Assembly (NCBI RefSeq): GCF_001713395.1
Contig: NZ_CP016450.1
Location: 3,110,001-3,174,000 of the forward strand
DNA length: 64,000 nucleotides
Direction of reading: 5' to 3'
Origin: Sinorhizobium sp. RAC02
GTDB lineage: Bacteria > Pseudomonadota > Alphaproteobacteria > Rhizobiales > Rhizobiaceae
A model generated the notes under the pieces. The model was not told the DNA's origin, searched no databases, and was given only the letters and a program-made list of their open reading frames with translations. Shown here piece by piece: positions 1 to 64,000 of this stretch (the stretch's first letter is position 1; the number at the start of each line of letters is the position of its first letter). A program made the position numbers and the translations under genes.

Positions 1-884
1 ATGACCCGGCCAAGCGCCTTGCCCGCCTGCAGGTCTCGATGGAGCGCGCAGTCGTGAACGCCCGGATGATCTACGAGATCCTCGATCTGCAACCGCGCCA
101 GGCCGACCGGCCGGATGCCAAGCCGCTCGACATCTCCGACGCCACGATCACCTTCCAGAATGTGCGCTTCGGCTATTCGGAGACCGAGACGATCCTGAAG
201 GGCGTGACCTTCACCGCCGAGGGCGGCAAGACGACCGCGCTCGTCGGCCCGTCCGGCGCCGGCAAGTCGACGGTGATCAGCCTCATTCCGCGCTTCTACG
301 ATCCGGTAGAGGGCGAGATCCTAATCGACGGCCAGGACATCGCCCATGTCACCAAGCAGTCGCTCAGGAACGCCATCGCCTACGTTTCGCAGCAGCCCTA
401 TCTGTTCGAAGGCACGATCCGCGACAACATCCGCTACGGCCGCCCGGACGCGACGGATGCGGACATCGAGGAAGCCGCGCGCCACGCCTATGCGCACGAT
501 TTCATTCTCGCCCAGCCGCTCGGCTACGAGACGCCCGTCGGCGAAAATGGCGTGACGCTTTCCGGCGGCCAGCGCCAGCGGCTGTCGATCGCCCGCGCGC
601 TGGTGCGCAATGCGCCGATCCTGCTGCTCGACGAGGCAACCTCGGCGCTCGACACCGAATCGGAACAGGCCGTGCAGAAGGCGCTGGACGAAGCGATGAG
701 CGGGCGCACTGTCGTCGTCATCGCGCACCGGCTGTCGACGGTCGTGCGCGCCGACAAGATCATCGTGATGCAGGACGGCAAGGTCGCCGAAGAGGGCTCG
801 CATGAGGCGCTTGCAGGCCGCGACAACGGCCTCTACGCTCGCCTCAACAGCCTCCAGGCACCGGCGGGCATCACCGGCAAGTAG
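1..884 (+). CDS. ABC exporter ATP-binding domain, 3' part of gene (5' end outside window)
   Basis: This is the nucleotide-binding half of an ABC exporter of the fused membrane/ATPase type (MsbA-like lipid or drug export, inner membrane). The reading frame is open to the window edge, entering in frame at base 3, so the apparent ATG at 39 is internal and the membrane domain lies upstream. The visible part contains a Walker A (GPSGAGKST), Q-loop (YVSQQPYLF), signature LSGGQRQR, Walker [12 protein letters not shown] and the switch histidine in AHRLS, so the ATPase looks intact. The substrate cannot be read from this fragment. A dispersed repeat follows the stop, and dapB starts 98 bases downstream. 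Confidence 0.9.
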
Positions 885-939
885 AGCAGTTCCAGCAAAA
901 GCGTTGCGCGGTTTTGCGTTCGGGATTGCGTGAAAACAA
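884..939. repeat. Dispersed rhizobial-type palindromic repeat, family A, copy 1
   Basis: This stem-loop-forming intergenic segment has a core GCAAAA...TTTTGC flanked by CAGTTCC and GGGATTGC. The same block, in the opposite orientation and with small changes, recurs at 54982-55028 and 55828-55874, always between genes. It lies between the ABC gene and dapB, so it would be transcribed in the dapB leader or as the 3' end of the ABC transcript. It looks like a short mobile-type or processing repeat rather than a gene. Confidence 0.6.
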
Positions 940-982
940 AAGTAAGGAGCGTGTAAGCGCTCCAGACAGTAGGGACGGGACA

Positions 983-1801
983 ATGAGCGGCAACGCAATG
1001 AAGCTGGTCGTCGTGGGCGCTGCGGGCCGCATGGGCCAGACGCTGATCCGGACGATCCACGCCATCGAGGGCGCGGAGGTGTTTGCCGCGATCGAACGCG
1101 AGGGATCGCCCTTCATCGGCCGTGATGCCGGCGAACTCGCCGGCCTCGGCCCGATCGGCGTCAAGATCACCGACAAGCCGCTGGAAGCCTTCGTCGCGGC
1201 AGAAGGCGTGCTCGACTTCACTGCACCGGCTGCATCCATCGAATTTTCCGGTCTCGCCGCCCAGGCGCGCATCGTGCATGTGATCGGCACCACCGGCTGC
1301 TCGGCCGCGGATGACGAGAAGATCAAGGCCGCCGCCCGCCATGCCCGCATCGTCAAATCCGGCAATATGAGCCTCGGCGTCAACCTGCTCGGCGTGCTGA
1401 CGGAAACCGCCGCACGGGCGCTTGGCCCCACCGACTGGGACATCGAAGTGCTGGAAATGCACCACAAGTACAAGGTCGATGCACCCTCCGGCACCGCCCT
1501 GCTGCTCGGCAATGCCGCCGCCAAGGGCCGCGGCATTTCGCTTGCCGAGAATTCCGTGCGCGTGCGCGACGGCCATACCGGCCCGCGCCCTGCCGGCACG
1601 ATCGGCTTTGCGACGCTGCGCGGCGGCTCGGTCATCGGCGACCACTCGGTGATGATAGCCGGCGAAGGCGAGATGGTGACGCTGTCGCACAGCGCGACCG
1701 ACCGCTCGATTTTTGCGCGCGGCGCGGTGCAGGCGGCCCTCTGGGCGCGCGACAGGAAACCCGGCCTCTATTCCATGCTCGACGTGCTCGGGCTCAACTG
1801 A
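983..1801 (+). CDS. dapB: 4-hydroxy-tetrahydrodipicolinate reductase
   Basis: DapB catalyses the NAD(P)H-dependent reduction step of the diaminopimelate/lysine pathway in the cytoplasm. The 272-residue product has the N-terminal Rossmann motif GAAGRMG (about residues 12-18) and the family signature with the catalytic His pair and Lys (EMHHKYK, H160/H161/K164), followed by DAPSGTA. The length matches the family. I place the start at 983 because AGGGACGGG lies just upstream and homology begins there; the frame is open further upstream to 914. gpmA follows 26 bases later on the same strand, an arrangement compatible with co-transcription. Confidence 0.96.
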
Positions 1802-1827
1802 AATCCAACACTCGGGAGACAGACCAT

Positions 1828-2463
1828 ATGAGCGGAACCCTCGTCCTCGTTCGCCACGGCCAGAGCGAATGGAACCTGAAAAATCTCTTCACCGGCTGGC
1901 GTGATCCGGACCTGACGGCGCTCGGCGTCGAAGAGGCCAAGACCGGCGGCAAGGCGATCGCCGAGACCGGCATCAAGTTCGATATCGCATTCACGTCGGA
2001 CCTCTCCCGCGCCCAGAAGACGCTGACGCTCATTCTCGACGAGATCGGCCAGCAGGGCCTGGAGACGATCCGCGACCAGGCGCTGAACGAGCGCGACTAC
2101 GGCGACCTTTCCGGCCTGAACAAGGACGATGCCCGCGAAAAGTGGGGTGAGGAGCAGGTCCATATCTGGCGCCGTTCCTACGACGTACCGCCGCCGGGCG
2201 GCGAGAGCCTGCGCGACACCGGCGCCCGCGTCTGGCCCTACTATCTCACGGAAATCCTGCCCCGCGTACTGCGCGGCGAAAAGGTGCTCGTTGCCGCGCA
2301 CGGCAACTCGCTGCGTTCGCTCGTCATGGTGCTCGACAAGCTGACGAAGGAAGAGATCCTGAAGCTCAACCTCGCGACCGGCGTGCCGATGGTCTACACG
2401 CTGAATGCCGACTCCACCGTCGCATCGAAGGACGTGCTCGGCGACATGTCGGGCGCGCACTAA
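1828..2463 (+). CDS. gpmA: 2,3-bisphosphoglycerate-dependent phosphoglycerate mutase
   Basis: This enzyme interconverts 3- and 2-phosphoglycerate in glycolysis/gluconeogenesis. The 211-residue protein begins with the phosphohistidine motif [12 protein letters not shown] (H10), has the acid/base Glu in NERDYGDL (E88) and the second His in AAHGNS (H158). It is shorter than the roughly 250-residue enterobacterial enzyme, lacking part of the C-terminal tail, which is usual for alphaproteobacterial members. The start has CGGGAGA upstream. It may be co-transcribed with dapB. It converges on the HAD phosphatase gene, and a GC-rich inverted repeat (2477-2484/2497-2504) lies across the junction. Confidence 0.95.
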
Positions 2464-2488
2464 ACCTTCAAACCTCGCGCGCCGTGGC

Positions 2489-3166
2489 TCAGCCTGCGGC
2501 GCGCAGCAGCCTGAGCTTGCCGTCGGCGTCCTGCTCGACGCTCACGCCATCGTAGTTTTGCAGCAGCGGATGGCCCGTTTCGATCGGGTGATGGTGCGTC
2601 GCCGTCATGACGACGACATGGGCGCCGGCCCCTTCGCCCGCAAGAATCCCGGCCGGCACGTCTTCGAAAACCAGGCAATCGGCCGAATCAAATCCGAGCT
2701 TTTGTGCGCCAAGCCGGTAGCCATCCGGCGCCGGCTTGCCCTTCGTCACATCGTCCGCCGTCACGATGACCTCGGGCAACGGGATGCCGGTTGCCGTGAG
2801 GCGGCGGCGGGCGAGCGCCACCGGCGCGGAGGTGACGATGCCCCAGCGGCCGGCCGGAAGCGATTTCAGAAAATCGATCGCGCCGGAAATCGGCACAATA
2901 CCCTCGACGTCGTCCATCTCCTGCTGCTCGACCTCCTTTGCTTCCGCGACCGGGTCGACGCCCGGCAGGCCAAGCCGCGTGATCGTGTCGATGCCGCGCA
3001 CGCCGTGCATGGTCGGCAGGAAGGTCGCGACGTCGAGACCGTGCTTGCGCGCCCAGTTGCTCCACACCCGCTCCGTTGCCGGAATGGAGTTGATGATCGT
3101 GCCGTCCATGTCGAAAAGGAAGGCGGAGAAGGTGCGGTCGAAAACGGGGCGAGCGGAAGAAGACAA
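2489..3166 (-). CDS. HAD-superfamily sugar-phosphatase-like hydrolase
   Basis: This is a 225-residue haloacid dehalogenase family protein with a C1 cap, resembling beta-phosphoglucomutase-like sugar phosphatases. Motif I is FLFDMDGT (D19 nucleophile, D21 acid/base), motif II lies in IVTSAP, the conserved Lys in KGKPAPDGY, and motif IV in CLVFEDVPAG. The start appears to be TTG with a weak AGGT upstream; no ATG precedes motif I in this frame. The physiological substrate is not readable from the sequence. It is divergent from recF, with about 220 bases between them. Confidence 0.85.
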   Translation of the reverse strand: MSSSARPVFDRTFSAFLFDMDGTIINSIPATERVWSNWARKHGLDVATFLPTMHGVRGIDTITRLGLPGVDPVAEAKEVEQQEMDDVEGIVPISGAIDFLKSLPAGRWGIVTSAPVALARRRLTATGIPLPEVIVTADDVTKGKPAPDGYRLGAQKLGFDSADCLVFEDVPAGILAGEGAGAHVVVMTATHHHPIETGHPLLQNYDGVSVEQDADGKLRLLRAAG

Positions 3167-3386
3167 GGGATGACCTGCGAACTGGAAGGGGAGGATGCGG
3201 AACGCGCGGGCGGGATCTTTCGATTACCCCCTCCCGGCCGCACAGGCAACCGCTCTCACGCCATCGTGTCCGTCGACCGGCATTTGCCTTCGCCGTGCAC
3301 AACACCCATCTATGGCCCTGACGCGGCTCGACAGGTTGCCGCATCTTTCTGTGTTGCCCGATTTATGCGCCGGGAGGTGATTCCCC

Positions 3387-4541
3387 TTGGCGGAAAAATG
3401 CTCTAGCTCTGGCCCCATGCCGCACAAGGTTTCGCTCTCCCGCCTCAAGCTCACGGATTTCCGCAATTATGCGGGCCTGTCGCTGCCGCTCGACGGCCGG
3501 CATGTCGTGCTGACCGGGCAGAACGGTGCCGGCAAGACCAACCTGATGGAAGCGGTCTCGCTGCTCTCCCCCGGTCGCGGCCTGCGGCGCGCCGCCTATG
3601 GCGATGTCGTGCGTGCTGGTGCCGAGGCCGGCTTCTCCATCTTCGCGACGCTCGACGGCATGATGGACGAGGTGGATATCGGCACGGGCACGGAAGGCGG
3701 CGACGAGGGGCAGGCGCGAAAACTCCGGCTGAACGGCACGCCGGCCCGCACCGTCGACGAGTTGCTCGATCATCTGCGCGTCCTGTGGCTGACGCCCTCC
3801 ATGGACGGCCTGTTCACCGGCCCCTCCGCCGACCGCCGCCGCTTCCTCGACCGGCTCGTGCTGTCGCTCGATCCCGAACACGGCCGGCGCGCGGCGGATT
3901 TCGAAAAGGCCATGCGCGGCCGCAACCGGCTGCTCTCCGAGCCACGGCCCGACCCTGCCTGGCTGACGGCGCTGGAAAAGCAGATGGCCGAACTCGGCAT
4001 CGCCATGGCGCATGCCCGCTACGAACTCGTCGGCCTGCTGTCCGGTCTGGTGGAGGCGGCGCGCGACGACGGGCCATTCCCTTCCGCAACGATGCGGCTT
4101 TCCGGCTTTCTCGACGAAGAATGGCAGCGGCCGGCCTACGAGATCGAAGACATCTATCTCGACATGCTGCGAAGCGGGCGCTACCGCGATGCCGCCGCCG
4201 GCCGCACGCTGGACGGCCCGCACCGCGCCGACCTCCTCATCCGCCACCGCGAGAAAGACATGGAGGCCGAGCGCTGCTCAACGGGCGAGCAGAAGGCGCT
4301 GCTCGTCGGCCTCATCCTCGCCCATGCCGGCCTCGTCGGCGGCATGACCGGCCATGCCCCGGTGCTGCTGCTCGACGAGATCGCCGCCCATCTCGACGAG
4401 GGCCGGCGCGCCGCCCTGTTCGACCGGGTCGACGCACTCGGCGGCCAGGCCTTCATGACCGGCACCGACCGGTCGATGTTCGATGCGCTCGGCGAGCGCG
4501 CGCAGTTTCTCACCGTCTCGAATGGAGGCATTGTGACATGA
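3387..4541 (+). CDS. recF: DNA replication and repair protein RecF
   Basis: RecF is an SMC/ABC-like ATPase that helps load RecA at gapped DNA. The product has Walker A GQNGAGKTN (about residues 44-52), the ABC signature region STGEQKALL and Walker B PVLLLDEIAAHLD near the C terminus. The start is probably TTG at 3387, because GGGAGGTGA lies six bases upstream. An ATG at 3417 would give a ten-residue-shorter protein that matches where homology starts. The gene overlaps moeB by four bases (ATGA), and moeB in turn overlaps the acetyltransferase gene, so the three probably form an operon. Confidence 0.94.
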   Translation: MAEKCSSSGPMPHKVSLSRLKLTDFRNYAGLSLPLDGRHVVLTGQNGAGKTNLMEAVSLLSPGRGLRRAAYGDVVRAGAEAGFSIFATLDGMMDEVDIGTGTEGGDEGQARKLRLNGTPARTVDELLDHLRVLWLTPSMDGLFTGPSADRRRFLDRLVLSLDPEHGRRAADFEKAMRGRNRLLSEPRPDPAWLTALEKQMAELGIAMAHARYELVGLLSGLVEAARDDGPFPSATMRLSGFLDEEWQRPAYEIEDIYLDMLRSGRYRDAAAGRTLDGPHRADLLIRHREKDMEAERCSTGEQKALLVGLILAHAGLVGGMTGHAPVLLLDEIAAHLDEGRRAALFDRVDALGGQAFMTGTDRSMFDALGERAQFLTVSNGGIVT

Positions 4542-5305
4542 CCGATCCCCTGAGTGCGGCAGAGATCGACCGCTACCGCCGCCATATCGTACTCGCCGAA
4601 ATCGGCGGCGCCGGCCAGCAGAAGCTCAAGCAGGCGAACGTGCTGATCATCGGCGCCGGCGGTCTCGGCGCACCCGTCATCCAGTACCTCGCCGCCGCCG
4701 GCATCGGCCATATCGGCGTGCTCGACGACGATACGGTGTCGCTCTCCAATCTCCAGCGCCAGATCATCCACGACACCGCCGGCATCGGCATGGCGAAGAT
4801 TGCCAGCGCCGAGACCGCCGTCACCCGCCTCAATCCGCATGTGCGCTTTAGCGGTATCGCCGAGCGCCTGACGGCGGACAACGCTGCCTCGCTGCTTGCC
4901 GGATACGACATCCTTGTCGACGGTTCGGACAATTTCGACACGCGCTATGCCTCCGCCGACGCGGCCGAAGCCGCGCGCATTCCGCTCGTCACCGGCGCCG
5001 TCGGCCGGTTCGATGGCTCGCTGACCGTGCTGAAACCCTATGAACAATCCGCGGATGGCCGCCTTAACCCCGGTTACCGCGATCTTTTCCCGTCCGCCCC
5101 GCCGCCGGGCGTCGTGCCGGCCTGCGCGGAAGCCGGCATCGTCGGCGCGCTGACGGGCGTCATCGGCACGCTGATGGCAATGGAGGTGATCAAGCTCGTC
5201 ACCGGCGCCGGAGAGCCGCTGGTCGGCCGCCTGATGCTCTATGACGGGCTGGCAGCAAGGTTCGAGACGCTGAAATATGCCCGGCGGCGAACCACCGGCA
5301 CATGA
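4538..5305 (+). CDS. moeB: MoeB/ThiF-type adenylyltransferase
   Basis: This family adenylates the C-terminal glycine of a ubiquitin-like sulfur carrier (MoaD or ThiS), for molybdopterin or thiamin synthesis. The 255-residue protein has the nucleotide-binding GAGGLGAP, the SNLQRQI arginine motif, and DGSDNFDTRY. The only cysteine in the whole protein is in PACAEAG. The two CxxC pairs that bind structural zinc in Escherichia coli MoeB are therefore absent, the first being replaced by GYRDLF. ATG overlaps the recF stop, and its own stop overlaps the next start, both ATGA junctions. Whether it serves MoaD, ThiS or both cannot be decided here. Confidence 0.88.
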   Translation: MTDPLSAAEIDRYRRHIVLAEIGGAGQQKLKQANVLIIGAGGLGAPVIQYLAAAGIGHIGVLDDDTVSLSNLQRQIIHDTAGIGMAKIASAETAVTRLNPHVRFSGIAERLTADNAASLLAGYDILVDGSDNFDTRYASADAAEAARIPLVTGAVGRFDGSLTVLKPYEQSADGRLNPGYRDLFPSAPPPGVVPACAEAGIVGALTGVIGTLMAMEVIKLVTGAGEPLVGRLMLYDGLAARFETLKYARRRTTGT

Positions 5306-5772
5306 CGGACGTCATCCCGATCGATCCTGATTTCGGCCGCTGGGATGATCTGCTGTCGCTCGTCCTTGACGCCTTCGCCTACATGGATGGCATCATCGAT
5401 CCGCCGTCTTCCGCACACCGGATGACAGCAGCCTCGCTCGCCGCCAAAGCGCGCGGAAATCGCCTCCGTGGCTCTGCAGGGCGAAACGCTGCTCGGCTGC
5501 ATCTTCGTCGTCCGGAGGCCGGATCGCTCTACATCGGCAAGCTTGCGGTCAGGCCGGCCTTTCAAGGCACGGGCGTCGGGCGGCTGTTGCTGGAAACAGC
5601 GGAGGCGCTCGCCCGCGAACGGCATCTGCCGGTGCTTCGCCTGGAGACGCGCATCGAACTTGTCGAAAATCATGCCGCCTTTGCGCGGTGGGGCTTCGTC
5701 AGGACGGCTGAAAATGCCCATCCCGGTTTTACCCGGCCCACCTCGATCGAGATGCGCAAGACAGTCGCTTAA
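5302..5772 (+). CDS. GNAT acetyltransferase with probable compensated frameshift
   Basis: The C-terminal half is a clear GNAT fold: GKLAVRPAFQGTGVGRLLLE carries the acetyl-CoA-binding Q/RxxGxG/A loop, followed by ETRIELVENHAAF and the terminal strand. In the middle, codons from about 5454 to 5513 read as an arginine-rich stretch (RLRGSAGRNAARLHLRR). The adjacent frame over the same bases reads VALQGETLLGCIFVV, the strand expected just before the acetyl-CoA site. A one-base insertion near 5454 and a one-base loss near 5513 would explain this. The gene is thus either damaged or carries two base-call errors. The start overlaps the moeB stop. The acetylation substrate is unknown. Confidence 0.7.
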   Translation: MTDVIPIDPDFGRWDDLLSLVLDAFAYMDGIIDPPSSAHRMTAASLAAKARGNRLRGSAGRNAARLHLRRPEAGSLYIGKLAVRPAFQGTGVGRLLLETAEALARERHLPVLRLETRIELVENHAAFARWGFVRTAENAHPGFTRPTSIEMRKTVA

Positions 5773-6773
5773 ACGCGGCTCGGCAGCACGCGATCCGGCG
5801 GGCGGTGACCGTCGAAGAAGGTACGGATGTTGATCACCACCTTCTCGCCCATATCGATGCGGCCTTCGAGCGTCGCCGAGCTCATATGCGGCAACAGCAC
5901 GACCTTGCCCTCGGTGGCGAGCTTCAAGAGCTTCGGATTGACCGCCGGCTCGTTCTCGAACACGTCGAGGCCGGCGCCGGCAATCTTGCCCTCGCGCAGG
6001 CACTTGATCAGCGCCGTCTCGTCGATGATCCCGCCGCGCGCCGTGTTGACGATGTAGCTCGACGGTTGCATCAGTTCGAGCCGGCGGGCGGAGAGCAGGT
6101 GGTAGGTCGCCGGCGTCGAGGGGCAATTGACCGAGACGATATCGACACGGGCGAGCATCTGGTCGAGGCTGTCCCAATAGGTCGCTTCCAGCGCATCTTC
6201 GGTGTCCGGACGCACGCGGTGGCGGTTGTGGTAGTGGATGGACAGGCCGAAGGCCTTGGCGCGCTTGGCGACCGCGGTGCCGATACGGCCCATGCCGACG
6301 ATGCCGAGACGCTTGCCCCAGATGCGCCGGCCGAGCATCCAGGTCGGCGACCAGCCGGCCCATTCGCCCTTGCGGTCCGTCAGGATGCGCGCACCTTCCG
6401 CAAGCCTGCGGGGGGCTGCGAGGATGAGCGCCATCGTCATGTCGGCCGTGTCTTCGGTCAGGACGTTCGGCGTGTTGGTGACGGTAATGCCGCGCCGGGC
6501 GGCCGCCTCCACGTCGACATTGTCGACGCCGTTGGAAAAGCAGGCGATCAGTTTCAGCTGCGGCCCGGCCTGCTCGATGAGCGCGGCGTCGATCCGGTCG
6601 GTCAGCGTCGGCACCAGGACGTCCGCCGATTTGACCGCGGCGACGAGCTCGGGCTGGCTGCGCGGCGTGTCGTCGATGTTGAGTTCCGCGTCGAACAGTT
6701 CGCGCATCCGGGTCTCCACGACCTCGGGCAGGCGGCGGGTGATATAGACCTTCGGTTTTTTCTTCTGGGTCAT
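5769..6773 (-). CDS. D-isomer-specific 2-hydroxyacid dehydrogenase (glyoxylate/hydroxypyruvate reductase-like)
   Basis: This is a 334-residue NAD(P)-dependent oxidoreductase. The nucleotide-binding motif is GIVGMGRIGTAVAKRAKAFG, and the catalytic triad is visible as Arg in NTARGGIID, Glu in DVFENEP and His in LLPHMSSAT. The sequence style fits the GyaR-like glyoxylate/glycerate dehydrogenases of rhizobia, but the exact hydroxyacid cannot be assigned from motifs. The stop codon overlaps the acetyltransferase stop by four bases, tail to tail. It is divergent from the SH3 protein gene. Confidence 0.88.
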   Translation of the reverse strand: MTQKKKPKVYITRRLPEVVETRMRELFDAELNIDDTPRSQPELVAAVKSADVLVPTLTDRIDAALIEQAGPQLKLIACFSNGVDNVDVEAAARRGITVTNTPNVLTEDTADMTMALILAAPRRLAEGARILTDRKGEWAGWSPTWMLGRRIWGKRLGIVGMGRIGTAVAKRAKAFGLSIHYHNRHRVRPDTEDALEATYWDSLDQMLARVDIVSVNCPSTPATYHLLSARRLELMQPSSYIVNTARGGIIDETALIKCLREGKIAGAGLDVFENEPAVNPKLLKLATEGKVVLLPHMSSATLEGRIDMGEKVVINIRTFFDGHRPPDRVLPSRV

Positions 6774-6953
6774 GGGATGTTCCGGCGTCCTGTTGACGGG
6801 TCCTTAACCAAGTTGGGCAAGGATTGCTTCATCAGGGGCATTTTCTACCAGACCCGGTCGCGAAGACAATCCGCCCAAACAGCGGTTCCCGCGATTTGCC
6901 ACTCCGCACCGGTTCGGCAGCCCGATGCCCTCTTCAGTTTGTGCGGGTTCTCC

Positions 6954-7493
6954 ATGCGTAACCTTGTCGTTCGTCTCAGTCTTGTCGCCCTTGCGGGCAT
7001 CCTCGTTTCGGTCGCGGGCCTGCAGTCCGCCCATGCCCAGGCAGCCAAGGGGCCAAGCGGCCTGCCGCTGCCGCGCTTCGTCAGCCTCAAGGCAAAGAGC
7101 GTCAACCTGCGCGTCGGCCCGAGCGTCGATTATGCCGTGGCCTGGCGTTATCTCAAGTCCGGCGTGCCGGTCGAAATCATCCAGGAATATGACAATTGGC
7201 GCCGCATTCGCGATGCCGACGGCACGGAGGGCTGGGTCAACCAGGCGCTGCTCTCCGGCGAGCGCACCGCCGTGACCGCGCCATGGATGCGCGGCAAGGG
7301 CGAAGACATCTATGTGAACATGCGCCGCGAAGGCATGCCGAACTCGACGCTCATCGCCAAAATCCAGCCTGGCGTCGTCGTCAAGGTCGGCGAATGCAAC
7401 GGCGACTGGTGCCGTGCCGAAGTGGACGGCACGGCGGGCTGGGTCTCGCAGAACGAGATCTGGGGCGCCTATCCGGGCGAGGCCTTTAAATAA
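6954..7493 (+). CDS. Exported SH3-domain protein
   Basis: This is a 179-residue protein with a Sec signal peptide (basic start, hydrophobic residues 5-22, cleavage near AHAQA) followed by two bacterial SH3 repeats. The first has SVNLRVGPSVDYAVAWRYLKSG...WVNQALLSG, the second YVNMRREGMPNSTLIAKIQPG...GWVSQNEIWG. Such proteins act in the periplasm, probably binding peptidoglycan or protein partners; no catalytic domain is present. I chose ATG 6954 because the signal peptide begins there. The ribosome site is weak. The 3' end overlaps the adenosine-kinase-like gene by eight bases, tail to tail. Confidence 0.87.
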   Translation: MRNLVVRLSLVALAGILVSVAGLQSAHAQAAKGPSGLPLPRFVSLKAKSVNLRVGPSVDYAVAWRYLKSGVPVEIIQEYDNWRRIRDADGTEGWVNQALLSGERTAVTAPWMRGKGEDIYVNMRREGMPNSTLIAKIQPGVVVKVGECNGDWCRAEVDGTAGWVSQNEIWGAYPGEAFK

Positions 7494-8478
7494 GGCCGAC
7501 CTTCTTCGCCTCGTCCGCCAGCGACAGCAGCGGACGGGGTCCGACCTGCTGGATGACCAGGCCGGCGGCAAGGCTGCCGAGCTTGCCGCAATCGGCAAGC
7601 GTGCGCCCGGCCGTGTAGCCGTAGAGGAAGCCGGCGGCATAGAGATCGCCAGCACCCGTCGTATCGACGACGCTCGGAATGCTGATCGCCTCCACCTTGG
7701 TGCGCTCGCCCTTCGTCAGGATGACCGAACCTTCCTCGCTCATCGTCACGGCGGCCAGGCGGCAATCCTGAGCGATGCGCGTCAGCGCCTCCTCGAAATC
7801 CTCGGTCTCATAGAGCGCCAAGGCTTCCGCCTTGTTGGCGAACACGATGTCGATCGTGCCGGAGCGCATGAGATCCAGGAATTCGCTGCGGTAGCGGTGC
7901 ACGCAGAAACTGTCGGAGAGCGTCATCGAGACTTCGCGGCCATGGGCATGCGCGATGCGGGCGCATTCACGGATCGCATCCTTGGCACGCGGCGGATCCC
8001 ACAGATAACCCTCGAAATAGGTGACCTTGGCTTCGGCCACGACATCTTCTTCGACGTCTTCCGGGCCGAGCTCGACGCAGGCGCCGAGATAGGTGTTCAT
8101 CGAGCGCTCGCCGTCGGGCGTGACGAAAATCATCGAGCGGGCGGTCGGCGGCGGGCCGGCCAGCGGCTTCGTTTCGAAATGCACGCCCTGGGCGCGGATG
8201 TCGTGGATGAAGATATCGCCGAGCTGATCCTTGGCGATCTTGCCGAAATAGGCGGCGCGGCCACCGAAGCTCGCGACACCGGAAGCGGTGTTGCCGGCGC
8301 TGCCGCCGGAGGCTTCGAGCGCCGGGCCCATGCGGGAATAGAGCAGTTCGGCGCGCTCGGCGTCGATGAGGTTAATCGCGCCCTTGATGATGCCATTGTC
8401 CGTGATGAAGTTTTCGTCGCAGCGCGCAATGATGTCGACGATGGCGTTGCCAACCGTCAGCACGTCGAATTTGGTCAT
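7486..8478 (-). CDS. PfkB-family carbohydrate kinase, adenosine-kinase type
   Basis: This 330-residue ribokinase-family protein is closest in pattern to adenosine kinases (ATP + adenosine to AMP + ADP, purine salvage). It has the N-terminal GNAIVDIIA, the substrate-contact GGSAGNTASGVASFGG, and the C-terminal PfkB signature DTTGAGDLYAAGFLYG with the catalytic Asp. The start is ATG 8478. Specificity for adenosine versus guanosine or inosine is inference from family resemblance. About 120 bases and the efp terminator separate it from efp on the same strand, so it probably has its own promoter. Confidence 0.85.
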   Translation of the reverse strand: MTKFDVLTVGNAIVDIIARCDENFITDNGIIKGAINLIDAERAELLYSRMGPALEASGGSAGNTASGVASFGGRAAYFGKIAKDQLGDIFIHDIRAQGVHFETKPLAGPPPTARSMIFVTPDGERSMNTYLGACVELGPEDVEEDVVAEAKVTYFEGYLWDPPRAKDAIRECARIAHAHGREVSMTLSDSFCVHRYRSEFLDLMRSGTIDIVFANKAEALALYETEDFEEALTRIAQDCRLAAVTMSEEGSVILTKGERTKVEAISIPSVVDTTGAGDLYAAGFLYGYTAGRTLADCGKLGSLAAGLVIQQVGPRPLLSLADEAKKVGLI

Positions 8479-8549
8479 GCGGGATTCCCGTATCCGTTAG
8501 TAAGAGCCGGGGTTTGGTCTTAACGGATTTTCCGCAAGTTGAAAGAAAA

Positions 8550-8580
8550 AAGCCGCCTCACCGTTTCCGGCAGGCGGCTT
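8550..8580 (-). terminator. Rho-independent terminator of efp
   Basis: The nine-base arms AAGCCGCCT (8550-8558) and AGGCGGCTT (8572-8580) form a GC-rich hairpin. On the minus strand it is followed by a T-run (complement of the A-run 8545-8549 plus AAAG). It sits 22 bases after the efp stop, so efp is probably monocistronic. Confidence 0.88.
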
Positions 8581-8601
8581 GAAAATTTGCCGTTCGGCAA
8601 A

Positions 8602-9171
8602 TCAATCCTTGGCGCGTTCCACGTAGGAACCGTCTTCCGTCGCGATGACGACGCGCGTGCCGGCCGAGATGTGCGGCGGTACCAGCGTGCGGATGCCGTT
8701 CGACAGGATCGCCGGCTTGTAGGAGGACGATGCGGTCTGGCCCTTGACGACCGGCTCGGTCTCCATGATCTCGAGCGTGACGTGGCGCGGCAGGTCGATG
8801 GCGATCGCCACGCCTTCGTAAACCGACAGCACGACCGTCATGCCTTCCTGCAGATAGGCCTTCAGGTCGCCGATATCCTCGACGGACATGGTGAGCTGAT
8901 CGTAGCTCTGCGGGTTCATGAAATGGAAGCCGTCGCCGTCCTGGTAGAGGAAGTTGTGCTCGCTGTCCTCGACGAAAGCGCGCTCGACCTGCTCGGTCGT
9001 GCGGTAGCGTTCGGAAACCTTCACGCCGTCGGAAATGCGGCGCATGTCGACCTGGGTGACCGGCGTGCCCTTGCCCGGGTGGAAGTTCTGCGCCGTCAGC
9101 ACGACATAGAGCTTGCCTTCGACCTCGAGGACATTGCCCTTGCGGACGGAAGAGGCGATGATCTTTACCAT
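8602..9171 (-). CDS. efp: Translation elongation factor P
   Basis: EF-P binds ribosomes stalled on polyproline and stimulates peptide bond formation. The 189-residue protein has the three-domain family length and the modification loop NFHPGKGTP, with K34 at the tip as in EF-Ps that receive beta-lysine. The start at 9171 is supported by AAGGAAG upstream and by the [13 protein letters not shown] terminus; the longer open frame to 9261 is discarded. The gene is divergent from epmA-epmB, whose products make and attach the beta-lysyl group, so target and modification enzymes share one intergenic region of 130 bases. Confidence 0.97.
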
Positions 9172-9301
9172 AAGTCTTCCTTGTAAGTGGATGGATCGCG
9201 TCGTAGAGGACCGTCTTGAGACGCCTTCCCGGACGCTGAAAAAGCGTATTCGGGGCCGCAACTATCCTATATTCCGGCAAAAGACCAGTCTGTCCGCCGG
9301 T

Positions 9302-10387
9302 ATGGCCGAAGAAACCTGTCACATGCGCGCCACAAGCCAAAAACCCTCGCCCTGGTGGACGCCCGACGTCCATGCCGATCGCCGGCCGTTCCTGATGGCG
9401 CGAAACCGCATCCAGGCGGCGTTGCGCGGCTGGTTTGCCAGCCACGATTTTGTCGAGGTGGATACCGCGACGCTGCAGGTCTCGCCCGGCAATGAGGCGC
9501 ATCTGCACGCCTTCCAGACCGCCGCGATCGGTCATTCCGGTGCCGAAACGCCGCTCTACCTGCACACCTCGCCGGAATTCGCCTGCAAGAAGATTCTGGC
9601 GGCCGGCGAGCCGCGCATCGCCTGCTTCGCCCATGTCTACCGCAACCGCGAGCGCGGGCCGCTGCACCACCCGGAATTCGCCATGCTGGAATGGTACCGG
9701 GCGGGCGAAACCTATGACGCGCTGATGGCGGATTGCGCGGAGATGCTGGCGCTTGCCGCCGATATCGCGGGGGCTGTGTTGCTGACATACCGCGGCGCGA
9801 CCTGCGACCCTACCCTGACCCCGGAGCGGCTGACCGTGGCGGACGCCTTCCAACGCCATGCCGGCATCGACCTGCTCGCCTCGATCGATCCCGATGGTTC
9901 GACGGACCGGCAGCGCCTCGCCACGGCCATGCAGGTAGCCGGCCTGCGCGTTGCGGACGACGACATCTGGGCGGACCTGTTCAGCCGCGTGCTGGTGGAG
10001 AAGGTGGAGCCGGAACTCGGCTTCGGCCGCGCCACCATCCTGTGCGAATATCCGGTTGCGGAAGCCGCCCTTGCCCGCCCCGCGCCGCATGACCGCCGCG
10101 TTGCCGAACGGTTCGAACTCTATGCCTGCGGCGTCGAACTGGCCAACGCCTTCGGCGAACTGACGGACGCCGCCGAACAGCGTCGCCGCTTCGAGCTGGA
10201 AATGGCGGAGAAGGCGCGTGTCTACGGCGAAACCTATCCGCTCGACGAGGACTTTTTGGCCGCCCTTGCCATCATGCCGGAGGCGAGCGGCATCGCGCTC
10301 GGCTTCGACCGGCTGGTCATGCTGGCGACGGGGGCAGCGCGCATCGACCAGGTGATCTGGGCGCCCGTTGCGGAGACGGCGCCATGA
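9302..10387 (+). CDS. epmA: EF-P--(R)-beta-lysine ligase
   Basis: EpmA is a class II lysyl-tRNA-synthetase paralogue without an anticodon domain; it attaches (R)-beta-lysine to EF-P Lys34. Visible features are the WWTPDVHADRRPFLMARNRI start, the motif 2 region FAHVYRNRERGPLHHPEFAMLEWYRAG, and a motif 3 region ending in GIALGFDRLVMLATG. The start could be ATG 9302 or ATG 9323; neither has a strong ribosome site and homology begins just after the second. The stop overlaps the epmB start (ATGA), so the pair is translationally coupled. Confidence 0.93.
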   Translation: MAEETCHMRATSQKPSPWWTPDVHADRRPFLMARNRIQAALRGWFASHDFVEVDTATLQVSPGNEAHLHAFQTAAIGHSGAETPLYLHTSPEFACKKILAAGEPRIACFAHVYRNRERGPLHHPEFAMLEWYRAGETYDALMADCAEMLALAADIAGAVLLTYRGATCDPTLTPERLTVADAFQRHAGIDLLASIDPDGSTDRQRLATAMQVAGLRVADDDIWADLFSRVLVEKVEPELGFGRATILCEYPVAEAALARPAPHDRRVAERFELYACGVELANAFGELTDAAEQRRRFELEMAEKARVYGETYPLDEDFLAALAIMPEASGIALGFDRLVMLATGAARIDQVIWAPVAETAP

Positions 10388-11445
10388 CGGCGGCGCGCAG
10401 CCTGACGACGGTCGCCGAACTCGTTGACGCCGGCCTCATTGCCGAGGCGAAGCGTGCCGATGCCACCGCCGTTGCCGAGCGTTATGCCGTCGCCGTCACG
10501 CCGCCGCTCGTCTCGCTGATGGATGCCACCGATCCGCTCGACCCGATCGCCCGGCAATTCATCCCCGATGCCGCCGAACTCGTGACGCTGCCGGAGGAGC
10601 GCGCCGACCCGATCGGCGACCTCGCGCACAGCCCCGTCGAGGGCATCGTGCACCGCTATCCCGACCGCGTGCTGCTGAAGGCGGTGCATGTCTGCCCGGT
10701 CTATTGCCGCTTCTGCTTCCGTCGCGAAATGGTCGGGCCGGATGGCCTCGGCACCCTGTCCGCCAAGGCGCTCGATACGGCCATCGCCTATATCGCCGAA
10801 CGGCCGGAAATCTGGGAGGTGATCCTGACCGGCGGCGATCCGTTCGTGCTCTCCCCGCGCCGCTTGCATGCCATCATGGAGCGCCTGGCGACGATCCCGC
10901 ATGTGAAGATCGTGCGTTTCCATACCCGCGTGCCCGTTGTCGATCCCGCGCGCATCGATGCCGCCCTCATTGAGGCGCTGAAAGCCTCCGGCAAGACGAC
11001 CTATGTCGCGCTCCACGCCAACCATCCGCGTGAATTCACGCCGGATGCCCGCGACGCCATCGCCCGTATCGTCGATGCCGGCATCGTTATGATCAGCCAG
11101 ACGGTGCTTTTGAAGGGCATCAACGACGACGCGGCGGTGCTGGCGGAGTTGATGCGCACCTTCGTCGAGAACCGCGTCAAACCCTACTACCTGCACCACC
11201 CCGACCTTGCGCCCGGCACGTCGCATTTCCGCCTGACGCTCGCCGAAGGCCGGGCACTGGTGGAAAGCCTGCGCGGCCGCGTCTCCGGCCTCTGCCAGCC
11301 GACCTACATCCTCGACATTCCCGGCGGACACGGCAAGGTAAGGGCGGATTCGCTTGCCGTCGAAGAGGCGGATGACGGCTGTTTCCGCGTGCGCGATTTC
11401 CGCGGCGAGACGCACGCCTATCCGCCAGAAGACGGCGGGGCGTAG
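10384..11445 (+). CDS. epmB: EF-P beta-lysylation protein, lysine 2,3-aminomutase family
   Basis: EpmB is a radical SAM, PLP-dependent enzyme that converts (S)-alpha-lysine to (R)-beta-lysine for EpmA. The 353-residue protein has the radical SAM cluster motif HVCPVYCRFC (C104, C108, C111), the GGDPF motif, and the PLP-binding lysine in PGGHGKV. Its length fits EpmB rather than the longer catabolic aminomutases. It lacks any partner resembling the hydroxylase EpmC in this window. The coding region ends 19 bases before the convergent chemoreceptor gene. Confidence 0.94.
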   Translation: MTAARSLTTVAELVDAGLIAEAKRADATAVAERYAVAVTPPLVSLMDATDPLDPIARQFIPDAAELVTLPEERADPIGDLAHSPVEGIVHRYPDRVLLKAVHVCPVYCRFCFRREMVGPDGLGTLSAKALDTAIAYIAERPEIWEVILTGGDPFVLSPRRLHAIMERLATIPHVKIVRFHTRVPVVDPARIDAALIEALKASGKTTYVALHANHPREFTPDARDAIARIVDAGIVMISQTVLLKGINDDAAVLAELMRTFVENRVKPYYLHHPDLAPGTSHFRLTLAEGRALVESLRGRVSGLCQPTYILDIPGGHGKVRADSLAVEEADDGCFRVRDFRGETHAYPPEDGGA

Positions 11446-11464
11446 CGCTTAGCCTGCCGATTTA

Positions 11465-13495
11465 TCAAAACTCTTCCCAATCGCCATCCGGCCCCTTGTC
11501 CTGGCGGACGCCGAGTGCTCCGGCCAGCTTTTCACTGAGCGCGAGCGCCGGCGAACTGACCGGGCGCGCACCGCTGCCGGCCGGCTTGACGTTCCACTGG
11601 CCGGGCGACTTGCGGACGAGCGTGGGCGCCGGGGCAATGGGTGGTGCCGCCGGAGTGGACGGCACAACGTGGAGATGGGGGGCCTGCCTGCTGTGGCCCG
11701 CCGCCGTGCTGCCGCCGACGTTGAAGCGGCCGATCAGCGCGTTCAGCGCCTGCACTTCCGAGGCGAGGCCGTGGCTTGCCGCTGTCGTTTCCTCGACCAT
11801 CGCGGCATTCTTCTGCGTGCCCTGATCCATCGCGTTGACGGCGGTGTTGATTTCCTGAAGGCCGGTCGATTGTTCGCGCGCAGCCTCGACGATCGCCTGC
11901 ACGTGGCTGTTGATCTCCTGCACCTCGGTGACGATGGTCTGGAGCGAGCGGCCCGTATCGCCGACGAGCGACACGCCGGTGCGCACCTGCTCGCCGGACG
12001 TGTTGATCAGCGTCTTGATTTCCTTGGCGGCCTTGGCCGAGCGCTGGGCAAGCTCGCGGACTTCCTGCGCCACGACGGCAAAACCCTTGCCGGCCTCGCC
12101 CGCGCGGGCCGCTTCGACGCCCGCGTTCAGGGCGAGCAGATTGGTCTGGAAGGCGATGTCGTCGATGACGCCGATGATGCTGGTGATTTCGCTCGAGGAC
12201 TTTTCAATTTCCTGCATCGCAGCAACGGCACGGCGCACGATCTCGCCGGATTTTTCGGCGCCCGAGCGGGTGCGGCCGACGAGCGCGCCCGCCTCTTCCG
12301 CCCGCTTGGTCGAATCCCGGACTGTCGTCGTGATCTGTTCGAGTGCTGCGGCCGTCTCCTCGACGGAGGCGGCCTGCTGCTCGGTGCGGCGCGACAGGTC
12401 ATCGGCAGCGGCGCGGATCTGGCTGGCACCGGCATCGATCGCCCGGGCATTTTCGCCGACTTCGCGCAGCGCATCGCTGAGGCGAGAGACCGAGGCGTTG
12501 AAATCCTCGCGCAGCCGGTCGAGATCACCATCGAACGGCTGTTCGATGCGGCACGTCATGTCGCCGGCAGCAAGCTTGCCGAGCGCGTCGGCGAGGCTTG
12601 CGACGGCTTCCTGCACGCGGCCGCTGTCGCGGGTGCGCTCGGCCTCGCGGGCCTGGCGTTCGCCGTCCGCCCGGCGGCGGTCGTCCTCGCTCTGGCGTTC
12701 CAGGCGCTGGCGCTCGGCGGCATTGTCGCGGAAGATGGCAACGGTGCCGGCCATCTCGCCGATTTCGTCCGTGCGGTCGGCGTGCGGGATCGTAACGGTC
12801 GTATCGCCGCCGGCCAAGCGCTTCATCGCGGCCCCGAGGCCATTCAGCGGCTTCACAACGCGGCGGTTGACCAGGAAGATGGCGGCGATCGCGATGCCCA
12901 TCGCGACGGCAAGCGACGCCCAGGTCAGGGCGAAGGCAGAGCCTTCCTCGCTATGGGCGGCAAGGATCGTCTCTTCGGTGACCTTCTGCGTGCGGGCGAC
13001 GAGATCGTTGAGCGAGGCGGTGATCGCGTCGGCACTCGCCTGCATCGGCCCCTTGTAGACTTCCAGTGCCGGCCCCTTGGCGGCGATGGCGGAAAACTGG
13101 ATGAGCTTTGCCGACTCGTCGATATAGGTCTTCAGCGTCGCCTTGATGCTGTCGACTTCCGTTACCGTCGCCGCATCGCCGCTGTTGGCGGCACCATAGC
13201 TGTCGACCATACCGGCAAAGGCATCGGCGCGTTCCTTGATGCGCGCCTCGATGCGGCCAATCTCGTCCGGGTCCATCGACAGCAGGTGTTCGGAATAGGT
13301 CGCGTTGAGCTCGGAGAAGGCGTGGCTCAGCTGCAGGATGCTGCTCATCTGCGGCATGCGTTCCGCGCCGATACGCTCGATATGGCCGGTCATCGTCGAC
13401 AGCGAGCGGAAGGCGACGGCGCCTTGCAGGGCACCCAACACGACCATGAGGACGAAGAGCGCGGGCAGGAGCCTGCTGATCCGGACATTACGCAT
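11465..13495 (-). CDS. Methyl-accepting chemotaxis protein
   Basis: This is a 676-residue transmembrane chemoreceptor. It has TM1 near residues 10-30, a four-helix-bundle-type periplasmic domain, TM2 near 180-205, a HAMP domain starting [21 protein letters not shown], and a second HAMP-like segment at [19 protein letters not shown]. The cytoplasmic signalling hairpin has the tip region [35 protein letters not shown]. The C terminus ends DWEEF, matching the xWxxF pentapeptide that tethers CheR/CheB. The ligand is unknown. AGGGAA precedes the start, and the gene is divergent from the EI24-domain gene. Confidence 0.93.
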
Positions 13496-13634
13496 GACAG
13501 TTCCCTGATTTTCTTGGGTCGCACGGCGTCGTGCGTGTACGCGAAAGTCTAGGTTGGGTCATTTAACGCAGGCTTAATAGGCGGCCATAACCTCCTGCCT
13601 TGCCGGGCGCTTTTCCACACCCTACATGCCTGCC

Positions 13635-13735
13635 GCAGACCCCCGGAAACCGGAAACGATTTACGGGGGTCTGCACGCAGTAAAAAGCACGACAGCGGCC
13701 TTTGCGCATCATGAATGGCGCGCAAAGGTCGCTGT
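13635..13735 (+). other. Two consecutive strong inverted repeats in the leader of the EI24-domain gene
   Basis: Stem 1 has perfect eleven-base arms GCAGACCCCCG (13635-13645) and CGGGGGTCTGC (13664-13674) around an 18-base loop containing GGAAAC twice. Stem 2 has sixteen-base arms (13692-13707 and 13720-13735), ACAGCGGCCTTTGCGC against GCGCAAAGGTCGCTGT, with one G-T-compatible mismatch and a 12-base loop. Stem 2 ends 19 bases before the start codon, just ahead of the CAGGAG ribosome site. It could be an RNA leader, a small RNA or a dispersed palindrome. Neither stem is followed by a T-run. Confidence 0.6.
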
Positions 13736-13754
13736 AGGCGAACAGGAGTTTCCG

Positions 13755-14480
13755 ATGATCTTCAACGCTGCCCGGCTCTCGCTTAGCAATCTCTTCGCTC
13801 CCGAGACGCGCGGCGTCTTCTGGAAGGTCATCGGGCTCACGCTTCTCGCCCTCGTCGTCATCTGGTTCGGCCTGCGGGAGAGTTTTGTCGCCTTCGCCTG
13901 GCCATGGCTGCAAGGGGCTGTCATGCCCGACCTGCCGGAATGGGCCGGCTGGCTCACCTTCGTCTTCGGCATCATCGCAAGCCTTGGCCTGGCGCTTGGC
14001 CTCGCGTTGCTGCTGGCGCCCGTGACGGCCATCATCGCCGGCTTCTTCCTCGACGACGTCGCCGAGGTCATCGAGAAGCGCGATTACCCGACGGAAACAC
14101 CGGGCACGGCATTGCCGCTCGGCCAGGCGATTGCAGGCTCGATCAAGTTCCTCGGCGTCGTCATCCTCGGCAACCTCATCGCACTGTTCCTGCTGTTCAT
14201 TCCCGGCGTCAATCTCGTCGCCTTCTTCCTGGTCAACGGCTACCTGCTCGGCCGGGAATTTTTCGAGTTCGCGGCGATGCGCTACCGGACCCCTGCGGAG
14301 GCGCGGCTGTTTCGGGCCAAACACGCCTCCACCGTTCTTCTCGCCGGCCTGCTTATCGCCGCGTTCCTCGCGGTCCCGATCGTCAACCTGCTGACGCCGC
14401 TCTTCGCCGCCGGCCTCATGGTGCATCTCCACAAGGCCTTGAGCCGCAAGGATCCGGGCTTCTCACTGCGGCAGAACTGA
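13755..14480 (+). CDS. EI24/CysZ-like integral membrane protein
   Basis: This 241-residue inner-membrane protein of the EI24 (CysZ) family has hydrophobic segments near residues 22-40, 66-98, 130-165 and 195-225. Family members have been linked to sulfate uptake in enterobacteria, but here there are no cys genes nearby, so the transport role is only a family-based suggestion. The start at 13755 has CAGGAG upstream; the open frame to 13626 passes through the stem-loops and is rejected. The last 18 bases overlap the convergent VOC gene. Confidence 0.82.
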
Positions 14481-14888
14481 CGCTTCGTAGAGCGCGACAT
14501 ACTCGCCCTTCGGCGGGATCGGCTTTATGACGTCGATCAGCACGCCGTTCGGATCGGCCGTGATGAAATGGCGCTGGCCAAAATCCTCGTCGCGGAGATC
14601 GAGCAGGATCGGAAGGCGCGCGGCGCGCAGGGCATCGTAGACGGCATCGACATCCTCCACCTCGAAGTTCAACAGCAGGCCTGAGACCTTGCCGCGGCCG
14701 ACGGCGGGGATCGTCGAATGCGCGCCGTCGAGCACGGCGAGCGTCACCTTCTCGTCTTCCCTGGACTGGAGATGGTTGTACCAGCCGCTGTCGAAGAGAG
14801 ATTCGAATTTGAAATGGGTCTCGTAGAAGGCGGCGGTACCGGCCACGTCGTCAGTCATGATCACGGGATAGTAGCTGGTCGTTTTCAT
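14463..14888 (-). CDS. VOC (glyoxalase/bleomycin-resistance) family protein
   Basis: This 141-residue single-module vicinal-oxygen-chelate protein begins [26 protein letters not shown] and has the second half-repeat [17 protein letters not shown]...[14 protein letters not shown]. Family members bind a metal and act as lyases, dioxygenases or drug-binding proteins; the substrate here is unknown. The start at 14888 follows AAAGGGAAAGAG. It is divergent from a TetR gene with palindromic operators between them, so it is very probably the regulated target of that repressor. Confidence 0.86.
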
Positions 14889-14909
14889 CTCTTTCCCTTT
14901 CGTGAAAAT

Positions 14910-14961
14910 AAACATACAATCTGTATGTTTTTATCAATTAACATACGTGCAGTTTGTATGT
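14910..14961. promoter_or_regulatory. Likely TetR operators between the VOC and TetR genes
   Basis: Site 1 (14910-14930) is a perfect palindrome AAACATACA-ATC-TGTATGTTT. Site 2 (14941-14961) has the same half-sites ACATAC and GTATGT but with nine rather than five bases between them. The ACATAC/GTATGT pattern resembles AcrR-type operators. Site 1 lies 22 bases upstream of the VOC start and site 2 lies 11 bases upstream of the tetR start, so both directions can be repressed. Confidence 0.8.
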
Positions 14962-14972
14962 AAAGAGGGAAA

Positions 14973-15548
14973 ATGGCTCGCAGCAACAAGGAACGCACCG
15001 AGGCAACACGCCTCGCGTTGATCGAGGCGGCGCGGCGGCTTTTCGTGGAAAAGGGTTACGCAGAGACGGCGACGCCGGACATTGTGGCGGAGGCCGGGGT
15101 GACGCGCGGCGCGCTCTACCATCATTTCGAGGACAAGAAAGCGCTGTTTCGCGCGGTGCTCGAACGTGAAGGTGAAGCCGTGGCAGCCCACATCGAAGAG
15201 AGAGCGGTGCGGAGCAAATCACCGCGGGAGGCACTCTTGCACGGGGCGTCCGCCTATTTCGACGCCATGATCAAGCCCGGCCGCACACGCCTGCTCCTGC
15301 TCGAAGCGCCGGCGGTGCTCGGGCTGGAAAGCGTCGTTGCGATCGATCGGCAGAATGCCGAAGCGACGCTGAAGGCAGGCCTATCGGACTTCCTTGGAGC
15401 AGGAGCGAATACCGCAACACTCCAGGCACTGACGGAAATGCTCTCCGCCGCCTTCGACCGCGCGGCGATCGCCATCGAGACCGGCGCCGACCGCACGACC
15501 TATGAAAGCGCGATCGCCGACCTGCTCGACGGTCTCGTCAGGGCGTAG
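14973..15548 (+). CDS. TetR/AcrR-family transcriptional repressor
   Basis: This 191-residue repressor has the N-terminal helix-turn-helix TPDIVAEAGVTRGALYHHFEDKKALF (about residues 32-58) and an alpha-helical ligand domain. GAGGGA precedes the ATG. The intergenic palindromes identify it as the probable autoregulated repressor of the divergent VOC gene. Its ligand is unknown. The 3' end overlaps nth by eleven bases, tail to tail. Confidence 0.92.
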   Translation: MARSNKERTEATRLALIEAARRLFVEKGYAETATPDIVAEAGVTRGALYHHFEDKKALFRAVLEREGEAVAAHIEERAVRSKSPREALLHGASAYFDAMIKPGRTRLLLLEAPAVLGLESVVAIDRQNAEATLKAGLSDFLGAGANTATLQALTEMLSAAFDRAAIAIETGADRTTYESAIADLLDGLVRA

Positions 15549-16302
15549 GGCCGTAGAGCTGCGCCGGCAGTTCCACCAGGGGCGCCGGCACGTCGCAGGA
15601 CTTTTCCGGCGATCGACAGAGATCGGCGATGACGCAGTGCTCGCATTCCGGCCTGCGCGCCTTGCAACAGTAGCGCCCGTGCAGGATCAGCCAGTGGTGC
15701 GCATGATAGAGATATTCGTCGGGAATGATGCGGATCAGCCGATCCTCCACCTCGTCCGGCGTTTTCCCGGGCGCCAGCAGCAGCCGGTTGGCGATGCGGA
15801 AAATATGCGTGTCGACCGCCATCGTCGCCTGCCCGAAGGCCATGGAGAGCACGACATTCGCCGTCTTGCGCCCAACGCCCGGCAACATAATGAGCTCTTC
15901 CCGCGTGCGCGGCACCTCGCCGCCGAAGCGCTCAATCAGCATCTGGCTGAGCGCGATGACGTTCTTCGCCTTGTTGCGGTAGAGCCCGATCGTCTTGATG
16001 TAGTCGCGAACCTTCTCTTCGCCGAGAGCCAGCATCTTTTCCGGCGTGTCGGCAATGGCAAAGAGCGCGCGCGTCGCCTTGTTGACGCCGGCATCCGTCG
16101 CCTGCGCGGAGAGTGCCACGGCGACGACCAGCGTGAAGGGATTGACGTGTTCCAGCTCGCCCTTCGGCTCAGGCCGCTGGATGGAGAAGCGCCGGAAAAC
16201 CTCCTTCAGCTCGTCCTGCGAATAGAGGCTCTTCGGCCGCGCCGGCGCCTTGCGACGGGGCGAGGCGGAGCTCGGCTTCTTTTTGATCGTCCCGTTTTCC
16301 AT
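15538..16302 (-). CDS. nth: Endonuclease III (DNA glycosylase/AP lyase)
   Basis: Nth removes oxidised pyrimidines and cleaves the abasic site. The 254-residue protein has the helix-hairpin-helix LPGVGRKTANVV with the catalytic Lys (K146), the catalytic Asp in VDTHIFRIANRL (D164), and the C-terminal 4Fe-4S site C-x6-C-x2-C-x5-C in CKARRPECEHCVIADLC. A lysine/proline-rich N-terminal extension of about 25 residues precedes the core. It is divergent from a DUF2244 gene, with a family B repeat in the shared intergenic region. Confidence 0.96.
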   Translation of the reverse strand: MENGTIKKKPSSASPRRKAPARPKSLYSQDELKEVFRRFSIQRPEPKGELEHVNPFTLVVAVALSAQATDAGVNKATRALFAIADTPEKMLALGEEKVRDYIKTIGLYRNKAKNVIALSQMLIERFGGEVPRTREELIMLPGVGRKTANVVLSMAFGQATMAVDTHIFRIANRLLLAPGKTPDEVEDRLIRIIPDEYLYHAHHWLILHGRYCCKARRPECEHCVIADLCRSPEKSCDVPAPLVELPAQLYGPTP

Positions 16303-16315
16303 GATGCTCTATCGC

Positions 16316-16364
16316 CGCATGTTGTTATCGCAAAACCGCTGCACACTTTTGCGCAACATGCTCT
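16316..16364. repeat. Dispersed palindromic repeat, family B, copy 1
   Basis: The segment has outer arms GCATGTTG and CAACATGC and inner arms CGCAAAA and TTTTGCG, so it folds as a two-tier hairpin. A diverged copy in opposite orientation is at 28397-28444. It occupies the nth-DUF2244 divergent region, so it may carry or disturb promoter elements there. Confidence 0.6.
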
Positions 16365-16377
16365 ATAATCGTCAGTC

Positions 16378-16878
16378 ATGACGCAAGGCAACGCCGACAT
16401 GACGATGAACGACCTGCCGGTCTTCTCCGCGGAACTCCACCCCTACCGCTCGCTGGGGCGGAACGGGCATCGCATATTCTTCATCATCGCGGGCGCGCTC
16501 ACCCTTGCCCATATGGCCGTCTTCCTGATTTCCGGCGCCTGGCCCGTCATGCTGTTCTTCGGCCTCGATTTCGGCATCCTGATCGGCGCCTTCTGGCTGA
16601 ACAACCGGGCGGCAAAGGCGCGCGAGGTCGTGTCGCTCTCGCGCACCAACATCTCGATCCGCAAGATCAGTCCGTCGGGCCGCGAGACCGAACACGTCTT
16701 CAATCCGTTCTGGGCGCGCTTCCTTGTCTCGCGCAAGCCGAAGATCGGCATCACCGCCATGCATGTCAGCGGCGACGGCCGCGAGACCGATGTCGGTACA
16801 TTCCTGCCCCTTGACGATCGCGAACGCTTCGCCTCCGCCTTTTCCGGCGCGCTTGCCCGGGTCAAACGCGGCTACTAG
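16378..16878 (+). CDS. DUF2244-family membrane protein
   Basis: This 166-residue protein belongs to a family found almost only in Proteobacteria. It has two close hydrophobic segments near residues 34-75 (FFIIAGALTLAHMAVFLIS and VMLFFGLDFGILIGAFW), then a cytoplasmic C-terminal half starting NNRAAKAREVVSLSRTNISI. Function is unknown. ATG codons at 16378, 16399 and 16405 are all possible starts; none has a strong ribosome site. The Ada-like gene follows about 70 bases later on the same strand. Confidence 0.75.
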   Translation: MTQGNADMTMNDLPVFSAELHPYRSLGRNGHRIFFIIAGALTLAHMAVFLISGAWPVMLFFGLDFGILIGAFWLNNRAAKAREVVSLSRTNISIRKISPSGRETEHVFNPFWARFLVSRKPKIGITAMHVSGDGRETDVGTFLPLDDRERFASAFSGALARVKRGY

Positions 16879-16947
16879 CGAGTCCGGCAGGAATCGGGTG
16901 GCGAGCATGCTCCAAGCGTGCTTTTCTGGCGGCACAGGAGAAGACCA

Positions 16948-17820
16948 ATGAACATTGCCGCGACTTTGCAAACCGACATCACGCCCGAGGGCGACGACTA
17001 TGCGACCGTCCGCCGGGTCATCGAGATGATCACCGAGGATTATCGCGACCAGCCAGGCCTGGAAGACATTGCCGGCCGGCTCGATCAGTCACCGACGCAG
17101 TTGCAGAAGACGTTTACCCGCTGGGCCGGGCTTTCGCCAAAGGCGTTCCTGCAGGCCGTGACGCTCGACCACGCCAAGCGCCTGCTGCGCCAGGAGGACC
17201 TGCCGCTGCTCGAAACGAGTTTCGAGGTCGGTCTCTCCGGCCCGAGCCGGTTGCACGATCTGTTCGTCACGCACGAGGCCATGTCGCCCGGCGAGTGGAA
17301 GGCGCGCGGCGCGGGTCTTACGATCCGCTACGGCCTGCACCCCTCGCCCTTCGGCGGCGCGCTCGTCATGATCACCGATCGCGGCCTTGCCGGCCTCGCC
17401 TTCACCGACGAGGCGGACGGCATGGACGCCTTCGAGGACATGTCCTCGCGCTGGCCGAACGCCATCTATGTCGAGGACAGCGAGGCAACGGCCCCCTATG
17501 CGGAGCGCATCTTCGATCCGGAACGCTGGAACGCGGAAGAACCGTTGCGCGTCGTTTTGATCGGCTCGGACTTTCAGGTCCGGGTCTGGGAGGCGCTGCT
17601 ACGCATTCCGATGGGCTGCGCCGTCACCTATTCGTCGATCGCCCAAAAGCTCGGCCAGCCGACCGCTTCGCGCGCCGTGGGCGCCGCCGTCGGGCGAAAC
17701 CCCATTTCCTTCGTTGTGCCGTGCCACCGGGCGCTCGGCAAGAGTGGGGCGCTTACCGGCTACCATTGGGGCCTGACGCGCAAGCGCGCCATGCTGGGCT
17801 GGGAATCGGGCAAGGCCTGA
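16948..17820 (+). CDS. Ada-like AraC regulator/O6-methylguanine-DNA methyltransferase fusion
   Basis: The 290-residue protein fuses an AraC-type DNA-binding domain (about 20-120, LEDIAGRLDQSPTQLQKTFTRWAGLSPKAF) to a suicide methyltransferase domain with the active site VPCHRALG (C259). It lacks the N-terminal cysteine-zinc domain of full Ada that repairs phosphotriesters and senses methylation. How its activator domain would be switched on is therefore unclear. The start at 16948 has ACAGGAGA upstream. It ends eight bases before the convergent TetR gene. Confidence 0.9.
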   Translation: MNIAATLQTDITPEGDDYATVRRVIEMITEDYRDQPGLEDIAGRLDQSPTQLQKTFTRWAGLSPKAFLQAVTLDHAKRLLRQEDLPLLETSFEVGLSGPSRLHDLFVTHEAMSPGEWKARGAGLTIRYGLHPSPFGGALVMITDRGLAGLAFTDEADGMDAFEDMSSRWPNAIYVEDSEATAPYAERIFDPERWNAEEPLRVVLIGSDFQVRVWEALLRIPMGCAVTYSSIAQKLGQPTASRAVGAAVGRNPISFVVPCHRALGKSGALTGYHWGLTRKRAMLGWESGKA

Positions 17821-17827
17821 CGCCGGC

Positions 17828-18439
17828 TCAGGCGGCCGGCTTTGTGACAATGCCGCAGAGAACCGCATCGACCACGGCGTCGATTTCCGCGTCGGAGACA
17901 TCAAGCCGCTCGGTCAGCAACCGGCCCCAGGCGAAGCTCGACAGGATTTCGGTGATCAGTTCAGGCTGCACGTCCGGGCGCACCTCGCCGCGCGCCTGCG
18001 CCTTCTCGATGATCCTGCCGCTCTGGCTGCGACGGACCGCCATATAGGCGGAAAGGGCTGCGAGTGCGGCAGGCTCGCCCTGGGCCTTGGCCACCACGCT
18101 GCGGAAAAGTTCGCCGCTGGCACCTTCCCGCCACGTCTGCATGAGGCCGGAAAGATAGGCGCGCAGGTCTTCGCGCACATTGCCTTTATCAGGAAAGATG
18201 AAATTGATGCGCTTCTGGCTGTGATAGACGTCAAGCAGCAGCGCGGCCTGCGAGGGCCACCAACGATAGATCGTCGGCTTGCCGGCGCGGGCGCGGCGCG
18301 CCACCGCCTCGATAGAGAAGCCCCCGAGCCCGTTTTCCACCAGCACGGCCTCGGCCGCCGCGAGAATGGCCGCCTGGCTGTCCGGATTGCGCGTGGCGCC
18401 GATCGAGCGGCGTGCCGGCTTGCTGTCTGCCTCGGTCAT
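17828..18439 (-). CDS. TetR-family transcriptional repressor
   Basis: This 203-residue TetR protein has the recognition region FSIEAVARRARAGKPTIYRWWPSQAALL (about residues 41-68) and a ligand domain of the type common in efflux or detoxification regulators. It is divergent from a 78-residue membrane protein, with an extended perfect palindrome between them that is the likely operator. Ligand unknown. Confidence 0.9.
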   Translation of the reverse strand: MTEADSKPARRSIGATRNPDSQAAILAAAEAVLVENGLGGFSIEAVARRARAGKPTIYRWWPSQAALLLDVYHSQKRINFIFPDKGNVREDLRAYLSGLMQTWREGASGELFRSVVAKAQGEPAALAALSAYMAVRRSQSGRIIEKAQARGEVRPDVQPELITEILSSFAWGRLLTERLDVSDAEIDAVVDAVLCGIVTKPAA

Positions 18440-18478
18440 GACATTTCCTTTTTCATTGCTTTAGCACGCCGAGCACTT

Positions 18479-18520
18479 GAACGGAACGTTTCGTTTCTAT
18501 ATAAACGAAACGTTCCGTTC
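18479..18520. promoter_or_regulatory. Extended perfect inverted repeat, probable TetR operator
   Basis: The eighteen-base arms GAACGGAACGTTTCGTTT (18479-18496) and their exact complement (18503-18520) flank the six-base spacer CTATAT. Each arm contains the near-palindrome GGAACGTTTC, so the site can be read as two operators spaced for two repressor dimers. It ends 16 bases before the ATG of the small membrane protein, positioned to block its promoter. Confidence 0.8.
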
Positions 18521-18536
18521 TATAAAGGCTCCTCCC

Positions 18537-18773
18537 ATGACCGCTTCGACGCCAAACCGCAAACTTTCGAAACTCCACCTCGCACTTGCCATGCTGGTGC
18601 CCGTCTACCCCCTGATCACCACGATCCTCTATATCGTCCTGCCGCTCACCGAAGGCTGGACGATCTGGCAGCGCACGGCGGTCATCGCGCCAATCATGGT
18701 GTTCGCCATGGTCTTCGTCGTCTCGCCCTTCGTGCAGAAGCGCTTTTCGAATTTCATCCTGCGCGCCGCATGA
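18537..18773 (+). CDS. Small two-helix membrane protein under TetR control
   Basis: This 78-residue protein has two hydrophobic stretches (LALAMLVPVYPLITTILYIVL and VIAPIMVFAMVFVVSPFV) and a short basic C terminus, QKRFSNFILRAA. I do not recognise a named family with certainty; small TetR-regulated membrane proteins of this pattern (DUF2798-like) are common in Proteobacteria. The start is placed at ATG 18537; the longer frame to 18477 runs through the operator palindrome. A strong terminator follows directly. Confidence 0.7.
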   Translation: MTASTPNRKLSKLHLALAMLVPVYPLITTILYIVLPLTEGWTIWQRTAVIAPIMVFAMVFVVSPFVQKRFSNFILRAA

Positions 18774-18775
18774 AA

Positions 18776-18803
18776 AAAGCCGGGGTGCTTCCACCCCGGC
18801 TTT
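18776..18803. terminator. Bidirectional Rho-independent terminator
   Basis: Twelve-base perfect arms AAAGCCGGGGTG (18776-18787) and CACCCCGGCTTT (18792-18803) enclose a CTTC loop. TCGTTT follows on the plus strand and an A-run (T-run on the minus strand) precedes it. It separates the convergent small membrane gene and dnaJ and can serve both. Confidence 0.92.
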
Positions 18804-18825
18804 CGTTTGAATGCTCCAAAGACGA

Positions 18826-19950
18826 TCAGCCTTCGAAGAACTCCTTCATCCGCGCGAAGAAACCGGCGGATTCCGGGTTGTTGTCCTTCGAGGAAATCTC
18901 CTCGAATTCCTTGAGCAGCTCGCGCTGGCGCTTGGTCAGCTTCTGCGGCGTCTCGATCTGGATCTGGATGTAGAGATCACCGACCTGCGCGGAACGCAGA
19001 ACCGGCATGCCCTTGCCCTTCAGCCGGAACTGCTTTCCGGCCTGCGTGCCTTCCGGCACGGTAACACGGGACTTCGTGCTGTCGAGCGTCGCCACGTCGA
19101 ACGTGCCGCCAAGGGCTGCCGTCGTCATCGAGATCGGCACGGTGCAGTAGAGATCCGCCCCGTCGCGCTGGAAGAACTCGTGCGGCTTCACCGACAGGAA
19201 GATGTAGAGATCGCCCGCAGGACCGCCGCGTGCGCCCGCCTCGCCTTCGCCGGAGAGCCGGATGCGCGTGCCGTCCTCGATGCCGGCCGGGATGTTGACC
19301 GACAGCGAGCGCTCTTCCGTGACGCGGCCATGGCCGTGGCACTTGGTGCAGGGGTCGCTGATGGTCTGGCCGCGGCCGTGGCAGGTCGGGCAGGTGCGTT
19401 CGATCGAGAAGAAGCCCTGGGCTGCCCGCACGCGGCCGGAGCCCTGGCAGGTGGCGCAGGTCTTCGGGCTCGTGCCGGGCTTGGCGCCGGTCCCGGTACA
19501 GACGTCACAGGTGATCGACGTCGGCACGCGGATCTGCGCGGTCTTGCCGGCATAGGCCTCTTCCAGCGAGATTTCCATGTTGTAGCGCAGATCGCCGCCG
19601 CGCTCGCGCCCACCGGCGGAACGCCGCTGGCGCCCGCCGCCCATCATCTCGCCGAAGATATCTTCGAAAATGTCGGAGAAGCCGCCGCCCTGGAAGCCGC
19701 CGCCACCGCCGCCCATGCCGCCCTGCTCGAAGGCAGCGTGGCCATAACGGTCGTAGGCCGCGCGTTTCTGCGGGTCCTTCAGCGTTTCGTATGCCTCGTT
19801 GACGTTCTTGAACGTCTGCTCGGCCGTGGCATCGCCCGGATTCTTGTCCGGGTGATACTTCATCGCCATCTTGCGGAAGGCGCTCTTCAGCTCCTTCTCG
19901 TCGGCGGTCTTGGAGACACCCAGCGTCTCGTAAAAATCAGCTTTTGCCAT
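18826..19950 (-). CDS. dnaJ: Chaperone protein DnaJ (Hsp40)
   Basis: DnaJ stimulates DnaK ATPase and delivers unfolded clients. The 374-residue protein has the J domain with HPD in YHPDKNPGD, a glycine/phenylalanine-rich segment ([15 protein letters not shown]), and four CxxCxGxG zinc repeats ([32 protein letters not shown]). The C-terminal client-binding domains follow. It lies 234 bases downstream of dnaK on the same strand, with several stem-loops in the gap that could lower dnaJ expression relative to dnaK. Confidence 0.98.
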
Positions 19951-20031
19951 TCGGTCAGGTCCGTTTCATGGACTGGTCTTGTCGTTATGGATGAGCAAGC
20001 TTGCCTTGGCCTGCGCTTGAAAAGCGCACAC

Positions 20032-20140
20032 GCAAAAGGGCGGAAGCCGGGGCGAAGGAAAGGCCAGGACATCGTCACCGCTTAGAACGGGCGTGATCAT
20101 CTTGGCCTTGTTCCCTTCGCGCTGACTTCCGCCCTTTTGC
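20032..20140 (-). repeat. Long inverted repeat in the dnaK-dnaJ intergenic region
   Basis: Perfect fifteen-base arms GCAAAAGGGCGGAAG (20032-20046) and CTTCCGCCCTTTTGC (20126-20140) bracket about 80 bases. Inside, GCGAAGG...AGGCCAGG again pairs imperfectly with CTTGGCCTTGTTCCCTTCGC. The whole would form one long hairpin in the dnaK-dnaJ message. A further seven-base hairpin (20012-20028) lies just on the dnaJ side. It may be an mRNA-processing or attenuation structure, or an inserted palindromic element. Confidence 0.7.
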
Positions 20141-20150
20141 TATCCGTTGC

Positions 20151-20173
20151 GCCGGCCGCTTGTGGCGGCCGGC
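20151..20173 (-). terminator. GC-rich hairpin just after dnaK (attenuator or mRNA stabiliser)
   Basis: Nine-base arms GCCGGCCGC (20151-20159) and GCGGCCGGC (20165-20173) surround a five-base loop, 12 bases after the dnaK stop. No T-run follows on the minus strand, so read-through to dnaJ is expected. It may act as a partial terminator or protect the dnaK 3' end. Confidence 0.6.
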
Positions 20174-20184
20174 ATTCCAGAGGC

Positions 20185-22095
<1,911 letters not shown>

Positions 22096-22206
22096 GTCAT
22101 TCTCTCCTTGAAGCGAACTGCCGGAACCCATTCAGGCATTCTGTTGGCAGCCCCTAATGGTATGGTCTTCTCGAAAGCTTGAGCGTGAGCCGAAGCCTTG
22201 CGGCGT

Positions 22207-22235
22207 ATATAAGGAGCACTCTATGCGACTGCAAG
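22207..22235 (-). promoter_or_regulatory. RpoH (sigma-32)-type heat-shock promoter of dnaK
   Basis: Read on the minus strand, CTTG (22235-22232), 18 bases, then CTTATAT (22213-22207) match the alphaproteobacterial heat-shock consensus CTTG-N17/18-CYTATNT exactly. Transcription would begin near 22200, giving a leader of roughly 105 bases before dnaK. Confidence 0.85.
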
Positions 22236-22408
22236 ACATCGTGCGGCCGCAAAGCTCGCAAAATCAGCGCTATGAGAAGGGTGAACCGTCTAGCAGGCGC
22301 AATGTGGTGAGGTTCCCGACGGGCGTCAAGCCGAACAGTGCGATCAGGCGGCGTCATTGCGCGGATATTCTTGCAGCCCCGCCGCGTGCTTGGGCGCACA
22401 GCGGCTGA
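22223..22408 (+). CDS. Possible small ORF opposite the dnaK promoter (doubtful)
   Basis: A 61-codon frame starts at ATG 22223 with AAGGAG seven bases upstream (MRLQDIVRPQSSQNQRYEKG..., arginine-rich). The apparent ribosome site is the complement of the heat-shock -10 box, so it may be coincidental. I recognise no domain. Listed only because of its start context. Confidence 0.2.
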   Translation: MRLQDIVRPQSSQNQRYEKGEPSSRRNVVRFPTGVKPNSAIRRRHCADILAAPPRAWAHSG

Positions 22409-22880
22409 TCTGGAGACGGCGCGCCGACCCGAAAAATATCGAGCCTCCGGTCTGCACTCCGGTATCAACGAGAATGCCGCGGCGCGAAAACAGATCGAAC
22501 AAATTCGCGTATTCAACGGCTTACAACAGGCCCGTCCAATTTTCTAACACCAATTGTCCCCGTCACCATAACCGCGTGCACACTTGTCCGCTGAAGCAGC
22601 TGTGGATTGTGTGGCAATGATTTCGAAGAATCGACTGACGCTGGCATTTTACAGTTGAGCTATCGGCATGCAGCGATAGCCGTCGAAATCCATGCGCTCG
22701 CCCTATCCCTCCGGTTGTAGGTCGGCTTTCGCGCCGACCAACCGCGCGTCCCGCCGGCAATCCCGACGGTGGGTGGATCATCCGATCGAGCCGTCGAACG
22801 TGGTTATCGCTTGGGGATAGAGGCGGCTCGAACAGGGTTGCCCGCCGCCTATGACGAACGGTGACATCGCGCCGACGTCC
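22409..22880. other. Non-coding stretch between dnaK and the PBP gene
   Basis: I find no convincing gene here. Base composition is lower in GC than the neighbours around 22500-22650. A weak inverted repeat GGCGGC (22822-22827)/GCCGCC (22844-22849) lies 32 bases after the PBP stop and could be its terminator, but it has a 16-base loop and no T-run. Confidence 0.5.
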
Positions 22881-25112
22881 TCAGCCCCCCAGAAGCACAT
22901 CCAGCAAGGTCGTGCGCCGCGTGCCGGTCTGCCGCTGCTCGCCCACGTCGGCGGGCGGAACGAGACCGTCGTCGAGCGGCACCGCGCCTGTCTGCTCGGC
23001 GGCGACGGCCTGACCATCGCGGGTGTTGCCGCCATCGGTGCCGAGCGTGCGGGAGATGATGTCGAACAGCTGGTCGCCGCCCTCTTCCGGCACCGGCTGC
23101 GCTCCCTCGACCACCGGCTGGTCGCCGCCGGCCGTACCGAACAGCGGCGACGGGTTGAGGCCGGCATGGGCGGCGATCATGAACTGGCTCCAGGCCTTTG
23201 CGGGAAGCCCGCCGCCCGTCACCTTCTTCATCGACTTGCCGTCGTCATTGCCGAACCACACGCCGGTCGTCAGGTTGCTGGTGAAGCCGACGAAGAGCGC
23301 GTCGCGGAAGGATTGCGTCGTGCCGGATTTTCCAGCGGCCGGCCAGCCGGGAATGCGGGCGTTCTTGCCGGTGCCATCGGTGATGACGCGCATCATCATG
23401 CCGTTCATCATGGAAACGATGTTCGGCTCCAGCACCCGGGGCGGATTATCGTAGGTGTTTTCGTAGAGCACCCGGCCCTCGGCCGTCGAAATGCGGCGGA
23501 TGATGTGCGGCGTCGCCTTGTAGCCGCCATTCATGAAGGGCGCATAGGCGGCCGTCAGCTCGACCAGCGTCACCTCGGACGTGCCGAGCGCGATCGAGGC
23601 ATTCGACTGCATTTCCGATTCGATGCCGAGCCGGCGCGCAAGCTTGACCACCTCGTCTGGCCCCACTTCCATGACGAGCTGGGCGGCAATCGTGTTCAGC
23701 GAATTGGCAAGCGCGGAGGAGAGCGTAACCTCGCCGCGGTATTTCTGGTCGTAATTCTCAGGCGTCCACTTGCCAATCTTCACCGGCGCATCGTTGCGCA
23801 CCGAAAGCGGCGAGCGGCCGGCTTCGAGCGCTGCGGCATAGACGAAGGGCTTGAAGGCGGAACCCGGCTGGCGCTTTGCCTTGGAGGCGCGGTCGAACTG
23901 GCTTTCCGCATAGTCGCGACCGCCGACCAGCGCGCGGATGGCGCCCGTGCCGTCGATCGAGACGAGGGCGGCCTGCGAGGCGTTCGACTTGGCGCCTTCC
24001 TTGTCGATGATCGCGGAGATCGTCTCGTCGGCCTTCTTTTCGAGGTCGAGGTCGATCGTCGTGTCGATGATGAGGTCTTCGGTAACGTCGCCGATCATGC
24101 CGGGAAGCTGCGCCATCACCATGTCAGCGGCATAATGCTGCGCGCCGGACCAGTAGCTTTTTGCGCGCGCTGGCGTCTGCGACATCGCGGTGGTAATTTC
24201 GGTGTCGGTGACGAAACCTTCTTCCCGCATGGCGCCGAGCACGACCTGGGCGCGGGCTTCCGCCGCTTCCGGATCACGCGCCGGCGACAGGCGCGACGGC
24301 GCCTTCAGCAGGCCGGCGAGAAGGGCTGCCTCGCCGAGATTCACGTCCCGCGCCGACTTGTTGAAGTAACGCCGAGAGGCGGCTTCGACACCATAGGAGT
24401 TGGAGCCGAAGAACACGCGGTTGAGATACATCGCAAGGATCTGGTCCTTGGAATATTTGTGCTCGAGCCAGAAGGCGAGCAGCACTTCCTGCACCTTGCG
24501 CTCCAGCGTGCGCTCCGGCGACAGGAACATGTTTTTTGCCAGCTGCTGGGTCAGCGTCGAGCCGCCCTGCACCATGCGACCGGTCGTGATGTTGGTGAGC
24601 ATCGCGCGGGCAAGGCCGAGCGGATCGACACCGAAATGCGAATAGAAGCGGCGATCCTCGATGGCGATGACGGCCTGCGGAATATAGGGCGACATGTTTT
24701 CGAGGTTCAGCGCCTCGCCGCCGGTCAGGCCGCGATTGGCGATCGCCTCGCCGCTGACGGCCAGGATCTTGACGTTCGGCGGCCGGTCGGGGATCGACCA
24801 GCTCGTGGCGCTCGGCATGCGCGCGCCGTAGTAGAGCACCAGCCCGCCGACGCCGATGGCGCCCCACAGGCCGAGCACGAAGCACCAGTAGACGAGCCTG
24901 TGGAAGAAACCGAAGACGCCGCCGCCGGACGATTGCCGGCGCGCCCTGGAGCCGCGCTGCGGCCGCTCGGCCTTCGGCGGCTTGCCACGCCCCTTGCGAC
25001 CACCGCCGCCCACCACGCGATCAGCCGCGCCGACGTGAAAATCGTCGTCGTCGCGCCCTCTCGATCCCTGGAAGGACGGCTCAATACGCTCGGATTTGCG
25101 GTTGCCTGCCAT
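22881..25112 (-). CDS. Class A penicillin-binding protein (PBP1-type)
   Basis: This is a bifunctional peptidoglycan synthase, 743 residues. It has a cytoplasmic basic/glycine-rich N terminus (1-70), one membrane helix (about 71-94), and a GT51 glycosyltransferase domain with the catalytic Glu in EDRRFYSHFG (E152) and QGGSTLTQQL (182-191). The transpeptidase domain has SxxK SAFK (418-421), SLN (471-473) and KSGT (595-598). The C-terminal tail of about 90 residues is low-complexity and rich in Gly, Glu and Gln. All catalytic motifs are intact. It is transcribed toward dnaK, upstream of it on the same strand. Confidence 0.95.
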   Translation of the reverse strand: MAGNRKSERIEPSFQGSRGRDDDDFHVGAADRVVGGGGRKGRGKPPKAERPQRGSRARRQSSGGGVFGFFHRLVYWCFVLGLWGAIGVGGLVLYYGARMPSATSWSIPDRPPNVKILAVSGEAIANRGLTGGEALNLENMSPYIPQAVIAIEDRRFYSHFGVDPLGLARAMLTNITTGRMVQGGSTLTQQLAKNMFLSPERTLERKVQEVLLAFWLEHKYSKDQILAMYLNRVFFGSNSYGVEAASRRYFNKSARDVNLGEAALLAGLLKAPSRLSPARDPEAAEARAQVVLGAMREEGFVTDTEITTAMSQTPARAKSYWSGAQHYAADMVMAQLPGMIGDVTEDLIIDTTIDLDLEKKADETISAIIDKEGAKSNASQAALVSIDGTGAIRALVGGRDYAESQFDRASKAKRQPGSAFKPFVYAAALEAGRSPLSVRNDAPVKIGKWTPENYDQKYRGEVTLSSALANSLNTIAAQLVMEVGPDEVVKLARRLGIESEMQSNASIALGTSEVTLVELTAAYAPFMNGGYKATPHIIRRISTAEGRVLYENTYDNPPRVLEPNIVSMMNGMMMRVITDGTGKNARIPGWPAAGKSGTTQSFRDALFVGFTSNLTTGVWFGNDDGKSMKKVTGGGLPAKAWSQFMIAAHAGLNPSPLFGTAGGDQPVVEGAQPVPEEGGDQLFDIISRTLGTDGGNTRDGQAVAAEQTGAVPLDDGLVPPADVGEQRQTGTRRTTLLDVLLGG

Positions 25113-25273
25113 AAGCGGTCGGATATGCCCTCGTGAATGTCGCCGTCGGTTGAACCTTAAATGCGGCGATTTAAGGGGTGGTTAAGAAACCGGAAACGGA
25201 AAGCTCCAATTTCTCAATCACTTCCGCGACAAGTCGTGAGGCGCTCGACGTACGCTTGTGGCCTCAAAGACTT

Positions 25274-25296
25274 CGGGCGGCCTTTTGGGCCGCCCG
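25274..25296 (-). terminator. Hairpin downstream of the BA14K gene
   Basis: Nine-base arms CGGGCGGCC (25274-25282) and GGCCGCCCG (25288-25296) with a five-base loop lie ten bases after the BA14K stop. The T-run on the minus strand is interrupted (AAGTCTTTGAGG), so it is a moderate terminator at best. Confidence 0.65.
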
Positions 25297-25306
25297 ATGG
25301 TTTGCC

Positions 25307-25744
25307 TCAATAGTAAGGCGAGTAGCACTGACGGCGACCGCCATAATTGGGTTGGAACGTGTTGTCGTAGTCCCGGTACGACCGGTAGCGCGCATAGCAC
25401 CAATCGGTGTGGCGCGGATTGATGCCTTCGTAACGCGGCCGGGAATAGCTGTCATTGGCGATCGCGCCGCCGATGATCGCACCGGCGCCGAAGGCAGCCA
25501 GCGGATACCACCAGCCATCCGAATGACGGCGATAGCCGTGGCGCTCATAACGATAGCCGCGATGCCCGCCATGCCAGCCGCGACGTTCGCGACGTTCGCG
25601 CCACTGCACCTGCTGGATATCGCTGGACTGAGAAGCGCCGACCTTCGGCATCGGCATGGCGAAGGCCTCTGCCGGGACGAATGTCGTGGCGAACATGGCG
25701 ACGGCCATGGCCGCGGCAATGCCGCCCTTGAACGTTGTCTTCAT
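25307..25744 (-). CDS. BA14K-family exported protein
   Basis: This 145-residue protein has a signal peptide (MKTTFKGGIAAAMAVAMFATTFVPAEAFA), an arginine/histidine/tyrosine-rich middle, a glycine/alanine hydrophobic segment (YPLAAFGAGAIIGGAIAND), and the BA14K core HTDWCYARYRSYRDYDNTFQPNYGGRRQCYSPYY. The family, first described as a Brucella immunoreactive lectin-like protein, is typical of Rhizobiales. Its cellular role remains unclear. A short palindrome TCACTG/CAGTGA lies just upstream (25761-25777). Confidence 0.88.
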   Translation of the reverse strand: MKTTFKGGIAAAMAVAMFATTFVPAEAFAMPMPKVGASQSSDIQQVQWRERRERRGWHGGHRGYRYERHGYRRHSDGWWYPLAAFGAGAIIGGAIANDSYSRPRYEGINPRHTDWCYARYRSYRDYDNTFQPNYGGRRQCYSPYY

Positions 25745-25844
25745 GTCGGTCTCCCTTGGATTGTCACTGTTGCACAGTGATCAAGACGGATCATACCATG
25801 AAAGAATTCGGCTGAACCCGAGATGAACCAAAACGAGCCGCCCT

Positions 25845-26792
25845 TCAATCTTCGCCATGGCCCGGACGGGCAAGAAAACGCTGCCGTTCGAAGATCAGAA
25901 TGACCACCAGCGCCATGATGAACGGGATGATCAGGTAGAACAGCCGGAAGACGGCAAGGGCCGCAAGCACGGTTGCCGGGTCCATGTCCGGCAAACCGGC
26001 GATGAAGACCAGTTCCAGAACGCCGATGCCTCCCGGCGCATGCGACAGCAGCGCCACCGAGAAGGAGGCGAGGAAGATGCCGAGCACCACGAAGAAACCC
26101 GGATTGCCCTCTGCCGGCAGCACGAAATAGATGATCGCCGCCGCCGCGATGAGCTCGATCGGCGCGATGAACAGCTGGCGGAAGACCAGCGAGGGTTTTG
26201 GATATTCGAGCTTCAGCCAGCGCGTGTTGATCGGCCGGAAACCGACGAGGCTGCCGACCACGTAGAGCGCCACGAGCGCGAGAATGAGCCAGCCGGTCGA
26301 CAGCGCCGCCTCGATCGGTAGGAAGCCGGCAAAACGCTCGATGATTGTCGGCTCCAGCACCAGAACCAGGCCGAACAGCATGAAGGTGCCGAGCGCGAAG
26401 GTGAACGAGCAGAAGGCGACGAGGACGCCCACCTCCGATCCGGTCAGTCCCTTTGACGTATAGGCGCGGTAACGCACCAGCGCGCCGGAAAACACCGACG
26501 CGCCGATCGTGTGCGACAGCGCGTAGGTGGTGAAAGAGGTGATGGTGATGAACCACAGCGAGATGCGGTGGCCGAGATGCTCGAGCGCCAGATGGTCGTA
26601 GGCCGCGAGGGCTGCGTAAGCGACGAGCGTGGCGATGCAGGCAAGGATCCAGCCGGAGACCGGAATGGCATGGATGCTCGCCATGAACTCGGCGAGCGAC
26701 AGACCGCGCAGCTCCTTATAGAGGATGTAGACCGATAGAATGATCGCGGCGGTGCTGACGAGCGGCCAGAAGAATTTTTTCAGCCGCTTCAT
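25845..26792 (-). CDS. LPG-synthase/YbhN-like (UPF0104) multi-pass membrane protein
   Basis: This 315-residue inner-membrane protein has about eight hydrophobic segments and matches the integral-membrane module of lysylphosphatidylglycerol synthases (MprF N-terminal/YbhN family). It contains the family motif near LLSHAPGGIGVLELVF. The cytoplasmic aminoacyl-transferase module of MprF is missing, so it is unlikely to synthesise lysyl-PG by itself; a flippase or lipid-transfer role is inference. I start it at ATG 26792 (AAGGCAGG upstream) rather than the open frame to 26882. Confidence 0.83.
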   Translation of the reverse strand: MKRLKKFFWPLVSTAAIILSVYILYKELRGLSLAEFMASIHAIPVSGWILACIATLVAYAALAAYDHLALEHLGHRISLWFITITSFTTYALSHTIGASVFSGALVRYRAYTSKGLTGSEVGVLVAFCSFTFALGTFMLFGLVLVLEPTIIERFAGFLPIEAALSTGWLILALVALYVVGSLVGFRPINTRWLKLEYPKPSLVFRQLFIAPIELIAAAAIIYFVLPAEGNPGFFVVLGIFLASFSVALLSHAPGGIGVLELVFIAGLPDMDPATVLAALAVFRLFYLIIPFIMALVVILIFERQRFLARPGHGED

Positions 26793-26989
26793 CCTGCCTT
26801 GCCCCCTGCGCCCGGCGCGCGATCGCCTGAGCTGCGAGGGTGTCTCGCAATCTTTCCTGATGCCATCCCAACCCTTCCCCATCGTGCGGGCCTGTCATCG
26901 CCTGTCCGCGATGCGGCCCTTGTCATTCAGTTGGTCAGCTTTTCCGTTCCCTTCGGTTAAAGCCAACCAACTTTGTCATCACATCTGCG

Positions 26990-28381
26990 TCAGCGCGCCG
27001 CGAGCGCGGAAAGAATGCGCACCCAGGAACGGATGCCCTTCTCGAAGGAGCGCAGCTCGTATTTCTCGTTCGGCGAATGGATGCGGTCATCCGACAACGC
27101 AAAGCCGACCAGCAAGGATTCCATGCCGAGCATCTTCTGGAAATCGCCAACGATGGGGATGGAGCCGCCCATGCCGATGACCACGGCCGGCTTCGGCCAT
27201 TCGTCGGAAAGCGCGTTCTTCGCCTTGCCGAGCAGTTCCGAATCGTAAGGAAGCTGGATGGCCGGCGAACCGCCATGGGCGTGGAACGCCACCGAGCAGT
27301 CAGCCGGGATCTTAGACCGCACATAGGCGCGGAAGGCGTCGCGGATCTTGGCCGGGTCCTGCTTGCCGACGAGGCGGAAGGAGACCTTTGCCGAGGCTTC
27401 GGCGGCAATGACCGTCTTGAAGCCTTCGCCGGTGTAGCCGCCGGTGATGCCGTTCACTTCCGCCGTCGGCCGTGCCCAGGTCAATTCCAGCACCGAGCGG
27501 CCCTTTTCGCCGGACGGGATCGACAGGCCGATTTCGCCCAAGAAGCTCTCGGACGAGCTGCCGAGCTTTTCCCAGGCCGCCTTGATCTGCGTCGGGGTTT
27601 CCTCGACGCCCTCGTAGAAGCCGTCGAGCGTCACGCGGCCGGTCTCGTCATGCAGGCCGGCGAGAATGCGCGACAGGATGTGGATCGGGTTTGCCGCCGC
27701 ACCGCCGAAATAGCCGGAATGCAGGTCGCGATCGGCTGCCTTGATGACGACCTCCTCGCCGACGAGGCCGCGAAGGCCCGCCGAGATCGCCGGCGTGTCG
27801 GCGTCCCACATGCTGGTATCGCAGACGAGGGCGAAGTCGGCCGTCAGTTCGGCGGCATTGGCCTCCAGGAAGGGTTTCAGCGATGGCGAACCGGATTCCT
27901 CCTCGCCTTCGAAGAGGATGGTCACGCGGCAGGGCAGCGAGCCCGCCGTTTCCTTGTAGGAGCGGCAGGCCTCGACGAAGGTCAGGAGCTGGCCCTTGTC
28001 GTCCGAAGTGCCGCGACCGGTAATGATGCGGCGGCCGTCGCCGGTGTTGCGCACGGCCGGCTCGAAGGGGTCGTGATCCCAGAGATTCAGCGGATCGACC
28101 GGCTGCACGTCATAATGGCCGTAGAACAGCACGTGCGGCGCATCGGGCTTGGCGCCGTCATGATGCGCGACGACCATGGGATGGCCGGGCGTATCGCGCA
28201 CCGTCGCGTCGAAGCCGAGCGAACGCAGTTCCGTCACCAGCCATTCGGCCGCGCGGCGGCATTCCGCCTTGAAGGCCGGATCGGTGGAGATGGACTTGAT
28301 GCGCACCAGCTCGAACAGGCGCTCAAGGCTTGCCGGAATGCCGGCGCTGACGTGATCGAGGACGGGCAGAATATTGGTCAT
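26990..28381 (-). CDS. M20-family metallopeptidase (dipeptidase)
   Basis: This 463-residue di-zinc peptidase is similar to carnosinase/CPG2-type dipeptidases. Metal and catalytic motifs are visible: FYGHYDVQPVDP (His/Asp), GRGTSDDKGQ (bridging Asp), and LFEGEEESGSPS (catalytic and metal Glu pair). A distal His lies in DDRIHSPNEKYE. The dimerisation lid is present between them. The start at 28381 has CAGGGA upstream; the open frame to 28468 is created by a family B repeat. The substrate peptide is not predictable. Confidence 0.9.
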   Translation of the reverse strand: MTNILPVLDHVSAGIPASLERLFELVRIKSISTDPAFKAECRRAAEWLVTELRSLGFDATVRDTPGHPMVVAHHDGAKPDAPHVLFYGHYDVQPVDPLNLWDHDPFEPAVRNTGDGRRIITGRGTSDDKGQLLTFVEACRSYKETAGSLPCRVTILFEGEEESGSPSLKPFLEANAAELTADFALVCDTSMWDADTPAISAGLRGLVGEEVVIKAADRDLHSGYFGGAAANPIHILSRILAGLHDETGRVTLDGFYEGVEETPTQIKAAWEKLGSSSESFLGEIGLSIPSGEKGRSVLELTWARPTAEVNGITGGYTGEGFKTVIAAEASAKVSFRLVGKQDPAKIRDAFRAYVRSKIPADCSVAFHAHGGSPAIQLPYDSELLGKAKNALSDEWPKPAVVIGMGGSIPIVGDFQKMLGMESLLVGFALSDDRIHSPNEKYELRSFEKGIRSWVRILSALAAR

Positions 28382-28396
28382 GGTCGAATCCCTGAA

Positions 28397-28444
28397 GCAG
28401 GCTGCGCCAAGCTGTGTCAGCGGTTTTGCGATGACGACATGCGG
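28397..28444. repeat. Dispersed palindromic repeat, family B, copy 2
   Basis: This is the reverse-complement relative of 16316-16364, sharing TGTGTCAGCGGTTTTGCGATGACGACATGCG-like sequence with differences at several positions. It lies immediately upstream of the M20 gene and produces a spurious N-terminal extension of that frame. Confidence 0.55.
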
Positions 28445-28517
28445 CAAATCAAAATTTCGGCGCGACATTAGACCGATCGCGTCGGGAAGGGCAAATCGTA
28501 TGACGGTTCCACGATGA

Positions 28518-28958
28518 TCACACGCGCGGATCGCGGCCGAGATTGGTCAGCGCCATGCGCATATATTCGAGCAACAGCTCCCGCTCGAATTGCCGGAAAC
28601 CCTGGAAGAGAGCGTCTTCGGTCGCAGACGCCGCAGCAAGTGCGGCCTCGCGCAGCGCCTTGCCGCGCACCGTGAGGAAAACCAGCTGCGCCCGCTTGTC
28701 CTTCGGGTGGCGGCGGCGCGAGATCAGGCCGTCGCGCTGCATGCGGGCAAGCGTGTTGGCCATCGTCGCCTGTTCGATATCGAGCCGGTCGAGAAGTTCG
28801 CGCTGGGTGAGGCCGTCGCCGCTCCACAGTTCCACCAGAACCGGGAACTGGCCGGGCGCAAAGCCGGCCCCGTCCGCCCGCGCCTGCAACGCGCGGGAGG
28901 CCCCCTTCGCCAGGAGATTGGCGAGGTATGCGGCCGACTCCTTCCGGTCAAAGTCCAT
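28518..28958 (-). CDS. MarR-family transcriptional regulator
   Basis: This 146-residue winged-helix regulator has the DNA-recognition region LTQRELLDRLDIEQATMANTLARMQRDGLISRRRHPKDKRAQLVFLT. I start it at ATG 28958 because the family N terminus (MDFDRKESAAYLANLLAKGASRAL) begins there. The much longer open frame crosses the stem-loop cluster upstream. The ribosome site is weak. Target genes cannot be read; the M20 gene downstream is one possibility, 136 bases away on the same strand. Confidence 0.88.
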   Translation of the reverse strand: MDFDRKESAAYLANLLAKGASRALQARADGAGFAPGQFPVLVELWSGDGLTQRELLDRLDIEQATMANTLARMQRDGLISRRRHPKDKRAQLVFLTVRGKALREAALAAASATEDALFQGFRQFERELLLEYMRMALTNLGRDPRV

Positions 28959-29027
28959 GGCGGAGAAGCTATGCCGGTTTGCAACCGAAGACAATGGATC
29001 GCAGACGATGCAATCGCCCAAATGCGA

Positions 29028-29152
29028 GAAGCCGCCGACGACAGGAGGCTTGTCGCGGCGGCTTCTTCGAATGATGGACAAAGGCCCGGAGAGGGGGATG
29101 AGGCCTTTGTCCTTGTCTGGCGCGGCGGGGGACAGGCCGGGATGCCAGACAA
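29028..29152 (-). ncRNA. Candidate small RNA: three consecutive stem-loops between marR and polA
   Basis: Three hairpins stand in a row. HP-A (29028-29065) has arms GAAGCCGCCG/CGGCGGCTTC plus CGACA/TGTCG. HP-B (29076-29112) has arms GGACAAAGGCC/GGCCTTTGTCC. HP-C (29113-29152) has arms TTGTCTGGC/GCCAGACAA. Read on the minus strand, all three loops are C-rich (HP-B loop TCATCCCCCTCTCCG, HP-A loop AGCCTCC), like anti-Shine-Dalgarno loops of rhizobial sRNAs. HP-A would be last and is followed by a short T-rich stretch. From memory, a rhizobial sRNA family (alpha-r7/Smr7C) has been mapped beside polA. Strand and identity are uncertain. Confidence 0.5.
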
Positions 29153-29334
29153 CGGCTTGATCAGGTGCCGTTGATGAATATTTGTGGGTTCGAATGTGGC
29201 TTTTCAAGGGATTCGAACGCGCGCGGAAATTACAAATTGGTAACGTTCGTGTGAGGCTTTCCGGCCGCTTGATCGGGTGGCAAACCCTCAATGAGAGATG
29301 GACGCGGAAAGCCGCCCGCGCTATCCATTCCCCC

Positions 29335-32322
29335 ATGAAAAAAGGTGATCATCTCTTCCTCGTCGACGGCTCCGGTTTCATCTTCCGCGCCTTCCACGCC
29401 ATCCCGCCGCTCAACCGCAAATCGGACGGGCTGCCGGTCAATGCCGTCTCGGGCTTCTGCAACATGTTGTGGAAGCTATTGAAGGATGCGCGCAACACCG
29501 ACGTGGGCGTGACGCCGACCCATTTCGCCGTCATCTTCGACTATTCGTCGAAAACCTTCCGCAACGAGCTTTACGACCAGTACAAGGCGAACCGCACCGC
29601 GCCGCCGGAAGACCTGATCCCGCAGTTCGGCCTGATCCGCCACGCGACCCGCGCCTTCAACCTTCCCTGCATCGAGAAGGAAGGGTTCGAGGCCGACGAC
29701 CTGATCGCCACCTATGCGCGCCTCGCCGAAGCCGATGGCGCCGGCGTCACCATCGTCTCCTCCGACAAGGACCTCATGCAGCTCGTGACGCAAAACGTCT
29801 CGATGTATGACAGCATGAAGGACAAGCAGATCTCCATTCCCGAGGTCATCGAGAAATGGGGCGTGCCGCCGGAGAAGATGATCGATCTCCAGTCGCTGAC
29901 GGGCGATTCGACCGACAACGTGCCGGGCGTTCCCGGCATCGGCCCGAAGACCGCCGCCCAGCTTCTCGAAGAGTATGGCGATCTCGACACGCTGCTCGCC
30001 CGTGCCGAGGAGATCAAGCAGGTGAAACGCCGCGAGAACATCGTGGCGAACCGCGAGCTCGTGCTGCTGTCCCGCCAGCTCGTCACGCTGAAGACGGATA
30101 CGCCGCTCGACACGACGCTGGACGAACTTGTGCTGCATCCGCAGGACGGCCCGAAGCTGATCGCCTTCCTCAAGACCATGGAGTTCACCACGCTGACACG
30201 TCGTGTCGCGGAGGATTGCGCCTGCGACGTCAGCGCCATCGAGCCGGCGGTCGTACCGGTCGAATGGGGCGCGGAAGCGCGCGGCCCGGACCTCGACAAG
30301 GGCGACGTGGCCGGCCCCGCGCTGGTGCTGGACGGCAACGAGACGGCCGCCGAGGCCGCCGCAACGCTGCTGCCCTCCGCCGGCAACGGCGATGCGACGC
30401 CTTCGGCGCTTGCCAGGGCGCGCGCGGAACGTTTTTCCGCCGCCCCGATCGACCATTCCACCTATGAGACGGTGCGCGACCTCGAGGCGCTCGACCGCTG
30501 GATCGCCGCCGCGCGCGAAACCGGCCTTGTCGGTTTCGACACGGAAACCACCTCGCTTGATGCCATGCAGGCCGAGCTTTGCGGCTTCTCGCTGGCGATT
30601 GCCGACAATGCCAAGGACCCGACGGGCACGACGATCCGCGCCTGCTATGTTCCGCTCAACCACAAGACCGGCGTCGGCGATCTCCTGGGCGGTGGGATTG
30701 CCGAGGGGCAGATCCCCATCCGCGCAGCGCTCGAGCGGCTGAAAGGCCTGCTGGAGGACCCGTCGGTCCTCAAGGTCGCGCAGAACCTCAAATACGATTA
30801 CCTCGTCATGCGCCGCCACGGCATCACCGTCGCGGGTTTCGACGATACGATGCTGATGTCCTACGCGCTCGACGCGGGCGCCGGCACGCATGGCATGGAC
30901 ACGCTGTCGGAACGCTGGCTCGGCCACAAGCCGATCGCCTACAAGGACGTCGCCGGCTCCGGCAAGGGTGCGCAGACCTTCGACATGGTCGATATTTCCC
31001 GCGCCACGGCCTATGCGGCGGAAGATGCCGATGTGACGCTGCGCCTCTGGCACGTGCTGAAGCCGCGCCTCGCCGCCGAGCGCATGACCACCGTCTACGA
31101 GCGGCTGGAACGCCCGCTCGTGCCCGTGCTCGCGCGCATGGAAGAGCGCGGCATCACCATCGACCGGCAGGTGCTGTCGCGCCTGTCCGGCGAACTGGCG
31201 CAGGGTGCTGCCCGGTTCGAAGAGGAAATCTACGAGCTTGCCGGCGAGCGCTTCAACATCGGTTCGCCAAAACAGCTCGGCGACATCCTGTTCGGCAAGA
31301 TGGGCCTTTCCGGTGCCTCGAAGACCAAGACCGGCCAGTGGTCGACCTCCGCGCAGGTGCTGGAAGACCTGGCCGCGCAGGGCATTCCGCTGCCGCGCAA
31401 GATCGTCGACTGGCGCCAGCTCACCAAGCTGAAATCCACCTATACCGACGCGCTGCCGGGCTTCGTGCATCCCGAAACCAAGCGGGTGCACACGTCCTAC
31501 GCGCTCGCCTCGACGACGACCGGCCGCCTCTCCTCTTCCGATCCGAACCTGCAGAACATTCCGGTGCGAACCGCGGAAGGCCGGAAGATCCGCACGGCTT
31601 TCATCTCGACGCCCGGCAACAAGCTGGTCTCGGCCGACTACAGCCAGATCGAGCTGCGTGTGCTGGCCCATGTGGCGGACATTCCGCAGCTGAAGCAGGC
31701 CTTTGCCGACGGCATCGATATTCATGCGATGACGGCGTCGGAAATGTTCGGCGTACCGGTCGAGGGCATGCCGTCCGAAGTGCGCCGCCGTGCCAAGGCG
31801 ATCAACTTCGGCATCATCTACGGCATCTCGGCCTTCGGCCTTGCCAACCAGCTGTCGATCGAGCGGTCTGAAGCGGGCGACTACATCAAGAAGTATTTCG
31901 AGCGTTTTCCCGGCATCAAGGACTACATGGATTCGACCAAGGCCTTCGCCCGCGAGAACGGCTATGTCGAGACGATCTTCGGCCGGCGCGCGCATTACCC
32001 GGAAATCAAGTCATCCAACCCGTCGGTACGCGCCTTCAATGAACGCGCCTCGATCAACGCCCCGATCCAGGGATCTGCGGCAGACGTCATCCGCCGTGCC
32101 ATGATCAAGATGGAACCGGCGCTCGCTGCCGCCGGCCTGTCCGCCCGCATGCTGCTTCAGGTGCACGACGAACTGATCTTCGAGGTCGAGGATGGTGAAG
32201 TCGAAAAGGCGATCCCGATCATCGTCGACACCATGGAGAATGCCTCCATGCCCGCACTGTCGATGAAAGTCCCGCTGAAGGTGGATGCGCGGGCCGCGCG
32301 CAATTGGGACGAGGCGCACTGA
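29335..32322 (+). CDS. polA: DNA polymerase I
   Basis: PolA fills gaps and removes RNA primers. The 995-residue protein has all three modules. The 5'-3' nuclease (1-300) carries LVDGSGFIFRAFHA and EADDLIATYA; the 3'-5' proofreading domain has an intact DxE in GFDTETTSLD (D402/E404). The polymerase domain has motif A SADYSQIELRVLAH, the finger helix RRRAKAINFGIIYG and motif C QVHDELIFE. The start at 29335 fits the family N terminus. The ribosome site is weak, and the frame is open to 29182 through the leader. Confidence 0.97.
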   Translation: MKKGDHLFLVDGSGFIFRAFHAIPPLNRKSDGLPVNAVSGFCNMLWKLLKDARNTDVGVTPTHFAVIFDYSSKTFRNELYDQYKANRTAPPEDLIPQFGLIRHATRAFNLPCIEKEGFEADDLIATYARLAEADGAGVTIVSSDKDLMQLVTQNVSMYDSMKDKQISIPEVIEKWGVPPEKMIDLQSLTGDSTDNVPGVPGIGPKTAAQLLEEYGDLDTLLARAEEIKQVKRRENIVANRELVLLSRQLVTLKTDTPLDTTLDELVLHPQDGPKLIAFLKTMEFTTLTRRVAEDCACDVSAIEPAVVPVEWGAEARGPDLDKGDVAGPALVLDGNETAAEAAATLLPSAGNGDATPSALARARAERFSAAPIDHSTYETVRDLEALDRWIAAARETGLVGFDTETTSLDAMQAELCGFSLAIADNAKDPTGTTIRACYVPLNHKTGVGDLLGGGIAEGQIPIRAALERLKGLLEDPSVLKVAQNLKYDYLVMRRHGITVAGFDDTMLMSYALDAGAGTHGMDTLSERWLGHKPIAYKDVAGSGKGAQTFDMVDISRATAYAAEDADVTLRLWHVLKPRLAAERMTTVYERLERPLVPVLARMEERGITIDRQVLSRLSGELAQGAARFEEEIYELAGERFNIGSPKQLGDILFGKMGLSGASKTKTGQWSTSAQVLEDLAAQGIPLPRKIVDWRQLTKLKSTYTDALPGFVHPETKRVHTSYALASTTTGRLSSSDPNLQNIPVRTAEGRKIRTAFISTPGNKLVSADYSQIELRVLAHVADIPQLKQAFADGIDIHAMTASEMFGVPVEGMPSEVRRRAKAINFGIIYGISAFGLANQLSIERSEAGDYIKKYFERFPGIKDYMDSTKAFARENGYVETIFGRRAHYPEIKSSNPSVRAFNERASINAPIQGSAADVIRRAMIKMEPALAAAGLSARMLLQVHDELIFEVEDGEVEKAIPIIVDTMENASMPALSMKVPLKVDARAARNWDEAH

Positions 32323-32438
32323 GGGGAAACAAGGCCCCTCCCCGCCTGGCGGAATCTTCTCCCCATGGAGAGAAGACGATGGCAGATTGAATGGGCGGGC
32401 AAGGCGTCAAAACCCTGCCCGTCACCGGTTGGTCGTGA

Positions 32439-33098
32439 TCAGGCGGCCGGCTGCTTGGTCTTGCGCAGGTATGGCAGCACCGTATCGAAGGCGCCGAAGC
32501 GGGCGATGGCGTCTTCGTTCGAGACGGCGGCGGTGATGATGACGTCCTCGCCCTGCTGCCAGTTGGCGGGCGTTGCCACCTGGTGCTTGCTGGTGAGCTG
32601 GATCGAATCGATCGAGCGCAGGATTTCCGCGAAATTGCGGCCCGTGGTCATTGGGTAGGTGAGGATCAGCTTGATCTTCTTGTCCGGGCCGATGACGAAG
32701 ACGGAGCGCACGGTGGCATTGTCGGCTGGCGTGCGGCCTTCCGAGGTCTCGCCCGCGCCGGCCGGCAGCATGTCATAGAGCTTTGCGACCGCGAGGTCCT
32801 TGTCGCCGATCAGTGGATATTCGACGTCGAAGCCGGTGGCGGTGCGAATGTCGTTCTTCCACTTGGCGTGGCTTTCAACCGGGTCGACCGAGATGCCGAT
32901 GATCTTGACGCCGCGCTTGCGGAATTCACCTTCGAGGCCGGCCATCGCGCCAAGCTCGGTGGTGCAGACCGGGGTAAAGTTCTTCGGGTGCGAGAAGAGC
33001 ACGGCCCAGCCGTCGCCGATCCACTCATGGAAGCCGATCGTGCCGGCCGTGGTTTCGGCGGTGAAGTCCGGAGCGATGTCGTTGATGCGCAGGCTCAT
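32439..33098 (-). CDS. 1-Cys peroxiredoxin (Prx6 type)
   Basis: This is a thiol peroxidase reducing H2O2 and organic hydroperoxides. The 219-residue protein has the peroxidatic motif FTPVCTTE (C45). Its long C-terminal extension (RPYLRKTKQ-like end with AVSNEDAIARFG) is typical of Prx6, without a resolving-cysteine motif of the 2-Cys type. The 116-base gap to polA carries short inverted repeats (TCTTCTC/GAGAAGA around 32350), a possible shared terminator for the convergent pair. Confidence 0.92.
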   Translation of the reverse strand: MSLRINDIAPDFTAETTAGTIGFHEWIGDGWAVLFSHPKNFTPVCTTELGAMAGLEGEFRKRGVKIIGISVDPVESHAKWKNDIRTATGFDVEYPLIGDKDLAVAKLYDMLPAGAGETSEGRTPADNATVRSVFVIGPDKKIKLILTYPMTTGRNFAEILRSIDSIQLTSKHQVATPANWQQGEDVIITAAVSNEDAIARFGAFDTVLPYLRKTKQPAA

Positions 33099-33355
33099 GG
33101 GTCTCGTCCTCTCTCGTGCGGGGTCGCAGGCGAAAAGCCCGCGAGAATATATCCGGGCGGTAGATAGACCGAAAAATTTGGCTTGCCTATAGCGGCACGC
33201 CGTCGCTGCCGGGTCGGGGACGAGCGCATCTTTGCGCTTTTACCGCCGGTTGGACGAAGGCGTTCGGCGGTTCGCTGCGCCTGCGCCAAACCGTTCTCCG
33301 AAGTCGCCGCGCAGTGGAAGGTGATTTTCTTTTCGTCGGGCGAGCAGCGTGCGCG

Positions 33356-33937
33356 TCAATTGCCGATTTCGGCGCGCCCGCTGGTGAGGTCGACGATCAT
33401 CCGGCCGATCTCCTCCGCCTTCTCCGCGGGCACGCGAAAGGACAGCCTTGCCCCCGTCTCGTGATAGGTCTCCTCGTCCAGCACCAGACCGGCAAAAGCG
33501 CCAAGCCGCGCCTTGACCAGCGCCAGATCGGAAAAGCCGAGCGAGACGGACAGTGCCGCCCGTTCCACATATTCCGTCTTGGCCGCGGCGCGCAGGCACG
33601 CGGCCGCGGTGCCGCCATAGGCGCGCATGAGCCCGCCGCTGCCCAGGAGAATGCCGCCGAACCAGCGCGTGACCACGACGAGCGTGCGGTCGAGCGCCTG
33701 ACCGTCGATTGCCTGGAGAATGGGCTTTCCCGCCGTGCCGCTCGGCTCGCCATCGTCGCTGAACCGGTAGGCCTGGCCGACGCGCCAGGCCCAGCAATTG
33801 TGGTTCGCCGAGGGGTCGGACAGGTCCGCCAGCAGCGCCTTCGCGTCCGCTTCGCTGTCGAGCGGGCAGGCGGTCGCAAGAAAACGGCTCTTGCGGATGT
33901 CCTGCTCGAAAATCTCGGTGCGGTCCAGCGTGTACAA
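33356..33937 (-). CDS. YigZ/IMPACT-family protein
   Basis: This 193-residue protein has the UPF0029 core: KSRFLATACP near the N terminus, NCWAWRVG, DDGEPSGTAGKPIL and RWFGGILLGSGGLMRAYG. A C-terminal DUF1949-like ferredoxin-fold domain follows. The eukaryotic relative IMPACT modulates translational control; the bacterial function is not established. The start is probably TTG at 33937, since no ATG precedes the conserved N terminus in frame. Confidence 0.87.
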   Translation of the reverse strand: MYTLDRTEIFEQDIRKSRFLATACPLDSEADAKALLADLSDPSANHNCWAWRVGQAYRFSDDGEPSGTAGKPILQAIDGQALDRTLVVVTRWFGGILLGSGGLMRAYGGTAAACLRAAAKTEYVERAALSVSLGFSDLALVKARLGAFAGLVLDEETYHETGARLSFRVPAEKAEEIGRMIVDLTSGRAEIGN

Positions 33938-34089
33938 GGGGCGGTTTCCATTGGCGTGAACCCGTCTCGTATCCCTTCCACGCCCGGTGCATCAAGCGGC
34001 GAATAGAGCACTAATTCTATAGACTATTGACAGCGGCCACGATTTCGCCATGATGTTTGCCGGGACGTTAAACGGAATGGGAGCAACGC

Positions 34090-34281
34090 ATGATCTATCT
34101 CGGTGGCGTGACGCTTGGTTACTTCAACCTCTATCCGGTCGGCTTTCAGCCGAAGGATGAGCAGGCGCAACGTGACGACAGGGTCGTAGGTACCGTGACG
34201 GAAGACCGCCTGCCGCTCGAAGGCAGCCGCCTCTCCTCTTCGCGCCGCCCCGTTCAGTGGCCGCTTCACGTCTTCTTCTGA
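34090..34281 (+). CDS. Possible small protein of unknown function
   Basis: A 63-codon frame starts at ATG 34090 with GGGAG seven bases upstream (MIYLGGVTLGYFNLYPVGFQ...LHVFF). No domain, signal peptide or membrane segment is recognised. It fills part of the 540-base gap between yigZ and the polysaccharide locus and ends 17 bases before a long palindrome. Coding status is uncertain. Confidence 0.35.
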   Translation: MIYLGGVTLGYFNLYPVGFQPKDEQAQRDDRVVGTVTEDRLPLEGSRLSSSRRPVQWPLHVFF

Positions 34282-34297
34282 CCCAGGCGCTTGCTGC

Positions 34298-34331
34298 GCC
34301 TACAGGAAATCATCGATGATTTCCTGTAGGC
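34298..34331. repeat. Perfect 34-base palindrome
   Basis: The sequence is an uninterrupted palindrome centred on ATCATC|GATGAT, each half being GCC-TACAGGAAATCATC or its complement. An overlapping hairpin AGGCGC-TTGCT-GCGCCT precedes it (34285-34301). It lies at the boundary between housekeeping genes and the polysaccharide locus. Possible roles are terminator/cruciform or a regulator site; no T-run follows. Confidence 0.75.
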
Positions 34332-34477
34332 ATTCGTGGATAGGCCACGCGGATTTGCACGATGGGACGGCTTTCTTGGGGGCATTCATCCTGCATTAAG
34401 GTTTCGTAGACAAATTGCAGGAACGAGCAGAAGACCGAAGGGTCGCCGCCGCCATCGATTGTTGCAAGGCCTTCTCC

Positions 34478-35362
34478 ATGTTTCCGGATGATCCGGTTTT
34501 CCTGATATCGATGGTTGTCGCCACGCTCGGCCGTTCAAGCGAGCTCGAGTTGCTGTTTGCGTCGCTTGCCGCGCTCGGTCGCCGTGATTTCGAAGTCATC
34601 CTCGTCGATCAGAATGCCGACGAGCGCCTTGCGCCGATCGTCTCGCAATGGCAGGACCGTCTCCACATCCAGCATGTCAGGACCGACCGTGCGGGTGTCT
34701 GCCGGGCGCGCAATCTCGGAGCGTCCAAGGCCTCGGGCACCTGGCTGCTCTTTCCGGATGACGACTGCTGGTATCCGGCCGACCTTCTCCAGCGTTTCGA
34801 AGCGATATCGCAGACGGTGCCGGCCGATTTCTATTGCGGTCGGGCGGTCAATGCCGAAGGCGAAACCATCATGGGCCGCTTCGAACTCTCGCCAAGCCCG
34901 ATCGAGCGCGAAAACATCTGGACGACGCTGATCGAATGGATGCTGTTCGTTCGGCGCTCCGCCTTCGAGAAGGCCGGCGGCTTCGATGATCGCATCGGCC
35001 CCGGCTCCGGCACACCCTGGGGGGCCTACGAGGTGCAGGACCTCGCCTTGAACCTGCTGTCATCAGGTGCCCGCGGTCACTACGACCCGTCGCTCACCGG
35101 CCACCACCCGGATGATCGCCTCCAGGCGGCAACACCCGACGGCGCGCACAAGATGCGCGTCTACGGCGCCGGCCTTGGCTATGTCATGCGCAAACACGGC
35201 TATCGTTTCACCGACTACCTTCCGCATCTTCTGCGCCCGCTTGCCGGCATTGCCGTCTACACGCTGACGGGGCGTCCCGCACTTGCCCGCCGCTCGCGGG
35301 AAATCCTGGCCGGCCGCTGGTCCGGCTGGCGCGCCGCCCCTGCCGGAACGACGATATCTTAA
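34478..35362 (+). CDS. Family 2 glycosyltransferase
   Basis: This 294-residue GT-A transferase adds a sugar during polysaccharide assembly in the cytoplasm. It has the N-terminal SMVVATLGRSSELELLFASLAALG, the nucleotide-sugar region EVILVDQNADERL, the RAGVCRARNLGASKASGTWLLFPDDDCWYP block with the DxD-type motif, and a C-terminal acceptor part (YEVQDLALNLL). Start choice is between 34415 (TTG), 34478 (ATG, preferred) and 34511. It opens a plus-strand run GT2-flippase-hydrolase, suggesting co-transcription. The sugar specificity is unknown. Confidence 0.86.
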   Translation: MFPDDPVFLISMVVATLGRSSELELLFASLAALGRRDFEVILVDQNADERLAPIVSQWQDRLHIQHVRTDRAGVCRARNLGASKASGTWLLFPDDDCWYPADLLQRFEAISQTVPADFYCGRAVNAEGETIMGRFELSPSPIERENIWTTLIEWMLFVRRSAFEKAGGFDDRIGPGSGTPWGAYEVQDLALNLLSSGARGHYDPSLTGHHPDDRLQAATPDGAHKMRVYGAGLGYVMRKHGYRFTDYLPHLLRPLAGIAVYTLTGRPALARRSREILAGRWSGWRAAPAGTTIS

Positions 35363-35422
35363 GGGTTTCGTCCTAGGGTGCCCGCTGTATGGCCGCGAAA
35401 AATCGCCGGCCGCGTACGGTGA

Positions 35423-36964
35423 ATGGAACGGCCGATGAGCAAGGGCATCATGTCCAATTCGATCATGAATGCGGCGGCGGGCATGCTGCTGCTGGTGACC
35501 GGATTCGCCTGCTCGATCCTTGTCGCGCGCCTGCTCGGGCCGGAAGCCAACGGCACCATTGCCTTTGCCCTGTGGATCGGCGCGACGGGTTCGCTCGTCG
35601 CCGAACTCGGCACCGGCGTGCTGCTGCTGCGCCTCCTGCCGCAGCTGAAGGCACGCGGCGTCGACGATGCGGGGCGGCGTGGTTTTGCCGCCTATCTGGC
35701 GCTGCCGGTCATCGCCTCCACCATCATTCTCGTGGCGCTCTATTTCGGCGTTTCCTTCAAGACCGAGCTGCTCTACGGCACCGATGTCACCACCGGCATC
35801 ATCGTCTTGACGGCGGTGCTGCTGTTCATCCAGTCGGTCGGCTCCTTCTCGAAGAATTTCCTGATCGGCGAACAGCGCCTCGGCACCTTCTTCCGCATCA
35901 CCGCGCTGTCCTCGCTCCTCCAGTTCGTCTTCGTCGTCGTGGGCGCGATCGGTTACGGCATCCCCGGCGCGCTCGTCGGCTACATTGCCGGGCAATGTGT
36001 GCAGTTCGTCTACACGCTCGGCCTGTTCGGGGTCCGCCGCGACAATGCCGGCTATCGCCGGCGTTATCTGCTGGCCAATTCCGCCGTGCTGTTCTTCGAA
36101 TTCGCCGTCAGCGCGGTCTTCCTCAATCGGCCGGAACTGTTCTTCCTGCAGCATTTCCAGACGCTCGGCGAAGTCGGCTACTACGCCGTCGCCCTGTCGC
36201 TCGCCAATCTCGCGCTCCAGCTTCCCGTGCAGCTGACCGGAAGCCTGCTGCCGTTCTATGCGGAGCGGCGGGAGGCATCGGGCGGCAGCGTGCATGCCAG
36301 CATTTTCGATGGCGTGGTGCGCAGTTTCGCCTATATCACCTTCCCGCTCTGCTTCGGGCTTGCGGCCATTGCCCATCCGCTGGTGACCGCCGTCTACGGC
36401 GCACCCTTCGCCGAGGCCGGGCTGATCGTTGCGATCCTCGCCGCCGGCTCGCCGGCCTATGTCTTCGGCCAGCTCGTCACGCAATATCTCTACTCCATGG
36501 ACCGGGTAAAAATCCGCCTGGTGGCAAGCGGCGTCGGCGCGGCCCTGATGGTCATCGGCCTGTTTTTCGTCGTGCCGGTTGCCGGTGGTGCCGGGGCCGC
36601 GGCGGTGCGTGGCGTCGTCTTCGCCATCATGGTCGTACTGCTGCTGACGGGCGTCGGCCGCGGCGCGATGTCGGCCGGCCTGTCGGTCATCGTGCTGAAG
36701 GTGGGCGTTGCCGCCGCCGGCTGCGGCCTTGCGGCCTGGCCGATTGCCGAAAAGATCGGCGGATTTACCGGCGTTATCGTCGGTATCCTGGCGGGGGCTG
36801 TCGCCTACGGGGTTCTGCTGCGCCTGCTGAAGGCGGTGCCGGCGGAGGATGGAGCCGTCATCGACAAGATGCTGGAGCGCCTGCCGATGAAACCCGGCCG
36901 GATCGCGCGCCGGCTGCTCGCCCTCGTGGTGCCGCCGCCGCTGTCCCAGCCGGTCGGAGAGTGA
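35423..36964 (+). CDS. Wzx-type polysaccharide flippase (MOP superfamily)
   Basis: This 513-residue inner-membrane protein has about 12-14 hydrophobic segments throughout, with the flippase N terminus NSIMNAAAGMLLLVTGFACSILVARLLGPEANGTIAFALW. It would flip undecaprenyl-linked repeat units to the periplasm for the Wzy-type polymerase encoded at 46970. Start could be 35423 or ATG 35435. The alpha/beta-hydrolase gene follows after six bases, so the two are translationally linked. Confidence 0.88.
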   Translation: MERPMSKGIMSNSIMNAAAGMLLLVTGFACSILVARLLGPEANGTIAFALWIGATGSLVAELGTGVLLLRLLPQLKARGVDDAGRRGFAAYLALPVIASTIILVALYFGVSFKTELLYGTDVTTGIIVLTAVLLFIQSVGSFSKNFLIGEQRLGTFFRITALSSLLQFVFVVVGAIGYGIPGALVGYIAGQCVQFVYTLGLFGVRRDNAGYRRRYLLANSAVLFFEFAVSAVFLNRPELFFLQHFQTLGEVGYYAVALSLANLALQLPVQLTGSLLPFYAERREASGGSVHASIFDGVVRSFAYITFPLCFGLAAIAHPLVTAVYGAPFAEAGLIVAILAAGSPAYVFGQLVTQYLYSMDRVKIRLVASGVGAALMVIGLFFVVPVAGGAGAAAVRGVVFAIMVVLLLTGVGRGAMSAGLSVIVLKVGVAAAGCGLAAWPIAEKIGGFTGVIVGILAGAVAYGVLLRLLKAVPAEDGAVIDKMLERLPMKPGRIARRLLALVVPPPLSQPVGE

Positions 36965-36970
36965 GACACC

Positions 36971-38764
36971 ATGCTGCGCGGGGAGACCAGGCAAGACGAT
37001 ATCGAGCAGCATGACCCCGCGCCCCGCTGGCGCGCCGGGGAGGCAGCCCTTCCCGTGACCTTCGAGGGCACGGTCGGCCTCTACACGCCCGCTGCCGCCT
37101 CCACACCGCCCGCGGATGTCGCCGTGCTCTTTCTCAGCCCCTGGGGTTTTGAGGAAATGTGCACGCGAAAACTCTGGCGGATCATCGCCGAGCGCGTCGC
37201 CGCCCACGGCGTCGCCAGCCTGCGCTTCGATTATCCCGGCACGGGCGACGCGCTCGATACGCCTGACGAGCAGAGCCTCGAGACCTGGTCGCAGGCCATC
37301 CTGGCGGCCGCGCGCAAGCTGCGCCGGCTTTCCGGCGCCGCTCGCCTGGTGCTGGTCGGCCACGGCCTTGGCGCGACGCTTGCGGCAAAGCTCGGCAAGG
37401 CGCTCGATACTGAGGCGGCCGTGCTGATGGCCCCGGTGGTCAGCGGCCGCTTCTATCTGCGCGAACTGGCCGCCTGGTCGAAGATGGTGGATGAGGGCCT
37501 CGGCCTGCGATCGGAGCAGCGCATTGCCGGCCGCGTCGCCGTCGCCGGGCTGGTCATGCCGGAACAGGTCGCCGAAGCCGTCAAGAGCCTCAGCATCGAC
37601 CGGCTGGATGCGCTGCCGTTTGCAAAAGCCCTGGTGGTAGCGCGACCCGCCCGCGAAAAGGATGCGGCCATTGCCGCTCATCTTTCCAGCCTCGGCACCG
37701 TCGTCGCCAGCATGGACTACGCCGGCTACGACGATCTCGTCTCCAACCCCACATTGGCGCATCAACCGCAAGCGGTCATCGATGGCGTTGTCCATTGGAT
37801 CGCCGGCGTGGCCAAGGCGAGTGGACGCGCGCGGGCCGCGACGGACCACGTCGCTTCGGCGCTGCTGACGGGCGATGGCTTCGTCGAAGAGCCGTTGCGT
37901 TTCGGCGAGAACAACCGGCTGTTTGGAACGCTTTGCGGCCCGCGGGGGCAGCGCCATGGCGCGACCGTGTTGCTGCTCGGCACCGCTTACGACCGGCAGG
38001 CCGGCTGGGCGCGGGGCACGACGGAGACCGCCCGCTATCTCGCGCAGCACGGTATCGTGTCCCTGCGCTTCGATGCCGCCAATGTCGCCGACAGCCCGCC
38101 AGCACCAAACGCGCCCGAACAGGTGCAGTACAGCGAGACGCAGCTTGCCGACGTGCGGGCGGCGATGGATTTTCTCGTGTCGCGTGATCTCGCGCCAGTC
38201 CTTCTTTCGGGCCGGTGCAGCGGCGCCTATCTTGCCTTCCGCGCCGCCGTCACGGACGAACGCGCGGCCGGCGTCGTGTCGGTCAATCCCTTCACCTTCC
38301 GCTGGGATCCGGACATGTCCGTCGACGAGGCGCTCAGGGCCAATCCGCGCTCTCTCGACGATTATCGCCAGCGCGCCTTCGACCCCGCCACCTTCCGGCG
38401 TCTGATTTCCGGGGATATCGACCTGCGTCGCGCGGCGGCCAATGTCGGCGTGCAGATCGCGCGCCGCCTTGCCGTCATCGCACCCCGCACGCTCGGTCGT
38501 TTCTCCCGCTTCGGCCGGTTGCGGGGCGATACGCAGGCGGATTTCCGCCTGCTTGCGAAACGCGAGGTGCCCGTGCTGCTGGTCTATAGCGAGGGTGACG
38601 TCGGGTTGGAGCGGCTAAAGCTCGATTTCGGCCGCACCGGGCTGGATGGCTATCACAACGTGGCGGTCGAGATGATCCCCGATGCGGATCACAATCTCTC
38701 GCCGCCGCACGCCCAGGCTGCCTATCGCGCGCTGCTGCTGAAAGCTGCCCTCAAGATCGGCTGA
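36971..38764 (+). CDS. Tandem alpha/beta-hydrolase fold protein with altered nucleophile elbows
   Basis: The 597-residue protein contains two alpha/beta-hydrolase domains. Domain 1 (about 25-285) has LRFDYPGTGDA and a nucleophile elbow GHGLG (130-134), so Gly stands where Ser should be. Domain 2 (about 300-597) has LRFDAANVADS, the elbow GRCSG with Cys416 at the nucleophile position, and a plausible acid/His pair (YSEGD, DADHN with H574). Domain 1 is thus probably inactive, and domain 2 may be a cysteine-nucleophile acyltransferase or thioesterase. It resembles hydrolases found beside exosortase/exopolysaccharide genes. It ends four bases from the convergent GH2 gene. A role in removing or transferring the aminoacyl/acyl group made by the adjacent carrier-protein operon is inference. 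Confidence 0.75.
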   Translation: MLRGETRQDDIEQHDPAPRWRAGEAALPVTFEGTVGLYTPAAASTPPADVAVLFLSPWGFEEMCTRKLWRIIAERVAAHGVASLRFDYPGTGDALDTPDEQSLETWSQAILAAARKLRRLSGAARLVLVGHGLGATLAAKLGKALDTEAAVLMAPVVSGRFYLRELAAWSKMVDEGLGLRSEQRIAGRVAVAGLVMPEQVAEAVKSLSIDRLDALPFAKALVVARPAREKDAAIAAHLSSLGTVVASMDYAGYDDLVSNPTLAHQPQAVIDGVVHWIAGVAKASGRARAATDHVASALLTGDGFVEEPLRFGENNRLFGTLCGPRGQRHGATVLLLGTAYDRQAGWARGTTETARYLAQHGIVSLRFDAANVADSPPAPNAPEQVQYSETQLADVRAAMDFLVSRDLAPVLLSGRCSGAYLAFRAAVTDERAAGVVSVNPFTFRWDPDMSVDEALRANPRSLDDYRQRAFDPATFRRLISGDIDLRRAAANVGVQIARRLAVIAPRTLGRFSRFGRLRGDTQADFRLLAKREVPVLLVYSEGDVGLERLKLDFGRTGLDGYHNVAVEMIPDADHNLSPPHAQAAYRALLLKAALKIG

Positions 38765-38768
38765 TTTT

Positions 38769-41216
38769 TCAGAACGAAAGCAGGGCCTCGACGCCGACAC
38801 CACCGACCGTGCCGGAGGGTTTTTTAGTTGAATCGGCACCGGTGAGCGGCATAAGCCGGATGGTCTTCACGCCACCCGGTGCCAGATGGAACCAGTTGTC
38901 CGAGGGCAGAAAACCGTCGACGTCGATTGCGACGGACTGGGCGAAACGGTCCGTTGAAAGCTCGAGGCTCCAGCCTTCAAGGCTTTCGAGGAGTGTGGCG
39001 CTGATCGCCGGGGAGGTCATCGCCTCCGCCCGGCCGCGCGGAAAATGGAAGGCATCGGCGACAACCGTTCCCGCCGCATCGATCAGCCGGCCGACCGTCA
39101 CGTCATGGGAGGGCGGGCCGAAACGGAAGGCATAGGTCGTGTCGAAGAAGGCGCCAAACAGTGCCGTTGCTGGCATGGTCTGCGCCGAATGCGGGGCGAG
39201 CGTGATCTCCCGCCGGCCGCTGACGACCGGCTGGCGGCCGTGCCGCAGGCAGGAGAGCTCCAGCGTCAGGGATTGTTCGCGTGCGCTGTCGTTGATCGCG
39301 TGCACGTCGAGCCCGTTCGTGCCCTCGTCGGACAGCATGACCTGCACCGGCCGGAAGGCGCGGCGCAACGCATGCCAGGCGGATTTCGGCAGGCCCGTGG
39401 CATCCACGATACCCCAGCCGGCGCCTGGCAGCAGGTCCTGAAACGTCCAGACGAGCGCGCCGTTGCAGGTGGATTTTTCGCGGCGCCATTCGGCAAAGGT
39501 GGCCTCCATCACCTCGGCGACGACAGCGCGGGAAAGATCGAGATAGCGGGCAGGCTCCTCGCGCCGCAGACGCGCCGGGTCGTGGCCGTAAAGCAGGCCG
39601 AGATAGTGGTCGCGCACATCCTCGAAGTCCCAGGAGGCACCGCGGTCGCGCGGAACACGCGCCTTCCAGCGCGGATCATGCACAGGCGGTACCGGCAGGT
39701 GCGCATCGAGCGTCTGCTGTTCCGGCACGTTGGCAAAGGCAAGGCTTTCGGTGGCAAAGCGCACCTCGGCGCGACGCGCATCCTCCAGCGGCCGGCAGTA
39801 AGCGCCGACGCCGTAATAGTGCGTGACGCCGACATTGGGCGAGAAGGGCATCGCCCCACCAACAGGCGAATTTTCGACATAGGGCACATCCGGGCGGTGC
39901 GCCGCGACGAGGGCGGGCAGGATGTCGAGCGTCAGCGGCCCGGCCCAGGCCGTTTCCGGCAGGCCGAGCATCGCCGCCTGCTGGTCGATCTCACTGCCGC
40001 CGCAGAGCACGGCAAGCGACGGCGAGGCGGCGGTCGCGTCGAGGAACTGCGCGACCTCGGTGCGGACATTTTCGACAAAGGCCGGATCGTTCGCCGGGTA
40101 ATCAAAATTGGCGAACTGGAAATCCTGCCAGACCATCAGGCCGAATTCGTCGCACAACGCGAAGAAATCCGGCGTCTCATAGACCATCGTGCCACCGATG
40201 CGCAGCATGTTCATGTTGGCGTCGGCAGCAAGTTTCAGCAGCGGCGCGTAGCGGTCGCGCGTGCCCGGCAGGTCGACGATATCGGCAGTGGTCCAGACGG
40301 CGCCGCGGCAGAAGATTTTGGTGCCGTTGACGCGCAGCGCAAAATCCCGGCCGTCCGCGCCGCGGTCGATCTCGATGCGGCGAAAACCGGTGCGGCCGAG
40401 CTTTTGCCGCACGCCATCCACCACGAGCGAGATATCGTGCAGAGCCGGCGTGCCATGCGTGCGCGGCCACCAGGCTTCGACGTCGGGAATGGTGAGGCTG
40501 GCGCTGAAACTGCGCTCTCCGTTCGCGATCGCTTCGACGGCAACGCCGGCGCATTCCACCATAGGCGCCGTGGCGCCATCGAGCGTGAAGCCGATCTCCA
40601 ACTGGCCCTTGCCGTTTTCGTGAAGGCGTGCGGAGAGACGGATATCGGAGGCAATAGCGGGCGTCGGCCGCGACAGGCGCACCGGCCGCCAGGGGCCGGC
40701 GGCATGAACCTCCGGGCACCAGCCCGGCATGCGGCCAAGCAGCGTGGTGCGCACGAGGCGCAGGCCCTGCGGCGTGATCATCTGCGGCCGCCAGCGGGCA
40801 CGGGGACCGCGTTTTTCGAGATGCGGTTTCAGTGCACGGAAGCAGAGGGCGAGCCGGTCGTTACCAGTGAGCGTGACGGGAAGCGCATGGCGCACGAACA
40901 TGCTGTCGGAGGAAAGCACAAGCGCCCCGTTCCACCAGATCTCGGTGATCGTCGCGAGACCATCGAAATGCAGCACGGCGTCACCCGGCTCGTCACCCGA
41001 GAGGTCGAGCACGTACCAGGCGTCGAGATGGTCGAGCGGTTCGGGCGCGGTGCGGTCGAAGCGGCCGGCGCGTTCGAGGGCGCCGGCAACCGTGCCGGGC
41101 ACGGGGGCATCGAGGACATCGGAAAGGTCTTGCAGCGCGGCGGGGTCAGCGGCGGCGTTGGCCGCTGTCAGGGCCATGCGCCAGCCGGTGGAAAGCGCCT
41201 TTCCGATCTCGGACAT
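38769..41216 (-). CDS. Glycoside hydrolase family 2 (beta-mannosidase-like)
   Basis: This 815-residue protein has the GH2 order: jelly-roll sugar-binding domain (20-180), immunoglobulin-like domain (185-285) and TIM barrel (290-640) with NMLRIGGTMVYE. The acid/base is in LCGGSEID (E409), where mannosidases usually have GNxE, and a candidate nucleophile is in FATESLAF (E490). Beta-sandwich domains follow. There is no signal peptide, so it would act in the cytoplasm. It is the last gene of the minus-strand operon with DUF1839, ligase, flavoprotein and ACP. AAGGAAGACGGA supports ATG 41216. Its presence in a biosynthetic locus may reflect repair or editing of intermediates. Confidence 0.85.
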   Translation of the reverse strand: MSEIGKALSTGWRMALTAANAAADPAALQDLSDVLDAPVPGTVAGALERAGRFDRTAPEPLDHLDAWYVLDLSGDEPGDAVLHFDGLATITEIWWNGALVLSSDSMFVRHALPVTLTGNDRLALCFRALKPHLEKRGPRARWRPQMITPQGLRLVRTTLLGRMPGWCPEVHAAGPWRPVRLSRPTPAIASDIRLSARLHENGKGQLEIGFTLDGATAPMVECAGVAVEAIANGERSFSASLTIPDVEAWWPRTHGTPALHDISLVVDGVRQKLGRTGFRRIEIDRGADGRDFALRVNGTKIFCRGAVWTTADIVDLPGTRDRYAPLLKLAADANMNMLRIGGTMVYETPDFFALCDEFGLMVWQDFQFANFDYPANDPAFVENVRTEVAQFLDATAASPSLAVLCGGSEIDQQAAMLGLPETAWAGPLTLDILPALVAAHRPDVPYVENSPVGGAMPFSPNVGVTHYYGVGAYCRPLEDARRAEVRFATESLAFANVPEQQTLDAHLPVPPVHDPRWKARVPRDRGASWDFEDVRDHYLGLLYGHDPARLRREEPARYLDLSRAVVAEVMEATFAEWRREKSTCNGALVWTFQDLLPGAGWGIVDATGLPKSAWHALRRAFRPVQVMLSDEGTNGLDVHAINDSAREQSLTLELSCLRHGRQPVVSGRREITLAPHSAQTMPATALFGAFFDTTYAFRFGPPSHDVTVGRLIDAAGTVVADAFHFPRGRAEAMTSPAISATLLESLEGWSLELSTDRFAQSVAIDVDGFLPSDNWFHLAPGGVKTIRLMPLTGADSTKKPSGTVGGVGVEALLSF

Positions 41217-41227
41217 TCCGTCTTCCT

Positions 41228-42181
41228 TCAGTCGATGCGGGCAGCAAGGCTCGACATCAAAGTATCCCATGCCTCGATCGCCGGGTCGAGCGCCGTCGCC
41301 AGCGGATCGAATTTCCGGCGCGTTACCGCGCGGGCGAGCAGGAACTGCACGGACTTCGCCGTCTCCGAAATTTTTCGCGCGGCATCGCCGCCATCAAGGC
41401 CCAGCCAGTCGAGATGGCTTCCGGCCAGCTCGAAATTGGCACCGAGCTGGCGCAGCGTGTTGAAGGCATATTTGTGGAAGAAGCCGAAGGGGCGCTCCGC
41501 CACGGCCTCGACCTGCTTTGGAAACACCTTCGCGAAGGCCGCAACCGGGTTTTCCGTTGGACGCCGGCCGAAATGGAAGGCGAGCAGGCGTTTTGCCTCA
41601 CGGCGCAGATGCGCTTCGTCGGCCCGCTTTTCCGGGAACTTGGCGAATTCCGTATAGGGCAGGAAGGGCAGATCGTCCGGGCCGTTGTTCAGCTGGAACA
41701 GGCCGTCGAAATCCTCGCCTGCCAGCCGGAAGAAGCCGGCATTGTGGAAATAGTCGAGCTGCTTGTTTTCGAGATCCAGCCGGTTGATCGCGACCGTCGT
41801 CTTGCCGTGCTCCTGACGGTAGGCGACGCCGCGGGTGTCCGGCATGTAAAAACTGTCCATCTCGACGAGGCAGAGGCGGCCGCGCGCGATCTGGGTCGCG
41901 ACGTGGCTTTCCAGCTTGTCGAAGATGGCGAGTTCCGTCGCGCGGATGCCGTAGAGCGTTTCGAGGTCTTCCAGCGGCACCTTGAAGAAGGTGAACTGGT
42001 CGCCCTCGAAATCCTGGGTCAGCGAAAAGCCGAGCATCGCCTCCGGGTGAGTGCCGAACGCATTCAGCACCTCGATCCAGAGGTCGACGTAACAATTCGT
42101 CTCCGGCCACATGCGCTCCGCATCGTGCAGCGCGTGCGGCCTATAGGTCTCGGGATTGGCCCCGGCGAAGACGGCAGCCAT
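41228..42181 (-). CDS. DUF1839-family protein, partner of the aminoacyl-carrier ligase
   Basis: This 317-residue protein of unknown function starts MAAVFAGANPETYRPHALHDAERMWPETNCYVDLWIEVLNAFG. No membrane segment or classic catalytic motif is evident. Conserved-looking features are CYVDLWIEVL, FSLTQDFEGDQFTFFKVPLEDLE, a DSFYMPDTRGVAYRQEHGKTT block and LDYFHNAGFF. The family recurs next to amino acid:[carrier protein] ligases in rhizobia, and the start here lies two bases after the ligase stop. A role as the acyltransferase that unloads the charged carrier is a reasonable but untested inference. The longer open frame to 42337 overlaps the ligase and is rejected. Confidence 0.8.
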   Translation of the reverse strand: MAAVFAGANPETYRPHALHDAERMWPETNCYVDLWIEVLNAFGTHPEAMLGFSLTQDFEGDQFTFFKVPLEDLETLYGIRATELAIFDKLESHVATQIARGRLCLVEMDSFYMPDTRGVAYRQEHGKTTVAINRLDLENKQLDYFHNAGFFRLAGEDFDGLFQLNNGPDDLPFLPYTEFAKFPEKRADEAHLRREAKRLLAFHFGRRPTENPVAAFAKVFPKQVEAVAERPFGFFHKYAFNTLRQLGANFELAGSHLDWLGLDGGDAARKISETAKSVQFLLARAVTRRKFDPLATALDPAIEAWDTLMSSLAARID

Positions 42182-42183
42182 GC

Positions 42184-43098
42184 TCAGTCCTGATATCCCA
42201 GAACCTTGCGGACATCCGCCGGCCAGGTCGCAATATCCATGCCGTGGCGGGCAAAGAGCGCGAGCGCGATGCGCTCCAGGCCGAAGCCGACGCAGGCGGT
42301 GTGCGCGACGTCGCCGTTTTCGAGGTTCAGCCCCCACTTCGTGCCAAAGGCGTCCTGGTGGTAGTTGAAGCTCATGCAGGCGGTCGGCTTGGCGGCAGAC
42401 GTCACCGGAATGAGCAGTTCGAACTTGAGGTTCTGGTCACGCTGGTTGTTGGCCATCATGCGGCCGGCGCGGCCGAAGAACGGGTCGTTCGCCACGTCCA
42501 TCGTCACGTCGAGGCCGACCTTGGCCATCATCTCCAGGCCGCGGTCCATCCAGGTCTGGCGAAACTCGGTCACATGCTCCTGCGTGCCCATGCAGACATA
42601 TTCGCGCATGCGGAAAAGCTGCTGGCGGGCCGGGTCGTTGGAGGGCTCATGGCGGAAGCAGTAGGACTGCAGGTCGTAGAGACCGCCCTTGGCCGGCAGG
42701 CGGCCGCGCTTGGCGATCGTCGGGTAGAGCGGATAGCAGGCCGCCGGCGTCAGCACGATGTCGGTCGCCTTCTGGTCCTTCGTCCAGTCGCCACCGACTT
42801 CCATGCATTGCAGCAGGCTCATATGGTCGAGATCGGCGCCGCAGAAGGCGTGCACGGTGCCGGCGAGCTGCGGAAAGCTCTTCATGTAGCCGGAGGTCTC
42901 GAAATGCGCGCGGTTCATGCCGGGCGGAAAGCGCATGGCTTCCGCGCCGTCGGGGCCGCCATAGACGTCGATCAGCCGCTCGAAGCGGGCGATGACATCC
43001 TCGAAGGCGCCGCTGCGGCCATAGAGGCCTTCGACGCCGGTATCGATGAGCAGGCCCGAATCGAAGAGCCTGTCGAGAAGGGAGGTCTGCATATCCAT
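42184..43098 (-). CDS. Amino acid--[acyl-carrier-protein] ligase, seryl-tRNA-synthetase-like
   Basis: The 304-residue protein is a class II aminoacyl-tRNA synthetase catalytic core with no tRNA-binding arm. Motif 2 is [10 protein letters not shown]...LFRMREYV, motif 3 is [15 protein letters not shown]121, E166 and C269 sit where the Cys-Glu-Cys zinc ligands of the atypical (archaeal-type) SerRS and its rhizobial relatives are expected. Characterised Bradyrhizobium and Agrobacterium homologues activate small amino acids (Gly or Ala) and load them on the phosphopantetheine of a dedicated carrier protein, not on tRNA. The carrier gene is at 44272-44526, in the same operon. The substrate amino acid cannot be read from sequence alone. 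Confidence 0.92.
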
Positions 43099-43102
43099 GG
43101 TG

Positions 43103-44275
43103 TCACCCGATCAGGCTGGTGTCCTGCTTGTGGACAAGCAGGAGGTTTGACGTGTTGCCGAGGATGCGGTCGTTGGAAATCATCAGCTGGGCGGAATGGG
43201 CATCGCGCAGGTGCCGGCCGATGCTGAACGGCGTGCCGTTCTTGTAGCCCATGATGCCGACGATCAGCATCGCCTGGTTGATGATGGCGAGGATCGTTTC
43301 CGAGGAGGCGATCTTCACGTTGTTCATCGCGACCGCAAAGCCCATCGAGGACAGCTTGTCCGGATCCGCCTTGGCGGCCTCGTATTCGCGAAGACCGGCG
43401 ATGGTGTTCGACTTGACGAGCTGCAGCAGGTTCGAGGCTTCCGCGAGGCGCAGTGCGCCGGGCGGTGCGACACCGGGGCTCTTGCGCGCGGCGGCTCGTA
43501 CGAAGGCCTGAGCGCGGGAAACCGCGTTGACGGCGATGCCGTACCAGACAGCGCTCCACAGCAGGTGCGAGGTGGCGAGCATCGACTGGGCGGCGATCTC
43601 GGCGAAGGGTTTGGGAAGGATCTGTTCCTTCGGCGCTTCGCCCTTGAACAGCCAGCCGTCCGAGCAGGTGCCGCGCATGCCGAGCGTATCCCAGACATGG
43701 GTCTGCTCCAGCGTGTACTGGTCCCTGGTGAAGACGGTCATGACCTGGTCGGTCGAGGCGGCGTCGGCATGCGCCCGCGACGTGATGAGGATCGCGTCGG
43801 CATGCGCGCCGTAGGAGATGACGGTCGCGTCCTTGGTGAGGCGGCAGGTGTCGCCGTCGACCTCGATGGCGCAGATGCTGTTGCGCAGATTGCCGCCGAT
43901 ACCGCCTTCAGTCGTCGCAGAGGCAAGCAGCAGCTGTTCGTCGGAAACCCGGCGCATGAAGGCCGAATGCCAAGTATCACCCGCGCCGTGCGAGACGAGG
44001 CTCGACAGCTTGATGTGGTGCATGGCGAAGACCATGGCGGCGGCCGAGCAGCTCTGGCCGAGCAGCGAGCAGGCTTCCGCGATCTCGGAGACCGAGGCAT
44101 CCTCGCCACCGAGGCTTTTGGGGATCTGGATGGAGAGCAGCCGTTCAGCGATCATCGCATCGACAGCTTCCCGGGGGAAACGGCCTTTGGCGTCCACGTC
44201 GTCGGCATGCACTGCGGCCACGGCGGACACGCGCTGAGCGCGTTCCGCGAAGCTCGTACCGACGGTCATGGTCAT
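43103..44275 (-). CDS. Acyl-CoA-dehydrogenase-fold flavoprotein acting on a carrier-bound substrate (inferred)
   Basis: The 390-residue protein has the acyl-CoA dehydrogenase architecture: N-terminal helical domain ([29 protein letters not shown]), mid beta domain ([30 protein letters not shown]), and C-terminal helices. The usual catalytic Glu segment near the C terminus is replaced by [20 protein letters not shown], which is closer to flavin monooxygenase members of the fold (C-terminal domain 2 type). It may therefore desaturate or hydroxylate the aminoacyl group on the ACP. It overlaps the ACP gene by four bases (ATGA) and precedes the ligase gene by four bases. Confidence 0.83.
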
Positions 44276-44526
44276 TCGGCCGCCTCCGCGCTGCCGGTCA
44301 GACCTTCGACCGCCCGCGTGATTGCGGCGATGCTCTGGAAGGACTTGCGGTTCAGGAGATTGTCGGGAAACTCGACGTCGAAGGCCTCCTCGAGGCCGAG
44401 CATCACCTGTACGGAGGCGAAGGACGACAGGCCCGCCGCATAGAGATCGGCATCGTCGGCCAACGTCTCGACCGGCACCGGGAGACCGCCGTGTTTGCCC
44501 AGAATGTCACGGATCTTCTGCTTCAT
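44272..44526 (-). CDS. Acyl (aminoacyl) carrier protein
   Basis: This 84-residue four-helix carrier protein has the phosphopantetheine site in AAGLSSFASVQVML. The usual DSL is SSF, and the modified serine is probably S35. Acidic helix II/III residues (LEEAFDVEFPDNLL) are typical of ACPs. The start at 44526 is preferred because GGAG lies six bases upstream; ATG 44538 is the alternative. It is the first gene of the minus-strand operon and overlaps the flavoprotein gene, so carrier, oxidase and ligase should be made together. No phosphopantetheinyl transferase is in the window. Confidence 0.88.
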   Translation of the reverse strand: MKQKIRDILGKHGGLPVPVETLADDADLYAAGLSSFASVQVMLGLEEAFDVEFPDNLLNRKSFQSIAAITRAVEGLTGSAEAAE

Positions 44527-44898
44527 GTTGTTCTCCATCGCTTTGTTTGTCGTTCACGGCCGGACAGCGGGCCGTCGTCGTATTCTTCCTGCAAGACATA
44601 ACCGACGGTTGATAAGATCGGCTGAAGGGACATGGATAAGATTCGGTGAAGCGCTTCGGCAACCTGGCCGGGTGCGGGACGCTGTTTTACGCAGCGCGCT
44701 GAAGAAAGTCTGACCGGCGCTTGTTTTTCAATGGGTTGCGCGCGATTGCAGCTGTCTCGTGCTGATACGCACCGGCAAAGTTGAGGCTTTGTTAACCATA
44801 TCCTGAGACTGTGCGACCTAGCCATCGCGTAGCCATTGCGTCGTGGCAGAGCATCATTGCAGCAGGCTGGTTGCCAGAGGCGGCCGTTCAGGCGTTCC
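44527..44898. promoter_or_regulatory. Divergent intergenic region between the ACP operon and the chain-length gene
   Basis: These 372 bases separate the two divergent polysaccharide transcription units and must hold both promoters. I see no clear consensus boxes, strong palindrome or credible ORF. Position is the only evidence. Confidence 0.5.
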
Positions 44899-46959
44899 AT
44901 GGACATAGATATTTTTCAGTTGCCGGGAATTGTGCTGAAGAGAATTCACTATGTGATTCTCTGCGCGCTTGCCTGTGCCGTGCTCGCACTCGGCTTCGTG
45001 ATGACGCAGAAGCCGTTCTATCGCTCCACGGCGGAGGTTTTCGTCGATATCCAGCGCGGCCCCGTCGTCGGTACCGATACCGGCGGCACGATGAACATGC
45101 AGCAGCTGATCGGCAGCCAGCTTTTCCTGTTCCAGTCGCGTGAAGTGCTGCGCGACGTCGTCAAGCGCCTCGATCTCGAGAAGGATCCGTATCTCACGGG
45201 TGGGGGCGGTGGCCTGGTCTCGAAGATCCTCGGGCGCAAGCCGCCGACGGGTGACGCGACGGACGGTGCCGTCGATGCCATCCTGGAAAACCTGCTGGTC
45301 GCCCGCAACGGCGACACCTTCGTTTTCACCATCCAGATGAAGCACCGCGACAGCGAAATGGCCGCGAAGATCGCCAACGCCATCGCCGAGAGCTACCTGC
45401 GCATCGCCGACACGTCGCGTCTCGACGTCAACCTGCGCACCTCCAAGACCATCGAGGAGCAGACGGAAGAGCTGCGCCAACGCGTGCTCGATGCCCGCGC
45501 CAAGGTGGAAAACTTCCGGGGCGAGAACGGCCTGTTGACGACCGGTGAGCAGGGGCTCATCGCCGACCAGCAGCTTGCCGCGCTCAATCAGCAGTTGATC
45601 GCCGCCCGCCAGCAGGTCGAACAGCAGAAGACGGCCTATGACCAGGCGCAACAGCTCAACATGTCCGACGTCGAATCGGGCGCCATTCCGGAAGCGCTGC
45701 AATCCACCGCGCTGACGGGGCTGCGCAGCCGCTATTCGCAGATGCTCGACCGTCAGGCGGAGCTTTCGGCCAATCTCGGCAACGGCCACCCGCAGATGAA
45801 GGCCGTGCGCTCGCAGATCGCCAGCATCCGTGGCGCGATCGAAAAAGAGCTCGTGCGCATTCGCCAGCTCTCGGCCAACACCTATCAGCGGGCGCAGACG
45901 AACCTCGCCTCGGTGCAGAGACGTTTCGATGAACAGTCGACGGCGACGGGCGACAATGGCAACGTCCGTTACCGCCTGGCGCAGCTCATCAGCGAGGCCG
46001 ACGCGATCGACACCGTCTATCGGTCGTTCCTGACGCGCGCCGAGGAACTGAGCCGCCAGCAGGGTCTCGGCAACGGCAATTCGCGAATCATCTCGGCCGC
46101 CACACCATCCGGCAAGGCCATCCAGGCGCCAAAACTGCTGGTGCTCATCGCCGCCATTCTCTTCGGCACGGCTGCCGGTGCGGCGCTTGCCGTGGTGCGC
46201 GAGCTGTTCGGCGGCACCGTGCGTTCGGAAAAGGACCTCGTCACGAAGACCGGCGCACCCGTCATCGCCGTCATCGAAAACGAGAATGCCGGCCGCAGTG
46301 AAAGCCGCTGGAGCGACAAGTTCGCCCGCGTGGTGCCGTTCGGCCGCGAGGCGGCACGGCACGATGCGACACCGCGCGTCTCCGGCCTGACGCGCGCGGC
46401 ACACCTGCTCGACGCCCAGTTCGAGCCGGGCGTACCGGTCACCATCGCCGTACTCTCCGCCGGCAATGCCAGTTACGACAATGCCGCCCTCGGCATCGCC
46501 CGCGAATTGCAGGTGCTCGGCCAGGACGTGCTGTTTTCCGACGGCGAGCTTCGCCGCGTGGCGCAGAGCCCGCTGCGCGCCGCCGGTTCGGTGAAGATCC
46601 GCACCGATTTCGCACGGCCCTCCGGCGAGCGGCATTCGCGTGGCCACGCCCAGACGCTGGAAGACATGCTGCATTTCCGCCGCCTCGGCTCCGGCGGGCT
46701 GCGCAAGGTCGCGGCCCTCTCGTCCGCCCGCGTCAGCACGTCCTTCCGTGACGAGGCTGTCGATTTCACGATCATCGACTGCTGCGGCACGCCGGCCGAG
46801 GCGATCCTTCCCGCCGTGCTGCGCCATGTCGACGGCATCCTGGTGGTTTCCGCCATCGGTGCAACGGGCAGCGAGGCGCTGTCGGCGCTCATCGCTGAAA
46901 TCGCGCCTTGGCGCGACAAGCTGGTCGGCAATATCCTTATCGGCGACCGGGCCGCCTGA
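44899..46959 (+). CDS. Polysaccharide co-polymerase (GumC/ExoP/Wzc-like) with degenerate kinase domain
   Basis: This 686-residue inner-membrane chain-length regulator has a Wzz-type domain with TM helices at about 17-36 and 411-433, and a long periplasmic coiled coil (about 180-390). The cytoplasmic C-terminal BY-kinase-like domain reads IAVLSAGNASYDNAALGIA (516-534) where the Walker A GxxxxGKS/T should be. It keeps remnants of Walker A' (VLFSDGELR) and Walker B (FTIIDCC). There is no tyrosine cluster at the C terminus. It probably cannot autophosphorylate. The start at ATG 44899 fits the membrane topology. The polymerase gene follows after ten bases. Confidence 0.87.
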   Translation: MDIDIFQLPGIVLKRIHYVILCALACAVLALGFVMTQKPFYRSTAEVFVDIQRGPVVGTDTGGTMNMQQLIGSQLFLFQSREVLRDVVKRLDLEKDPYLTGGGGGLVSKILGRKPPTGDATDGAVDAILENLLVARNGDTFVFTIQMKHRDSEMAAKIANAIAESYLRIADTSRLDVNLRTSKTIEEQTEELRQRVLDARAKVENFRGENGLLTTGEQGLIADQQLAALNQQLIAARQQVEQQKTAYDQAQQLNMSDVESGAIPEALQSTALTGLRSRYSQMLDRQAELSANLGNGHPQMKAVRSQIASIRGAIEKELVRIRQLSANTYQRAQTNLASVQRRFDEQSTATGDNGNVRYRLAQLISEADAIDTVYRSFLTRAEELSRQQGLGNGNSRIISAATPSGKAIQAPKLLVLIAAILFGTAAGAALAVVRELFGGTVRSEKDLVTKTGAPVIAVIENENAGRSESRWSDKFARVVPFGREAARHDATPRVSGLTRAAHLLDAQFEPGVPVTIAVLSAGNASYDNAALGIARELQVLGQDVLFSDGELRRVAQSPLRAAGSVKIRTDFARPSGERHSRGHAQTLEDMLHFRRLGSGGLRKVAALSSARVSTSFRDEAVDFTIIDCCGTPAEAILPAVLRHVDGILVVSAIGATGSEALSALIAEIAPWRDKLVGNILIGDRAA

Positions 46960-46969
46960 GGAGAGCGAG

Positions 46970-48304
46970 ATGGCGGCGCGGCAGGCCTATGCAGGACATT
47001 CCGGCTCCGGCGGTTTCGTCCACCATGCCGTGCCGGCGCCCGACACGGCGGACGGCGGCATGCCGCTCGCCATGCGGCTCTACCGGTTTCTCGCGATCAT
47101 CACCGTGCTCGGCGCGCTGGTGTTCAATCCGTTCCTCGCCTTCGTCAACACGCGCATCATGGGCGTGGCCGACAGCCATGTGATGCTCGCCGAACTGGCG
47201 ATCGTCGGCTGCACCTTCATCGCCGCGATGACGCGCAAGTCCGGCCTCTACATCTTCCTCGCCGTGTTCTTCACCTACATGGTCTTCCTGTTCATGCTGC
47301 GCGGCGGCGCGGTCAACCCGAAGCCGATCCGCGACATCCTGATCCCGCTGGTGTTCTATTTCATGGGCCGGCGCATCGCCGACCTCAAACTCTGCGACCG
47401 GCTGGTGGTGGCAAGCGCCGTCATCGTCGTCGTCTTCGGCCTGTTCGAATATCTCTTCCTCGAAACCTTCCTCGAATATTTCAACGTGATCGGGTACTAC
47501 CTCGCGCGTGGTTCCGTGACGCTCGACCAGACCTTCGGCCAGACCAAGGGCCTGTTCATCTCCGGCCAGCGCCCGGAAGCGCGCACCATCCTGCCTTTCC
47601 TCGGCCAGCACCGCGTCTCCTCGGTGTTCCTGGAGCCGGTTTCCATGGGCAATTTCGCGGTGATCATCTATTCTTGGGCGCTGTTTCGCGGCCGGGCCTT
47701 CAAGGGGCGCTGGCTCACCTTCCTGCTCGCCTTCACTGTGGTGGCGCTGGCGGATGCGCGTTTCGGCCTCTACACCTGCGTGCTCATCACGCTGCTCTAT
47801 CCGTTCTACCAGCTCCTGCCGCGCATCGTCTGGAGCGTGCTGCCCTTCTTGCTTCTGGCGGTGCTGGCGGTCTATGGCGTGACCTCGGTGGAGGGTGGCG
47901 GGCCGAACGATCTTGCCGGGCGTTTTGCGGTGACGGCGCATATCCTGACGCAGCTGACGATCGGCGTCGTACTCGGCATCGAAACGACCAGCCAGTTCGT
48001 CTCGGATTCAGGCCTTGCCTATTCGCTGGTGGCGTTCGGCCTCTTTGGCTTCATCATGCTCTGGAGCCTGTTCGTGCATGCACCGGTCGCCCATGCGAAG
48101 GCGTGGAAATTCCACTCGATGGTCATCGTCTACATGCTGCTTCTGATGCTGATCAGCGATTCGTTCTATTCGATCAAGACGGCCGCATTGATGTGGTTCA
48201 TCCTCGGCAGTTCCAATGCCTTCGACCATGGCAAGGAACTGGCGACGCTTCTAGCGGCGAAGCGCAAGGCAGCTGCCGGGCCGGGCCGGCAGGTTGCCGC
48301 CTGA
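46970..48304 (+). CDS. Wzy/O-antigen-ligase-like polysaccharide polymerase
   Basis: This 444-residue multi-pass membrane protein has about ten to twelve hydrophobic segments. A large loop in the middle (LARGSVTLDQTFGQTKGLFISGQRPEARTILPFLGQHRVSSVFLEPVSMGN) carries the arginines and glutamate typical of Wzy/WaaL proteins. It would polymerise flipped repeat units in the periplasm, with chain length set by the preceding co-polymerase gene. GAGGAGAG supports ATG 46970. The last 54 bases overlap the convergent GH5 gene. Confidence 0.82.
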   Translation: MAARQAYAGHSGSGGFVHHAVPAPDTADGGMPLAMRLYRFLAIITVLGALVFNPFLAFVNTRIMGVADSHVMLAELAIVGCTFIAAMTRKSGLYIFLAVFFTYMVFLFMLRGGAVNPKPIRDILIPLVFYFMGRRIADLKLCDRLVVASAVIVVVFGLFEYLFLETFLEYFNVIGYYLARGSVTLDQTFGQTKGLFISGQRPEARTILPFLGQHRVSSVFLEPVSMGNFAVIIYSWALFRGRAFKGRWLTFLLAFTVVALADARFGLYTCVLITLLYPFYQLLPRIVWSVLPFLLLAVLAVYGVTSVEGGGPNDLAGRFAVTAHILTQLTIGVVLGIETTSQFVSDSGLAYSLVAFGLFGFIMLWSLFVHAPVAHAKAWKFHSMVIVYMLLLMLISDSFYSIKTAALMWFILGSSNAFDHGKELATLLAAKRKAAAGPGRQVAA

Positions 48305-49303
48305 AACGAGGGCTGCGAGCTGCGGCCGGTCGCCCTCGGCGGTCGGCTGGATGTTGAGCGGTTCCGTCGCCGGCCACCAGTCACCCGCCGCCCAGTAGGT
48401 CCAGCCGGTCCAGACATCCGCTTCCTTGCCGATCAGCGCCGTCATGCGGGTTAGCCCGTCCAGGCAGGCGGGATTGGCCGATGCACCGAACTCACCGAGA
48501 AAGCCGCGCTTGCCGTTGCGCTTCAGCCAATCGGTGAAATGCTGGAGAGCACCGACCGCGTCATCCGCCCGTTCGCAGGTGTCGGTCGTGCCGGAAAAAT
48601 CCTTGTCGAGATATTGGTGGACCTCGTAGGCATTGTTGTCGGCAGGATCCTCGATACCGAGCATGACGGCGCCGTTCGCGCCGCCCGGCCGGTCGTCCTC
48701 CCAGCTGTGCGCACCGGTCCAGATCGTGCCGGGGATCAGGATGAGGTTTTTGGCACCCGTTTCGCGAATTCCGGCGATGGCCGCATTGGCGGAGGCGAGC
48801 CATTGGTCGGCCGGCACGTCGTGCGGCTCGTTCATCAGGCCGAACTGCACGCCGTCGTCATCCTTGTAGTCCTCCGCAAGGCGCTTCCAGAAATCGGCAA
48901 AGGCGCTGTTGGGCACCTCGGTCGAGCCGATCTGCTTGTCGCCGTAATAGGCGTAGTTGTGCGGGTCGAGGATGACGGTCATGCCGGCACCGCGCAGCGC
49001 CTTGACCGTTTCGGCAAGCCGCTTCCTTTCCGCCTTGTCGAAGCCGCGGCCGAGCCGCGGTTGCAACCGCTCCCACTTGAAGGGCAGCCGTACGGCATTG
49101 AAGCCCTTGCCGGCGAAATAGGCGATCGTCTTTTCCGAAGGGTAGGCATAGTCCTTGTTGTAGGTCCCACGTCCTTCGCCGAATTCGGCGCCGGCGAGAT
49201 TGATGCCGCGCAGGCATCCCGCACTCGCCTGGAGGGGAACCGAAAAGGCCACCATGGCTGCCACCAGTCGAAAGAGTGTTCCGCTCCGGGATGAGGATCG
49301 CAT
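48251..49303 (-). CDS. Secreted glycoside hydrolase family 5 (endoglucanase-like)
   Basis: This 350-residue periplasmic or secreted enzyme has a signal peptide (MRSSSRSGTLFRLVAAMVAFSVPLQASAG) and a GH5 TIM barrel: GINLAGAEFGEG, FNAVRLPFKWERLQP, the acid/base FGLMNEPHD (E159) and nucleophile FLGEFGAS (E270). It probably cleaves a beta-linked glucan or the exopolysaccharide made by this locus, for trimming or release. The start at 49303 has GGAGACAGG upstream; the open frame to 49543 overlaps the GT4 gene. It is downstream of that GT4 gene by 17 bases, so the two are likely an operon. Confidence 0.9.
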   Translation of the reverse strand: MRSSSRSGTLFRLVAAMVAFSVPLQASAGCLRGINLAGAEFGEGRGTYNKDYAYPSEKTIAYFAGKGFNAVRLPFKWERLQPRLGRGFDKAERKRLAETVKALRGAGMTVILDPHNYAYYGDKQIGSTEVPNSAFADFWKRLAEDYKDDDGVQFGLMNEPHDVPADQWLASANAAIAGIRETGAKNLILIPGTIWTGAHSWEDDRPGGANGAVMLGIEDPADNNAYEVHQYLDKDFSGTTDTCERADDAVGALQHFTDWLKRNGKRGFLGEFGASANPACLDGLTRMTALIGKEADVWTGWTYWAAGDWWPATEPLNIQPTAEGDRPQLAALVSGGNLPARPGSCLALRR

Positions 49304-49320
49304 GCCTGTCTCCGTTCGGC

Positions 49321-50532
49321 TCAGGCGCCGGTCCGCTCCGTGAGCAAGCCACGTGGTTCCTCGCGCCGGCCGTCGCCAAGGGCGGCACGATAGACGTCGA
49401 CATAGCGATCCGCCACCCGGTCCCACGAATAGGCCGCAGCCGCGTCGATTGCGGCGCGGCGATAGCCGGCCGGGTCGCGCGAAAGCATCGTATAGGCATC
49501 GCCAAGACCTTCGGCGGCAAGCCGTGCATCGGCAAAATCGCAAAGCCGGATTTCGGGGTGGCTGGCCGCAAGGTCCGTATAGGCGACGTTCGGGTGCAGC
49601 ACCGGCACCAGCCCCGCCGTCATCGCCTCGATGGCGACAAGGCCAAAACCTTCATATTCCGAGGCCGAGACAAACAGCGAGGTATCGCCGATCAGGTGGC
49701 GCACGGCGCCGTTCGACAGGCCGACATGCACATCGACATTCTTCTCGAGCCCGCGGGCGCGCACCATGGCGGCAAGATCGTCTCCGGAATGATCGCCCGG
49801 CACGCCGGCGATCTCCAGATGCCATTCGGGATTATCAGCCACCAGCGGCACCATGGCGTCCATCAGCCGGTCAAGGCGCTTGTTGACGGAGAAGCGACCG
49901 ATCGTGATCAGCCGGCGGCGCGGTTCGCGCGCGCCCGCATCGGCGAATTTCTGCGTGTCGGCACCGTTGTCGATGCGGGTGACACGGCGGCCGGCGATGC
50001 GCTGGAACGTGCGGGTATCCTGCGCGCTGCACCCGATGATCCGGCGATAGGCGAAGGAGGAAAAACGGGTCGTCGTGTTGAACCACAGCGTCTTGAGGCC
50101 GGAGAACTTCGCCGTGTGGAAGAAGCCGCCATGGGTGGTGGCGACGAGCGGCTTGCGATGCAGGAGCCAGCCCCAAGCCAGCGCATCGTAGAAGAAGTCG
50201 ATCGCATGCACATGCACGAGGTCGGCGTCAGCGAGATGGCGGAAGACTTTTGGCGCGATCGGATACCGCGTGCTGCCGGAGAAGGGAATGCGCACGACCT
50301 CGACGCCGTCGATCATCTCGCGGGCGGGCAGGGCCTTGTCCGGAGCGGAAAACAGCCGGTCGAGCGTGACGACCCGCACGCGAAAGCCGCGCGACAAAAG
50401 CTGGCGGGAAAGCTGTGCGACAACATCCTCCAGCCCGCCGCGGTTCGGGATGTACTGGCGCACGACCTGCACGGCGAGCGGGGCCGAGGCATTGGCGGAG
50501 GAGGTGATGGTTGCTGGGCTCATTCCGGTCAT
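49321..50532 (-). CDS. Family 4 glycosyltransferase
   Basis: This is a GT-B retaining transferase of about 403 residues. The N-terminal glycine loop is VRQYIPNRGGLEDVVAQLSRQLL, and the sugar-nucleotide half has LITIGRFSVNKRLDRLMDAM and the E-x7-E motif SASEYEGFGLVAIEAMTAG. It likely adds one sugar of the polysaccharide repeat. Start codons at 50523, 50532 and 50565 are all possible. It is divergent from the ABC exporter and upstream of the GH5 gene. Confidence 0.88.
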   Translation of the reverse strand: MTGMSPATITSSANASAPLAVQVVRQYIPNRGGLEDVVAQLSRQLLSRGFRVRVVTLDRLFSAPDKALPAREMIDGVEVVRIPFSGSTRYPIAPKVFRHLADADLVHVHAIDFFYDALAWGWLLHRKPLVATTHGGFFHTAKFSGLKTLWFNTTTRFSSFAYRRIIGCSAQDTRTFQRIAGRRVTRIDNGADTQKFADAGAREPRRRLITIGRFSVNKRLDRLMDAMVPLVADNPEWHLEIAGVPGDHSGDDLAAMVRARGLEKNVDVHVGLSNGAVRHLIGDTSLFVSASEYEGFGLVAIEAMTAGLVPVLHPNVAYTDLAASHPEIRLCDFADARLAAEGLGDAYTMLSRDPAGYRRAAIDAAAAYSWDRVADRYVDVYRAALGDGRREEPRGLLTERTGA

Positions 50533-50626
50533 CCGTCGCAAAGGGCTGAAACGCTGCACCCGCACATGGTTCGGGCGATGCCGGGCGGCGTCATCCGCCC
50601 TTTCGCGCCGATCAAGGCGCGGGCAA

Positions 50627-50645
50627 CCTTAAGGTGACGTTAAGG
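50627..50645. promoter_or_regulatory. Short inverted repeat in the GT4-ABC divergent region
   Basis: CCTTAA-N7-TTAAGG (50627-50645) is the only clear symmetric element in this divergent promoter region. It could be a regulator site for the GT4-GH5 unit or the ABC exporter; no regulator gene lies nearby. Confidence 0.35.
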
Positions 50646-50779
50646 CAGGCTTTGGGCGGCGCTTCTTTGGCGAACAGGATTAAGAGATTGCAAGCGCCGG
50701 TTCTCCCGGCTAGAGGCGTGAACGTCGCCAGCTCTGGCGTTCGGGCGCGCTACGCCCCCCAAAAACAGGTTCCGATCCC

Positions 50780-52579
50780 ATGACTGCCTCGCCAGTTTCT
50801 GCCCCGCTCTCCTCCGGCCAACGTCATCCGCTCCGGGTGTTGCTGTCGCTTGTCAGCGAGGAAAAGGGCCGCGTGGTGCGAGCGGTCGCCTCGTCGGTCA
50901 TCAACAAGATCTTCGACGTCATGCCGGAAATCCTGATCGGCACCGCGCTCGACGTGGTGGTGCGCGGCAAGGATTCCTTCGTGGCGCAGATCGGCATCAC
51001 CGATCCTGTGCAGCAGCTCACCCTGCTCGGTATCGCGACCTTTCTGATCTGGTTTGGCGAATCACTCTTCGAATATTTTTACCAGGTCCTCTGGCGCGGC
51101 CTGGCGCAGGACGTGCAGCACCGCCTGCGTATCCTCTGTTATGACCACGCCCAGCACCTGCCGACGAGTTTTTACGAAGAAAACCGCTCCGGCGATCTCG
51201 TCGCGGTGCTGAACGACGACATCAACCAGCTCGAACGGTTCCTCGATCGCGGCGCCAACGAGCTGATCCAGACCTTTGCCGCCGTCATTCTCGTCGGCGC
51301 GGTCTTCTTCATCGTCAGCCCGCTGATAGCGGTCATCGCCTTTACGCCGGTGCCGGCGATCATTGCTGGCGCCTTCTGGTTCCAGCGCCGCGCACAGGCG
51401 CGTTACGACGCGGTGCGCGCACGCGCCGGCGGCCTCGGCGCACGGCTCACCACCAACCTGCAGGGCCTCCAGACCATCCGCGCCTTTGGCGCGGAAGTGC
51501 GTGAGACGGCGGCGCTGACGAGGGAAAGCCTCGGTTATGTCGAGGCGAACCGGGCGGCGATCCGCGTCTCCTCGGCTTTCATCCCGATCATCCGCATGGC
51601 GATCCTGTCCGGCTTCCTCGCCACCTTCCTGATCGGCGGCTGGCTGACGCTGACGGGGCAGATGCAGGTCGGCGCCTATGGCCTGCTCGTCTTCCTGACC
51701 CAGCGCCTGCTCTGGCCGATGACGGGGCTGGCGGAAATCGCCGACCTCTATGAACGCGCCATGGCCTCGACGCGCCGCATCCTGCGCCTGCTCGACGAAC
51801 CGCGCGGCGAACCGCATGGCGAGCACGACGCAACGGTCTCCGGCCGCTTCGAGATCGACCACGTAAGTTTCCGCTACACGACCGGTCCCGGCGGCGTGAC
51901 CGATATCAACCTCGCCATCCGGGCCGGCGAGACGGTGGCGCTGGTCGGCCCGACGGGCAGCGGCAAGTCGACGCTGATCAAGCTGCTCGGCCTGTTCATC
52001 CGCCCGCAGAAGGGCCGCATTACGCTCGATGGCGTGCCGCTAGCCGACTGGTCGGGCGAGCGGCTGCGCAAGAGCATGGCGTGGGTTCCGCAGGAGGTAA
52101 CGCTGTTTGCCGGCTCGATTGCCGACAATATCGCCTATGGCAAGCCGGCCGCAGGCCGCGAGGAGGTCGAGGCGGCCGCGCGAATGGCGGAAGCCGATGG
52201 CTTCATCCGCGATCTGCCGGACGGATACGAAAGCGAGATCGGCGAATACGGCCAGAAACTTTCCGGCGGCCAGCGCCAGCGCATCGCGCTCGCCCGCGCG
52301 CTGCTGATCGATCCCGCCATCCTCATCCTAGACGAGGCGACAAGCGCCGTCGACAACGAGACGGAAGCGGCGATCCAGCGTTCGCTCGCCAAGATGAAGG
52401 GCAAGCGCACCGTGATCCTCGTCGCGCACCGGCTGAGCACCGTGGTGCATGCGGACGCCATCCACGTGATGGACGAGGGCCGCATCATCCAGTCCGGCTC
52501 GCATGACAGGCTCGTGGAGTGCCCCGGCCTCTACCGCAACCTGTGGAACATCCAGACGGGGCACGCGGAGGCGGCCTGA
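50780..52579 (+). CDS. ABC exporter, fused permease and ATPase
   Basis: This 599-residue half-transporter has five to six TM helices in the first 330 residues, then an ATPase domain with Walker A VGPTGSGKST, signature KLSGGQRQR, Walker B LILDEATSAVD and AHRLS. All ATPase motifs are intact. It belongs to the MsbA/multidrug-type exporters, and its position at the edge of the polysaccharide locus suggests export of a lipid-linked or polysaccharide-related substrate. That is inference from context. No strong ribosome site precedes ATG 50780. Confidence 0.87.
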   Translation: MTASPVSAPLSSGQRHPLRVLLSLVSEEKGRVVRAVASSVINKIFDVMPEILIGTALDVVVRGKDSFVAQIGITDPVQQLTLLGIATFLIWFGESLFEYFYQVLWRGLAQDVQHRLRILCYDHAQHLPTSFYEENRSGDLVAVLNDDINQLERFLDRGANELIQTFAAVILVGAVFFIVSPLIAVIAFTPVPAIIAGAFWFQRRAQARYDAVRARAGGLGARLTTNLQGLQTIRAFGAEVRETAALTRESLGYVEANRAAIRVSSAFIPIIRMAILSGFLATFLIGGWLTLTGQMQVGAYGLLVFLTQRLLWPMTGLAEIADLYERAMASTRRILRLLDEPRGEPHGEHDATVSGRFEIDHVSFRYTTGPGGVTDINLAIRAGETVALVGPTGSGKSTLIKLLGLFIRPQKGRITLDGVPLADWSGERLRKSMAWVPQEVTLFAGSIADNIAYGKPAAGREEVEAAARMAEADGFIRDLPDGYESEIGEYGQKLSGGQRQRIALARALLIDPAILILDEATSAVDNETEAAIQRSLAKMKGKRTVILVAHRLSTVVHADAIHVMDEGRIIQSGSHDRLVECPGLYRNLWNIQTGHAEAA

Positions 52580-52634
52580 GCCACCGTTGTCAAAAACGCC
52601 CGGCCCCGGTTTACCCGGCTGTCTTCATGCCACG

Positions 52635-53903
52635 CTACTGGATGAGGATCGCCCGGAAATCGTTGACATTGGTGCCGGTCGGACCGGGTACGAAGAGGTC
52701 GCCGAGCGCGTCGAAGGCCGTCCAGCTGTCGTTGCGGGAGAGAAATTCGGCGGCATCCTTGCCCTTGTCGGCGAGGCGCGCGACGGTGCCCCCATCGGCG
52801 AAGGCACCGGCATTGTCTTCCGAACCATCGATACCGTCCGTGTCGGCGGCAAGCGCGGAAAGGCCGTCGAGACCATCCGTGGCGCAGGCGAAGGACAGCA
52901 GGAATTCGCCGTTACGGCCGCCCTTGCCCTTGCCCTTGATCGTCACGGTCGTCTCTCCCCCCGAGAGGATGACAACCGGCTTCCGGAAAGGCCGGTTACG
53001 GCGCACGACCTCGGCGGCGATGGCTGCGTGAACGCGGCCGACTTCCGCCGCCTCGCCCTCGATCGCATCGGAAAGGATGACGGCTTCGACGCCGGCCTTC
53101 CGCGCGGCTTCGGCAGCCGCCTCCAATGAGACGGCGGCGGAGGCGACGAGCCTGACCTCGTTGCGGGCAAAACAGGCATCGGACGGCAGCGGCGGCTCGT
53201 CCTTGCCGTCGCGGATATGGCGCATCACGGCGTCGGGCAGGTCGAGGCGGTAGCGCTCGATGAGACGAAGCGCATCGGCGCGCGTCGTGGCGTCGGCAAT
53301 GGTCGGGCCGGAGGCGACGAGGGCGGGGTTGTCGCCCGGAATGTCGGAGACGACGAGGGACACCACGCGGGCGGGATGGGCAAGTGCCGCAAGCCGTCCT
53401 CCCTTGATGCGCGAGACCTGCTTGCGCACGGCATTCATGGCGCTGATCGGCGCGCCGGAGGCGAGCAATGCCTTGTTGACGGCGATTTCGTCGGCCAGCG
53501 TCAAATCACCGGCCGGTGCGGGCAAAAGCGCGGAACCGCCGCCGCAGACGAGTGCGACGACCAGATCGTCTGCCGTCAGGCCCCGCACGGCGGCCATCAA
53601 CCGGCCGGAGGCGAGCAGGCCGCTATCGTCCGGCACCGGATGGGCGGCTTCGAGAACGTCGATGCGCTCGCAAGCCACGGCATATCCATAGCGCGTGACG
53701 ATGACGCCCGTGAGCGGCGCATCCCACAGCCGCTCGAAGGCACGCGCCATCTGCGCGGCACCCTTGCCGGCGCCGATCACCACCGTGCGGCCCTTCGGCT
53801 TTTCCGGCAGGTTGGCGGCCAGCACCTTTTCCGGGTCGGCGGCAGCGACCGCGACGGAAAAGAGGGTTTCGAGAAAGGCGCGCGGATCGGCGATGGGCGG
53901 CAT
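52635..53903 (-). CDS. Glycerate 2-kinase / hydroxypyruvate reductase-type (GckA/TtuD, MOFRL family)
   Basis: This 422-residue enzyme phosphorylates D-glycerate, finishing the glyoxylate-to-glycolysis route. It has GAGKGAAQMARAFE near the N terminus, ALVCGGGSALLPAPAG, KQVSRIKGGRLA, SDIPGDNP, and the MOFRL C-terminal domain ILSGGETTVTIKGKGKGGRNGEF...DTDGIDGSEDNAGAF. Older annotation calls such proteins hydroxypyruvate reductase; the neighbours gcl-hyi-glxR make glycerate kinase the better call. GGAGGAAC supports ATG 53903. It is transcribed after glxR, with a hairpin region between. Confidence 0.88.
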   Translation of the reverse strand: MPPIADPRAFLETLFSVAVAAADPEKVLAANLPEKPKGRTVVIGAGKGAAQMARAFERLWDAPLTGVIVTRYGYAVACERIDVLEAAHPVPDDSGLLASGRLMAAVRGLTADDLVVALVCGGGSALLPAPAGDLTLADEIAVNKALLASGAPISAMNAVRKQVSRIKGGRLAALAHPARVVSLVVSDIPGDNPALVASGPTIADATTRADALRLIERYRLDLPDAVMRHIRDGKDEPPLPSDACFARNEVRLVASAAVSLEAAAEAARKAGVEAVILSDAIEGEAAEVGRVHAAIAAEVVRRNRPFRKPVVILSGGETTVTIKGKGKGGRNGEFLLSFACATDGLDGLSALAADTDGIDGSEDNAGAFADGGTVARLADKGKDAAEFLSRNDSWTAFDALGDLFVPGPTGTNVNDFRAILIQ

Positions 53904-53940
53904 GCGGTTCCTCCGGGTCATGCGGGTGGTCGTATTAAAC

Positions 53941-54009
53941 ACAGCCCCTCATCCGCAAGCCAGTGCCATCCTCCAAAGCGGAAGATGGCATGGCGGGATG
54001 AGAGGCTGT
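53941..54009. repeat. Rhizobial intergenic palindromic (RIME-like) element
   Basis: Arms ACAGCCCCTCATCC (53941-53954) and GGATGAGAGGCTGT (53996-54009), one mismatch, plus inner arms GCCATCCTCC/GGAAGATGGC make a two-segment hairpin. The CCCCTCATCC end resembles the Rhizobium intergenic mosaic elements known from several species; this match is from memory. Confidence 0.6.
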
Positions 54010-54031
54010 CTTCCTCCTCCAGAAAAGGGTG

Positions 54032-54060
54032 ACCGGGCGGGGCTCCCCTCCCCGCCCGGT
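54032..54060 (-). terminator. GC-rich hairpin after glxR
   Basis: Eleven-base arms ACCGGGCGGGG (54032-54042) and CCCCGCCCGGT (54050-54060) with a seven-base loop begin seven bases after the glxR stop. On the minus strand CACCCTTTTC follows, a weak T-run. It may reduce read-through into the glycerate kinase gene. Confidence 0.65.
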
Positions 54061-54067
54061 CAGGCCG

Positions 54068-54952
54068 TCATGCGACGGCGTGGTTCGCCATGCGCTCCAG
54101 CGCCGTGACGAGACCTGAGTGATCGAGGCCCGCATCGCCGTGGGCGGCGCACTGGTTGAAAAGTTCCTGCGTCGAGGCGGTGTTGGGCAGCGAAACGCCC
54201 AGCGCCTTGGCGCCCTGGAGAGCCAGGTTCAGGTCCTTCTGGTGCAGCGAGATGCGGAAGCCAGGATCGAATGTACGCTTGACCATGCGGTCGCCATGAA
54301 CTTCGAGAATGCGCGAGGAGGCAAAGCCACCCATCAGTGCTTCACGGACGCGGGCCGGATCGGCACCGGCCTTCGAGGCGAAGACGAGGGCTTCAGCAAC
54401 CGCTTCGATGGTGAGAGCGACGATGATCTGGTTGGCCACCTTGGTGACCTGGCCGTCGCCGCAATCGCCGACCAGCGTGATGTTCTTGCCCATCAGCTGG
54501 AAGAGCGGCAGCGCCCGGTCAAAGCTCTCCTGCGAACCGCCGGCCATGATGGAGAGCGAGGCGTTCTTGGCGCCGACTTCACCACCCGAGACCGGGCCAT
54601 CGACATATTCGGCACCGGTTTCGCGGATCTTCTTGGCGAATTCCTTGGTGGCGATCGGCGAGATCGAGCTCATGTCGACAACGAGCTTGCCGGTCTTGAG
54701 GCCATAGGAAACACCGTTTTCGCCGAACAGCACGTCCTGCACTTCCGGGGTGTCGGGCAGCATGAGAATGATCGTGTCGACGGTCTCGGCCAACGCCTTC
54801 GGGCTGTCGACGATCTGCAGGCCGTTATCGACCAGGTCCTTGTGCGGCGGGATGAAAAACTTCGAGGTGACGACCGTGTGGCCGGCGTTCTGCAGGTGGC
54901 GCGCCATGGGGGTGCCCATGATGCCGAGGCCGATGAAACCGATATTTGCCAT
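54068..54952 (-). CDS. glxR: 2-hydroxy-3-oxopropionate (tartronate semialdehyde) reductase
   Basis: This enzyme reduces tartronate semialdehyde to D-glycerate with NAD(P)H. The 294-residue beta-hydroxyacid dehydrogenase has the N-terminal IGFIGLGIMGTPMARHL, the substrate loop VDGPVSGGEVGAKNASLSIMAGG, the catalytic Lys in GQVTKVANQI and the C-terminal KDLNLAL helix. It lies between hyi and the glycerate kinase gene on the minus strand, in pathway order. Confidence 0.93.
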   Translation of the reverse strand: MANIGFIGLGIMGTPMARHLQNAGHTVVTSKFFIPPHKDLVDNGLQIVDSPKALAETVDTIILMLPDTPEVQDVLFGENGVSYGLKTGKLVVDMSSISPIATKEFAKKIRETGAEYVDGPVSGGEVGAKNASLSIMAGGSQESFDRALPLFQLMGKNITLVGDCGDGQVTKVANQIIVALTIEAVAEALVFASKAGADPARVREALMGGFASSRILEVHGDRMVKRTFDPGFRISLHQKDLNLALQGAKALGVSLPNTASTQELFNQCAAHGDAGLDHSGLVTALERMANHAVA

Positions 54953-54981
54953 GATCTAAACTCCCAATCTTGAAACTATTT

Positions 54982-55028
54982 GCTTGTTTTGCGCAATTCC
55001 GGGCGCAAAACCGCTGGAATTGCTGTGC
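54982..55028. repeat. Dispersed palindromic repeat, family A, copy 2
   Basis: GCGCAATTCCGGGCGCAAAACCGCTGG-like sequence with outer arms GCAATTCC/GGAATTGC fills the glxR-hyi gap. It matches 55828-55874 and, in reverse orientation, 884-939. Confidence 0.6.
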
Positions 55029-55808
<780 letters not shown>

Positions 55809-55827
55809 GGTGTTCTTCCTTTTTCGT

Positions 55828-55874
55828 CGCAATTCCGAACGGAAAACCGCTTCACACTTTTCCTGGAATTGCTT
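55828..55874. repeat. Dispersed palindromic repeat, family A, copy 3
   Basis: Outer arms GCAATTCC and GGAATTGC and inner GGAAAA/TTTTCC enclose CCGCTTCACAC. It fills the gcl-hyi gap, so the message carries hairpins on both sides of hyi that could affect processing or stoichiometry. Confidence 0.6.
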
Positions 55875-55878
55875 GTCC

Positions 55879-57663
<1,785 letters not shown>

Positions 57664-57724
57664 GGGATTTCCTCCGTCTCTTGGGATGGAAGGTAACGCA
57701 TTTATGACCCGGCGCAATCATAAA

Positions 57725-57768
57725 ATGGAAATCAATCCCATCAGATGGAAATAAACATTTTCAACGAA
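57725..57768. promoter_or_regulatory. Repeated ATGGAAAT boxes in the gcl-iclR region, candidate IclR operator
   Basis: ATGGAAAT occurs at 57725-57732 and again at 57745-57752, start to start 20 bases (two helical turns). The second box with ATTTTCA at 57756-57762 makes a TGGAAAT-N3/4-ATTTTCA near-palindrome. The site lies 60-100 bases upstream of both divergent starts. Confidence 0.5.
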
Positions 57769-57826
57769 ACTGGAACAATCGACGCGGGCCGGCTATGTCA
57801 TGACTGCGGCGGACAGGAGAAATGAC

Positions 57827-58654
57827 ATGGCAGAGCATCAGGAAAAGACGCGGGGCAGGCCGGGGCGCAAACCGGCGGAAAATGCGGTGGCCTCCTCCGT
57901 GCAGGTGCTGGATCGCAGCCTCAAGCTCTTGGAGCTGGTGGCACAGGCGGATGGCGCTGCCCTGACCGACCTTGCCGACCAGTCCGGCATGGCGCCCTCC
58001 ACGGTGCACCGGCTGCTGACCTCGCTTGCCCAGCACGGCATGGTCACCCATGACGGCGAGACGGGTGCCTGGACGATCGGCGTCAAGGCCTTCGAGATCG
58101 GCACCGCCTATCTGCGCTTCCGCAAGCTCGGCACGATCAGCCGGCCGTTCCTCAAGCAGTTGATGGAAGGCTGCGGCGAAACCGCCAATATCGCCATCGA
58201 GGACGACGGTGACGTGGTCTTCATCTCGCAGGTGGAGAGCCATGCGCCAATGCGCGCCTTCTTCCGCCCCGGCCGGCGCGGGCCGATCCATGCTTCGGGC
58301 ATCGGCAAGGCAATCCTCTCGACCTGGCCGGACGCCCGTATCGAGGCGCTGCTGGCTGGCCGCATCCTGCAGCATTTCACCGACAAGACGCGCGATTCCG
58401 TGCCGACGCTCTTGGAGGATATTGCAAGGATCCGCATCCGCGGCTGGTCGATCGACGACGAGGAGCACACGCTCGGCATGCGCTGCGTGGCGGCCCCGAT
58501 CTTCGACGAATATGGTGAGGCGGTCGCCGGCATTTCGGTGTCGGGACCGGCGGTGCGCCTGCCCGACAGCAAGGTCGACGCCTTCGGGCCGGTCGTTCGC
58601 GCGGCGGCGGAAGGGCTGACCAAGGCGATGGGCGGGCGGGCGAAGCGCGCTTGA
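57827..58654 (+). CDS. IclR-family transcriptional regulator, probable repressor of the gcl operon
   Basis: This 275-residue regulator has a winged-helix domain (SSVQVLDRSLKLLELVAQADGAALTDLADQSGMAPSTVHRLLTSLAQHG) and an effector-binding GAF-like domain with GRRGPIHASGIGKAIL and MRCVAAPIFDEYGEAVAGISVSG. Known relatives (AllR/GclR type) sense glyoxylate or allantoin metabolites. Divergence from gcl and the intervening repeats support control of that operon. AGGAGAAATGAC supports ATG 57827 over 57800. Confidence 0.9.
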   Translation: MAEHQEKTRGRPGRKPAENAVASSVQVLDRSLKLLELVAQADGAALTDLADQSGMAPSTVHRLLTSLAQHGMVTHDGETGAWTIGVKAFEIGTAYLRFRKLGTISRPFLKQLMEGCGETANIAIEDDGDVVFISQVESHAPMRAFFRPGRRGPIHASGIGKAILSTWPDARIEALLAGRILQHFTDKTRDSVPTLLEDIARIRIRGWSIDDEEHTLGMRCVAAPIFDEYGEAVAGISVSGPAVRLPDSKVDAFGPVVRAAAEGLTKAMGGRAKRA

Positions 58655-58707
58655 CTTTAAAGCCTTATCGGCCAGTCTACTCGGCGTAGTCACGAGAGGA
58701 TTTGCCG

Positions 58708-59004
58708 ATGATAGCCAAAGCCCGTTTTGCCATCGCCGCCTTCGCACTTCTTGCAGCAAGTCCCGCTGTTGCAAAGATCCCGCTCGTCAACGCCACCTGT
58801 CCCGGCAATATCGAAGTTCATGCCGACGAGGGCGGGCCGATCTATATCAATGGCACGGAAGCCAAGCTGCACGTCTTCAACGACAACTATTACGAGGCCA
58901 AGGGCCACGGGGTGACGATTTCGCTCTCGATCAACCCGGATGGTTCGCCCGCCGTTTCCTATACCGGACACGGCGGCGCGAACGGTGTCTGCACCCTCAA
59001 ATAG
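58708..59004 (+). CDS. Small exported protein of unknown function
   Basis: This 98-residue protein has a signal peptide (MIAKARFAIAAFALLAASPAVA) and a mature part of about 75 residues with two cysteines (NATCPGN and GVCTL) that could form one disulfide. Other features are VHADEGGPIYINGTEAKL and a glycine-rich end. It is predicted to be periplasmic. I do not recognise a named family. GAGAGGA precedes ATG 58708. It is about 50 bases downstream of iclR on the same strand and abuts the guanine deaminase stop. Confidence 0.7.
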   Translation: MIAKARFAIAAFALLAASPAVAKIPLVNATCPGNIEVHADEGGPIYINGTEAKLHVFNDNYYEAKGHGVTISLSINPDGSPAVSYTGHGGANGVCTLK

Positions 59005-60348
59005 TCAGGCGCTTTCGAGCAGGCGGCTTGCCGCAGCCGCACGCTTGGCCGCCTTGCCCTTCATGGGCTTGCCGGCGACATAGACTTCCGCCACGCAGCG
59101 GTCATCACCCATGGTCTGAAGGATGAAGAGTTCTTCGGCGAGCGACGTGGCCGTCTGCATGCGGTATTCCATCGCCGACTTGCCGCTGGAATCGAGCACG
59201 ACGATATCCGCATCCGCGCCCGCATGCAGCGAGCCGATATGGTTGTCGAGGCCGAGCGCGCGGGCATTGCCGAGCGTCATGCGGTAGAAGGAGGCAAACG
59301 GCGTCAGCCGCTGGCCCTGCAGGTGCAGCACCTTGTAGGCCTCGTCCATGGTTTCCAGCATGGAAAAACTCGTGCCGCCACCGACATCGGTCGCAACCGA
59401 CCAGCGGGCGCCGAGCTTGTCGAAGCGGTCGCGGTCGAACAGGCCCGAACCGAGGAAGAGGTTCGAGGTCGGGCAGAAGACGCCGACGGCACCGCTCTCG
59501 GCCAGAGCCGAAATCTCCCGGTCGCTCAGATAGATGCAATGGCCGAGCAGCATGCGGTCGTTCAGCAGGCCGTAACGGGCATAGATGTCCGTATAATCCT
59601 TGGCCGCCGGGTAGAGCGAGGTCGCAAAGGCGATCTCGTCGCGGTTTTCGGACAGGTGCGTCTGGACGTAGCATTCCGGATGTTCGGCAACGAGCGCCTG
59701 GCTCATCTCCATCTGCTCCGGCGTCGACGTGATGGCAAAACGCGGGCTGATCGCATAGTGCGCGCGGCCGCGGCCATGCCACTTCTCGATCAGCCGCTTC
59801 GTCTCGTCATAGCCCTGCTGCGGCGTATCGCGCAGCGCGTCGGGCGCATTTCGGTCCATCATCACCTTGCCGCCGATCATGCGCATGCCGCGCGCTTCGG
59901 CCGCCGAGAAATAGGCCTCGACGCTTTCCGGATGCACCGAGCAATAGGCGACCGCGGTCGTCGTGCCGTTCGACAGAAGCTCGTCCATGAAGCGATCCGC
60001 CACGGCCGCCGCATGGGCGGGGCGCGAAAACTTCTGCTCCTCGACGAAGATATAGGTGTTCAGCCATTCGAGAAGCTGGGCGCCATAGGAGGCGATCGCC
60101 TGGGTCTGCGGGAAATGCAGATGCGTGTCGATCAGGCCGGGCAGGATGAGGTTCGGACGGTGATCTGCGACCTCGACCTCGGCACCGGCACGCTTGCTGA
60201 CATCCGCATAATCGCCGGCCTCGACGACCTTGCCGCCCCGCACGAACACCGCTCCGTCCTCGAAGTAGCGATAGGAGGCAGTATCGTCGATGCCCTGCGG
60301 CTCATTGACGAAGGTCAGGACACGGCCACGGATCAGCAGTTCGCTCAT
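59005..60348 (-). CDS. guaD: Guanine deaminase
   Basis: This enzyme hydrolyses guanine to xanthine and ammonia. The 447-residue amidohydrolase has the metal motif PGLIDTHLHFPQ, the guanine-deaminase strings SYGAQLLEWLNTYIFVEEQKF and CPTSNLFLGSGLFD, and metal-binding VQTHLSE and ATDVGGGTSFSML. Its start overlaps the puuD stop (ATGA), so the two are coupled. Xanthine made here feeds the xanthine dehydrogenase encoded further along. Confidence 0.93.
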   Translation of the reverse strand: MSELLIRGRVLTFVNEPQGIDDTASYRYFEDGAVFVRGGKVVEAGDYADVSKRAGAEVEVADHRPNLILPGLIDTHLHFPQTQAIASYGAQLLEWLNTYIFVEEQKFSRPAHAAAVADRFMDELLSNGTTTAVAYCSVHPESVEAYFSAAEARGMRMIGGKVMMDRNAPDALRDTPQQGYDETKRLIEKWHGRGRAHYAISPRFAITSTPEQMEMSQALVAEHPECYVQTHLSENRDEIAFATSLYPAAKDYTDIYARYGLLNDRMLLGHCIYLSDREISALAESGAVGVFCPTSNLFLGSGLFDRDRFDKLGARWSVATDVGGGTSFSMLETMDEAYKVLHLQGQRLTPFASFYRMTLGNARALGLDNHIGSLHAGADADIVVLDSSGKSAMEYRMQTATSLAEELFILQTMGDDRCVAEVYVAGKPMKGKAAKRAAAASRLLESA

Positions 60349-61586
60349 TGGGTTTTCTCCCCGCTCACAGCGCTTTCGTACCAGGCGACGAAGAGCTTGC
60401 GCTCCTCGTCCGAAACCTGGGTGACATTGGCCGGCGGCATAGCGTGCGACCGGCCGGCCTGCAGATAGATTTCGCGCGCATGGTTGGCGATGTCGCCATC
60501 CGTTTCCAGCACGACACCCTTCGGCGGCACGACCATGCCTTCCCAGCCGGGTTCCTTGGCGTGGCACATGGCACAGCGGCCAAGCACCGTGTCACGCACC
60601 TTCGGGAAGGCTTCCGCCGTGATGAAGCTCTGCTGGACAGCCGAGACCTTGGCATCGGCCGTCTCGCCCGTCAGAACCTTCGGCACCGTGGAGAGCCACA
60701 TGATGAGGACGAAGAGCAGCGCCGTTGCCAGCCAGGTCCAGGTCGGATTGCCGGCATTGGCGGATGTGGTGTTGAAATAGTGGCGGATCGTGACGCCCAT
60801 CAGGAAGACCAGCGAGGCGATGATCCAGTTGAACTCCGTGCCAAAGGCCAGCGGATAGTGGTTCGACAGCATCAGGAACAGCACGGGCAGCGTCAGGTAG
60901 TTGTTGTGCGTGGAACGCTGCTTGGCGATCTTGCCGTATTTCGGGTCGGGCGTGCGGCCGGCGATGAGGTCGGCAACGACGACGCGCTGGTTCGGCATGA
61001 TGATGAAGAACACGTTCGCCGACATGATCGTCGCCGTGAAGGCACCGAGATGCAGGAAGGCGGCGCGGCCCGTGAAGAGCTGCGTGTAACCCCAGGCCAC
61101 CGCGACCAGGATGAAATACAGCGCCACCATCAGCCGCGTGTTGTCGTTGCCGAAGGGCGACTTGCAGATCAGGTCGTAGATGATCCAGCCGAAGCCCAGC
61201 GACGCGAGCGAGATGGCGATTGCCACCGGCTTCGAGACGTCGAGCACGTTCGGGTCGATCAGGTAGAGATCCGCCCCGGCATAATAGACCAGACAGAGCA
61301 TGCCGAAACCGGAGAGCCACGTGGCGTAGCTTTCCCACTTGAACCAGACGAGGTGCTCGGGCATCGCGGCCGGCGCGACCAGGTATTTCTGGATGTGGTA
61401 GAAACCACCGCCGTGGACCTGCCACTCCTCGCCATGCGCACCCGGCGGCAGGTCGGGATGTTTCTTCAGGCCCAGGTCGAGCGCGACGAAATAAAAGGAC
61501 GAGCCGATCCAGGCAATCGCCGTGATGACGTGCAGCCAGCGGACGGCAAACATGAGCCAGTCCCAGGCAATGGCATATTCGTACAT
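60345..61586 (-). CDS. puuD: Membrane-bound urate hydroxylase
   Basis: PuuD oxidises urate to 5-hydroxyisourate with electrons passing to cytochrome c. The 413-residue protein has about eight TM helices (DUF989 region, starting MYEYAIAWDWLMFAVRWLHVITAIAWIGSSFYFVALD). A C-terminal periplasmic cytochrome c domain has CAMCH as the haem site and a distal Met in SHAMPPANV. GGAGG precedes ATG 61586. The gene is divergent from a LysR gene and coupled to guaD. Confidence 0.93.
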   Translation of the reverse strand: MYEYAIAWDWLMFAVRWLHVITAIAWIGSSFYFVALDLGLKKHPDLPPGAHGEEWQVHGGGFYHIQKYLVAPAAMPEHLVWFKWESYATWLSGFGMLCLVYYAGADLYLIDPNVLDVSKPVAIAISLASLGFGWIIYDLICKSPFGNDNTRLMVALYFILVAVAWGYTQLFTGRAAFLHLGAFTATIMSANVFFIIMPNQRVVVADLIAGRTPDPKYGKIAKQRSTHNNYLTLPVLFLMLSNHYPLAFGTEFNWIIASLVFLMGVTIRHYFNTTSANAGNPTWTWLATALLFVLIMWLSTVPKVLTGETADAKVSAVQQSFITAEAFPKVRDTVLGRCAMCHAKEPGWEGMVVPPKGVVLETDGDIANHAREIYLQAGRSHAMPPANVTQVSDEERKLFVAWYESAVSGEKTQ

Positions 61587-61629
61587 AGGGGCCTCCACCC
61601 ATTTTCCATGCACCTGTTTGCCATCAAGT

Positions 61630-61645
61630 GATTTTCGCGGAAATC
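61630..61645. promoter_or_regulatory. Possible LysR-type site in the puuD-lysR intergenic region
   Basis: GATTTTC-GC-GGAAATC is a near-palindrome of the T-N11-A class in the 140-base divergent region between puuD and lysR. Only its position and symmetry support it. Confidence 0.35.
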
Positions 61646-61726
61646 CCGGTGAATCCTCAACACTTTCAAAAAAATCTATAAGATCACGCCCACTTTGATC
61701 TGCACGCCAATGTGGTAGAAAGAACC

Positions 61727-62671
61727 ATGTCCTATCTCGATAATGTGCGCGTCTTCGTTCGTGTGGTCGAACTCGGTACCCTTTCGGCGGCAGGGCGCGA
61801 CCAGCGCGTCACCCCCGCAGTCGCCAGCAATCGCATCAAGGAACTGGAGCGCCATCTCGGCGTGAGGCTGTTCAACCGCACGACGCGAAAGCTCTCGCCG
61901 ACCGAGCACGGCCGGGTGTTCTACGATGGCGCCGTGAAGATCATCGAGGCGGTCAACGAGGCGGAAGCGGCGATCGCCGATCTCTCGCGCAACCCCAAGG
62001 GCTCGCTCAGGATCACCGCGCCGCTCGGCATCGGCCGGCGGCTCATCGCCTCGGGCATCCCGGAATTCCACGATAAATACCCGGATATCGAAGTGCGCGT
62101 GCGCCTGTCGGACCACAATGTCGATATTCTCGCCGAAGGCGTCGATGTCGCCTTCAAGCTCGGCGTGCTCGAGGATTCGAACCTGCGCATGCGCGGCATC
62201 CTCAATTGCGAACGCGTGCTCTGTGCGTCGCCGACCTATCTCGCCCGCCGCGGCACGCCTGCGAATGCCGATGCGCTGATCGCCGACAAACACGACTGTC
62301 TGCTGCTGCGCTATCCCGGTTCGAAGGAATATTACTGGACGCTGGTGACGGCGGACGGCCCGCGCAAGTTCGAGGTCGCCGGCCCCTATGACAGCGACGA
62401 CGGCGACGTCCTGACCCAATGGGCGCTGGAGGATCGCGGCATCATCAACAAGCCGCTGTTCGAGGTGAAGGCGCATCTGAAGGAAGGCCGTCTGGTGGAA
62501 ATCCTGAAGGACGCGCCGCCGGCTGCTGTACAGCTCGCGGCGATCTATCCGCACAAGCGCTTCCAGGATCCGAAACTGCGCCTGATGATCGATTTCATGG
62601 CCGAGCGATGTCAGCGGCTGATCGGCAAGCTGCTCGCAGACGAGCCGGCCGCCGAAGCGTCTAGCGACTGA
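61727..62671 (+). CDS. LysR-family transcriptional regulator
   Basis: This 314-residue regulator has the N-terminal winged helix (MSYLDNVRVFVRVVELGTLSAAGRDQRVTPAVASNRIKELERHLGVRLFNRTTRKLSPTEHG) and a periplasmic-binding-like effector domain. It belongs to the group resembling DsdC/YhjC-type regulators. Being divergent from puuD-guaD and next to xdhC-xdhB, it is the likely regulator of purine degradation. Its 3' end overlaps xdhC by eleven bases. Confidence 0.9.
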   Translation: MSYLDNVRVFVRVVELGTLSAAGRDQRVTPAVASNRIKELERHLGVRLFNRTTRKLSPTEHGRVFYDGAVKIIEAVNEAEAAIADLSRNPKGSLRITAPLGIGRRLIASGIPEFHDKYPDIEVRVRLSDHNVDILAEGVDVAFKLGVLEDSNLRMRGILNCERVLCASPTYLARRGTPANADALIADKHDCLLLRYPGSKEYYWTLVTADGPRKFEVAGPYDSDDGDVLTQWALEDRGIINKPLFEVKAHLKEGRLVEILKDAPPAAVQLAAIYPHKRFQDPKLRLMIDFMAERCQRLIGKLLADEPAAEASSD

Positions 62672-63509
62672 CCGCCACCCGGCGCTCCGCCTTGGCGGCA
62701 ACCCAGCTCAGCGCCGCCGTCATGATCTCGGCCGCCGCAAGCGTTGCGATGACCGCCGGACGCTTGTCCTTCACCGCCGTACCGCCGATCGGGCAGACGA
62801 GATTGGAAAACAGCTCCGGCCGGTCGATTTCACGCGTTAGCCAGTTGCGGAAGGTCGTGCGCTTGGTCTTCGAGCCGATCATGCCGACATAGGCCGCATC
62901 CTCCCGCCGCAATGCCTCGGCGGTGATGAGAAAATCGAGCGCATGGTCGTGGGTGAGGATGACGAAGCTGCTGCCGGCCGGTGCATCGCGCACCACGGCC
63001 TCCGGCATCGCCGTCAGGCAGGTTTCGATGCGCGGCACCGTGCAGGCGACGAGTTCATCCTCGCGCGTATCCACCAGCACGACGCGCAGTGGCGCAAGCG
63101 ACAGCGCCATGGCCAGCGCATCGCCGACATGGCCCGCGCCGAAGACATAGACATGCGGCCGCGACGCCATTTCCCGATCGCTGCGGTCGATCAGGTCTTT
63201 CACGAGGGCCGGATTGAGCGCCGTGAAGGACAGCCCGACCCGACCGCCGCAGCACTGGCCGATTTCCGGCCCGAGCGGCACGTTCATCGGCTCGGCGGCC
63301 GACCCGGAGCGCAACGCCCGGCGCGCCTGGTCGATCGCCATATATTCCAGCTGCCCGCCGCCGATCGTCGCGAAGATCGCCCGCTCCGATACCAGCATCC
63401 AGGCATCGGTGTCGCGCGGCGTGGAGCCCGCGGCACCCGTCACTTCGACCAGGATCGCTCCCGGCTCGCGGCGCAGGAAATCCCGGATGTCTTCGCGAGC
63501 GGCCGGCAT
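62661..63509 (-). CDS. xdhC: Xanthine dehydrogenase accessory protein XdhC
   Basis: XdhC binds and sulfurates molybdenum cofactor and inserts it into xanthine dehydrogenase. The 282-residue protein has GSTPRDTDAWM, the cofactor-binding GPEIGQCCGGRV, a Rossmann motif VYVFGAGHVGDALA and GMIGSKTKR. It starts four bases after the xdhB stop, so the two are co-translated. Confidence 0.94.
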   Translation of the reverse strand: MPAAREDIRDFLRREPGAILVEVTGAAGSTPRDTDAWMLVSERAIFATIGGGQLEYMAIDQARRALRSGSAAEPMNVPLGPEIGQCCGGRVGLSFTALNPALVKDLIDRSDREMASRPHVYVFGAGHVGDALAMALSLAPLRVVLVDTREDELVACTVPRIETCLTAMPEAVVRDAPAGSSFVILTHDHALDFLITAEALRREDAAYVGMIGSKTKRTTFRNWLTREIDRPELFSNLVCPIGGTAVKDKRPAVIATLAAAEIMTAALSWVAAKAERRVAVSR

Positions 63510-63513
63510 GACA

Positions 63514-64000
63514 TCACCCCTTCGCCTGGGCTTTCAGCCGCTCGATCGCCATCAGCACGCATTCGGGCGTCGCGGGCGCATCGAGACGCGGGCAGATCTT
63601 GTGGTCCGCCACGCTCGCTACCGCATCCGACAGCGCATGCAGCACGGCAAGGCCGAGCGGCAGCGGCGGCTCGCCGACCGCCTTGGAGCGGTGGATCGTC
63701 GGCTCATAGGCCTCCGACCAGTCGGTCAGCGCGACGTTGAAGATTTTTGGGCGATCCGAAGCGAGCGGGATCTTGTAGGTGGAGGGCGCATGGGTGCGAA
63801 GCCGCCCCTTGCCGTCCCACCACAGTTCCTCCGTCGTCAGCCAGCCCATGCCCTGGATGAAGCCGCCCTCGATCTGGCCGATATCGATGATCTTGTTCAA
63901 CGAACGGCCGGTGTCGTGCAGGATGTCGGTGCGCTCGACGATATATTCGCCGGTCAGCGTGTCGACGGAAACCTCCGAGCAGGCCGCGCCATAGGCATAG
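63514..64000 (-). CDS. xdhB: Xanthine dehydrogenase molybdenum-binding subunit, C-terminal part (5' end outside window)
   Basis: This is the last roughly 160 residues of the molybdopterin subunit of xanthine dehydrogenase (hypoxanthine to xanthine to urate). The frame continues in phase to the window edge (YAYGAACSEVSVDTLTGEY), so the apparent start at 63900 is internal. Visible family features are RTDILHDTGRSLN, GQIEGGFIQGMGWLTTEEL, THAPSTYKIP and the catalytic Glu region SKAVGEPPLPLG. xdhC follows immediately. Confidence 0.93.
   Translation of the reverse strand, partial: YAYGAACSEVSVDTLTGEYIVERTDILHDTGRSLNKIIDIGQIEGGFIQGMGWLTTEELWWDGKGRLRTHAPSTYKIPLASDRPKIFNVALTDWSEAYEPTIHRSKAVGEPPLPLGLAVLHALSDAVASVADHKICPRLDAPATPECVLMAIERLKAQAKG

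What the first reader, a model, noticed from the sequence alone, without database searches (positions are those of the whole stretch)
41228..44526. Carrier-protein aminoacylation operon embedded in a polysaccharide locus
Four genes on the minus strand with 2-4 base spacing or ATGA overlaps encode an ACP, a flavoprotein, an aaRS-derived amino acid:[carrier protein] ligase without a tRNA-binding arm, and a DUF1839 protein, followed by a GH2 glycosidase. Ligase relatives in Bradyrhizobium and Agrobacterium are known to load Gly or Ala on carrier protein. What happens to the aminoacyl thioester is, as far as I know, not established. Here the operon sits between a flippase, a polymerase, a co-polymerase and two glycosyltransferases, so I propose that the amino acid is oxidised on the carrier and then transferred to a surface glycan.
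Basis: partly seen in the sequence, partly recalled or inferred. Interest (0 to 1): 0.88.

Follow-up and report, generated by a model that had tools for sequence, protein, structure and literature searches.

The report
Carrier-protein route for aminoacylating surface sugars
A conserved set of six bacterial genes looks like a small assembly line that loads an amino acid onto a carrier protein and hands it to an amine, probably an amino sugar bound for the cell-surface polysaccharide; the idea was first published in 2010, and this work adds a likely mechanism and a sixth partner.

Summary
In detail: ACP, ACAD-like flavoprotein, amino acid:[carrier protein] ligase, DUF1839 and GH2 are closely spaced on the minus strand of a Shinella-like genome, inside a Wzx/Wzy-type locus. 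The proposed fate of the amino acid is not new: a 2010 note (PMC2922099) predicted amide ligation to a surface amino sugar, with DUF1839 as ligating enzyme. What I add: (1) the five-gene order holds in 110 of 113 DUF1839 loci; (2) the neighbouring double alpha/beta hydrolase (36971-38764) is a sixth component, found in exactly the same 52 of 297 order genomes as DUF1839, also when unlinked; it is the sixth operon gene in Azospirillum and some Burkholderiales and is fused to the flippase in 30 Rhizobium-type loci; one domain lost its nucleophile, the other has an invariant Cys-Asp-His; (3) the DUF1839 model's only strong structural matches are CcbD, CtaG and AziU3; CcbD joins a carrier-bound amino acid to an amino sugar; (4) Wzz or flippase genes lie within 20 kb of DUF1839 or the hydrolase in 20 of 29 genera (3 expected), not in all. 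Amino acid, flavoprotein chemistry, GH2 role and acceptor are untested; a diffusible product is the main rival.

The parts
44272..44526 (-). aminoacyl carrier protein (84 aa), phosphopantetheine Ser35
   Evidence: PP-binding and NF005480 over cut-off; PDB relatives Atu2571 2jq4 and 4h2w_C; Ser35 115/115
43103..44275 (-). ACAD-like flavoprotein (390 aa)
   Evidence: Acyl-CoA_dh_N and _1 over cut-off; H86, E123, R131, H237, W240 in 120/120
42184..43098 (-). amino acid:[carrier protein] ligase (304 aa), SerRS-like catalytic core
   Evidence: NF005479 507.8 bits; PDB 4h2w/3mey E 5e-99 and 1e-94
41228..42181 (-). DUF1839 (317 aa), predicted Cys-dependent aminoacyl-CP:amine transferase; Cys30, Thr128, His146
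   Evidence: PF08893 444.6 bits; AF2 pLDDT 94.7; CcbD/CtaG/AziU3 fold; conservation
38769..41216 (-). GH2 beta-mannosidase-like protein (815 aa), no membrane stretch found; Glu409 and Glu490
   Evidence: Pfam GH2 domains; PDB beta-mannosidases, best E 1.9e-46; both Glu 112/113
36971..38764 (+). double alpha/beta hydrolase (597 aa): pseudo-domain 1, Cys416-Asp543-His574 in domain 2
   Evidence: co-occurrence with DUF1839 52/52; AF2
35423..36964 (+). Wzx-type flippase (513 aa, 12 hydrophobic stretches)
   Evidence: PF13440 55.1 bits; homologues fused in frame to the double hydrolase in 30 loci
34415..35362 (+). GT2 glycosyltransferase (start uncertain)
   Evidence: PF00535
44899..46959 (+). Wzz/Wzc-type co-polymerase
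   Evidence: PF02706 and PF13807 over cut-off
46970..48304 (+). candidate Wzy polymerase, 9 hydrophobic stretches, no family match
48251..49543 (-). GH5 cellulase-like protein (start uncertain)
   Evidence: PF00150 186.6 bits; recurs beside the hydrolase in other genera
49321..50565 (-). GT4 glycosyltransferase (start uncertain)
   Evidence: PF00534/PF13439

Best explanation
The operon plus the neighbouring double alpha/beta hydrolase form a six-protein pathway that puts a (possibly modified) small amino acid on an amino sugar. Step 1: the SerRS-like ligase adenylates the amino acid and loads it on the phosphopantetheine of the small carrier protein (biochemistry known for relatives; inferred here). 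Step 2: the ACAD-fold flavoprotein changes the aminoacyl group while it is on the carrier (inferred; reaction unknown). Step 3: DUF1839, a papain-like enzyme of the CcbD kind, takes the acyl group onto Cys30 and passes it to a sugar amine, giving an amide (predicted from fold and invariant residues). Step 4: the product enters a Wzx/Wzy-type polysaccharide; the double hydrolase, which keeps a Cys-Asp-His site in one domain and is fused to the flippase in some rhizobia, moves, edits or removes acyl groups close to the flipping step, and the GH2 enzyme acts on the acceptor glycoside (both inferred).
Against: No sequence-level link of DUF1839 to CcbD, and its triad is permuted (Thr/Ser at the usual His position, as PMC10318531 also reports). 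Eight of 29 genera show neither DUF1839 nor hydrolase within 20 kb of a Wzz or flippase gene (contig ends may explain some). In Azospirillum, Mycetohabitans and on a Phyllobacterium plasmid no Wzz or flippase gene is annotated near the six genes (only, at some kb, single glycan genes such as a GT9 or a lipid A arabinosyltransferase gene), and the Phyllobacterium unit lies beside an MFS exporter. One Caballeronia hydrolase sits on another replicon than DUF1839 with no polysaccharide gene annotated within 9 kb. On two Shinella plasmids the hydrolase's locus also carries an ACP and an AMP-binding enzyme, so it may serve other acyl groups. 37 further genomes of 250 in the order of G249 have weaker, mostly half-length hydrolase relatives without DUF1839. 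No enzyme activity or product was tested.
Confidence: 0.5

Rival explanations
1. The six genes make a diffusible small molecule (an aminoacylated amino sugar or glycoside, lincosamide- or butirosin-like in logic). Polysaccharide genes are frequent neighbours because a MOP-type flippase or shared sugar supply is useful, not because the polymer is the acceptor. GH2 would trim a glycosylated intermediate.
For: Six-gene units without annotated Wzz or flippase genes nearby in Azospirillum, Mycetohabitans and Phyllobacterium plasmid p_3, the last next to an MFS transporter; an MFS gene is also the second gene after the hydrolase in L024; the best structural relatives (CcbD, CtaG, AziU3) belong to small-molecule pathways (pathway names partly recalled).
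Against: Enrichment of Wzz/flippase genes, flippase fusion, and, in 6 of the 7 genera where the hydrolase is not within 20 kb of DUF1839, a Wzz gene within 10 kb of the hydrolase.
Confidence: 0.25
2. Dlt-like decoration: the aminoacyl group is put as an ester on sugar hydroxyls of the polysaccharide by the double hydrolase, to change surface charge; DUF1839 is a loading or editing enzyme.
For: The carrier has weak DltC similarity (25.6 bits, cut-off 68); in G507 an amino-acid adenylation enzyme with DltA similarity (below that cut-off) serves the same carrier type and hydrolase; Cys-type alpha/beta hydrolase domain.
Against: CcbD passes its acyl group to an amine, and BtrH is described as an ACP:aminoglycoside acyltransferase; no membrane O-acyltransferase of the DltB kind among the 15 locus proteins scanned.
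Confidence: 0.12
3. The aminoacyl-CP feeds something unrelated to glycans (a peptide, a protein modification or a cofactor), and GH2 and the polysaccharide genes are passengers.
Against: A GH2 match follows DUF1839 in 112 of 113 loci (the other, L014, ends at a contig edge on that side) and keeps both catalytic Glu in 112 of 113 sequences.
Confidence: 0.08

Closest known systems
Aa:CP ligase system of Agrobacterium (carrier Atu2571) and Bradyrhizobium (bll0957)
   Same: Same ligase family; carrier close to Atu2571, solved as 2jq4 and 4h2w_C; the five genes are together in Agrobacterium loci L095, L098, L099, L101 and L105.
   Different: The in vivo role is not established (PMC9437257, passages).
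CcbD/LmbD lincosamide condensing enzymes
   Different: 13-14% identity, no sequence-profile match; Cys-His-Glu triad there, Cys30-Thr128-His146 here; antibiotic, not surface glycan.
BtrH (butirosin) ACP:aminoglycoside acyltransferase
   Same: Papain-like protein of an ACP:aminoglycoside acyltransferase (text of PMC10318531); YxxxHxxH-like motif (recalled) with Thr for the second His.
   Different: Different Pfam family; not matched here by any tool.
Exosortase A-associated hydrolases 1 and 2 (TIGR03100, TIGR03101)
   Same: Both halves of the double hydrolase match these models. Half-length homologues in other genomes (not themselves tested against the models) carry Cys at the nucleophile position in 28 of 30 loci (the other 2 did not align there), and three aligned partner copies carry Arg.
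   Different: One fused protein here; scores below the equivalog cut-offs (75 of 168 and 76 of 203 bits).
2010 prediction in PMC2922099 (note added in proof)
   Same: Same gene neighbourhood, same idea: amide of an amino acid with a cell-surface sugar, DUF1839 (Atu2574) as the ligating enzyme, glycosidase linked.
   Different: No fold match to CcbD, no double hydrolase and no statistics in the passages I read; its supplement was not seen.

Membership tests
Amino acid:[carrier protein] ligase (NF005479) | score over curated cut-off | tested here: met
   507.8 bits against 357
Amino acid:[carrier protein] ligase (NF005479) | no tRNA-binding domain | tested here: met
   304 aa; aligns to residues 311-505 of a 527-aa SerRS only
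Amino acid:[carrier protein] ligase (NF005479) | loads an amino acid on the carrier | not testable with these tools
   needs enzyme assay
Aminoacyl carrier protein (NF005480) | score over cut-off and attachment Ser | tested here: met
   117.9 bits against 72; Ser35 115/115
CcbD-type CP-dependent amide synthase | fold | tested here: met
CcbD-type CP-dependent amide synthase | nucleophile Cys at start of helix 1 | tested here: met
   Cys30 starts helix 30-42; 112/114, exceptions one Arg (L025) and one stretch edge (L191)
CcbD-type CP-dependent amide synthase | Cys-His-Glu triad order | tested here: not met
   Thr (111) or Ser (2) of 114 at 128 and His 114/114 at 146; PMC10318531 describes C(T/S)H; placing 128 and 146 is my reading of the model's strands
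CcbD-type CP-dependent amide synthase | detectable sequence homology | tested here: not met
   profile search of PDB sequences, E up to 10, finds none of them
CcbD-type CP-dependent amide synthase | basic helix that binds the acidic carrier | tested here: inconclusive
   K276 111/114, R284 114/114, R288 110/114 on helix 265-288; carrier E46 115/115; no complex modelled
CcbD-type CP-dependent amide synthase | acyl transfer from CP to an amino sugar | not testable with these tools
   needs assay
Acyl-CoA dehydrogenase (flavoprotein) | ACAD domains | tested here: met
   PF02771 and PF00441 over cut-off; PF02770 below
Acyl-CoA dehydrogenase (flavoprotein) | catalytic Glu base | tested here: inconclusive
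   Ser236/His237 at one known site; Ile366 at the other by my own ungapped extension of the alignment; site positions recalled
GH2 glycosidase | two catalytic Glu | tested here: met
   E409 and E490 each 112/113, exception L054, a partial match on a short contig
GH2 beta-mannosidase | WDWG substrate motif (recalled) | tested here: not met
   W166-C167-P168 in that place in the alignment
Exosortase A hydrolase 1 (TIGR03100) | score over cut-off | tested here: not met
   75 against 168.45 bits
Wzx/Wzy polysaccharide locus | flippase, co-polymerase, polymerase, glycosyltransferases | tested here: inconclusive
   flippase, Wzz and GTs over cut-off; polymerase has no family match

The most novel reading that the evidence does not exclude
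There is a general carrier-protein route for aminoacyl decoration of Wzx/Wzy exopolysaccharides with exchangeable parts: the activating enzyme may be a SerRS-derived ligase (here) or an NRPS-type adenylation enzyme (G507), while the small carrier and a pair of alpha/beta hydrolase domains (one pseudo-enzyme, one Cys acyltransferase) are constant. The same pair, as separate hydrolases 1 and 2, may do this in exosortase A exopolysaccharide loci; they would be acyltransferases and not hydrolases.
Probability: 0.35. Interest if true: 0.82.

Novelty: new variant of a known kind. Interest (0 to 1): 0.66.

Why it matters
What aaRS-derived carrier-protein ligases are for was still called unknown in a 2022 review (PMC9437257), twelve years after the 2010 report of them. 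A complete six-part pathway with a named transfer enzyme, invariant catalytic residues and an acceptor class makes the question testable in one in vitro reconstitution. If true, rhizobia, Azospirillum and burkholderias decorate a surface polymer with amino acids by antibiotic-type chemistry, and a widespread pair of exopolysaccharide-locus 'hydrolases' would be acyltransferases.

Tried and rejected
Chance clustering: rejected by the order count. Operon bound to polysaccharide loci everywhere: rejected (15 of 29 genera for DUF1839 itself). Classical NRPS role: no condensation domain among the 15 locus proteins scanned. Sequence search for solved relatives of DUF1839: nothing of its kind. Long open frames upstream of the hydrolase in 42 loci: only the 30 with blastp similarity to the window flippase (E at most 1e-129; 10-13 hydrophobic stretches) were taken as fusions (28 distinct proteins); the other 12 (0-1 hydrophobic stretches, no flippase match) look like spurious frames. 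BtrH did not appear in the structure lists; absence there means little. Paper searches: three on the ligase, one on DUF1839 (1 paper), one on Atu2571-Atu2576 (2 papers; passages read, the second a transcriptome study that only lists Atu2573 among hub genes), one on BtrH, one on CcbD/LmbD, one on CtaG/AziU3, and two on exosortase systems with ACP (0 papers each). In what these listings and the passages read showed, I saw no experiment on this operon's product. Only open-licence papers are held, so this is weak evidence of absence.

Limits of the counts: the P values assume random placement and independent genera and ignore contig ends; the counts add PF01943 flippases and have no computed expectation. 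G255 counts as near Wzz through the DUF1839 copy that lies outside the operon; without it the DUF1839 counts are one lower. G696's DUF1839 matches in two frames and was counted as present. The 113 DUF1839 loci hold 109 distinct DUF1839 sequences and the 90 hydrolase proteins 86; 80 of the loci are the closest of 563 confirmed matches. The co-occurrence test used E 1e-30 for the hydrolase; in the 29-genome set the weakest best match was E 1.6e-44 (7.4e-51 among the 24 order genomes) and the next matches are E 3e-15 or weaker. Most of the 245 genomes without a match are not listed by name; the tallies and listed positives were compared. 'Unlinked' means farther than 20 kb or on another contig; in draft genomes the true distance is unknown. 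Distribution outside Pseudomonadota was not examined.
Full report
WHAT IS THERE. The window lies in a 6.6 Mb genome whose operon proteins are 90-99% identical to those of a Shinella sp. locus, L026. On the minus strand five closely spaced genes encode a carrier protein (44526-44272), an ACAD-like flavoprotein (44275-43103), an amino acid:[carrier protein] ligase (43098-42184), DUF1839 (42181-41228) and a GH2 protein (41216-38769). Around them are a GT2, a flippase, a double alpha/beta hydrolase (36971-38764), a Wzz-type co-polymerase and a 9-TM candidate polymerase on the plus strand, and a GH5 protein and a GT4 on the minus strand.

CONSERVATION. Of 113 loci holding a DUF1839 match (109 distinct sequences), 110 have all five genes in this order on one strand. 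The other three: L191 is the cut edge of the same place as L170; L054 is a 6.5 kb contig with a truncated ligase match, no ACAD or ACP match in the 4 kb upstream and a partial GH2; L014 is a DUF1839 without the other four genes. The loci are 80 from the capped genome-contig scan (best 80 of 563 confirmed, all close relatives), plus regions taken from samples of the phylum, the order and the order of G249. DUF1839 was found in 12 of 299 phylum genomes, 52 of 297 order genomes in 24 of 118 genera and 5 of 250 genomes in the order of G249, which I take to be Burkholderiales. All 12 DUF1839 genomes of the phylum sample also have the ligase; 9 further genomes of the same order have an over-cut-off ligase without DUF1839, and 16 more genomes have ligase relatives below the cut-off. 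In those 9 the ligase still sits beside the ACAD-like gene, and in 6 a carrier-like gene lies divergently upstream, but there is no DUF1839 or GH2 match. So the flavoprotein belongs to the aminoacyl-carrier part, while DUF1839 and GH2 belong to the acceptor part.

A SIXTH COMPONENT. The double alpha/beta hydrolase was not in the finding. In the order sample it is found (E at most 1e-30) in exactly the 52 genomes that have DUF1839 and in none of the other 245 (set identity checked). It lies within 20 kb of DUF1839 in 41 and farther away or on another contig in 11. In one genus (g3) one genome has both genes and the seven listed others have neither, so the match is not only one of deep lineage. 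In the order of G249 all 5 DUF1839 genomes have a full-length homologue (E at most 5e-49) and one other genome, G507, has one; 37 further genomes have weaker matches, from E 1e-23 down, mostly to one half. In Azospirillum and Mycetohabitans the hydrolase is the sixth gene of the operon, with 4-base overlaps in the annotated records, and it follows GH2 on the same strand in 7 of the 113 loci. In 30 loci from Rhizobium and close relatives (28 distinct proteins) it is the C-terminal half of one frame of about 1100 aa whose N-terminal half is a flippase 45-48% identical to the window's; RefSeq annotates this as one CDS in Rhizobium sp. NLR16a. These are close relatives, so they may be one event.

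ITS ACTIVE SITE. Among 91 hydrolase sequences the first domain has Gly (74) or Arg (17) where the nucleophile should be, never Ser. The second has Cys416, Asp543 and His574 in 91 of 91. The model (pLDDT 92) shows two alpha/beta hydrolase domains. Relatives in the order of G249, mostly half-length, carry Cys there in 28 of 30 loci (2 did not align at that place), and three partner copies that aligned carry Arg. A Cys nucleophile in this fold fits acyl transfer at least as well as hydrolysis (inference).

TWO TELLING EXCEPTIONS. In G507, which has the hydrolase but no DUF1839, the hydrolase gene directly follows a carrier gene of the same family (NF005480, 103.9 bits, cut-off 72) and an amino-acid adenylation enzyme (TIGR01733, 346 bits, cut-off 317), with Wzc and GDP-mannose 4,6-dehydratase genes nearby. 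The activating enzyme has changed, while carrier and hydrolase stayed together with polysaccharide genes. In G255 the operon copy of DUF1839 (L025) has lost Cys30, while a second DUF1839 that keeps it (L014) lies without ligase, ACAD or ACP in a locus with a ManC-type enzyme, two Wzc genes, the double hydrolase, a MatE-like membrane protein (below cut-off) and a GT4. There the copy with an intact nucleophile is the one among the polysaccharide genes. On two Shinella plasmids the hydrolase's locus holds an ACP, an AMP-binding enzyme, flippase and glycosyltransferase genes. This supports the link to carrier-bound acyl groups and polysaccharide, but also warns that the hydrolase may serve more than one acyl module.

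GH2 AND FLAVOPROTEIN. The GH2 protein is closest to beta-mannosidases among solved structures (best E 1.9e-46), keeps both catalytic Glu in 112 of 113, and replaces the WDWG motif (recalled as a beta-mannosidase signature) by WCP. No hydrophobic stretch was found in it, so it is probably cytoplasmic. It is likely an active enzyme on a related glycoside; its substrate is unknown. The flavoprotein has invariant His237 and Trp240 but may lack the Glu base of acyl-CoA dehydrogenases; the position of that base is recalled and partly my own extension of the alignment. Distant relatives include both dehydrogenases and nitrososynthases or monooxygenases, so dehydrogenation and oxygenation both stay open.

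POLYSACCHARIDE CONTEXT. In 29 genera (one genome each), Wzz lies within 20 kb of DUF1839 in 13 (0.78 expected), Wzz or a PF13440 flippase in 14 (1.49 expected), and within 20 kb of either DUF1839 or the hydrolase in 20 (3.07 expected; P 5e-14 under random placement) (G255 counts through its copy outside the operon). Adding PF01943 flippases gives 15 for DUF1839 and 21 for DUF1839 or hydrolase (no expectation computed). In 7 genera the hydrolase is not within 20 kb of DUF1839; in 6 of these it has a Wzz gene within 10 kb. Some such loci repeat much of the window's set (GT4, Wzc, Wzy, GH5; L177, L178). Against: 8 genera show no such gene near either, and no Wzz or flippase gene is annotated in the stretches shown around the six-gene units of two Azospirillum species, Mycetohabitans and a Phyllobacterium plasmid, although single glycan genes (a GT9, a lipid A arabinosyltransferase) occur some kb away in two of them.

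WHAT IS KNOWN. The carrier is close to A. tumefaciens Atu2571, solved alone (2jq4) and with the Bradyrhizobium ligase (4h2w). New here, as far as my searches of open-licence papers show (listed under Tried and rejected), are the CcbD-type fold, the sixth component with its co-occurrence, fusion and Cys site, the exchange of the activating enzyme in G507, the split in G255, and the tested proximity to polysaccharide genes.

VERDICT. I give about 0.75 to DUF1839 being a carrier-dependent aminoacyl (or acyl) transferase to an amine, and 0.5 to the full statement that the acceptor ends in a surface polysaccharide. The main rival is a diffusible aminoacylated sugar.

Noticed in passing
L230:6640-12499 (R. 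gallicum pRgalIE4872c) and L229:9640-12960 (R. acidisoli pRapFH23a): A copy of the operon sits directly after nifX/fdxB on symbiotic plasmids of bean rhizobia (with an ACC deaminase gene next in R. gallicum; in R. acidisoli an exopolysaccharide repressor gene before it and no GH2 annotated after it): a possible nodule-specific version.
   Followed up: no
   Followed up: partly
L204, L207-L213, L215, L216, L218-L222, L224, L225: Mostly half-length relatives of the double hydrolase have Cys (GLCDAAS and variants) at the nucleophile position, and three partner copies (L212, L213, L220) have Arg: these 'hydrolases' may be acyltransferases with a pseudo-enzyme partner. Whether their loci hold an exosortase was not tested.
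   Followed up: partly
L025:13435-14418 and L014:91-1095 (G255): The operon copy of DUF1839 has lost Cys30 (Arg in my alignment) but keeps His125 and His146, while a second copy with the Cys lies in a polysaccharide locus beside the double hydrolase, without the ligase.
   Followed up: partly
L237:12490-19876 and L234:5219-19659: Shinella plasmid polysaccharide loci combine flippase, double hydrolase, ACP, an adenylate-forming enzyme and asnB or a type III PLP enzyme, recalling exosortase A gene sets (recalled).
   Followed up: partly
L171 (G696) and L170:10491-12844: DUF1839 matches in two frames in G696; in L170 about 2.4 kb with two other ORFs separates DUF1839 from GH2.
   Followed up: no
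L060:5256-7366, L036:5142-6227: A class II (D/K/N type) tRNA-synthetase-like gene, followed in L060 by a lysine-2,3-aminomutase-like radical SAM gene (together like the EF-P lysylation pair, recalled), lies just upstream of the operon in Rhizobium; probably shared synteny.
   Followed up: no
L148-L154, L158: Distant ligase relatives below the cut-off (about 27-30% identity, mostly frames of about 400-480 aa) in other Pseudomonadota families, with no match to the other operon genes in the regions fetched: possibly another function.
   Followed up: no
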